From positions 1 to 33,076 of the forward strand of contig CAIZLM010000035.1 in assembly GCA_903933805.1 (NCBI GenBank): a DNA stretch of 33,076 bases, given 5' to 3'. The notes beneath the pieces were generated by a model. That model searched no databases. It saw only the letters and a list, made by a program, of their open reading frames with translations, and had not been told where the DNA came from. Of this stretch, positions 1 to 33,076 are shown piece after piece. The stretch is from an uncultured Bacteroidota bacterium (GTDB lineage: Bacteria; Bacteroidota; Bacteroidia; Chitinophagales; Saprospiraceae). Made by a program: the position numbers and the translations under genes. Position 1 is the stretch's first letter. Each line of letters opens with the position of its first letter.

Positions 1-948
1 CCGAACGATGTCATCAAAGTGTGTATCGGTGGGAATACCGGTGCGAATACGTGTTGCAGAATCTTGGAGTTTCCAATTCCCAGCTGTCTTTATTCCCAGG
101 GTTGTGCCATTACAGGCTTGGTGGTGGATCCGGGCGACTGCACTTCCGACAGTACCTACAACCTGTTTGTCAACTTCCAGGTATCCAATCCTCCAGGCAA
201 TGTGTTTGGGGTATGGGCCAATGACATCTTCCAGGGGATGTTTGAACTCAGTCAATTGCCGCTCAATTTCATCCATTTCCCTTGGAGTGGTGGCACCCAC
301 GATGTGGTAAAGGTCTGCTTCCTCAATGCCGGGTCTGCGGCTTGTTGTAGGACGGTAGAATTTTTGGCTCCGGCCTGTCTTGGCAGCAGCCATGATTGCC
401 ATATTACCGATGTACACGGGGTTCGGACGGCTTGCCTTTGCGGGCAGTTTTTTGTGGCACTAACGTTTAACCATGTGAATGGCGGCAGTGGCGGCTTTGA
501 TGTGGTGGGCAATGGCAACCAATACGGCACGTATCCGTACAACACCCAACAGCCCATCATACTGGGACCATTCCCCGGTGATGGCACCACGGTGTATGAA
601 TTTGGCGTGGTTGATCACTTGCATCCGGATTGTCATGATGGTTTTGTGTTGGGTTCGGTGATGTGTGCGTCGCCGATCACCGAGGTAGGCGGTAAAGCAT
701 CGTCTTTGGTATTGTCACCCAATCCGGCGTCCAATTGGCTCAATGTAACGGCTATGTTGGAAAATGGCACCGATGTTGGTCAGGCCACGGTGAAAGTATA
801 TCACGCAGACGGTCGTCTGGTACAAACGCAAGAGGTACCGAATGCCGCCAGTTTTATGATGGATATTTCCAATCTACCTGGGGGTGTTTACCGGCTTTCG
901 GTGCAGGCGGGTTCAGGTCGTTTAGAGGGTTCGTTTACGAAACAGTAA
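1..948 (+). CDS. T9SS-exported surface protein, C-terminal part (5' end outside window)
   Basis: The reading frame is open from base 1, so the protein begins upstream of the window; the GTG at 19 is not a credible start. The visible 315 residues are rich in Cys and Gly. They contain two copies of a module ending in a DVxKVC...CCRxxEF...C pattern (around residues 4-28 and 100-124), suggesting tandem extracellular domains of roughly 95 residues. The last 80 or so residues form a Por secretion system (T9SS type A) sorting domain: a SPNPASNWLNV segment, then KVYHADGRLV, then a LPGGVYRLSV segment before the terminal FTKQ. By family knowledge such proteins cross the outer membrane through the type IX system and are anchored at or released from the surface. 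The substrate or ligand is unknown. The stop is at 946-948, followed almost at once by repeat element E1 and a terminator-like hairpin. Confidence 0.85.
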   Translation, partial: PNDVIKVCIGGNTGANTCCRILEFPIPSCLYSQGCAITGLVVDPGDCTSDSTYNLFVNFQVSNPPGNVFGVWANDIFQGMFELSQLPLNFIHFPWSGGTHDVVKVCFLNAGSAACCRTVEFLAPACLGSSHDCHITDVHGVRTACLCGQFFVALTFNHVNGGSGGFDVVGNGNQYGTYPYNTQQPIILGPFPGDGTTVYEFGVVDHLHPDCHDGFVLGSVMCASPITEVGGKASSLVLSPNPASNWLNVTAMLENGTDVGQATVKVYHADGRLVQTQEVPNAASFMMDISNLPGGVYRLSVQAGSGRLEGSFTKQ

Positions 949-956
949 TTTTGAGT

Positions 957-1029
957 AAACTGGTTGGGTGGCGTGCTGTATGGCCCAAAAAAGTCCATTT
1001 TTTGTCTCAGAGGCAATCCCCTATCCAGT
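957..1029 (+). repeat. Dispersed palindromic repeat, family E, short copy (E1)
   Basis: It begins with AACTGGTTGGGTGG 9 bases after the stop of the preceding gene and ends with CTATCCAGT, a degenerate reverse complement of the start. It carries the core TGGCCCAAAAAAGTCCA and a GTCTCAGA box also found in the copies near 21686 and 26395. It looks like an internally deleted version of the roughly 165-base full copies. Confidence 0.6.
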
Positions 1030-1046
1030 CACGATTTTGGATAGTC

Positions 1047-1090
1047 AAAAAAAACAGGTCATTCCAGGTGTTGGGGTGGCCTGTTTTTTT
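1047..1090. terminator. Bidirectional intrinsic terminator-like hairpin
   Basis: The arm AAAAAAACAGG (ending at 1058) pairs perfectly with CCTGTTTTTTT (1080-1090) across a 21-base loop. The T run follows the GC part on both strands. It lies about 100 bases after the T9SS gene stop and probably ends that transcript. Confidence 0.6.
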
Positions 1091-1102
1091 GTCATGATGG
1101 AT

Positions 1103-1188
1103 TGTAACTGGTTAGCGTGGTCGAGTCTGGCCCAAAAAAGTGGGCTTTTTTGGGCCAGAAAGTGCCCCATCTCACTTACGTTGAACTT
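1103..1188 (+). repeat. Dispersed palindromic repeat, family E, with perfect 15-bp stem (E2)
   Basis: It starts with TGTAACTGGTTAGCGTGG, the best-preserved terminus in the window. The interior is a perfect inverted repeat: TCTGGCCCAAAAAAG at 1126-1140 pairs with its exact reverse complement at 1145-1159 over a 4-base loop. The right terminus has decayed and runs directly into the 53-base direct repeat at 1188. Confidence 0.6.
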
Positions 1189-1240
1189 GGTATTCAATCC
1201 CATTGGGATGCTGCCTAGACTTTATTCACCAGGCTAAGCC
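1188..1240 (+). repeat. Direct repeat R2, copy 1 (flanks the Rpn gene)
   Basis: About 53 bases, containing TTCAATCCCATTGG and CTGCCTAGACTTTAT. It matches 2613-2665 with roughly 10 differences, nearly all in its last 13 bases. In both places the repeat lies directly downstream of family-E sequence, so the pair appears to have moved or been copied as a composite. Confidence 0.6.
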
Positions 1241-1323
1241 TTGGTTGAGAAGACCAATAAATGCTGAAATTATCACAAATTTGGTGTCGTGCTGTACGTT
1301 TCTGATTGGCGACAACGCCAAGC

Positions 1324-1385
1324 AGGGCGCTTTTGCTTGATTTGATGGCTTTTGGCCTTGGTTGGGAAGACCCAGAAAGGCTGAA
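1324..1385 (+). repeat. Direct repeat R3, copy 1 (flanks the Rpn gene)
   Basis: 62 bases nearly identical to 2674-2735; the stretch from GGCTTTTGGCCTTGG through AGACCCAGAAAGGCTGAA is essentially invariant. A third, diverged partial copy (GCCTTGGTTGAGAAGACC) lies at about 1236-1266. In one frame it encodes a short peptide that appears at both loci, which I read as a repeat artefact rather than protein homology. Confidence 0.65.
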
Positions 1386-1411
1386 ATTGTTCCTTAGAAA
1401 AGATAGCGGAA

Positions 1412-1635
1412 CCAATGATATACTTCTGACGGGCACGAGCGAACTGACTGATATATCTTCAGTGCAAACAAGGTCTTTCATTGTAGGGGTTTTAGATGTT
1501 CCTGCCGGAGGTTTGACAACCATGCTCGACCACCGAATTGGAAGCGTGCCAAACAACTCAGTTTTAGGTACATCCAATAATGTCTCAGGTGCTGACGAGG
1601 TCTACACCCAGATAAAGATTCAGAAAATTCAATAG
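1412..1635 (+). pseudogene. Possible gene remnant between repeats, unrecognised
   Basis: An open frame ends at 1635. Its first third is repeat R3, but about 74 codons after the repeat read as coherent, low-complexity-free protein (for example a VGVLDVPAGGLTTM stretch). I do not recognise it and see no convincing start or promoter. It may be the tail of a disrupted surface-protein gene or chance. Confidence 0.2.
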
Positions 1636-1657
1636 GCTGTAAAGTCTGCTGGTTGGG

Positions 1658-1693
1658 TACGGCAAAAGTTGTCATCTTGCAACTTTTGCCGTA
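1658..1693. promoter_or_regulatory. 14-bp perfect palindrome abutting the Rpn promoter
   Basis: TACGGCAAAAGTTG (1658-1671) is the exact reverse complement of 1680-1693, with an 8-base loop. The right arm is followed by TTTTT, so it could fold as a terminator. It also overlaps the TATTTTTG promoter box at 1692-1699, so an operator for autoregulation is equally possible. A CTGGTTGGGT terminus-like string sits just before it, so it may be the end of a degenerate E copy. Confidence 0.55.
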
Positions 1694-1699
1694 TTTTTG
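1692..1699 (+). promoter_or_regulatory. Bacteroidota -7 promoter box for the Rpn gene
   Basis: TATTTTTG fits the TAnnTTTG consensus and lies 18 bases before the ATG at 1718. This spacing argues against the upstream TTG at 1697 as the start. Confidence 0.55.
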
Positions 1700-1717
1700 T
1701 ATCGAAATTTATCAATA

Positions 1718-2602
1718 ATGACAAAAAAACTAGTCCGCTTCGACTGGGCAATTAAGCGGCTCCTCCGCAACAAGGCGAACTTCGACATCTTGGAAGGCTT
1801 CCTCTCTGAGTTGCTCCATGAAGATTTTAAAATAAAGCAAATCCTTGAAAGTGAGGGAAATAAAGAAACCGAGGACGACAAGTTCAATCGGGTAGACATT
1901 CTTGTGGAAAATAAAAAGGGTGAATTGGTCATCGTAGAAATTCAGAATACTCGTGAGGCTGACTACTTCCAACGAATGCTTTATGGAACGGCCAAGGTTA
2001 TCGTGGAGCATATCGCCGAAGGACAGCCATATTCCCAAGTCAAAAAAGTCTACTCCGTGAATATCGTGTACTTTGACCTCAGTCAGGGAGATGACTACGT
2101 TTATCATGGGACCACCACCTTCGTTGGCATACACAGCAACCATGAACTGGAACTGTCGGATAAGCAGAAGGAACTTTTCAAGAAGTCATCGGTATCCGAC
2201 TTGTATCCAGAGTACTATGTGATAAAAACCAATCGGTTCAATGACGTCGCCAAGGATACGCTGGACGAGTGGATATACTTTCTGAAAACGGCAGAAATCA
2301 AAGACGAATTCACAGCAAAGGGACTGAAATCAGCCAGCCAAAAACTGGACATTCTGAAATTAGACCCTGCTGACCGCAAGGAATATGACAGATATATGGA
2401 GGGGCAGCGAAGCGACGCGAGTTTTGTGGAGACGGTACAGTTGGAAATTACAACGGCTGTAAATGAAGCATTGAAAAGCAGAGCGGAAGAAATTGCAGAG
2501 AATGCCCTACAAAAAGGCTTTACAATTGAAGTTGTCTCTGAAATTACCGGACTTTCGATTGCAGAAGTTCAAAACATTGCCAGCAACCTAGATAAAATGT
2601 AA
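1718..2602 (+). CDS. Rpn family recombination-promoting nuclease / putative PD-(D/E)XK transposase
   Basis: The 294-residue protein begins MTKKLVRFDWAIKRLLR, the usual opening of this family, with a segment of the FDILEGFLSELL type just after. The PD-(D/E)XK core is visible as Asp60 (RVDILVE) and a Glu74-x-Gln76 pair (VIVEIQ), followed by a predicted helix with YFQRMLYG. The C-terminal 70 residues are helical and end with a GLSIAEVQNI helix-turn motif typical of the family. Rpn proteins of other bacteria are DNA endonucleases that stimulate RecA-independent recombination, and some act against phage; the role here is inferred. ATG 1718 is chosen because the promoter box at 1692-1699 precludes the upstream TTG. 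The TAA stop is itself the first bases of an E-family terminus, and R2/R3 repeats flank the gene on both sides. An in-frame ATG at 2396 could start a 68-residue C-terminal product. Confidence 0.85.
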   Translation: MTKKLVRFDWAIKRLLRNKANFDILEGFLSELLHEDFKIKQILESEGNKETEDDKFNRVDILVENKKGELVIVEIQNTREADYFQRMLYGTAKVIVEHIAEGQPYSQVKKVYSVNIVYFDLSQGDDYVYHGTTTFVGIHSNHELELSDKQKELFKKSSVSDLYPEYYVIKTNRFNDVAKDTLDEWIYFLKTAEIKDEFTAKGLKSASQKLDILKLDPADRKEYDRYMEGQRSDASFVETVQLEITTAVNEALKSRAEEIAENALQKGFTIEVVSEITGLSIAEVQNIASNLDKM

Positions 2603-2612
2603 CTGGTTAGCT
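2599..2612 (+). repeat. Family E terminus overlapping the Rpn stop codon (E4)
   Basis: GTAACTGGTTAGCTTGG matches the E2 and E6 terminus, and its TAA supplies the Rpn stop codon. The rest of an E element is missing; R2 begins at once. Confidence 0.5.
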
Positions 2613-2665
2613 TGGTCTTCAATCCCATTGGAATACTGCCTGGACTTTATGCCCCAAACCTAGCC
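2613..2665 (+). repeat. Direct repeat R2, copy 2
   Basis: Matches 1188-1240, including TTCAATCCCATTGG and GACTTTAT, with about 10 differences concentrated at the end. Confidence 0.6.
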
Positions 2666-2673
2666 TCACAATC

Positions 2674-2735
2674 AGGGTGCTTTGGCTTGGTTTCAAAGCT
2701 TTTGGCCTTGGTTGGGAAGACCCAGAAAGGCTGAA
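2674..2735 (+). repeat. Direct repeat R3, copy 2
   Basis: 62 bases matching 1324-1385 with about 7 differences; the final 40 bases are almost identical. Only 8 bases separate it from R2 here, compared with 83 in the upstream copy, which is interrupted by a partial R3. Confidence 0.65.
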
Positions 2736-2772
2736 CAGTAGCTGCGGGGGTGAAAGGCAAGCTTACACGACC

Positions 2773-4455
2773 TTATTGCTTTCTTTTCAACGCATCGGGG
2801 TTGAGCGAGATGGTAGCTTCCACCTCCCAGTTGGCGCGCAGGGGTTCCAGTTTTTTTGAAACGATTTTTTCGGGTTGGCGGCGAGACCAATAATCGCCGG
2901 TATCCCAGCGACCGTTGCCATTTTGGTCTTCCAGAAGCCGTACCGTATAAGTTGCGAGGTTGAGTCTGTTTAAGACCAACGTATATTCCGGTTCTCCAGC
3001 CACCCAGTGTCGTTCTTCCACGAGGTTATTGCCGTTGAGCAGTTGCACGACGTAGGCTTGTGTGGGGCGCAGATTTTCAATTTTCAGGCTGAGCCCGCCG
3101 AGCTGTTTGTCGGTTGGAACAGCGAGGATGCGGCGCAGGGTATCCGTGTTGGTTTGTCCCCAGAAGTCGGTCACGGCGCCCGGCTGAATCTCCAAGTGGT
3201 AGTTTTTTCCGGGCAGCCAAGGGTATTGAAGCGTTATTTGTCGCGGTGCAGCGCTGTCTGTTTTCAGCGAAAAACCCTGCACCCGAACGCTGTCAAGTAG
3301 TAACATCCAGCGGGTGCTGTCTGTTGCGACCACGGGATAATTAAACTGAAAAACAGCGGATTTTTGTGGATTTTGAGTGCTGGTGGTTACAGGGGGGGCT
3401 GGAACGGGTGCCGTCTGAGGTGCTTTTCTGCCAACGGTTGGCGCTGGCACATCGCTGGCAAGTCGGAGGGTGTGTTTTAGGAGGAAATCCTCCCGGGAGA
3501 GTGGTTTAACCGACACGGTATCGTTGTTGACAAATATTTTCCACGCGGTAGGCTGGTCAATATCGTACCATACTTGAATGGAGTCCTGCGATTTTTCCAC
3601 CAGCAATCTCAGGCCGGCGACGGGTTCTGGGCGTATGATTGCCGAGTCTGTGGTGGTGTTGAATGGCAGGCGAACCACGCCATAAGCGCCCGTGTTTTTT
3701 TCTCCGAGCCGGAACTTGGGTTGGTTTTTAAACAGTCGAAACAGCAGGGAACCGCGCATAGAGTCGCGCACTTGTAGGGCCGTATCCAAAAATCCGATGC
3801 GTTCATTTTCACCGTCCCAGCGGAGATTTTGGTCCAGGTCTTCCACTGCTACCACCTTAAAACGGCCTGCTTTGATGTTGCGTATCTCATAGCTCCCTGA
3901 TTTATCTGTCCGGGAAAAATAGTAAGGGCGTTCCTTGCGCACGACGCTGTCGGCCAGGATATCGTACAGCATGACAGCGATGTTGTCGATGGGTTCGCTG
4001 GTGAAAGCATCCACCACTTTCCCAGCGCTGCGGAGGCTATCGATGTAATCGCCTGTAGAGAAGACAAATCGAAGGTCTTTTGCGGGGTTGCCTTCGTGGA
4101 GATCTTTAACCGCCGTGCCAAAATTGATGGTATAGGTGGTGTTTTCCCGGAACTGTTCGGCTTTGTCAAATTTCACGACCACTGTTTTGCCTTTTAGCGT
4201 CACCTCAGGCCGTTTCACCAACGGCGGTGACACCATCACCTGTGCTGCGGCTTCCGAGAGCGTGATCCACTCGTCAAACTTGAGTTCGAGGTGCTTGTCT
4301 TGAAATCGCGTGGCGTAATTGGGGGTGCTGCCCAAGGGAACAACCGTGGGCGGTGTGGTGTCTTTGGGGCCACCCGTGGGCGCACCCTGGCGTGCACAGG
4401 CGCACAAGCCGCAGACCACCACCAATATTTTAAAGTGACGTAGTTTCTTCTCCAT
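2773..4455 (-). CDS. Ig-like domain lipoprotein (Big_5/SbsA-type N-terminal domain)
   Basis: 560 residues starting at ATG 4455. The N-terminus is a short hydrophobic signal with a lipobox LCAC, so Cys20 would be lipidated. CARQGAPTGGPKDTTPP follows, the hallmark start of a family common in Bacteroidota. Residues of about 38-140 form an Ig-like domain of the Big_5 type (from TPPTVVPLGSTPN to RFVFSTGD). About 145-220 resemble a carboxypeptidase-regulatory-like fold (SGSYEIRNIKAGRFKVVAVED). The remainder is beta-rich and ends with a DQNGNGRWDTGDYW segment, a calcium-loop-like motif that also occurs near residue 200 (DLDQNLRWDGENER). It is probably an outer-membrane or surface lipoprotein of unknown role. 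A longer start at 4479 is excluded because the TACCTTTG promoter box lies at 4466-4473, between the two. It converges on the Rpn gene. Confidence 0.85.
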   Translation of the reverse strand: MEKKLRHFKILVVVCGLCACARQGAPTGGPKDTTPPTVVPLGSTPNYATRFQDKHLELKFDEWITLSEAAAQVMVSPPLVKRPEVTLKGKTVVVKFDKAEQFRENTTYTINFGTAVKDLHEGNPAKDLRFVFSTGDYIDSLRSAGKVVDAFTSEPIDNIAVMLYDILADSVVRKERPYYFSRTDKSGSYEIRNIKAGRFKVVAVEDLDQNLRWDGENERIGFLDTALQVRDSMRGSLLFRLFKNQPKFRLGEKNTGAYGVVRLPFNTTTDSAIIRPEPVAGLRLLVEKSQDSIQVWYDIDQPTAWKIFVNNDTVSVKPLSREDFLLKHTLRLASDVPAPTVGRKAPQTAPVPAPPVTTSTQNPQKSAVFQFNYPVVATDSTRWMLLLDSVRVQGFSLKTDSAAPRQITLQYPWLPGKNYHLEIQPGAVTDFWGQTNTDTLRRILAVPTDKQLGGLSLKIENLRPTQAYVVQLLNGNNLVEERHWVAGEPEYTLVLNRLNLATYTVRLLEDQNGNGRWDTGDYWSRRQPEKIVSKKLEPLRANWEVEATISLNPDALKRKQ

Positions 4456-4465
4456 AAAGCTGGGG

Positions 4466-4473
4466 CAAAGGTA
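4466..4473 (-). promoter_or_regulatory. Bacteroidota promoter of the Ig-like lipoprotein gene
   Basis: On the minus strand TACCTTTG matches TAnnTTTG, with TTTG 17 bases upstream (4491-4494) as a -33 element. It lies 10 bases before the ATG, so the leader would be only a few bases. Confidence 0.65.
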
Positions 4474-4494
4474 CAACACTCTTCATAGACCAAA

Positions 4495-4521
4495 GGCGGC
4501 GGTGCTGAGCGCACCACCGCC
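4495..4521. terminator. GC-rich hairpin followed by T run (plus strand)
   Basis: GGCGGCGGTGC (4495-4505) pairs with GCACCACCGCC (4511-4521) with one wobble across a 5-base loop, followed by GTTTTTG. It has terminator form on the plus strand but sits just upstream of a minus-strand promoter, where no plus-strand transcript is obvious. It could insulate or regulate that promoter. Confidence 0.4.
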
Positions 4522-4834
4522 GTTTTTGTTGATCAAACGTTCAGGGTATCAAGGATGATTACCGGCAGAGACGGAGTAAAAAAAGGAGCCATAAGCAACA
4601 TACGGGAGAATGGTTAGAAAAAGTCGGATTAGGCAATAAACCGGCCTTGGCTCGTCCGAAATGTCCGAATAATTACCGATATTCCACCAATTTTTTTTTG
4701 GGTCGCGGGTGATTTTTTGTAATATGTAAGGATAATGTTTGTTTGACTACCGCTTTCTGTTCAGCGCCGCCGTTTCCTCAAAATTGCTTCAAAATCCAGT
4801 TTGAAAAAATTTTTGCTTGTATCCTGTTGGTTTG
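4522..4834. other. AT-rich intergenic stretch, no gene seen
   Basis: The 425-base gap between the divergent lipoprotein and giant-protein genes contains the hairpin above and A/T-rich runs, such as a run of T around 4690. I find no credible reading frame, RNA gene or family-E copy in it. Confidence 0.5.
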
Positions 4835-4842
4835 TACGTTTA
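4835..4842 (+). promoter_or_regulatory. Probable promoter of the first giant surface protein
   Basis: TACGTTTA matches the TAnnTTTG box at 7 of 8 positions, with TTTG 19 bases upstream (4812-4815). It lies 39 bases before the ATG at 4882. Confidence 0.35.
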
Positions 4843-4881
4843 TTTGCGTTTCCAATCCACTCAGCGGGTTGACCACCAATT

Positions 4882-7800
4882 ATGAACATATTTTTTCGTT
4901 TAGCGCTTGCGGCGTCGCTGCTTGTAACTGTTCTGTCCAAATCCAGCGGGCAATGTACCATCACGGTTGATGCCGGAGACGATATTTATCTGTGCTCGCC
5001 GCCATCGCCAACCCAGCTCAGTGGAAGCATTTCGGGTGACTACCTGAGTTTCATGTGGACACCTGTGACGGGTCTGACGGGTGCCAGCACCTTGCAGCCG
5101 ACGGTGAACGTGACGCAATCGACCTTTTATGTGCTTTCAGCCAGCGCTGCTGATTTGAACAACAACCTGGTGGTCAACGGCGATTTTGAACAGGGGAACA
5201 CCGGTTTTACAAGTGATTATGGGTATAGTCCTGGCAATTTGGTGCCCGAGGCTATTTATGATGTATTGGACAATCCGCAAGACGATCACCCGAGTTTTGC
5301 GCCCTGCGACGACCATACTTCCGGAGCAGGCAGTATGATGGTGGTCAACGGCGCCGGATCGCCCAACCAGGATGTTTGGTGCCAAACGGTCTCTGTCATC
5401 CCCAATGCCCAGTATGTGCTTTCTGCCTGGGTTACCTCTGTGGTGGCCGGATCGCCTGCGCTGCTGCAGTTTTCCATCAATGGCGGCGTGGTTGGGCCCA
5501 TTTTTAATGCCCCTAGCGCTGTTTGCAATTGGCAAAATTATTTTCAAGTCTGGAACAGCGGTGCAAACTCCAGCGCCACCATCTGTATTGTCAACCAAAA
5601 TACCGCGTTGGGCGGCAATGACTTTGCGCTGGACGATATTGTGTTCGCGCCTGTGTGTGTCGTTCGGGATACCGTTCGGATACAAGTGGTGAGTGTCACC
5701 GCCATGGCTGCTCCCGCAGTGGTCACCTTGCCCTGCGAGGGTGCTACTTTGACCCTCAATGGAACAGGCTCCAGTACCGGGACCAACATTGCTTACCTAT
5801 GGGAAACGGCCGAAGGCAATATTGTCAGCGGCGCAACCACCCTCAATCCCGTCGTAAATGCTCCTGGGTTGTACACCCTGACGGTTGCGTACACGGCTCC
5901 TGATGGGACGGTTTGTGAAAAAATGGCTTCCGTTAATGTGGTGCTCAGTCCCAACCCGCTGTCTGCCTGGATCACCCCGCCGGCGCCCTTGGGTTGCGGA
6001 TCCACCACCACCACCCTCATTGGCAACTCCAATCAGTCGGGCTTTTCGGTGTTTGCCTGGGAGACCCTCGACGGCAACATCGTCTCCGGTGCGAATCAGA
6101 AAAACTGTGTGGTCAATCAGGTGGGTACCTATGTGCTCACCGTCACCAATACCAATACCGGCTGCACGTCGTCTGCCGAAATACTCGTGACCGCAACCAC
6201 CACGCCACCCATCGCCATCGCCATGGTTTCAGATACGCTCACCTGTTTACAAGATACCATCACCCTTTCTTCCACCGGCTCTTCCACCGGAACCAATATT
6301 GCGTACGCCTGGACGACCACCAATGGGCATTTTGTTGTTGGTCAAAATTCCCCAACATCGCTGGTCAATACGGTCGGCACCTACATACTCAATGTTACCA
6401 ACACCACCAACAATTGTACCTCCAGGGATACTGTCACGGTCGTGGGAAATACCGCACTGCCGTTCCTGGCTGTGCCACCAACGCAGCAAATTACCTGCAG
6501 TGCAGACACCATCCCGCTGAACATCGTTCTTTCCCCGCCACCCATGGTACTCATCCAATGGACGGCCTCCAATGGTGGCCACTTTGCCTCGGGTCAAAAC
6601 ACCCCCAGTCCAACGGTTGATGCCGCGGGCACCTACGTGGTGGTGGTGCAAAATCCTTCCAATGGGTGTACGTCGAGTGGAACGGTGGTGGTTACCGCAA
6701 ATATGAATCACCCAGTTGCGACTATTTTGCCCCCCGGCGGAATCACCTGTCAGTCGTCCAGCGTGGTACTCTCCGGGAATGGATCGAGCAGTGGAACACA
6801 GTTTGGCTATGCATGGATTGCGACCAACGGCGGCAATATAGTTTCCGGAGAAAACACCCTAAATCCGTTGGTAAATTCAGCCGGTGATTATACACTGACG
6901 GTGCTGGATAGTCTGAACGGCTGTGCCAGTTCCGCCAACACCCTGGTGGTGGCCGATACCAATGTCGTGATCGTTGTTGCCAATGCGCCGGATACGCTCA
7001 GTTGTATCATTCAAACAACCTTGTTGAATGCCAATGGATCCAGCAGCGGTACAGGCATTGACTATGCTTGGAGCACCTCCAATGGGAACATTGTCAGCGG
7101 TGCAGACACCCAAAACCCGCTGGTGGACCAGCCGGGCATCTACCAGCTGATCCTCACCAATACCGTTAACGGTTGTGCGGGTATAGACCTTGCAGTGGTC
7201 CTCGACAATGTCTTGCCGCCGCTAATTTCCATCGCATCGCCCTCCCCCATCACTTGTGCAAATCCTGTTCAAGACCTGGTAGTTTACAACACCAGCCCCT
7301 CTGGCAGTTTCGTGTACCTCTGGACGGCGTCCAATGGTGGTCACATTGTATCAGGCGAAAATGCCCTGGTGCCAACCGTTGATGCGCCTGGAACGTACAC
7401 CCTTTCCACCACCAACCTTTTCAATGGCTGTATTGCCACATCCAGCACAACGGTAGCCCTAGACACAATTGTTCCGACCGCCGTTGCTGGTGTGCCAGGA
7501 TTGCTCACCTGCGCGCAGCAAACCCAATTGGTGGATGGTTCAGCGTCTTCCACGGGCAGTTCGTTTACCTACCAGTGGGTAGCCTCCAATGGAGGTAACA
7601 TTGTAGGAAACAACAACGGCATCACGGCCACCGTAGATGCTCCCGGCACCTATCTATTGGCCGTTACCAACCTGTCCAATGGTTGCGTAGGCCATGACAC
7701 CATTGTGGTGGGGCAGGACGTGGTGGCGCCAATCGCAGATGCCGGATTGCCCCAAACGATTACGTGCAGCACAGCCCAGTTGTCCCTGATGGCCAATGCA

Positions 7801-10800
7801 CCCAATCCTCCAACCACACTCCTATACCAGTGGTTTACATCCGATGGTTCCATCGTTAGTGCCGCCAATTCGGCCCAGATTGTGGTAGATGCACCTGGAT
7901 ATTATGAGGTCGCGGTGACCAATCCATCCAATGGCTGTAGTGCCCTTGATACGGTTCAAATGTTCAATGACACCCAGTTGCCGGCACTTTCCCTTTCCAC
8001 GCCAGCCACCTTAACCTGTACGCTGGCCGCCCAAAATCTGGCGGTCCAAAACCAGTCCTTGCCGGGTGCTTTCTCCTATCTCTGGTTTGCCACCGGGGGC
8101 GGGCACATCGTATCCGGCGGCAACAGCCTTTCTGCTACCATTGATGAACCGGGGACGTACACCCTCATCACCACGAACCTGGCAAATGGCTGTACGGCGA
8201 TCCTCAGCACCCCGGTATCGCAAGACATTGCGCCCCCTGTCGTGGTGGTGGCCAATCCTGTCCCCATCACCTGTGTCAACCCCAGTCAGGTGGTACAGGC
8301 GCAAAACCTGGCAACAACCGGCGTTTTTTCCTACAACTGGACGGCTTCCAATGGCGGCAATCTTGTTTCCGGTAGCAATACCCTGACACCCGTGGTGGAC
8401 CACGGGGGAAATTACACCCTCGTTTCCACCAACCTCAGCAACGGCTGTAGCAGCAGCAATACCGTTTCGGTGGCGCAAAACAACACCTTGCCCGATGCCA
8501 ATGCCGGCGCTGACGCAACCCTTACCTGCAACCTTGTTTCCATGACCCTCAGCGGCGGCGGAACCGGCGCGGTCAGCCTCAATTATAGTTGGCTGGCGTC
8601 CAATGGTGGACAAATTGCCTCCGGAGGTAGCACCCCCGCTCCCGTCATTGATGCCCCCGGCACCTATACCCTTACGGTCATCAATCCCGACAATGGGTGC
8701 ACCGACACGGATGTAGTGGAGATATTTAACGATGCAGGCGCTCCAACCGTCAGCGTTGGAACGGCGCCCATGCTGACCTGTGCACTGACCCAAACGCCCC
8801 TCAGCGCAACCGCCAGTGCAGGTGCAACCTTTTCCTATCTTTGGACTGCCACCAATGGCGGCAACATCCTGACGGGGCCCACCACCCTATCCCCGATCGT
8901 CAACGAACCAGGCGTTTATACCCTGGTGGTGACCAACGCCGCCAATGGTTGTACCCGTTCCGGCAGTGTCACCGTGTTGGAAAATATCCTCCCGCCCATC
9001 GTTGATGCCGGCGCTTCCGCTACACTTACCTGCGCCGTGACATCGCTCTCTCTGACCGGGGTTAGCAGCGGGGGCGCAGCCACCTACGCCTGGCAGACAG
9101 CCGGGGGCAACATCGTCTCCGGCGCCAACAGCCTGACCCCCACCGTCAATAAAACCGGCACCTACACCCTTACAGCCACCCTTTCCTCCAATGGCTGTAC
9201 GGCCAGTGATATGGCCATCGTTGGCATTGATACCATCGCTCCAACATTCTCCATTCAACAACCCGCATTGCTGACGTGTACCCAACTGACCATCACCCTC
9301 ACGGGGTTGGTTCAGCAGCCCGGCATTGGCAACTTCACCGCCAGCTGGAACACCACAACAGGGCATTTTGTCTCCGGACAAAACAGCCTCAATGCCGTGG
9401 TAGATGCCCCCGGAACGTATATTTTGAGCATCCAAAATGGCCAAAATGGCTGTAACGCAGCCAAGGCAGTTCCAGTTTTTCAAAACATCAACCCTCCCAC
9501 AGCCCTGACGGGCCCTGCGGGCAATATCACCTGTGCGGTTCAAAGCCTGATGCTCAATGGCAGCGGCTCTTCCACGGGAACCGGTTTTTCGTATCTCTGG
9601 ACAGCTACTGCAGGCGGCCAACTGTTGAACGGGGGAACCACCCTCAGCCCCACGGTCGGCAGCGCAGGCACCTATATCCTTCAGGTAACCAATACTGGTA
9701 CGGGTTGTACGGCATCTTCTACAACCACGGTGGGCAGTAATACCACGCCGCCCACAGTGGCCATCGCCCCGCCAGCGGTGCTGACCTGTATCCAGAACAA
9801 CGTGACCTTAAATGGCAATGGCTCCAGTACAGGGGCTAATTTTACCCCCTCTTGGACGACCGCTTCGGGCAATATTGTTTCCGGCCAAAACACCCTCATG
9901 CCTGTGGTTAATACACCCGGAACCTACCTTCTGACCGTTCTAAACGGCCAAAACGGATGCTCGACGACCGCTCAAACACTGGTTACCCAAAACATTGTTG
10001 CTCCCGGCGCCGAAGCGGGTACCGCGGAGGATTTGCACTGCAACCGACCCACCATTGCGCTGAATGGCACCAGTTCAACCAGTGGCAACATGGTTTTTAG
10101 CTGGTCCAGCAACAATGGCCATTTTGTTGGGGGGAGCAACGCACCTTCCAGCACCGTGGATACTCCGGGGCAATACACCCTGACGGTCAGCAACCCGCTG
10201 AATGGCTGTACTTCCACAGACAATGTCGTGGTGAATGCAGTACCCCTACCGGCTTTCGACCCCACCCTCGTGCAGCCAAACTGCAACGACCGCAATGGGG
10301 CGGTTGATTTCGGCAGTGTGACCGGTGGAAAATCGCCGTTTGAATACGCGTATGATGGAGGACAACTGTTTGGCAACCAAACCAATATTGACAACCTGCC
10401 GCCTGATACCTATACCCTAGTGGTACGCGATGCATTTGGTTGTACCGCTGCCGAAACGGTCACCATCAATCCGCCGTTTTTACCTTCGCTGAGCATCCCG
10501 ACGGTGGCGACGCTGTTGGTGGGTGACTCCATCCGTTTAGATCCTGTTACGGACATATTGCCTGCCAATATTGCCAGTTGGCAATGGTCGCCTGCAGAGG
10601 GTTTGTCGTGTACCGACTGTGCGCGTCCGTGGGCCAAGCCATTCAGGAGCACGAATTATACCCTTATCGTCCGTGATGTCAACGGATGTGATGCTGAAGC
10701 GCAGGTGCCGGTGCGCGTGGATCGGAAGCGCAACTTATATGCACCGAATGTATTTTCTCCGAACGGCGATGGGGAAAACGATTTTTTCACGCTTTTTGCA

Positions 10801-11019
10801 AGGGGGGTAAAGGAGATACAAGCGCTTCGGGTTTATGACCGTTGGGGCAGCGAACTGTTCCTCGGCGAACACTTGCAGCAGGGCGACGAGCCCAGTGGCT
10901 GGGATGGTACATTCCGAGGTTCTCCACTCACCCCAGCGGTTTTTGTCTGGTGGGCTAAAGTAGAGTTTGCCGATGGCGAAGTTGAAATTTATTACGGGGA
11001 TATTACGCTCGTGCGCTAA
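4882..11019 (+). CDS. Giant T9SS surface protein: lectin-like module, 18 Ig/PKD-like repeats, gliding-type C-terminal domain
   Basis: 2045 residues. A signal peptide of about 24 residues (FFRLALAASLLVTVLSKSSG) precedes QCTITVDAGDDIYLC, which opens a PKD-like domain. Residues of about 92-258 form a jelly-roll, carbohydrate-binding-like module beginning NLVVNGDFEQG and ending GGNDFALDDIVFAPVC. I count 18 tandem repeats of about 84 residues (about 263-1785), each with the pattern (I/L)TC ... F.Y.W.(A/T)..G..I(V)SG ... PGTYTL.V.N..NGC, so each carries two conserved Cys. A SprB-like repeat (about 1786-1866), another PKD-like domain and a gliding-motility-associated C-terminal domain (about 1953-2045; APNVFSPNGDGENDFF, YDRWG, GWDGTF) complete it. 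The C-terminal domain marks it as T9SS cargo. An adhesin or cell-surface fibre is the likely role, by inference. The paralogue downstream has the same order of modules but 9 repeats. Confidence 0.93.
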   Translation: MNIFFRLALAASLLVTVLSKSSGQCTITVDAGDDIYLCSPPSPTQLSGSISGDYLSFMWTPVTGLTGASTLQPTVNVTQSTFYVLSASAADLNNNLVVNGDFEQGNTGFTSDYGYSPGNLVPEAIYDVLDNPQDDHPSFAPCDDHTSGAGSMMVVNGAGSPNQDVWCQTVSVIPNAQYVLSAWVTSVVAGSPALLQFSINGGVVGPIFNAPSAVCNWQNYFQVWNSGANSSATICIVNQNTALGGNDFALDDIVFAPVCVVRDTVRIQVVSVTAMAAPAVVTLPCEGATLTLNGTGSSTGTNIAYLWETAEGNIVSGATTLNPVVNAPGLYTLTVAYTAPDGTVCEKMASVNVVLSPNPLSAWITPPAPLGCGSTTTTLIGNSNQSGFSVFAWETLDGNIVSGANQKNCVVNQVGTYVLTVTNTNTGCTSSAEILVTATTTPPIAIAMVSDTLTCLQDTITLSSTGSSTGTNIAYAWTTTNGHFVVGQNSPTSLVNTVGTYILNVTNTTNNCTSRDTVTVVGNTALPFLAVPPTQQITCSADTIPLNIVLSPPPMVLIQWTASNGGHFASGQNTPSPTVDAAGTYVVVVQNPSNGCTSSGTVVVTANMNHPVATILPPGGITCQSSSVVLSGNGSSSGTQFGYAWIATNGGNIVSGENTLNPLVNSAGDYTLTVLDSLNGCASSANTLVVADTNVVIVVANAPDTLSCIIQTTLLNANGSSSGTGIDYAWSTSNGNIVSGADTQNPLVDQPGIYQLILTNTVNGCAGIDLAVVLDNVLPPLISIASPSPITCANPVQDLVVYNTSPSGSFVYLWTASNGGHIVSGENALVPTVDAPGTYTLSTTNLFNGCIATSSTTVALDTIVPTAVAGVPGLLTCAQQTQLVDGSASSTGSSFTYQWVASNGGNIVGNNNGITATVDAPGTYLLAVTNLSNGCVGHDTIVVGQDVVAPIADAGLPQTITCSTAQLSLMANAPNPPTTLLYQWFTSDGSIVSAANSAQIVVDAPGYYEVAVTNPSNGCSALDTVQMFNDTQLPALSLSTPATLTCTLAAQNLAVQNQSLPGAFSYLWFATGGGHIVSGGNSLSATIDEPGTYTLITTNLANGCTAILSTPVSQDIAPPVVVVANPVPITCVNPSQVVQAQNLATTGVFSYNWTASNGGNLVSGSNTLTPVVDHGGNYTLVSTNLSNGCSSSNTVSVAQNNTLPDANAGADATLTCNLVSMTLSGGGTGAVSLNYSWLASNGGQIASGGSTPAPVIDAPGTYTLTVINPDNGCTDTDVVEIFNDAGAPTVSVGTAPMLTCALTQTPLSATASAGATFSYLWTATNGGNILTGPTTLSPIVNEPGVYTLVVTNAANGCTRSGSVTVLENILPPIVDAGASATLTCAVTSLSLTGVSSGGAATYAWQTAGGNIVSGANSLTPTVNKTGTYTLTATLSSNGCTASDMAIVGIDTIAPTFSIQQPALLTCTQLTITLTGLVQQPGIGNFTASWNTTTGHFVSGQNSLNAVVDAPGTYILSIQNGQNGCNAAKAVPVFQNINPPTALTGPAGNITCAVQSLMLNGSGSSTGTGFSYLWTATAGGQLLNGGTTLSPTVGSAGTYILQVTNTGTGCTASSTTTVGSNTTPPTVAIAPPAVLTCIQNNVTLNGNGSSTGANFTPSWTTASGNIVSGQNTLMPVVNTPGTYLLTVLNGQNGCSTTAQTLVTQNIVAPGAEAGTAEDLHCNRPTIALNGTSSTSGNMVFSWSSNNGHFVGGSNAPSSTVDTPGQYTLTVSNPLNGCTSTDNVVVNAVPLPAFDPTLVQPNCNDRNGAVDFGSVTGGKSPFEYAYDGGQLFGNQTNIDNLPPDTYTLVVRDAFGCTAAETVTINPPFLPSLSIPTVATLLVGDSIRLDPVTDILPANIASWQWSPAEGLSCTDCARPWAKPFRSTNYTLIVRDVNGCDAEAQVPVRVDRKRNLYAPNVFSPNGDGENDFFTLFARGVKEIQALRVYDRWGSELFLGEHLQQGDEPSGWDGTFRGSPLTPAVFVWWAKVEFADGEVEIYYGDITLVR

Positions 11020-11106
11020 CGGCATTGAAAAACGCCACTGGCCTTGTTCAATCCGTGTCATGCGTCAACCAAACTTACCAGATCAAAACATCAACATACG
11101 GTGGAA

Positions 11107-11149
11107 CCGCTACCTTCACGGTTGTGTTATACAACTGTGAAGGTAGCGG
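11107..11149. terminator. 19-bp inverted repeat downstream of the first giant gene
   Basis: The arm 11107-11125 (CCGCTACCTTCACGGTTGT) pairs with 11131-11149 with a single G-T wobble over a 5-base loop. No clear T run follows, so it may protect the mRNA 3' end or act with the next hairpin rather than terminate alone. Confidence 0.5.
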
Positions 11150-11222
11150 GAAATAGGAATGTTGCTCGCCCATTCGAAGTCGAGAAGTGCCGCTTTTTTT
11201 CTTGTCTTATGCTGTACAAATA

Positions 11223-11254
11223 CCCTGATTTTTCGCCAAAAATCAGGGCATTTT
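11223..11254 (+). terminator. Intrinsic terminator-like hairpin after the first giant gene
   Basis: CCCTGATTTTT (11223-11233) pairs perfectly with AAAAATCAGGG (11238-11248) over the loop CGCC, followed by CATTTT. It lies 9 bases before the next promoter box, separating the two giant genes transcriptionally. Confidence 0.6.
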
Positions 11255-11256
11255 AA

Positions 11257-11264
11257 TACCTTTG
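11257..11264 (+). promoter_or_regulatory. Probable promoter of the second giant surface protein
   Basis: TACCTTTG is an exact TAnnTTTG match just after the terminator hairpin. It would give an unusually long leader of about 190 bases before the ATG at 11460. Confidence 0.45.
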
Positions 11265-11459
11265 GGGTTTCAATTTTAGTTGTTATCTCTCGGCCATTCA
11301 GCCCATTTAGTTGGAACGCCACTAAACCCTTGAATTCACGCAACTGGTTACAAATTCACAGTGAAAAAAAACAGGGCTTACTATCGCAGTCTAGCTTGCG
11401 CTGCTGTACAAAGTGAAGGGTCTGATATGGCAGGGGAAAGATTTTGAAGTGCTCCAGTC

Positions 11460-14400
11460 ATGACAACACACCGTAGTTTATGCCTGTTGGTTTGCTGTAT
11501 GGCAACAGGTTTGCAAAAAATGAATGGGCAATGTCCCATTACAGTGGATGCTGGTTTAGACATCAGTGTCTGTGCTTTCCCTGCATCAACCCAACTCAAC
11601 GCCAATATCTTTGGTGATTATCTGGGCTTTTCCTGGACACCCGTCACAGCTGACAGCACCCTGGAGACCTTTGTGAGTCCCACACAACCCACTTCCTACG
11701 TATTGTCGGCAACGGCAGCAGATTTGGACCACAATCTAGTCGTCAACGGCAATTTTGAACAGGGAAATATCGGCTTCAACAGCGAGTATGGATACAGCCC
11801 TTATGATCTATTTCCGGAAGGCTTGTACGATATCGGGTACAACCCACAGGACGACCATCCGGCCTTTTCGCCTTGTTTCGACCATACTTCCGGTACCGGA
11901 AAGATGATGATTGTCAACGGCGCCGGCGATGCCGACAAAAACGTTTGGTGTCAAAAGGTGACGGTCGTTCCGAACAAAGAATATGTACTATCTGCCTGGG
12001 TAACATCCGTTTTTGCTGGTTTCCCGGGAATACTGCAGTTTTCCATCAATGGCGCCACTGTTGGGCCACTTTTTGTTGCACCCCAGTTGGTGTGTAGTTG
12101 GGATAACTATTTTCAGGTTTGGAACAGCGGCTCCAGCACCTCCGCCACCATCTGTATTGTCAACCAAAATTTTATTTTGGGTGGCAATGACTTTGCCTTG
12201 GACGATATTGTTTTTGCACCTGTTTGTACCGTGGTTGATACCATCCAGCTAGCAGAAGTCAGCATCACGGCTGTTGCGCCTAATGTCGTTGTCCTGCCCT
12301 GTCAGGGCGCATCTGTGACCCTCAGTGGCACGGGATCTACCACAGGACCCAATGTTTCCTATGCCTGGGCAACGGCAAACGGTCACATGGTAAGTGGGGA
12401 AAACACGCTGAATCCAGTGGTTGATGCGCCGGGGATATACACCCTAAGGGTCTTGAGGCCCTCTAGTGACGGTACCATCTGTGAAAAAACAGCCTCCGTT
12501 CAGGTGGTGCCCAGTACCAGTCCACTCGTTGTATCCATTGACCCACCCGCCCCCTTGGGCTGCAGTTATTCCACGACCAGCCTCACCGGCCACTCCAATC
12601 AACCCGGCTTTGAACAGTATGCCTGGGGTACAACCGATGGCCTCATTGTATCCGGTGAGAACCAGATGAATTGTGTCGTCAGCCAGGGTGGTTCCTATTT
12701 TGTAACGGTGACGAACACCAGTACCGGTTGTACAGCTTCTGCCTCCGTGGCGGTAACAGCCAACACGACGCCACCCCTGGCTTTCGCCCAAGTTGCTGAT
12801 ACGCTCACGTGCAACAGAGATACTGCGGTGATTTTATCAGCTGGTTCTAGCACAGGCGCCAATATTTCATACGCTTGGAAAAACACCGGGGGACAGGTTT
12901 TCGGCACAGACGCAACATTCGTTGTGGATACAGCTGGGGTGTATGTGCTCCATGTAACCAATACCAACACCAACTGTGTAGGACTCGATACCGTCACCGT
13001 GGTTGAAAACAAAGCGCACCCCTACTTAGAACTGCCAACAGCACAACAGATAACCTGCCGTTTTGATACCATTCAACTGACCATTGATATTGGACCATCA
13101 CCCATTTTATTGGTGCAGTGGACAGCAACCGCTGGCGGCCATTTTGTGGCCGGATCAGACACCCCAAATCCGTTGGTAGATACCGGCGGAACGTATGCGG
13201 TGGCAGTGGAAGATCCTTCCAATGGCTGTGTTTCCACCGGAGTGGTGGTGGTTACCACAAACATGAACCATCCAGTAGCAAGCATCGCAGCCCATGGGGC
13301 GGTTACTTGCCAATCGCCCATTGTCACTTTATCAGGGAGTGGATCGAGCAGTGGCGCACCATTCGGATATGCTTGGACGACGGCGAACGGCGGCAATATT
13401 GTTTCCGGGGAAAACAGTTTAGAAGTTTCGGTCAATTGGGCCGGCAACTATACACTCACCATATTGGATAGCCTCAATGGCTGCTTTGTGTCGGCCAGTA
13501 CCCAAGTGATGACAGACACCAACGCTGTTCATACCATCGCCAATGCCCCCGACACGCTCACCTGTAACTTGCTGTTGTCTCAGTTGAATGCCGATGGCTC
13601 CGTTGTTGGCATGAACTACACCCATACGTGGACCACCACCACCGGGCACATCGTCAGCGGTGCAGACACTCCAATGCCAAGCATTGATCAGCCCGGAAGT
13701 TATCAATTGCTGCTCACCAACAATGACAATGGTTGTTTCGGAATCGATCTAGCGGTGGTAATGCAAGATATTGTTTCGCCGCAGATCACTGCCACGCCAC
13801 CGATACCACTGACATGTTATCAGCCCACACAAATACTGGTATTTCAGAACAACACTCCGACAGGCAACTTTTTTTATGCCTGGACGACTTCATTTGGCGG
13901 ACAAATAGATGCCCTTACCCCAACCATTGATACCGCTGGTATGTATATTTTAACGACCACTAATCTCACCAATGGCTGTACTTCGATTGATAGCTTTCCG
14001 GTTGTAATGGACATGGGCACGCCAACTGTTGATGCAGGATTGCCCGGCCTGCTCACCTGTGCCCAAACCGCCTTGGTATTGGATGGAAGCGCCTCCTCTG
14101 CCGGTCAGGTATTTGCTTACCATTGGTCTGCTTTGTCGGGAGGCAGCATTGTAGGCGACGTAACGGGTAATACGGCCATCGTGGAAACTCCGGGTACTTA
14201 CATCCTGCATGTTACAGACATTGCCAATGGTTGTTTTGACCATGATACCGTTGAAATAAAGCAGGACATTGCGATCCCCATGGCAGATGCCGGATTGCCG
14301 GATACCATTACTTGCAACACCCCTCGGATAACTTTACTGGCGAATGGCCCCAATCCACCAGCAACACTGTCGTACCACTGGGATACTCCCGCTGGCCCAC

Positions 14401-15290
14401 ATCCGTTGGATATTGCAAAAATAGACGTAACAGCACCGGGAGTGTACACGCTCACCGTGACCAACCCGTTCAATGGTTGTTTTGCCAGCGACAGTGTAGC
14501 CATAAACGCCATTGCGATGCCCTCCTTCCAGCCCACACCCACGCAGCCAACGTGTCATATCCAATATGGAACCGTGGAGATCGGCACTATAAACGGCGGA
14601 GTAGCGCCATTCCAGTACTCCCTTGACGGAGGACAAACTTTTGACAACAAGTCCTATTTCAACAAATTGTCACCAGGCACTTATTCCCTGGTGGTACGGG
14701 ATGGAATTGGTTGTACAAGCGTGGAGACCGCTACCATAGATCCGCTTTTCATACCCACCGTATCCATTCCAAAGGTCGATACCCTATTTTTGGGTGATTC
14801 CATCTTGTTGGAACCTGTTACGAACATTTTGCCTTACAACGTTCAATCCTGGCAATGGTCGCCATCGGATGGGTTGTCATGTTCCGACTGTGCGCATCCG
14901 TGGGCGGCACCCTTTAGAAGCAAGATATATACCCTGACAGTCCTTGACAACAATGATTGTCCTGCAGAATCGGAAGTACGGGTGCTGGTGCATCGCAGAC
15001 GCATACTCTATGCCCCGAACGTTTTTTCTCCTAATTTTGATGGGGAGAACGATTTTTTTGCGATTTTTGGAAGGGGCATCAAAGAAATAGAGCGCTTACA
15101 GGTGTTTGACCGCTGGGGGAACCAATTGTTTGTTGGGAAGCATCTGCAAGCGGGTGACGAGCAAAGTGGCTGGGATGGCACGTTTCAAGGGCGACTTATG
15201 GATCCTGCGGTCTATGTCTGGGTATCGAGTGTAGTATTTATAGACGGTGAGGTTGAGTTGTTCCATGGTGACATCTTGCTGGTGCGATAA
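11460..15290 (+). CDS. Giant T9SS surface protein paralogue with 9 Ig/PKD-like repeats
   Basis: 1276 residues. A signal peptide (RSLCLLVCCMATGLQKMNG) is followed by QCPITVDAGLDISVC. A jelly-roll module (about 91-257, NLVVNGNFEQG to GGNDFALDDIVFAPVC) is highly similar to that of the upstream gene. Nine repeats of about 84 residues follow (about 260-1017), each with paired Cys (LTC...NGC), then a SprB-like module (about 1018-1097, FQYSLDGGQTFDN), a PKD-like domain and a gliding-motility C-terminal domain (about 1183-1276; APNVFSPNFDGENDFF, FDRWG, GWDGTF, ending GDILLVR). Repeat by repeat it aligns in order with repeats 1-9 of the upstream protein; repeats 10-18 have no counterpart. This points to tandem gene duplication followed by repeat gain or loss. 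It is presumably T9SS cargo with the same adhesive role. It is convergent with uvrB, with only 15 bases between stops. Confidence 0.93.
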   Translation: MTTHRSLCLLVCCMATGLQKMNGQCPITVDAGLDISVCAFPASTQLNANIFGDYLGFSWTPVTADSTLETFVSPTQPTSYVLSATAADLDHNLVVNGNFEQGNIGFNSEYGYSPYDLFPEGLYDIGYNPQDDHPAFSPCFDHTSGTGKMMIVNGAGDADKNVWCQKVTVVPNKEYVLSAWVTSVFAGFPGILQFSINGATVGPLFVAPQLVCSWDNYFQVWNSGSSTSATICIVNQNFILGGNDFALDDIVFAPVCTVVDTIQLAEVSITAVAPNVVVLPCQGASVTLSGTGSTTGPNVSYAWATANGHMVSGENTLNPVVDAPGIYTLRVLRPSSDGTICEKTASVQVVPSTSPLVVSIDPPAPLGCSYSTTSLTGHSNQPGFEQYAWGTTDGLIVSGENQMNCVVSQGGSYFVTVTNTSTGCTASASVAVTANTTPPLAFAQVADTLTCNRDTAVILSAGSSTGANISYAWKNTGGQVFGTDATFVVDTAGVYVLHVTNTNTNCVGLDTVTVVENKAHPYLELPTAQQITCRFDTIQLTIDIGPSPILLVQWTATAGGHFVAGSDTPNPLVDTGGTYAVAVEDPSNGCVSTGVVVVTTNMNHPVASIAAHGAVTCQSPIVTLSGSGSSSGAPFGYAWTTANGGNIVSGENSLEVSVNWAGNYTLTILDSLNGCFVSASTQVMTDTNAVHTIANAPDTLTCNLLLSQLNADGSVVGMNYTHTWTTTTGHIVSGADTPMPSIDQPGSYQLLLTNNDNGCFGIDLAVVMQDIVSPQITATPPIPLTCYQPTQILVFQNNTPTGNFFYAWTTSFGGQIDALTPTIDTAGMYILTTTNLTNGCTSIDSFPVVMDMGTPTVDAGLPGLLTCAQTALVLDGSASSAGQVFAYHWSALSGGSIVGDVTGNTAIVETPGTYILHVTDIANGCFDHDTVEIKQDIAIPMADAGLPDTITCNTPRITLLANGPNPPATLSYHWDTPAGPHPLDIAKIDVTAPGVYTLTVTNPFNGCFASDSVAINAIAMPSFQPTPTQPTCHIQYGTVEIGTINGGVAPFQYSLDGGQTFDNKSYFNKLSPGTYSLVVRDGIGCTSVETATIDPLFIPTVSIPKVDTLFLGDSILLEPVTNILPYNVQSWQWSPSDGLSCSDCAHPWAAPFRSKIYTLTVLDNNDCPAESEVRVLVHRRRILYAPNVFSPNFDGENDFFAIFGRGIKEIERLQVFDRWGNQLFVGKHLQAGDEQSGWDGTFQGRLMDPAVYVWVSSVVFIDGEVELFHGDILLVR

Positions 15291-15305
15291 GCAACGGGGG
15301 CTCGC

Positions 15306-17345
15306 TTACTCCATTCTTCCGAAACGCTCTCCGAGTTGTTTTTTCATTGCCAGCATTTCGTCGCGCAATTGGGCAGCCGTGATAAAATCGAGCTCTTTGG
15401 CCGCTGCTTTCATGCGTTTTTCAGTTTCGCCGATCATTTTTTCCATTTGAGCCTTGGTTGTGAGGGCCAAAATAGGTTCTGCGGCCATGTTGACACCATC
15501 ATTTTCGACGTAATACGTGGGTGCTTCAGCGCCGCGAATGTCGAGAATACTGCGGGTGGCCATGATTTGCGCTTTGGTTTTCGTGACGGTTGTCGGCGTA
15601 ATACCATGCAATTCGTTGTACGCGATTTGGATGGTGCGTCGTCGAATGGTTTCATCAATCGTACTGCGCATCGCATCGGTAATCTTGTCCGCATAGAAAA
15701 TAACCAGTCCGTTGGAGTTTCGAGCGGCCCTGCCTGCTGTCTGCGTGAGTGACCGTGCATTTCGAAGGAATCCCTCTTTGTCGGCGTCAAGAATGGCCAC
15801 AAGGGATACTTCGGGCAGGTCAAGTCCTTCCCGGAGCAAGTTCACCCCAATGAGCACATCAAATTCACCGAGGCGGAGGTTGCGGAGAATTTCCACGCGT
15901 TCCAAGGTTTCCACTTCTGAGTGAATATAGCGGCAACGGACGCCCACTTTGTCAAAATAAGTGGCCAGTTCCTCCGCCATTCTTTTGGTCAGCGTTGTCA
16001 CCAACGACCGTTCATCTGCGGCAGTCCGTTTCTGTATTTCTTCGAGGAGGTCATCAATCTGGTTCAGGGAAGGTCGTACTTGGATCGGCGGATCGAGTAG
16101 GCCCGTGGGGCGCACCAATTGTTCCACCACAACGCCTTCTGTTTTTTCAAGTTCATAATCTGCCGGGGTAGCGCTCACAAAAATGGCCTGATTGATCATT
16201 CCTTCAAACTCATCGAAATTAAGCGGGCGGTTGTCCATGGCAGAAGGGAGGCGAAAACCCCAGTTGACAAGGGATTGTTTTCTGGCTCGGTCACCCCCCC
16301 ACATCCCCCGCACCTGCGGGAGCGTAGCGTGGCTTTCATCCACAATCATCAGGTAGTCATCGGGAAAATAGTCCAGCAGACAGAACGGGCGGGTGCCGGG
16401 TTTGCGCTGGTCAAAAAAGCGAGAGTAATTTTCGATACCTGAACAGTAGCCCAATTCCCGGATCATTTCCAGGTCAAACGCTGTGCGTTCAGCGATGCGC
16501 CTGGCTTCCTGCAGCCGGCCCTCCCGGATGAAAAACTTCTCTTGTTCCCGCATTTCCTCCTGAATTTCCTCCATAATTTGGCTGATTCGATCCTTTGGCG
16601 CCACATACAGGTTTGCAGGAAAAATGGCTGTCGAGTCCAATTCTTCCAGCCTTTTTCCCGATGCAATGTCAATTGTCTCAATACTTTCAATTTCATCACC
16701 CCAAAAAACCACCCGAATACCCCCGTCGGCGTACGGTAGATTCACATCCACGGTATCACCCCGCACACGAAAAGTACTGCGGCCAAAGTCCAATTCCGTG
16801 CGGGAATACAAGCTGTCGGTCAGGGAAAACAGCAAATCCGTTTTAGACTTTTTTTCTCCTTTTTGCAAGTGGATGATGCCCGTTTTATAGTCTTCCGGGT
16901 TTCCCATACCATAAATACACGAGACAGAAGCCACGATGATGATGTCGCGGCGACCCGATAGCAACGTCGAAGTCGCTTTTAGTCGGAGCTTGTCCACCAA
17001 ATCATTGATTTGTAAGTCTTTTTCAATGTACGTATCCGAAACAGAGAGGTAGGCTTCGGGTTGGTAGTAGTCGTAGTAGCTGACGAAGTACTCCACCGCG
17101 TTGTCCGGGAAAAAAGTCTGAAACTCGCCGTACAACTGGGCTGTCAGGGTTTTATTGTGCGTTAAAACAAGGGTTGGCCGATTGAGCTGGGCGATCACAT
17201 TGGCCATGGTGAACGTTTTGCCGGAGCCGGTTACGCCCAAGAGTACCTGCGCCCGATCACCGCTCCGAACCCCATTTACCAATTGCGTAATGGCTTGGGG
17301 CTGGTCGCCGGTGGGTACGTAATGTGAAGTGATTTTAAAATCCAT
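15306..17345 (-). CDS. uvrB: UvrABC system protein B (excinuclease subunit)
   Basis: 679 residues, the usual UvrB length. UvrB is the helicase-like damage-verification subunit of nucleotide excision repair, loaded by UvrA and binding UvrC. Visible features are Walker A GVTGSGKT (37-44), the aromatic beta-hairpin region (YYDYYQPEAY... SDTYIEKD, about 90-110) that inserts between DNA strands, the DESH helicase box near residue 336, the QTAGRAARN motif VI near 537, and a C-terminal UVR domain (about 635-675; AAKELDFITAAQLRDEM) that contacts UvrC. The start MDFKITSHYVPTGDQPQAI is chosen because it matches the family and a TACCTTTG promoter sits 9 bases upstream. The frame stays open to 17528 but that extension lies upstream of the promoter. 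The gene is divergent from the FAD oxidoreductase and shows no sign of an operon. Confidence 0.97.
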   Translation of the reverse strand: MDFKITSHYVPTGDQPQAITQLVNGVRSGDRAQVLLGVTGSGKTFTMANVIAQLNRPTLVLTHNKTLTAQLYGEFQTFFPDNAVEYFVSYYDYYQPEAYLSVSDTYIEKDLQINDLVDKLRLKATSTLLSGRRDIIIVASVSCIYGMGNPEDYKTGIIHLQKGEKKSKTDLLFSLTDSLYSRTELDFGRSTFRVRGDTVDVNLPYADGGIRVVFWGDEIESIETIDIASGKRLEELDSTAIFPANLYVAPKDRISQIMEEIQEEMREQEKFFIREGRLQEARRIAERTAFDLEMIRELGYCSGIENYSRFFDQRKPGTRPFCLLDYFPDDYLMIVDESHATLPQVRGMWGGDRARKQSLVNWGFRLPSAMDNRPLNFDEFEGMINQAIFVSATPADYELEKTEGVVVEQLVRPTGLLDPPIQVRPSLNQIDDLLEEIQKRTAADERSLVTTLTKRMAEELATYFDKVGVRCRYIHSEVETLERVEILRNLRLGEFDVLIGVNLLREGLDLPEVSLVAILDADKEGFLRNARSLTQTAGRAARNSNGLVIFYADKITDAMRSTIDETIRRRTIQIAYNELHGITPTTVTKTKAQIMATRSILDIRGAEAPTYYVENDGVNMAAEPILALTTKAQMEKMIGETEKRMKAAAKELDFITAAQLRDEMLAMKKQLGERFGRME

Positions 17346-17354
17346 GCTGATGGA

Positions 17355-17362
17355 CAAAGGTA
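17355..17362 (-). promoter_or_regulatory. Bacteroidota promoter of uvrB
   Basis: On the minus strand, TACCTTTG ends 9 bases before the ATG at 17345. It fixes the start codon of uvrB. Confidence 0.65.
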
Positions 17363-17437
17363 GCGGCTTTGTGGCAGAACGGTGGGTGAAATTGTTTGTC
17401 GAACCGTGGCTTCCCAAAGAATGTCCGCGCAAGTTGC

Positions 17438-17445
17438 TATCTTTG
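17438..17445 (+). promoter_or_regulatory. Bacteroidota promoter of the FAD oxidoreductase gene
   Basis: TATCTTTG matches TAnnTTTG 35 bases before the ATG at 17481. Together with the uvrB box it defines a compact divergent promoter region. Confidence 0.6.
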
Positions 17446-17480
17446 CGCGTATTTTCCTGATAAACACGGGACTTAAATGT

Positions 17481-19061
17481 ATGATGCCACCATTTGTTGA
17501 ATTGGTGCTCTTGCCACACGAGCGGCAAGACGAAAACCTCCTGCGGCAGCTGGCCGCCCGACAGACCGGATTACAGGTCCATGAAATTTCCCATATTGAG
17601 ATCCTAAAATCCTCCCTTGACGCGCGTGCCCGGCAGCCCGTGTACCGGCTGCGGGTGGCCGTCTATGGCCCCGGCGACGTATTTACCCCGGAACCGGCCA
17701 TCCTAATAAATTTAAAGCCTGTCGCCAATGCCCGGAAAGTGATCATCGTGGGCGCTGGGCCTGCCGGTTATTTTGCAGCTCTGGAGCTGTTGGAGGCGGG
17801 TATTCAGCCCATTGTGCTGGATCGTGGCAAGGATGTCCAGGCCCGCAGACGCGATTTGCGTGCCATCCAGCAGTTTGGGGACGTTAATCCGCATTCTAAC
17901 TATTGTTTCGGGGAGGGCGGCGCCGGCACGTATTCCGATGGCAAGCTCTATACCCGCTCCGTCAAGCGCGGAAGCGTCCACAAAGCACTGCGTATTCTGG
18001 TGGATCACGGCGCCAAGTCTGATATTCTCAGTGAAGCGCACCCCCACATCGGGTCCAACAAACTGCCTGCCGTGGTCCAAAACATCCGTCAAACCATTCT
18101 TCACCACGGCGGGGAAGTCCATTTTGAACAGTGTGTGGCCGATTTGATCCTCAAAAATGGAAAAATAATCGGTGTTGAAACGGAATCAACCGCTGGGCAA
18201 CAAGGCGCTACCTGGCTGGCAGACGCTGTTATCCTGGCCACGGGCCACTCAGCCCGCGACATCTACCGGTTGCTCCATGCGAAGGGGATTGCCCTCGAAG
18301 CCAAGCCCTTCGCGCTGGGAGTACGCGTGGAACACCCACAGCCCCTCATAGACAGCATTCAGTACAAACAATACCAGCGTTCCGACGAACTTCCGGCAGC
18401 GAGTTACAGCCTCGTCTGCCAGGCTGCCGGGCGCGGTGTTTTTTCCTTTTGTATGTGTCCGGGGGGACTTATCGTACCTGCCGCCACCAGCCCCGGCGAG
18501 CTAGTCGTCAATGGCATGAGTATGAGCCGACGCGACTCCCCCTTTGCCAATTCCGGGGTGGTGACGTCTGTTGAACTGGAAGACTTGGCCCCTTGGGCAA
18601 AGCACGGCCCCTTTGCAGCCATGGAATTCCAAGCAGCTGTGGAACAGCATCTTTTCAGTGCTGGTGATGGCAGCCAAAAAGCGCCGGCGATGCGACTACC
18701 CGACTTTATAAAGGGCAAAATGTCGGCAGATCTACCCAAAACGTCCTATATCCCTGGTATTTACAGCGCACCGCTGTTTGATTTGTTGCCCGGGTTCATC
18801 TACCGGCGTTTGCGGGAAGGATTGGATGATTTTGGCCGCCAGATGCGCGGGTACAACACCGAAGAAGCGATCGTGGTGGGGACGGAGAGCCGCTCCAGTG
18901 CACCGGTACGGATACCCCGCCATCCTGAAAGCCTGTCGCATCCCGACGTGTCGGGACTTTATCCCTGTGGGGAGGGCGCCGGGTATGCCGGCGGCATCAT
19001 TTCGGCTGCGATGGACGGGCAAAATGTTGCCCGTGCAGTCGCCAAAGCGTTGGTTGGATAA
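17481..19061 (+). CDS. NAD(P)/FAD-dependent oxidoreductase (uncharacterised FAD-dependent dehydrogenase family)
   Basis: 526 residues. A Rossmann dinucleotide-binding motif VIIVGAGPAGYFAAL at about 87-101 follows an N-terminal domain of some 85 residues. A GEGGAGTYSDGKLYTR segment, a FALGVRVEHPQ segment (about 280) and a C-terminal FAD-contact region (GLYPCGEGAGYAGGIISAAMDG) are characteristic of the large COG2509-type family, whose substrate is unknown. A cluster of Cys (SFCMCPGG, about 330) is also conserved in that family to my knowledge. Adjacent ATG codons occur at 17481 and 17484; I take the first. The frame extends upstream to 17382 but that part precedes or overlaps the TATCTTTG promoter. 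Cytoplasmic, with no signal peptide or membrane segment. Confidence 0.88.
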   Translation: MMPPFVELVLLPHERQDENLLRQLAARQTGLQVHEISHIEILKSSLDARARQPVYRLRVAVYGPGDVFTPEPAILINLKPVANARKVIIVGAGPAGYFAALELLEAGIQPIVLDRGKDVQARRRDLRAIQQFGDVNPHSNYCFGEGGAGTYSDGKLYTRSVKRGSVHKALRILVDHGAKSDILSEAHPHIGSNKLPAVVQNIRQTILHHGGEVHFEQCVADLILKNGKIIGVETESTAGQQGATWLADAVILATGHSARDIYRLLHAKGIALEAKPFALGVRVEHPQPLIDSIQYKQYQRSDELPAASYSLVCQAAGRGVFSFCMCPGGLIVPAATSPGELVVNGMSMSRRDSPFANSGVVTSVELEDLAPWAKHGPFAAMEFQAAVEQHLFSAGDGSQKAPAMRLPDFIKGKMSADLPKTSYIPGIYSAPLFDLLPGFIYRRLREGLDDFGRQMRGYNTEEAIVVGTESRSSAPVRIPRHPESLSHPDVSGLYPCGEGAGYAGGIISAAMDGQNVARAVAKALVG

Positions 19062-19064
19062 AAA

Positions 19065-19130
19065 GCGTAGGCCACGGTCGTTGGGGATGGGGCGCCATTT
19101 ACGCCGATACCCAACAACCATGGCCTACGC
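19065..19130. terminator. Long inverted repeat between convergent genes
   Basis: The 21-base arm at 19065-19085 (starting GCGTAGGCCACGG) pairs with 19110-19130 with two wobble positions; the 24-base loop has an inner GGCG/CGCC stem. On the minus strand it is followed by TTTT, so it can terminate the lipoprotein transcript; on the plus strand it follows the oxidoreductase stop by 3 bases. Confidence 0.65.
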
Positions 19131-19138
19131 AGATCCTA

Positions 19139-19429
19139 TTATTTCTGGATTGACCTCAACTGCTCCGCAATTTCCCTTGTACGAACTTGTTTCATGGAAT
19201 CAACCAAATGAGCCATTTGTGTTTGTTCCGTGTGGGCACACAAGCTGTCCAACAGCAGACGCGCCTGTCCGATCTGTGCAGCAGCGGTCGAATCAATCGT
19301 TGCACGGGTTTCGGCGTCGAGCGGGGCATCGCCTCCACCGCAGGCACCAAGTACCCCAACTACATTCAGGACCAGATACAGGTGAAAAAGCCTGTTGCCG
19401 TGGCGAAGCATCCCTTTACAGTTTTTCAT
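19139..19429 (-). CDS. Small putative lipoprotein, unknown function
   Basis: 96 residues. A basic N-terminus and hydrophobic stretch (LFHLYLVLNVVGVLGA) lead to a lipobox LGAC with Cys30 as lipid acceptor, then GGGDAP. The mature part of about 65 residues is predicted helical and charged (AETRATIDSTAAAQIG, TREIAEQLRSIQK), with an extra Cys near position 60. I do not recognise a family. The ATG overlaps the TGA of the upstream TMTC-like gene as TGATG, indicating translational coupling; a TTG codon one position earlier is also possible. It may work with the membrane glycosyltransferase-like protein, but this rests only on the coupling. Confidence 0.6.
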   Translation of the reverse strand: MKNCKGMLRHGNRLFHLYLVLNVVGVLGACGGGDAPLDAETRATIDSTAAAQIGQARLLLDSLCAHTEQTQMAHLVDSMKQVRTREIAEQLRSIQK

Positions 19430-21360
19430 CAACGTTCTGCGTCTGCGCGTTTTTTCATCTCCGCCGCTTTTGCCGTTTCACCCATGGCGGTGTACACCCG
19501 TGACATGGCATCCAGGATGCGAATGTCCTCGGTCTGACGGTCTAGGCCGTATTGCAGGAAGTGGAGGGCCGTCTTGTTGTCTTTCTTTTGTAGAAAAAAG
19601 AACTCGTATCCAACCCGGTGGCAAAAAGAAACATATTTGTCAGAATTGGACCCATCCAGATAGACCATATACTGGTCTAGGAACGGCCTGAAATTGGTGT
19701 TGTAGGGCACCTTTTCCAAAATGTCCTCGAATACATGGAACAGCTTGTCCAATTGGTGGTCTTCTTCAAAACGGGCTGCCGCAATGGCGCCTTTCATGAT
19801 CAACGCCGCACCATATTTCGGATTGATGCGCAGTGATTCATTGATGTGGTACTCCATTTCATCAATCAACGGTTTTTTATCCTCCCCCTTTTTGAGTTTT
19901 ACATATTGGCGCTCATAAAGCCCCGTCACGTAAAAGCAATGGGCGCGAGCGCTGCCCGGGGATACCTTAACCGCAGCCTCGTTGATCGTGAGGCCATTTT
20001 GCCAATCGGGGATGCGCTTTACCACAACAAAAGCATAGAGCCCAGACATCGCGACGAAAGCAATCATACCGAGGGGATAGGCCGAATCGTGTTTTTCTTT
20101 CAGCCAATCGGGTAGTTTTCGGGAAAAAAACCAAGCTGCCAGCAGACAAAAGGCGACCGAGGGCATGTAGGCAAAACGTTCGTTCATAAAAGTCCCCACC
20201 GAGACAAACAAATTGCTCACAATGCTTAGGGTAACGAGGAAGAACAACACCGCGTATGCCGGAATAGACCGCTTTCGGATGTTGCGCAAAGCCCAAACAC
20301 CCATGACGAGGTAAAGCGCCAACGAGGCGAGTACTTTCCAATCAGCCCAGTTCATTTTGGGCACATGGTAGGGGTAGTAATCAATCGTAAGCGGGTAAGG
20401 AACAAAGAGCAGTTTGACATACCATCCCAACGTCAGAAAGATAGTCGCCAGTCTTTCACTGCCGGTCATTTCCAGGAATGGATCGTTCATGATATCCGTA
20501 TTTACCTGACCATGGTTGAGCATATACCCCAGTGCTTTGTAGCGCACAAGGATGAACAACAACGTGGCAATGAACAGCGGTACGCCGGCTGCTATGCTGC
20601 GGGAGGTTGGCACCTTGGTGAATACGGCAACGGTCAGCGGGACAATCACCAAAAATGTGATGGTATTTTCTTTCGCCAAAATTCCGAGGAATAAGCTGAC
20701 CGCAGACAAGACCATCCACCCCGATTTGTTGGTGTCAAAATACTTAAGCGTTGCCCACAGTGCGCCCAGCCCACCGAGCAGTGCCAATATTTCGTCGCGG
20801 CCTTTTATGTTGGCCACGCACTCCACGTGCAGCGGGTGCAACACAAAAACAGCTGCCGCGATGAAGGGCAGGCTGAAATACCAGCGACCGCCTTCAGACA
20901 CAGGAAACAATCCCAACAGGATGCGGTACAGAAAAATACCCGTCAGCCCGTACAACGCAATATTGATACCATGGCTAATGGAAGCGTGCTCCGGCCCGAA
21001 CAGCCCCACTTCAATGGCAAATGTTGCCAACGACAGTGGGCGGTAACGCCCGCCTTCGAGCAAAAACTTTTGTTCATGAAAATATCCCATGAAGCTGTCG
21101 GAGGCGAAAATATTGCGCAAACCGCCAAATCCTTTCAGTACGTACTCGTTTTTCCACAATACCATCTCGTCGTCAAGCACATAGCCATACCCAACGCCAA
21201 TCGCGTAGAGCGCGATTGCCAGGGCCATCAGACAGAGCGAAGGAATCCAATGCTGACGCCAAAAACCAGGCGCCAACGTGTGGGTGAGTAGTTCAGACGT
21301 TTTTTTCGTCTTGGTCTGGGTAGGGGCCGTCTTAGACGTCGTTTTGCTTTTTGCTGCCAT
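19429..21360 (-). CDS. TMTC-like polytopic membrane protein with C-terminal TPRs (GT-C glycosyltransferase fold)
   Basis: 643 residues. After a Lys/Thr-rich cytoplasmic N-terminus of about 30 residues come roughly 10-12 hydrophobic segments (from about residue 40 to 450). The first extracytoplasmic loop holds the acidic pair Asp63-Asp64 (GYVLDDEMV), the expected catalytic or metal site of GT-C enzymes. YRPLS (about 107) and FVLHPLHVE (172-180) are signature motifs of TMTC-type O-mannosyltransferases and their bacterial relatives. The last 180 residues form TPR-like helices (INPKYGAALIMKGAIAAARFE and more). The likely role is glycosyl transfer from a lipid-linked sugar to extracytoplasmic protein, but donor and acceptor are unknown and many bacterial members are uncharacterised. 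ATG 21360 is preferred: the open frame continues to 21552, but that portion is repeat element E5. It is coupled to the lipoprotein gene. Confidence 0.75.
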   Translation of the reverse strand: MAAKSKTTSKTAPTQTKTKKTSELLTHTLAPGFWRQHWIPSLCLMALAIALYAIGVGYGYVLDDEMVLWKNEYVLKGFGGLRNIFASDSFMGYFHEQKFLLEGGRYRPLSLATFAIEVGLFGPEHASISHGINIALYGLTGIFLYRILLGLFPVSEGGRWYFSLPFIAAAVFVLHPLHVECVANIKGRDEILALLGGLGALWATLKYFDTNKSGWMVLSAVSLFLGILAKENTITFLVIVPLTVAVFTKVPTSRSIAAGVPLFIATLLFILVRYKALGYMLNHGQVNTDIMNDPFLEMTGSERLATIFLTLGWYVKLLFVPYPLTIDYYPYHVPKMNWADWKVLASLALYLVMGVWALRNIRKRSIPAYAVLFFLVTLSIVSNLFVSVGTFMNERFAYMPSVAFCLLAAWFFSRKLPDWLKEKHDSAYPLGMIAFVAMSGLYAFVVVKRIPDWQNGLTINEAAVKVSPGSARAHCFYVTGLYERQYVKLKKGEDKKPLIDEMEYHINESLRINPKYGAALIMKGAIAAARFEEDHQLDKLFHVFEDILEKVPYNTNFRPFLDQYMVYLDGSNSDKYVSFCHRVGYEFFFLQKKDNKTALHFLQYGLDRQTEDIRILDAMSRVYTAMGETAKAAEMKKRADAER

Positions 21361-21381
21361 GGTTTGTGTAATTGATGTTGC

Positions 21382-21543
21382 GTAACCAGTCAAGTGACGC
21401 GTTGTTTGATCCAAAAAGGCTCGTTTTTCGCCATTCTTGCCCATTTTTTTTGGCCGTTTTACTGCTACGTACCGCAAAAATCCGCTTCGTCTGGCAAAAA
21501 TGATCATTTTTTTTCTCAGATGCGACCATCTGAACTGGTTACG
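21382..21543. repeat. Dispersed palindromic repeat, family E, full-length copy (E5)
   Basis: About 162 bases from GTAACCAGTC to GAACTGGTTAC. The interior shares CCGCTTCGTCTGGCAAAAA and the CTGCTACG centre with E6. It begins 22 bases upstream of the TMTC-like ATG, between that start and its probable promoter at 21550. Confidence 0.7.
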
Positions 21544-21549
21544 ATGTTG

Positions 21550-21557
21550 CAAAAGTA
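21550..21557 (-). promoter_or_regulatory. Probable promoter of the TMTC-like gene
   Basis: TACTTTTG on the minus strand is an exact TAnnTTTG match. The resulting leader of about 185 bases would contain all of E5. Confidence 0.4.
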
Positions 21558-21671
21558 GCAGGATCGCAAAAAGAGTACAGAAAGAATATTGATTTTAATT
21601 CTACAAACCATACGAACTGAAATTTGTTGTGAACTTTGTAGCGACTTTTGCGCAGAAAAGTCGTGCAAAAT

Positions 21672-21679
21672 TACCTTTA
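21672..21679 (+). promoter_or_regulatory. Possible promoter of the DAHP synthase/chorismate mutase gene
   Basis: TACCTTTA matches TAnnTTTG at 7 of 8 positions, with TTTG 21 bases upstream (21647-21650). It lies just before E6, which would then be in the leader. Confidence 0.35.
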
Positions 21680-21685
21680 ATGGTT

Positions 21686-21850
21686 TGTAACTGGTTAGGT
21701 GGCACGCTGTCTGGCCAAAAAAGGTCCATTTTCCGCCATACTTCGCAGATTTTTTTGACCGTAGCGCTGCTACGACCTACAAAAATCCGCTTCGTCTGGC
21801 AAAAAATAGCCACTTTTTTGTCTCAGACGCGACCACGCTAACCAGTTGCA
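21686..21850. repeat. Dispersed palindromic repeat, family E, reference full-length copy (E6)
   Basis: 165 bases with inverted termini TGTAACTGGTTAGGTGGC and GCTAACCAGTTGCA. An inner inverted pair (CTTCGCAGATTTTT against AAAAATCCGCTTCG) surrounds the central palindrome CGTAGC-GCT-GCTACG. No coding capacity. This is the best copy from which to define the family. Confidence 0.75.
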
Positions 21851-21878
21851 ATGGTTTTCAACTTTCCTTTTTTTGATG

Positions 21879-22985
21879 CAATTTCAACCCATCTTCCATG
21901 CCAGCCATCGGCCGGTACTCATCGCAGGCCCTTGCTCTGCTGAGTCAGAAGCACAAGTACTCGCAACGGCCCATGGTTTGAAAGACCAAGGCGTGGATTT
22001 GTTCCGCGCCGGGATTTGGAAACCCCGCACGCGCCCCGGTGCTTTTGAAGGGATCGGCTCAAAAGGACTTCTGTGGTTGAAACGCGTACAAGCAGAAACG
22101 GGTATGCGGGTGAGCACAGAAGTGGCAACCGCCCAACACGTGCAAGAGTGCCTCGACCAGGGCATCGATGTTTTTTGGATCGGCGCACGCACCACAGCAA
22201 ACCCCTTTTCTGTGCAAGAAATAGCCGATGCCTTGGTCGGAACCGATACCCCTGTGATGGTCAAAAACCCCGTAAACCCCGATTACAAACTGTGGGTGGG
22301 CGGCATTGAACGACTCTATAAAGCAGGCATACGCCGCATTGCAGCCATTCATCGTGGTTTTTCTACGTACGGCGACTCAAAATACCGGAACGTGCCGCGC
22401 TGGCAAATGGCCATCGACCTCCAACAGGAATTTCCAGACCTGGAGCTCATCTGCGACATATCCCACATCTGTGGCCGACGGGATATCTTGGCAGAAACAG
22501 CCCAAAAATCCTATGAACTCAACTTCGATGGATTGATGGTGGAAGTGCATCCAACCCCTGACCAAGCTTGGAGCGATGCCGCACAGCAAATTACACCAGT
22601 GCAATTTGGTGACCTGATTGGCTCGTTGTCCCGTCGAAGCATCAGTTCCGATGACCCCGGCTACCTGTCGAGTATCGAAAATTTACGGCAACAAATTGAC
22701 GAATTGGATGAAGAGCTGATTTGCCTGATTGCCCGGCGAATGGAGCTCGTCAGGGCAATAGGACATGAAAAGAAAGCGCGCAATATCGCTATTTTTCAGC
22801 CTGAGCGCTGGCGAACGCTGGCGGAAGCCTGCCGCTGTCGCGCCGAAAAAAACGAACTCAGCCACGAATTTATCGCCCTGTTTCTAGAGGCCATTCACCA
22901 AGAAGGCATCAACCAGCAGGAGCGCATCGTCAACCACCCCATGCCGGCAGCCTTGGCTCCGGCAGATTCGCGGTCCCATGATTGA
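21879..22985 (+). CDS. Bifunctional 3-deoxy-7-phosphoheptulonate synthase / chorismate mutase
   Basis: 368 residues. The DAHP synthase domain (about 1-255) condenses phosphoenolpyruvate and erythrose-4-phosphate, the first step of the shikimate pathway. Visible motifs are IAGPCSAES (16-24), KPRTRPGAFEG (49-59), IGARTTANPF (102-111), VKNPVNPDYKLW (129-140), HRGFS (159-163) and DGLMVEVHPTPD (218-229). A chorismate mutase domain of the AroQ type occupies about 266-345 (IENLRQQIDELDEELICLIARRMEL), converting chorismate to prephenate. This fusion is typical of Bacteroidota, with the mutase commonly thought to allow feedback control of the synthase. ATG 21879 is chosen; a TTG 33 bases earlier overlaps E6. 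The tail after about 345 is Pro/Ala-rich and likely disordered. Cytoplasmic. Confidence 0.93.
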   Translation, partial: QFQPIFHASHRPVLIAGPCSAESEAQVLATAHGLKDQGVDLFRAGIWKPRTRPGAFEGIGSKGLLWLKRVQAETGMRVSTEVATAQHVQECLDQGIDVFWIGARTTANPFSVQEIADALVGTDTPVMVKNPVNPDYKLWVGGIERLYKAGIRRIAAIHRGFSTYGDSKYRNVPRWQMAIDLQQEFPDLELICDISHICGRRDILAETAQKSYELNFDGLMVEVHPTPDQAWSDAAQQITPVQFGDLIGSLSRRSISSDDPGYLSSIENLRQQIDELDEELICLIARRMELVRAIGHEKKARNIAIFQPERWRTLAEACRCRAEKNELSHEFIALFLEAIHQEGINQQERIVNHPMPAALAPADSRSHD

Positions 22986-23200
22986 GCTAGCGGTATTGGT
23001 AAATGCTCGTTGGGGCTGTCACGTGCCAAACAGCCTACCCTTTCACGTTTTCTGTCAAAAATATTGGTTAATTCTACACAGTTGGCCTCAAACGCGTAAT
23101 TTCGCAGCCAATATCAACACTACTCCCACTGTAACGGGCTAGGTACTGGTGTAGGAGCTGAAAAACGGGTCTTTTTTGGGCCCACCCCGAGCTTCGTACG

Positions 23201-23208
23201 TAAGTTTG
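23201..23208 (+). promoter_or_regulatory. Probable promoter of the SPOR-domain gene
   Basis: TAAGTTTG matches TAnnTTTG, with TTTG 22 bases upstream (23175-23178). It lies 31 bases before the ATG at 23240. Confidence 0.5.
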
Positions 23209-23239
23209 TTCATGCTAAAAATATTTCCCACGCATTTCA

Positions 23240-23632
23240 ATGAAAAAACCGCTGTTGCTGCTCACTTTTTGCTGCTTGCTGTTCCGCCTTTTAGCGCAGG
23301 AAGTACAGATCAACGAGGATCCGGCCGTGGCGCAACTCTCCAATACGTGGGTCAGCAACAACAGGGCGGCACCCCGTATCAGCGGCTGGCGCGTGCAAAT
23401 CATGTCCTCTACCGAACGAATGCAAGTGGAACAGGGCAGAAACAAATTCCGAACGCAATACCCTGAAATACCGGCGGAGTGGACACTCGAAAAGCCCTAC
23501 TACAAACTGAGGGTTGGCGCATTTCGCAGCAAACACGAGGCACTCGCTTTTATCGCAGAACTTTCAAGTTGGCCCGGCGCTTATCCCGCCAAAGATGCCA
23601 ATATTCACCCGCGAGATTTTTTAGAACAATGA
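23240..23632 (+). CDS. Small secreted SPOR-domain protein
   Basis: 130 residues. A signal peptide (KKPLLLLTFCCLLFRLLA, cleavage likely after LLAQ or just before it) is followed by about 25 linker residues and a single SPOR domain at about 48-125. The two halves of the domain are visible as GWRVQIMSSTER and YYKLRVGAFRSKHEALAFI. SPOR domains bind denuded glycan strands of peptidoglycan. The protein lies 78 bases upstream of rodA on the same strand, so a role in cell-wall growth is a reasonable inference. A promoter box between the two genes suggests that rodA can also be transcribed separately. Confidence 0.82.
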   Translation: MKKPLLLLTFCCLLFRLLAQEVQINEDPAVAQLSNTWVSNNRAAPRISGWRVQIMSSTERMQVEQGRNKFRTQYPEIPAEWTLEKPYYKLRVGAFRSKHEALAFIAELSSWPGAYPAKDANIHPRDFLEQ

Positions 23633-23653
23633 CCCATCTTGTCAACTTTCCGG

Positions 23654-23661
23654 TAATTTTG
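23654..23661 (+). promoter_or_regulatory. Probable promoter of rodA
   Basis: TAATTTTG matches TAnnTTTG 49 bases before the rodA start and 21 bases after the SPOR gene stop. Confidence 0.45.
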
Positions 23662-23710
23662 CTGTCGAAAGCGATATTTCATCCATAACACGTAAAGAAA
23701 CTCTCCTATT

Positions 23711-25189
23711 TTGGCTTCACAGCAGGCAGCACTCAAACTGAACGAAATAGACCGACAGTTGCTGGGCATTTACGTTGCCCTGACAACGTTGGGGTGGTTC
23801 TTAATCTTTTCCGTAACCTACAACGAAGATACGCCGTACGCTTTTTTCAACATGGGTACGCTGGCGGGCAAACAGTTGTTTTTTATCGTGTTCTGTTATG
23901 CCTTCATGTTTGTCATATTGCTCACAGACTGGTCTATTTGGCGCACATTTTCACTGCCTATTTATATTTTTACCCTGCTTTTGCTGCCGGGAACGCTGAT
24001 TTTTGGTCGGGAAGTAAACGGCGCCCACGCTTGGTATCAGTTTGGCGGATTCACCTTTCAGCCGTCGGAATTGGCCAAATTTGGCACCAGTTTGGCCCTG
24101 GCAGGGTATCTCAGCTCCTCCGGTGTTGATTTGCGGGAGTGGCGTAGCCAATTCATCTCTTTTCTTATTTTTTTACTGCCAGTTGCCGTAATTATGCTTC
24201 AAAGCGACACGGGCTCGGCGTTGGTTTTTTTCTCTTTTCTGCTGGCGTTGTACAGAGAAGGCCTCTCGCCCAGGTGGTACGTATTGGGCTTTGGCACCAC
24301 GGCATTGGTTGTGCTGGGCTTGATGTTTGATCAGCCCGCGTATGTGGTGGCCAGTCTCATTGGCTTTATGAACTACATCTTCATTGCCCGAATGCGGCGG
24401 AGAAATCAGGTATGGTGGGGCTTTTTTGTGCTGCTGATCCCGGTAACTTTTTGGTGGCAGACGATTTTCGAGTGGTTATTAGGGGCTGTGCATATACCCG
24501 TTACGGCGTTGGGAAACCCGCATTTATATGTGTTGCTTCCACACCTTGTCTTGTTTTTTCCGGTATTTTTCATCAACTACTTGAAAAAAAACAGCATTGT
24601 ACAGCGGCAGTTGCAGGTGTGGTTACTCATGTTGTCCTTGGCATCCGCCCTAGTGTTCGCCGCCAACTTTGCTTGTTACTCCGTGCTTGCGCCCCACCAG
24701 CAGCAACGCGTGAAAATTTGGTTGCGGCCAGGGGAGGCGGAGGCCAATGCCAAGGGCTCCGGCTACAACCTGATCCACTCCAAAATGGCCATCGGCGCAG
24801 GCGGTTTCTTCGGAAAAGGCCCCCTGCAAGGCAATATGACCAAATTGAAATATGTGCCAAAACAAAGCACCGATTATATTTTCTGTACCGTCGGGGAAGA
24901 GCACGGCTTTGTAGGCGTAACGTCTATGATCGTGTTGTTTCTGTGGCTGTTGTATCGTATTACCGTCATTGCTGAACGGCAACGATCCAACTTTTCCCGC
25001 GTGTACGCCTATTGCGTTGCCGGGATCGTCTTCATTCACTTCACCGTCAATGTGGGTATGACCATGGGCCTTTTGCCCACCATCGGTATTCCCCTGCCGT
25101 TCATCAGTTATGGGGGCTCATCGCTCATTGGATTTACGTTGCTGATCGCCGTTTTGCTCAAACTGGACAGCAACAGGAATCAAGCGTAG
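23711..25189 (+). CDS. rodA: Rod-shape-determining protein RodA (SEDS peptidoglycan glycosyltransferase)
   Basis: 492 residues, polytopic with about 10-12 membrane segments. SEDS proteins polymerise glycan strands from lipid II together with a class B PBP during cell elongation. Family motifs are NGAHAWYQFGGFTFQPSE (103-120, with conserved Glu120), LQSDTGSAL (163-171, holding Asp166), GSGYNLIHSKMAIGAGGFFGKG, KQSTDYIFCTVGEEHGFVG and the C-terminal PTIGIPLPFISYGGSS. It is longer than the roughly 370 residues of E. coli RodA because of extra hydrophobic segments in the middle (about 215-330), as often seen in Bacteroidota. An in-frame stop at 23693-23695 leaves TTG 23711 as the only reasonable start. 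RodA is favoured over FtsW by the overall pattern and the SPOR neighbour, not by a decisive residue. Confidence 0.88.
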   Translation: MASQQAALKLNEIDRQLLGIYVALTTLGWFLIFSVTYNEDTPYAFFNMGTLAGKQLFFIVFCYAFMFVILLTDWSIWRTFSLPIYIFTLLLLPGTLIFGREVNGAHAWYQFGGFTFQPSELAKFGTSLALAGYLSSSGVDLREWRSQFISFLIFLLPVAVIMLQSDTGSALVFFSFLLALYREGLSPRWYVLGFGTTALVVLGLMFDQPAYVVASLIGFMNYIFIARMRRRNQVWWGFFVLLIPVTFWWQTIFEWLLGAVHIPVTALGNPHLYVLLPHLVLFFPVFFINYLKKNSIVQRQLQVWLLMLSLASALVFAANFACYSVLAPHQQQRVKIWLRPGEAEANAKGSGYNLIHSKMAIGAGGFFGKGPLQGNMTKLKYVPKQSTDYIFCTVGEEHGFVGVTSMIVLFLWLLYRITVIAERQRSNFSRVYAYCVAGIVFIHFTVNVGMTMGLLPTIGIPLPFISYGGSSLIGFTLLIAVLLKLDSNRNQA

Positions 25190-25250
25190 AAAACTCCCCC
25201 CTTCCATCCACTATATTTTACCAACAAGCGCCCATTTCCGCCCATACACG

Positions 25251-26381
25251 TTGAAATTCTCCCTCCTACACACCGACCCGCAATCCCGCGCACGTGCCGG
25301 CCTGATCTCCACCGACCACGGGCAGATCGAAACTCCTATTTTCATGCCCGTCGGTACCGCAGCAACAGTGAAAGCGGTACACCAACACGAGCTACGCCAT
25401 GATATACACGCTCAAATATGCCTTGGCAATACCTATCACCTCTACCTAAGGCCCGGCCTCGACGTGCTGCGTGCAGCCGGTGGAATCCACGGCTTCAACG
25501 GGTGGAATGGCCCGGTGCTGACCGATAGCGGCGGCTTTCAGGTGTACTCCCTGGCACATCGACGAAAAATTAAGGAAGAAGGCGTAACGTTTCAGAGCCA
25601 TATTGACGGGTCAAAACACACCTTCACCCCTGAAAATGTGATGGATATTCAGCGCGTTATCGGCGCAGATATCATCATGGCTTTCGATGAATGTACCCCC
25701 TACCCCTGTGACTTCAAGTACGCCGAAAAATCATTGGGGCTTACCCACCGCTGGTTGGCGCGTTGTATCGATCGTTTCGACAACACAGAACCCCTCTATG
25801 GACACGCCCAAACGCTTTTCCCCATTGTCCAAGGCAGTACCTACCCCGAATTGAGAAAAATTTCCGCCGAAACGGTGGCCGCTTTCGGGCGGGAAGGCAA
25901 TGCCATTGGCGGTCTCTCGGTGGGGGAACCAGCAGAGGATATGTACGCCATGACCGAGGTGGTAACCGACATTCTGCCGCTCGACAAACCACGCTACCTC
26001 ATGGGTGTAGGCACCCCGGAAAACATCCTGGAAAGTATTGCGCGGGGTATTGATATGTTCGACTGCGTGATGCCCACCAGAAATGCCAGACACGGCTTAT
26101 TGTACACCGCAGAGGGTATTATCAACATCAAAAACAAACGCTGGCAGCACGATTTTTCTCCCATCGACGCCAATAGCCCTGCTCCCACCAGCCGTCTCCA
26201 CACCAAAGCTTACCTACGACACCTCTTTATCAGCGGTGAAATTGTCGCCATGCAGCTCGCAACGCTCCAAAACCTGGCATTTTACCTCTGGCTTGTGCAG
26301 GAAGCCAGAAACCGTATCCTCGATGGCACGTTTTTAACTTGGAAAAATGATATGGTCAAAAACGTGCGCCAACGGTTGTAA
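25251..26381 (+). CDS. tgt: tRNA-guanine(34) transglycosylase (queuosine biosynthesis)
   Basis: 376 residues, full length. Tgt exchanges guanine-34 of GUN-anticodon tRNAs for preQ1. Recognition rests on SRARAGLISTDHG, CLGNTYHLYLRPG, LTDSGGFQVYSL with the catalytic Asp92, GGLSVGEP, MGVGTPENILE and MFDCVMPTRNARHG with the nucleophilic Asp near 271. The C-terminal zinc site of characterised bacterial enzymes (C-x-C-x2-C and a His 26 residues later) is absent: the aligned positions are Ser309, Ala311, Ser314 and Gln340, with spacing exactly conserved. I believe loss of these ligands is common in Bacteroidota Tgt but cannot check it here. The start is TTG 25251, matching the family's MKFxLLxTDPxSRARAG opening. 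It lies 61 bases after rodA and may share its transcript. Element E7 follows the stop. Confidence 0.95.
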   Translation: MKFSLLHTDPQSRARAGLISTDHGQIETPIFMPVGTAATVKAVHQHELRHDIHAQICLGNTYHLYLRPGLDVLRAAGGIHGFNGWNGPVLTDSGGFQVYSLAHRRKIKEEGVTFQSHIDGSKHTFTPENVMDIQRVIGADIIMAFDECTPYPCDFKYAEKSLGLTHRWLARCIDRFDNTEPLYGHAQTLFPIVQGSTYPELRKISAETVAAFGREGNAIGGLSVGEPAEDMYAMTEVVTDILPLDKPRYLMGVGTPENILESIARGIDMFDCVMPTRNARHGLLYTAEGIINIKNKRWQHDFSPIDANSPAPTSRLHTKAYLRHLFISGEIVAMQLATLQNLAFYLWLVQEARNRILDGTFLTWKNDMVKNVRQRL

Positions 26382-26394
26382 CTTGATCCAAAAC

Positions 26395-26488
26395 GCAACG
26401 GGTTAAGTGGCACGCTGTCTGCCCAAAAAGTCCCATGCCCCGAAACGAAGCAGCTTTTTTGCCTCAGACGGCGTGCCAACCAACCAAT
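26395..26488. repeat. Dispersed palindromic repeat, family E, short copy (E7)
   Basis: About 94 bases beginning CGCAACGGGTTAAGTGGCACG and ending GCCAACCAACCAATT, with the GCCTCAGACGGCGTGCC box matching the right half of E6. It fills the gap between the convergent tgt and GyrI-like genes. Confidence 0.6.
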
Positions 26489-26494
26489 TACTAT

Positions 26495-26968
26495 CTATAC
26501 GATGGGCACCCAAATTTCCTCCACCGCATCCGGATCATCCAGCCGATAATCCGCCCCAAATATGTCAAAATGCGGCCTTTCATCAACACGGTAACCAGCC
26601 GTGGGTACCCATGTTTCAAAAATATATTGTGCCGTTTGTGCGTAACCACTCGACAGCCCTCGGTGCACGAAAACAGCATACAGGCCGGCCGGCAGGGTAA
26701 GTACCGCCATGTCTTCCGGTATGCTGTTCATGTTGCTGACCGCTACCGCCGCCCATTTCTCAAAAAGGGTGTTCGGGGTAAATGTTTCAAAGGTGGTCCC
26801 TGCTTCGTACACATGCACGGAATAGAAATCCGTGTCCAGTCGGTTTTCAATGGTTTTTACCCTGGGTTTGAACCGCTTCCAAAGGAGGCTGGGATCTGCG
26901 GAAAGTGTTGTTTGAATCCGCATCCCAACCAGTATTCTTGGTTCTAATGCGACAATCGTAGGCTCCAT
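26495..26968 (-). CDS. GyrI-like / AraC effector-binding domain protein
   Basis: 157 residues making up a single GyrI-like (SOUL-fold) small-molecule-binding domain, with no DNA-binding part. The pattern fits the family: an opening beta strand (EPTIVALEPRILVGMRI), a long helix containing LWKRFKPRVKTIENRL, a VHVYE strand, a second half with MAVLTLPAGLYAVFVHRG and ETWVPTAGYRVDERPHFDIFG, and a terminal EEIWVPI strand. Members bind hydrophobic or cationic compounds as stand-alone sensors or sequestering proteins; the ligand here is unknown. It lies 33 bases downstream of the SSS transporter on the same strand, so it may be co-transcribed. It starts at ATG 26968. Confidence 0.82.
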   Translation of the reverse strand: MEPTIVALEPRILVGMRIQTTLSADPSLLWKRFKPRVKTIENRLDTDFYSVHVYEAGTTFETFTPNTLFEKWAAVAVSNMNSIPEDMAVLTLPAGLYAVFVHRGLSSGYAQTAQYIFETWVPTAGYRVDERPHFDIFGADYRLDDPDAVEEIWVPIV

Positions 26969-27001
26969 TTTGATTGTTTTATGTGTTGAAGCATATTGTT
27001 A

Positions 27002-28624
27002 TCAACGGTACCACCACACCACCGCAAAGGTGACCACCAGTAGAATGATCGCCAAAGTACGGTAGTTTTGGTACCACGGTAATCCGCGTAAGGCAGCGGA
27101 ATCTTCTTCGTAAACTTGGTTGTTCCAAGTCATTCCGATGATTTTATCGGCAGGCGGAGGCGCCGTACTCAGGCTTACCACTACCTGAACCGCAGCACAG
27201 ATGGCCAGGATAATGGGTGCTTTGACCAGAAAATGTACGCTGTTCCAGTCTGGCAGAAGTTCATACACCTGGCTTGCCACAGTTACCAACGCGATGACCA
27301 ACCCCACCATCAGGGCTGCAAAAGCACCGTCGGCGTTGGCACGCTTCCAGAACAGCCCAAGGAGAAAAATGGCAACCACCGGCGGGCTGATGAGGGCCAA
27401 AACACCTTGCATATAGTTCATCAGCGATTCAAAATTGGCAATTTGGGGCGCCCAAGCAACGGTGATGCACATGAAAACGACCGTGGCAATCTGACCGGAA
27501 CGCACCAACCCTTTTGAGTCCATGTCGGGACGAAATTTTTGTACAAAATCCATGGTGACCAACGTAGAAGCCGAGTTGAGGGTCGCGCTTACCGCAGAGG
27601 CCATCGCAGCCAAAAAACCAGCCACAATCAGCCCGATGAGCCCAACGGGCAAAAGGTCAAATACCAGGGTCGGGTAGGCGCCATCAGAGAAGTTTTTCAG
27701 TTGCCCGGCATACATTTCCTGTAGGTTTGGATACAGTTTCAAGGCTGCAACGCCTGGAATCACCAAGAGAAAAAGTATGGGTATTTTCAGGAGCGCAGCA
27801 AAAAGAGCGCCTTTTCTGGCCTCATTGGCGTTTCTGGCGCTGAGTGCCCGCTGTACGATAAACTGGTTGTTGCACCAGAAATAAAAGCCCAACAGTGGCA
27901 CCCCAAACAACAATCCCTGCCAAGGCATATCGGGGTTGTCGGAGGGTTGTACAAGGTGCATATAGGAAGGGTCTTTGGCCGTCGCATGTGCCACAATGGC
28001 ATCGTAGCCGCCTGCTTTGTCGTACACAATAAAGGCCAGGATGACGGCCGAAATCAACAGAATCACGGTGTTCACCATCTCTGTCCGCATCACCGACGAC
28101 AGTCCGCCAAAAATGGTATAACCCGCCGCAAAAATTGCCAACAGGCTAACAATCACGAGGGTATTGGCTTCAGGATAAACCAATTTTGCAATTACCACGC
28201 CGGCAAACAGCGTGCCCGCAGTGTCAATGAAAATATTTCCCACCAAGGTGATGAAGGAAAAATAGTACCGAGACCGAACATCATACCTTTTTTCGAAAAA
28301 TTCCGGCATCGTATAAACCTTGGACTTTAAGTAAAAAGGCAAGATGAACATACAAAAAAATGCCAGCACAATGGAGGCCATCCACTCGTAATTAAAAAAC
28401 ACAATACCGCCCTTGTAGGCGCCGCCAGTGATGGCAATGAGTGAATTGGAAGAAATATTGGCTGAAAACATGGATATGCCAATCACATACCATGGCATAT
28501 TGCGGCCCGCCAGGAAATACTCTTCTGAGCTGCCCGCTTTGCGATGGTAAAATCCATACGCTACAATGGCCGTGATGTACCCGACGATGATGACCAAATC
28601 AATGGTTGACAATGTGAAATTCAT
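27002..28624 (-). CDS. Sodium:solute symporter family (SSS/SGLT) transporter
   Basis: 540 residues, with about 14 hydrophobic segments. The N-terminus (LSTIDLVIIVGYITAIVAYG, then GSSEEYFLAGRNMPWYVIGI) and the FSANISSNSLIAITGGAYKGG segment are classic SGLT-like features; GYTIFGGLSSVMRTEMVNT and the AAMASAVSATLNSASTLVTMD segment belong to the Na+ binding region. This subfamily usually imports a sugar or similar solute with sodium. The GFYFWCNNQFIVQRALSARN segment resembles glucose/galactose-type members, so a sugar is likely but unproven. Inner membrane. The GyrI-like gene follows at 33 bases. The start ATG at 28624 directly precedes a typical first membrane helix. No TAnnTTTG box is evident upstream. 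Confidence 0.88.
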   Translation of the reverse strand: MNFTLSTIDLVIIVGYITAIVAYGFYHRKAGSSEEYFLAGRNMPWYVIGISMFSANISSNSLIAITGGAYKGGIVFFNYEWMASIVLAFFCMFILPFYLKSKVYTMPEFFEKRYDVRSRYYFSFITLVGNIFIDTAGTLFAGVVIAKLVYPEANTLVIVSLLAIFAAGYTIFGGLSSVMRTEMVNTVILLISAVILAFIVYDKAGGYDAIVAHATAKDPSYMHLVQPSDNPDMPWQGLLFGVPLLGFYFWCNNQFIVQRALSARNANEARKGALFAALLKIPILFLLVIPGVAALKLYPNLQEMYAGQLKNFSDGAYPTLVFDLLPVGLIGLIVAGFLAAMASAVSATLNSASTLVTMDFVQKFRPDMDSKGLVRSGQIATVVFMCITVAWAPQIANFESLMNYMQGVLALISPPVVAIFLLGLFWKRANADGAFAALMVGLVIALVTVASQVYELLPDWNSVHFLVKAPIILAICAAVQVVVSLSTAPPPADKIIGMTWNNQVYEEDSAALRGLPWYQNYRTLAIILLVVTFAVVWWYR

Positions 28625-28715
28625 AGATAGTAAGTAGGTTGGTGAAGGAAAATCGCTTGGTTATTATGTTGGCAATCGCGAGCAATGTTACGGGTTATTC
28701 AGATTCTATTCTTCC

Positions 28716-28723
28716 TACCTTTG
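28716..28723 (+). promoter_or_regulatory. Bacteroidota promoter of purK
   Basis: TACCTTTG exactly matches TAnnTTTG and ends 4 bases before the ATG at 28728, giving an essentially leaderless transcript. Confidence 0.65.
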
Positions 28724-28727
28724 CAGC

Positions 28728-29903
28728 ATGTTTTCTACCACTAAAAAAATTGGCATTCTCGGCGGCGGCCAACTGGGTAAAATGCTCTGTCTCGCAGCGG
28801 CCAACTGGGATTTTAAAACCTATATCCTCGATCCTACCCCAGGCTGCCCCGCCAGTCAGGTCTGTACGGAAAGTACCATAGGCGATTTCAATCATTACGA
28901 CGACGTCATGGCTTTCGGCCTCGACAAAGATCTGATCACGATTGAGATCGAACACGTCAACACCGATGCCTTGCGGGCCTTGCAACGCATGGGGAAAATC
29001 GTGCACCCATCCCCCGATGTATTGGACATCATAAAAGACAAAGGGTTACAGAAGTTGTTTTATCAGAAGAACGGTATTCCCACCGCGGATTTCGAACTTT
29101 TCGACGATGAAAATGCCCTGCGGGAGGCCATTGTTTCCGGTCGCTGGCCGCTACCGCTGGTTCAAAAAACACGTACCGCCGGGTATGATGGGAAAGGGGT
29201 GGCGGTCCTGCGTACGCTGCAAGACTTGGAAACCAAGTTGCTGCCTGGACCTTGCCTGGCCGAAGTGTTGGCCGATATACAGGTGGAAATAGCCGTGATT
29301 GCTGCGCAAAACCCTGCTGGCGATGTGGCGGTATTCCCCGCCGTGGAGATGGATTTTCATCCAGAAGCCAACCTCGTCGAGTTCTTACTTTGTCCGGCAC
29401 GCGTATCGTCGCTCGTGGAGGCCGAAGCAGAGGCCCTCGCCGAGCGCGTCATTCGAACCCTGCACCTATGCGGGCTGCTGGCCGTGGAAATGTTTCTCAC
29501 GCCCGCTGGAGAACTGCTGGTCAACGAATGTGCCCCACGCCCCCACAACAGTGGTCACCACACCATCGACAGTGCCATCACAAGTCAGTTTGAACAACAC
29601 CTGCGGGCAATCATGGATTTGCCGCTCGGCGCAGGTACCCAAAAAGTGGCCGCCGCTGTCATGATAAACCTCCTCGGGGAAGCAGGACACAAGGGCCCGG
29701 TTCACTATGAAGGCGCAGCGCAATGCCTGGCACTCGAGGGCGTACACCTGCACCTCTATGGGAAGGCGCTGACTTCGCCTTTCCGCAAGATGGGACACGC
29801 AACCATCACAGCCGACTCGGTGGAATTGGCCATCAAAAAAGCCGACTTCGTCAAACACCACCTCAAAGTGGTGGCCATGGAGCCGCTTCTGCTTAACCGT
29901 TGA
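28728..29903 (+). CDS. purK: 5-(carboxyamino)imidazole ribonucleotide synthase
   Basis: 391 residues. PurK converts AIR, bicarbonate and ATP to N5-CAIR in purine synthesis. The N-terminal preATP-grasp domain begins IGILGGGQLGKM (8-19). The ATP-grasp domain shows QKTRTAGYDGKGV (about 146-158), the metal-binding EVLADIQVEIAV region and the C-terminal catalytic signature NECAPRPHNSGHHTID (about 266-281). The C-terminal domain carries HLYGKALTSPFRKMGHATI. The length matches Bacteroidota PurK. It starts with ATG right behind a TACCTTTG promoter box. The cyclase gene follows with 14 bases between stop and start, a probable two-gene operon. Confidence 0.96.
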   Translation: MFSTTKKIGILGGGQLGKMLCLAAANWDFKTYILDPTPGCPASQVCTESTIGDFNHYDDVMAFGLDKDLITIEIEHVNTDALRALQRMGKIVHPSPDVLDIIKDKGLQKLFYQKNGIPTADFELFDDENALREAIVSGRWPLPLVQKTRTAGYDGKGVAVLRTLQDLETKLLPGPCLAEVLADIQVEIAVIAAQNPAGDVAVFPAVEMDFHPEANLVEFLLCPARVSSLVEAEAEALAERVIRTLHLCGLLAVEMFLTPAGELLVNECAPRPHNSGHHTIDSAITSQFEQHLRAIMDLPLGAGTQKVAAAVMINLLGEAGHKGPVHYEGAAQCLALEGVHLHLYGKALTSPFRKMGHATITADSVELAIKKADFVKHHLKVVAMEPLLLNR

Positions 29904-29917
29904 ATATTGCCCAGCCT

Positions 29918-30667
29918 ATGAAAATTATGTTTCAACATGGTGGAAAAAACTATACGGCTGACCTTGCGCTGCCGATAGACCTTTCGATTCCACTTCGCGA
30001 TGGCGCAGAGAACCCCAATTGCTTCTGGGCGCCCATGCCCGAATTTGAGCCGGTGGTGGCAGGAGATTTTATCGGCAGTACGGCCAGCGGAGGCGTTGTG
30101 AACTTTTTTAACATCCGGATCAATCCCCATGGCAATGGCACGCACACCGAATGTGTCGGCCATATTGCCCAAGAGCGGTATGTACTCCGAAATTGCCTGT
30201 TGCAACACCATTTTATGGCAAATATTGTCCGTGTTGAGCCACGTTTGACCGCCGAGGGCGACCTTGTTGTTTTTCGCGATCAATTGGAAGCGGTGTGGGC
30301 AAACAATGGTGCAGAAGCCCTCATTGTCCGGACAATACCCAATGAGCCGTCCAAAATGAAAGCCCAGTGGTCGGGCACCAATCCCCCCTATGTTCACCAT
30401 GAAGCACTTCAATGGCTGGCAGAAATCAATGTACAACACCTGCTGCTCGATCTTCCTTCCGTGGACCGAGAGGAGGATGGCGGCCAGTTGCTGGGGCACC
30501 GGGCTTTTTGGCAGTACCCGCACAACGTGCGAACCCACTGTACCATCACAGAACTGATTTTTGTGCCCCAGCACGTGCCCGACGGACAATACCTGCTCAA
30601 CCTGCAAACAACCTCGCTCGACCTCGATGTAAGCCCCTCAAAACCGGTTGTCTTTGCCCTCACGTGA
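29918..30667 (+). CDS. Cyclase-family (kynurenine formamidase-like) metal-dependent hydrolase
   Basis: 249 residues with one cyclase (PF04199-type) domain: LPIDLSIPLRDG at the N-terminus, then the metal-binding region INPHGNGTHTECVGHI (about 69-84), HLLLDLPSVDREEDGG and a C-terminal IFVPQHVPDGQYLLNLQ. Characterised relatives hydrolyse N-formylkynurenine or cyclic amides with a zinc or manganese site of the form HxGTHxD. Here it reads H-G-N-G-T-H-T-E (His71, His76, Glu78), so the substrate may differ and is not assigned. ATG 29918 is preferred over the TTG at 29900 that overlaps the purK stop. It is probably translated from the purK transcript and is convergent with the BASS transporter (8 bases between stops). 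Confidence 0.82.
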   Translation: MKIMFQHGGKNYTADLALPIDLSIPLRDGAENPNCFWAPMPEFEPVVAGDFIGSTASGGVVNFFNIRINPHGNGTHTECVGHIAQERYVLRNCLLQHHFMANIVRVEPRLTAEGDLVVFRDQLEAVWANNGAEALIVRTIPNEPSKMKAQWSGTNPPYVHHEALQWLAEINVQHLLLDLPSVDREEDGGQLLGHRAFWQYPHNVRTHCTITELIFVPQHVPDGQYLLNLQTTSLDLDVSPSKPVVFALT

Positions 30668-30675
30668 GGAAAGTC

Positions 30676-31569
30676 CTACACGGGACCGTCTTTTAATTTT
30701 TGTGCCCGATTGGCCACGTAGGCGAAAATACAGGCTGTCCAGAAAGAATACAGCGAGTACACCAAGGCCGGCTTTACCATTTCCTGGTTGCCCAACATAT
30801 TGCTGGCAATGAGAAAGGCGAGTGTGGTATTCTGTACCCCGCTTTCCATGGCCGCTGTGATCCGCGAAGCATGCGGCAGGCCCATGTACTGCATGAAAAA
30901 ATAACCAAAAAACAAGCAACTGGCGTTCTGAAGCAGTGCATAAGGCGTAATAAGCAAAAAATCTTCGTAACTTAGCCCCGATCCCCCGTGCTGCTTGCCT
31001 GCAAACAACTTGATGGTGAACACAACAGCAAGCAATGCCAACATGACGTACTTGGAAGGAATACTGATTTTGGCCGCCGTACGGGGAAATCGCCGTCGAA
31101 TGAGAATGCCCAGTGTTGCAGGAATAATCGTAATGAAAAATATGTGCCCCACCGTGTCCCAAAAAGGTAGGTGTAAGTCGCTGGATTTACCCAAAAAAAC
31201 ACGCAAACCAAGGTTGACCACCACCGGAATCGAAAACAACGTAAGCAAACTGTTTACAGACGTGAGCGACAAGGATAGGGCCACGTTGCCCTTCCACAAA
31301 TAGGTGAGAAAACCAGAGGTTGCACCGCCGGGACTGGCCGCCAAAATGATGAGGCCAACTTTAATTTCATCAGGAATGGGCGCCAACAGGCTTATGGTAA
31401 ATGCTATGACGGGTAAGCCCACCATTTGAACGCTCAATCCCGTGAAAAATGCCCTGGGGTGACGAATCACGCGCTTGAAGTCGGAGAAGGTGAGTGAAAG
31501 GCCTACGCCAAACATCACCAACCCCAAAACGATACCAACAGCAAGATCAACGAGGATAGTGGGTGACAA
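30676..31569 (-). CDS. Bile acid:sodium symporter family (BASS) transporter
   Basis: 297 residues, with about 9-10 hydrophobic segments and the inverted-repeat architecture of the family. Sodium- and substrate-site motifs are seen as LAASPGGATSGF (about 77-88) in the first crossover region and ITAAMESGVQNTTLAFLIA in the second (the Glu-x3-Gln-Asn cluster). Bacterial BASS proteins carry varied organic anions; the substrate is not inferable here. The best start is TTG 31569: an in-frame stop lies about 14 codons upstream and no ATG intervenes. Inner membrane. It stands alone on this strand. Confidence 0.85.
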   Translation of the reverse strand: MSPTILVDLAVGIVLGLVMFGVGLSLTFSDFKRVIRHPRAFFTGLSVQMVGLPVIAFTISLLAPIPDEIKVGLIILAASPGGATSGFLTYLWKGNVALSLSLTSVNSLLTLFSIPVVVNLGLRVFLGKSSDLHLPFWDTVGHIFFITIIPATLGILIRRRFPRTAAKISIPSKYVMLALLAVVFTIKLFAGKQHGGSGLSYEDFLLITPYALLQNASCLFFGYFFMQYMGLPHASRITAAMESGVQNTTLAFLIASNMLGNQEMVKPALVYSLYSFWTACIFAYVANRAQKLKDGPV

Positions 31570-31769
31570 TGTTTTTTCGGGATTCAGGGTTTCAAGGTGC
31601 TATCGTTCTCTTTCAATTTTTGTGAGCCAGGATTTTGATGTTTTCTAACAACCACCATTTAACCCTTCATGCCACCACATGCAATTGTCCATACATATAC
31701 CTCGCTGAAAACCACCACAAATGTAAGGAGTGCTTGTTGCATCTCAAGCCGCGGATCGCGTTAATTCTT
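31570..31769. other. Divergent intergenic region, no gene seen
   Basis: The first 200 bases of the 383-base gap between the BASS and RMD1-like genes contain no convincing motif. An open frame from 31635 runs into the RMD1-like gene, but its N-terminal part is unlike any protein I know and crosses element E8. Confidence 0.5.
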
Positions 31770-31920
31770 TGTAACTGCGTCTGCGACCAAAAAGTAGCTA
31801 TTTTTTGCCAGACTTCGCAGATTTTTGCAGGCCGTAGCCTCGCTATCGTCAAAAAAATCTGCGAAGTAGTACGGAAAATGGCCCTTATTGTGCCAGAGCG
31901 CGCGCCTCCAACCAGTTACA
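31770..31920. repeat. Dispersed palindromic repeat, family E, near-full copy in reverse orientation (E8)
   Basis: About 151 bases from TGTAACTGCGTCTGCGACC to CCAACCAGTTACA. It closely matches the reverse complement of E6, including GCTATTTTTTGCCAGAC and the AATCTGCGAAGTA stretch, with a deletion of about 12 bases next to the left terminus. It ends 32 bases before the RMD1-like ATG. Confidence 0.7.
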
Positions 31921-31935
31921 ACCCTTTATTCCACC

Positions 31936-31943
31936 TACTTTTA
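31936..31943 (+). promoter_or_regulatory. Possible promoter of the RMD1-like gene
   Basis: TACTTTTA matches TAnnTTTG at 7 of 8 positions and ends 9 bases before the ATG at 31953, a spacing like those of uvrB and the Ig-like lipoprotein. Confidence 0.3.
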
Positions 31944-31952
31944 CCATTGACC

Positions 31953-32729
31953 ATGAAAATAAGCGCTTTTTATGTCGCAGAGGAAATCCACCTCAAATCC
32001 TTGAAGGAAAACTTCTCCGGTATCCTCCTGCAGGAAAACCCATCGGAACTCTATTATAGCATCGATGAAGCAGGCTATTTATACCTTTCAGACTACGGTG
32101 CTGTTGTGTTCGCCAATATCAGCGATGCCGACATGAGCAAGCATTTACAGCTGATCCGGCAGTACTGCGGGCGATTGTTGTCAGACAAACTCCGCGATGA
32201 TGTGGAAATCAACCACCGACCAGGGGAGGCACTGGCCTTTGGGTTCGACAGTTTAAGGGTGCCTGACATGAGCGAGGGGGTCGTGAAAATTGTGATGCTC
32301 AACCTCGCCTACTCTGTTGCCATGGATTTTTATACCCAGCGGGCGCAGGAGCAATTGACGGAAATACAACGCTTTACCAAACAAATGGAAACGGAAGGCA
32401 CCATCCACATCAGTCGGAAAAACATGGTCCGCTTTATTGGAAAGGCTTTGAACAACAAAAACCGAATCGTTGAAAACCTGTTCATTTTTGATAGCCCCGA
32501 CCTTGCCTGGGACGATGAATACCTCGACCGGATCCACCGGGGAATGGCGCGTACATTCGAAATTCAGTTGCGATTTAAAGAACTCGAATACAACTTCAAG
32601 GTCATCGAAGACAACCTTTCCGTATTCCGTGATTTTTTCCTCCACCGCGAAAGCAGTAAGTTGGAGTGGATTATCATCGCCCTCATTTGCATTGAGGTTT
32701 TCGACCTGATCATGAGTAAAATTTTTTGA
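31953..32729 (+). CDS. RMD1/DUF155 family protein
   Basis: 258 residues. The family pattern is clear: an N-terminal alpha/beta region (ISAFYVAEEIHLKSLKENF, YLSDYGAVVFANI), a middle VVKIVMLNLAYSVAMDFYTQRA helix, an LFIFDSPDLAWDDEYLDRIH segment, a long helical part with LEYNFKVIEDNLSVFRDFF, and a C-terminal hydrophobic helix (LEWIIIALICIEVFDLIMSKIF) that probably anchors it to the membrane. Eukaryotic relatives (yeast RMD1, human RMND1) are linked to meiotic division and mitochondrial translation; the bacterial function is unknown. The frame is open to 31635, but that extension is E8 sequence, so ATG 31953 is chosen. E9 begins immediately after the TGA. Confidence 0.82.
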   Translation: MKISAFYVAEEIHLKSLKENFSGILLQENPSELYYSIDEAGYLYLSDYGAVVFANISDADMSKHLQLIRQYCGRLLSDKLRDDVEINHRPGEALAFGFDSLRVPDMSEGVVKIVMLNLAYSVAMDFYTQRAQEQLTEIQRFTKQMETEGTIHISRKNMVRFIGKALNNKNRIVENLFIFDSPDLAWDDEYLDRIHRGMARTFEIQLRFKELEYNFKVIEDNLSVFRDFFLHRESSKLEWIIIALICIEVFDLIMSKIF

Positions 32730-32808
32730 CAACGGGTTAGCGTGGTCGCGTCCGAGACAAAAAAATGGTCCCTTTTGGGCCAGACAACGGGTCGCCCAAC
32801 CAGTCAAC
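32730..32808. repeat. Dispersed palindromic repeat, family E, short copy (E9)
   Basis: About 79 bases beginning CAACGGGTTAGCGTGGTCGC at the base after the RMD1-like stop and ending CGCCCAACCAGTCAA. It contains GAGACAAAAAAATGGTCCC and TTTTGGGCCAGAC, i.e. both E6 ends with the middle removed. Confidence 0.65.
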
Positions 32809-32831
32809 TGCCATGCAATAGTATTTGCCCG

Positions 32832-32869
32832 AGGGGTGTCGCCGAGTGTCGGCGGCACCCCTTTGTTTA
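32832..32869 (+). terminator. Intrinsic terminator after the RMD1-like gene
   Basis: AGGGGTGTCGCCG pairs with CGGCGGCACCCCT (32850-32862) with one wobble across the 5-base loop AGTGT, followed by TTGTTT. Confidence 0.6.
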
Positions 32870-33040
32870 TGGGTAAAGTGGCATACGGTGTTGGCCAATT
32901 GGCACACCACCCCGGTGGGTTTTGAAGCCCCGATAACCCCAAAAAACACCCTCCATCCGCCTGCCACGCAATGCCCGCCACGCCTTGATTAGCCCACCCT
33001 GAAAGTTCATCCCCTTTGGGCAACCCAAGTTGAGATTCAT
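32867..33040 (-). CDS. Possible small basic protein, unrecognised
   Basis: A 57-codon frame on the minus strand starts at ATG 33040. It is preceded at about 10 bases by AGGAGGG, the strongest Shine-Dalgarno-like site in the window. The product is rich in Gly and Arg (MNFQGGLIKAWRALRGRRM) with no signal peptide. It stops at the edge of the terminator stem of the opposite gene. I know no family for it and the call is tentative. Confidence 0.25.
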   Translation of the reverse strand: MNLNLGCPKGMNFQGGLIKAWRALRGRRMEGVFWGYRGFKTHRGGVPIGQHRMPLYP

Positions 33041-33076
33041 CGAAAATAAACCCTCCTAGGATCAGATAAATGCACG

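Follow-up and report, generated by a model that had tools for sequence, protein, structure and literature searches.

The window analysed here, a stretch of 33,076 nucleotides from a Saprospiraceae-like bacterium, carries two adjacent genes, A and B, which code for large proteins of the same modular organization (Table 1). Both reading frames are open throughout, and segmentation of the two proteins reproduced the 18 and 9 repeats that a preliminary description had counted. The repeats are tandem stalk domains of the Ig_7 and PKD families with a length of 82–87 aa in A (n = 18) and 81–87 aa in B (n = 9), and in the whole A protein the Pfam families Ig_7, PKD and K319L-like_PKD all score above cut-off. 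The flanking modules also match as had been described, with 67% identity between the N-modules (from residue 25 on) and 61% between the C-modules. The hairpin between the two genes, whose 81 surrounding bases fold at −24.4 kcal/mol (z −8.3), occurs only once in the genome and is perhaps a terminator.

Table 1. Position of the genes A and B and of their modules in the window
Feature	Position	Strand	Description
Gene A	4882..11019	+	2045-aa protein: N-module, 18 Ig/PKD-like repeats, SprB-like segment, type B sorting domain
A N-module, residues 25–282	4954..5727	+	Ig-like domain, then CBM4/16/61-like jelly roll; proposed distal tip
A repeats 1–18, residues 283–1799	5728..10278	+	By segmentation; Pfam families
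A block without counterpart in B, mid-repeat 9 to mid-repeat 18	7849..10146	+	By alignment; ends approximate
A C-module	10279..11016	+	SprB-like segment (name from the preliminary description), cysteine-containing segment, CHU_C
A CHU_C type B sorting domain	10741..11016	+	End of the C-module
Hairpin between A and B, 19-bp stem	11107..11149	.	By fold energy
Gene B	11460..15290	+	1276-aa shortened paralogue of A, 9 repeats
B N-module, residues 25–278	11532..12293	+	67% identity with the A N-module
B repeats 1–9, residues 279–1030	12294..14549	+	By segmentation
Proposed deletion scar in B repeat 9	14400..14451	+	Near-equal best breakpoints; A9-like before, A18-like after
B C-module	14550..15287	+	CHU_C type B sorting domain from 15012 onwards

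At the C-terminus the sorting domain profile TIGR04131 scores 42.5 bits in A and 42.2 bits in B (cut-off 35) and CHU_C 43.1 and 42.4 bits (cut-off 27). Of the secretion machinery, the genome has a SprA gene, recognized by SprA_N in a single large frame, together with 12 PorP_SprF matches. Judged by eye, both N-termini are hydrophobic, as a Sec signal peptide would be. With a sorting domain above cut-off and with translocon and shuttle genes present in the genome, A and B are predicted to be type B CTD substrates of the type IX secretion system (T9SS). In Flavobacterium johnsoniae this class includes SprB and further known or predicted adhesins (PMC12618676, PMC9143113). A profile search found no sprF-like or PorP_SprF gene on the contig of A and B. 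An adjacent gene of this kind is usual for type B substrates but not universal, and orphans exist: 3 of 12 type B proteins of F. johnsoniae have no sprF-like gene next to them (PMC12618676). Unlike the SprB-type proteins, A and B carry a CBM4/16/61-like tip, and their array is nearly fixed at 18 slots in the genus.

The fold of this tip is seen in the AF2 model of the A N-module (mean pLDDT 94), in which residues 69–235 align with CBM61 and with an engineered CBM4-2 at a VIA-align Z of 15.7. In these two best rows 139 and 142 residues are aligned with an rmsd of 2.6 and 2.4 and an identity of 12% and 17%; the A tip shares the fold of the carbohydrate-binding CBM4/CBM16/CBM61 jelly rolls. The Pfam family CBM_4_9 is found in 23 of 27 alignment members with E up to 0.1. 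In A itself it scores 15.6 bits, below the cut-off of 25.9, and sugar binding therefore rests on the fold. Meprins, cyclases and a tailspike share the jelly roll and score nearly as high in VIA-align, and as jelly rolls without a sugar role are among these rows the fold alone is no proof of sugar binding. We infer from the modelled fold that the N-module of A and B may bind carbohydrates. Two structure models reached a pTM of 0.78 and 0.64, with unsure inter-domain angles.

When B1–9 are compared with A1–9 in the same order the mean identity is 56%, whereas offsets of one to nine repeats give 32–35%, and none of 100,000 permutations with random repeat assignment reached the identity of the diagonal. 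The one-to-one ordered pairing of repeats 1–9 claimed previously thus holds overall, with the exception of B9, which is a hybrid of A9 and A18. Likewise, in a tree of all 27 repeats, which had been proposed as a check, seven of the nine pairs are supported sisters (1–6 and 8); B7 sits beside A7+A10, and A9 and B9 have no supported placement.

The hybrid nature of B9 becomes apparent when its halves are scored separately. For the left half A9 is the best match with a score of 88 (next best 47), and for the right half it is A18 with 133, compared to 81 for A9; for the whole repeat an A9/A18 mosaic scores 236 compared to 195 for the next mosaic and 169 for the best single repeat. As a control, each of the 16 halves of B1–B8 has its highest score with the A repeat of the same number, the left half of B6 being tied with A17. 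Slot profiles from 27 proteins, A included, assign the left half of B9 to slot 9 (25.8 vs 18.7 bits) and the right half to slot 18 (46.1 vs 36.5 bits), in a test that is loose as both B8 halves prefer other slots by 3.3 and 6.6 bits; the whole of B9 receives label 9 in the slot assignment. As the front of B9 is A9-like and its back A18-like, the missing block would span from mid-repeat 9 to mid-repeat 18. A nine-repeat block is thus absent from B, as was implied when repeats 10–18 were called extra, but its borders lie within repeats and do not coincide exactly with repeats 10–18.

The genus was sampled with 42 genomes, one genome per species. Among the 30 same-genus A-type proteins with a countable array, 27 have 18 repeats and three have 15 (G001, G017, and G013). 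The slots are recognizable between species, as leave-one-out assignment is correct for 467 of 486 repeats. Deviating cases are G004, a very divergent protein with 18 repeats of little slot identity, and G013b with 15 repeats, or 16 stretches at a looser cut, which are not placeable in slots. Because 18 repeats are the common state in the genus and slots 9–18 correspond across species, we conclude from these comparisons that B has lost nine of eighteen repeats. The opposite course, in which an ancestor had nine repeats and A grew to eighteen by internal block duplication, is hardly credible: slots 10–18 are already identifiable in species branching outside A+B, and outgroups with 18 repeats contradict a gain. 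A local expansion in A would give the likeness of A10 and A11 to repeat 7, and this likeness, noticed already in the preliminary description, is real, as these repeats group in the 27-repeat tree (96/91) with identities of 53% and 48%. However, the strong likeness of A7 and A10 (55% in the comparison across proteins) is peculiar to A, since the corresponding values are 28–46% in the other 28 proteins compared and 46% in the near relative G026. Neither are A10–18 a copy of A1–9: the identity of A with itself at offset 9 is 35%, no higher than at other offsets and inside their range, and a block copy inside A was dropped on this ground.

In the joint tree A and B are sisters (100/99) nested among the same-genus A-type proteins, and the same relation is found with the N-module plus repeats 1–7 alone (100/99) and with the C-module alone (97/86). 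Of the gene duplication followed by block gain or loss proposed earlier, the duplication is therefore upheld, and the alternative between gain and loss can now be resolved as a loss in B. B is an old copy of A; between the two dN is 0.30 and dS about 1.8, the latter being near saturation and dN/dS rough. The DNA upstream of A and B has only short matches. A search of 40 orthologue loci for nine neighboring genes from the window recovered none of them, only the N-module, a result of little weight as many of the loci are short; with no common neighbors recovered, the duplication is not datable from them. The third-position G+C is lower in B than in A (0.53 vs 0.61), which the duplication–deletion model does not explain.

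Repetitive genes are at risk in an assembly of 336 contigs, and B could in principle be an artefact of assembly or binning. We consider this extremely improbable, as both genes lie on one contig, are only 65% identical in nucleotides over 1195 aligned codons, and share no exact direct repeat longer than 28 bases. Within A the longest exact direct repeat is 17 bases, and an assembly collapse is therefore unlikely.

The two copies evolved at different rates. The end branches in the joint tree are 0.63 for B and 0.19 for A, and in a relative rate comparison against G026 over 1171 sites 204 changes are unique to B and 76 to A (chi2 58.5), that is 2.7 times as many in B; three further outgroups give the same direction. 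It could be argued that B is a decaying duplicate without a role of its own, in which relaxed constraint led to the deletion and to the faster rate. Consistent with this, B is less similar to G026 than A in nine of ten modules, the two being equal in repeat 7, and none of the other genomes of the 42 has another A-type copy as long as B, although eight A-type copies are cut by contig ends. Nevertheless, we hold decay to be unlikely, as the frame of B is intact across 1276 codons, its dN to A lies far below dS, its sorting domain scores above cut-off, and its hybrid repeat has a normal length of 81 aa.

We therefore favor, as the probable explanation, that A and B are fibrillar adhesins of the T9SS type B class which arose by tandem duplication with loss of nine repeats in one copy and now differ in length. 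Each protein would start with an Ig and jelly-roll tip, continue as a rod of Ig/PKD-like domains in tandem and end in the sorting domain, which would allow its translocation by the T9SS and its retention at the surface by a PorP/SprF-like shuttle. A corresponds to the 18-repeat gene of most of the genus, which would have been duplicated in tandem in the present lineage. The loss is most simply pictured as a single in-frame deletion that joined mid-repeat 9 to mid-repeat 18, the hybrid domain so formed being of normal length; the shortened copy would then have diverged faster, still under constraint. Most likely both proteins are surface adhesins with stalks of ~66 and ~33 nm, assuming ~3.7 nm per domain. 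The cell would thus display fibres of two lengths with similar tips, which differ at about one third of their residues, and the long and the short version of this adhesin might have separate roles. The pair is ordinary in kind and its history is unusually clear: as B has only half the stalk of A on a similar tip and anchor, presumably through one deletion whose scar can still be read, the pair is a natural test. Among the titles of a partially covered literature we found no paper on the A/B protein pair.

The closest known system is the grappling hook protein GhpA of Aureispira sp. CCB-QB1 (PDB 9flp, 9fly, and others), to which the repeats and the C-terminal region of A and B are related according to sequence and profile matches. 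Residues 285–819 of A align to GhpA 1413–1933 (E 1.2e-39), many stretches of GhpA 1250–4669 match the R18+C profile of the present proteins, and so does its C-terminal region 5801–5884 (i-Evalue 1.1e-9). GhpA is described as assembling into a heptamer (PMC13319060) and as belonging to a T9SS-secreted surface hook (PMC13319060, PMC11205867). With 2045 and 1276 aa A and B are far shorter than the filament-spanning GhpA with 5898 residues, one profile search gave no match to their CBM-like N-module in GhpA, and the structure models compared with GhpA fragments have TM-scores of 0.33–0.40 of query. Aureispira is a genus of the Saprospiraceae, the family named for many relatives found here, and A and B add GhpA relatives in a family represented here mostly by metagenome genomes.

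In 27 of 30 proteins the number of repeats is exactly 18, and the repeats have diverged and yet remain true to their slots; this suggests that selection acts on the length or on the individual slots. One might go further and regard the 18-domain array as a molecular ruler, with slot-specific roles in a GhpA-like multimeric fibre and changes of length only in three-domain steps; A and B would then be the long and the short appendage of the same cell. The shortened countable arrays have 15 (G001, G017, G013) or 9 repeats (B), i.e., 18 minus 3 or 9. Slots ~9–11 seem to have been lost on two branches of the tree, where G001 and G017 (the latter outside the tree) maybe reflect one event. We regard the ruler as quite improbable: the events are few, and since the sequence has no period of three repeats the step would have to come from domain packing. 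A superunit of three repeats, hinted at by some pairs in A, was dropped when 29 proteins were considered (mod-3 difference −0.0003, p 0.52). When the proteins with 15 repeats are scored by halves, the right half of repeat 8 slightly prefers slot 11 over slot 8, by 3.2 (G001), 1.7 (G013), and 2.3 bits (G017), margins below the B8 errors of the same test, and a hybrid junction is not claimed for them.

In the periscope proteins, bacterial surface rods of variable length (PMC9704523, PMC8201768), a rod of tandem domains likewise sets the distance of the tip and the repeat number changes readily; their repeats are highly identical and vary in number between strains. In contrast, the repeats within one protein of the present genus have a mean identity of 32–41% (37% in A) and their number is nearly fixed across species.

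The nine repeats of B can be set against repeats 1–9 of its tandem paralogue A in order with a mean identity of 56%, as compared with 32–35% at offsets of 1 to 9, and this diagonal pairing was equalled by none of 100,000 random assignments. In a tree of all 27 repeats, 18 from A and nine from B, seven of the nine pairs are supported sisters (pairs 1–6 and 8), B7 stands beside A7 and A10 with A11 just outside (96/91), and A9 and B9 have no resolved placement; support values in the repeat trees are limited by the short alignment. The suggestion of the preliminary description that repeats 10 and 11 are most like repeat 7 is borne out by this grouping. When the 18 repeats of the near relative G026 are added, slots 1–6 and 8 (repeat positions in the 18-repeat array) of all three proteins stay together. 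A7 then pairs with B7, whereas repeat 7 of G026 groups with A10 and repeat 10 of G026, and B9 joins A9 and its G026 counterpart (88/73) inside a wider group with A18 and repeat 18 of G026 (90/86).

Coordinates of genes A and B and of neighbouring features
Feature	Position	Strand	Remarks
PD-(D/E)XK nuclease family transposase	1697–2602		few kb upstream of A
Gene with bacterial Ig-like domain (Big_5) and DUF2141	2773–4479	–	neighbour of A
Gene A	4882–11019	+	2045 aa
Hairpin with 19-bp stem	11107–11149		between A and B; z –8.3
Gene B	11460–15290	+	1276 aa

The ninth repeat of B, 81 residues long, is a hybrid. A gap-tolerant alignment places the switch from A9 to A18 within B9; its left half matches A9 (score 88; next best 47) and its right half A18 (133, against 81 for A9). 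As a whole, the A9/A18 mosaic reaches 236, the next mosaic 195 and the best single repeat 169. As a control for half-repeat scoring, all 16 halves of B1–B8 scored best with their own A partner, one of them tied. The halves of B9 are also assigned to slots 9 and 18 by slot profiles built on 27 proteins, A among them; these add little here, as the same profiles misplace both halves of B8. Since the halves of B9 correspond to A9 and A18, the differing block runs from the middle of repeat 9 to the middle of repeat 18, that is, nine repeat lengths.

Whether this block was gained or lost had been left open in the preliminary description. When the N-module (Ig-like and CBM-like part), repeats 1–7 and the C-module are joined in one tree, A and B come out as sisters (100/99), and separate trees concur (N-module plus repeats 1–7, 100/99; C-module, 97/86). 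Every other protein of their clade included in the tree carries 18 or 15 repeats. Thus, nine repeats were lost by B.

With an initial profile, homologues turned up in 43 of 60 genomes; within the genus, a deeper profile detected them in 40 of 42 genomes (E up to 1e-60), own genome included in both counts; G023 and G028 were without any homologue in the genus search. By our reading of the combined searches 38 of the 42 have an A-type protein, and G004 and G062 have a divergent relative only. Counted with a single HMM built from the repeats of A and B, 27 of these 38 proteins, A included, have 18 repeats, three have 15 (G001; G013, whose frame begins at a contig edge; G017, which falls into two frames) and eight are cut by contig ends. 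Some genomes, for example G008 and G013, carry older, more divergent second copies. The loci L079 and L082 were assigned to G064 and G063 from matching frame lengths.

With near-identical species pairs kept in, leave-one-out slot profiles recovered the own slot for 467 of 486 repeats (27 expected by chance), slot 10 being the weakest (21/27). The slot order in G001 is 1–8, 12–18, and that of G017 is the same across its two frames, slot 7 being tied. G013 is compatible with this order, with two deviations: its eighth repeat comes out as 17 in a tie with 8, and its twelfth as 13 in a tie with 11 where 15 would be expected. As G001 falls within the A clade and G013 outside, slots 9–11 were lost twice, unless an allele moved between species. 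Slots 9–11 are among those less conserved between species (37–41%), and the three 15-repeat forms fit their loss. The two frames in G017 (848 and 997 aa) reflect a frameshift or an assembly error.

B changes faster than A. With G026 as the outgroup, 204 changes over 1171 sites are unique to B and 76 to A (chi2 58.5), and other outgroups give the same direction (chi2 38.7 with L079, 43.2 with G025, 48.0 with G020). In nine of ten modules A is closer to G026 than B is, and repeat 7 is a tie. The two genes share 65% of their nucleotides, with a dN of 0.30 and a dS of about 1.8, which is near saturation; A has a third-position G+C of 0.61 and B one of 0.53. By these sequence measures B is a copy evolving fast yet constrained. 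Overall G+C is 0.555 in A and 0.508 in B.

Both proteins open with a hydrophobic stretch followed by the N-module and the tandem repeats; behind these come another C-terminal segment and then the type B sorting domain (CHU_C/TIGR04131). AF2 models of the N-module with repeat 1 and of repeat 18 with the C-module have a mean pLDDT of 94. The second domain of the N-module is a jelly roll in the model, with CBM61 and an engineered CBM4-2 as its nearest structures (Z 15.7), and CBM16, CBM22 and a porphyran-binding module are also among its Foldseek matches; sequence search calls the protein with the latter module a T9SS C-terminal target domain protein (E 0.03). At E up to 0.1, Pfam CBM_4_9 is matched by 23 of the 27 alignment members, the best value being 1.2e-5; A itself falls below the cut-off. 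For the C-terminal model the five best Foldseek matches are fragments of GhpA, an Aureispira protein of 5898 residues assembling as a heptamer according to PMC13319060. In sequence searches GhpA is matched by A at 1.2e-39 and by a profile of repeat 18 plus C-module at 5e-120 in 16 stretches, one at the GhpA C-terminus. The hook protein is T9SS-secreted according to a review (PMC11205867).

The host genome (4.2 Mb, 336 contigs, 97.4% complete) encodes SprA, 12 PorP/SprF-like matches and 41 CHU_C matches, of which 36 exceed the cut-off. Type B substrates need PorP/SprF-like shuttles and orphans may share one, as stated in PMC12618676 and PMC9143113. Because none of the 12 PorP/SprF-like matches lies on the contig carrying A and B, and orphans are able to share a shuttle, A and B are probably orphan type B substrates. 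A different hook protein measures about 180 nm with 49 domains of another type (PMC13319060); with the resulting domain length of about 3.7 nm, 18 repeats would span about 66 nm and nine about 33 nm.

The pair fits the fibrillar adhesins, as outlined in PMC8286594 (stalk plus adhesive domain), with T9SS as the route. In contrast to the periscope proteins, as presented in PMC9704523, its repeats have diverged and the repeat number is nearly fixed. In fact, mean repeat identity is 37% within A and 32–41% across 29 proteins, in which 494 of 522 repeats have exactly two cysteines. The A/B pair is thus real, well resolved and of an ordinary kind; what stands out is that eighteen distinct slots are constant through most of the genus and that there is a natural half-length variant.

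A and B lie 440 bases apart, and downstream of B follows a uvrB-type gene on the opposite strand. The intergenic hairpin occurs once in the genome and is perhaps the terminator of A. Of 454 named relatives of the N-module, the best 80 belong mostly to metagenome genomes that carry the label Saprospiraceae, Lewinellaceae, Saprospirales or Bacteroidota. Beyond the near relatives (L094–L157) the N-module sits on frames of widely varying length and repeat content, so that tip and stalk seem freely recombined. A 2081-aa frame (G019:C284:29176-32943) has three N-module matches. In the divergent protein of G004 (L075), pairs among repeats 13–16 share 60–77% identity with the total still at 18, which suggests recent homogenisation within this array.
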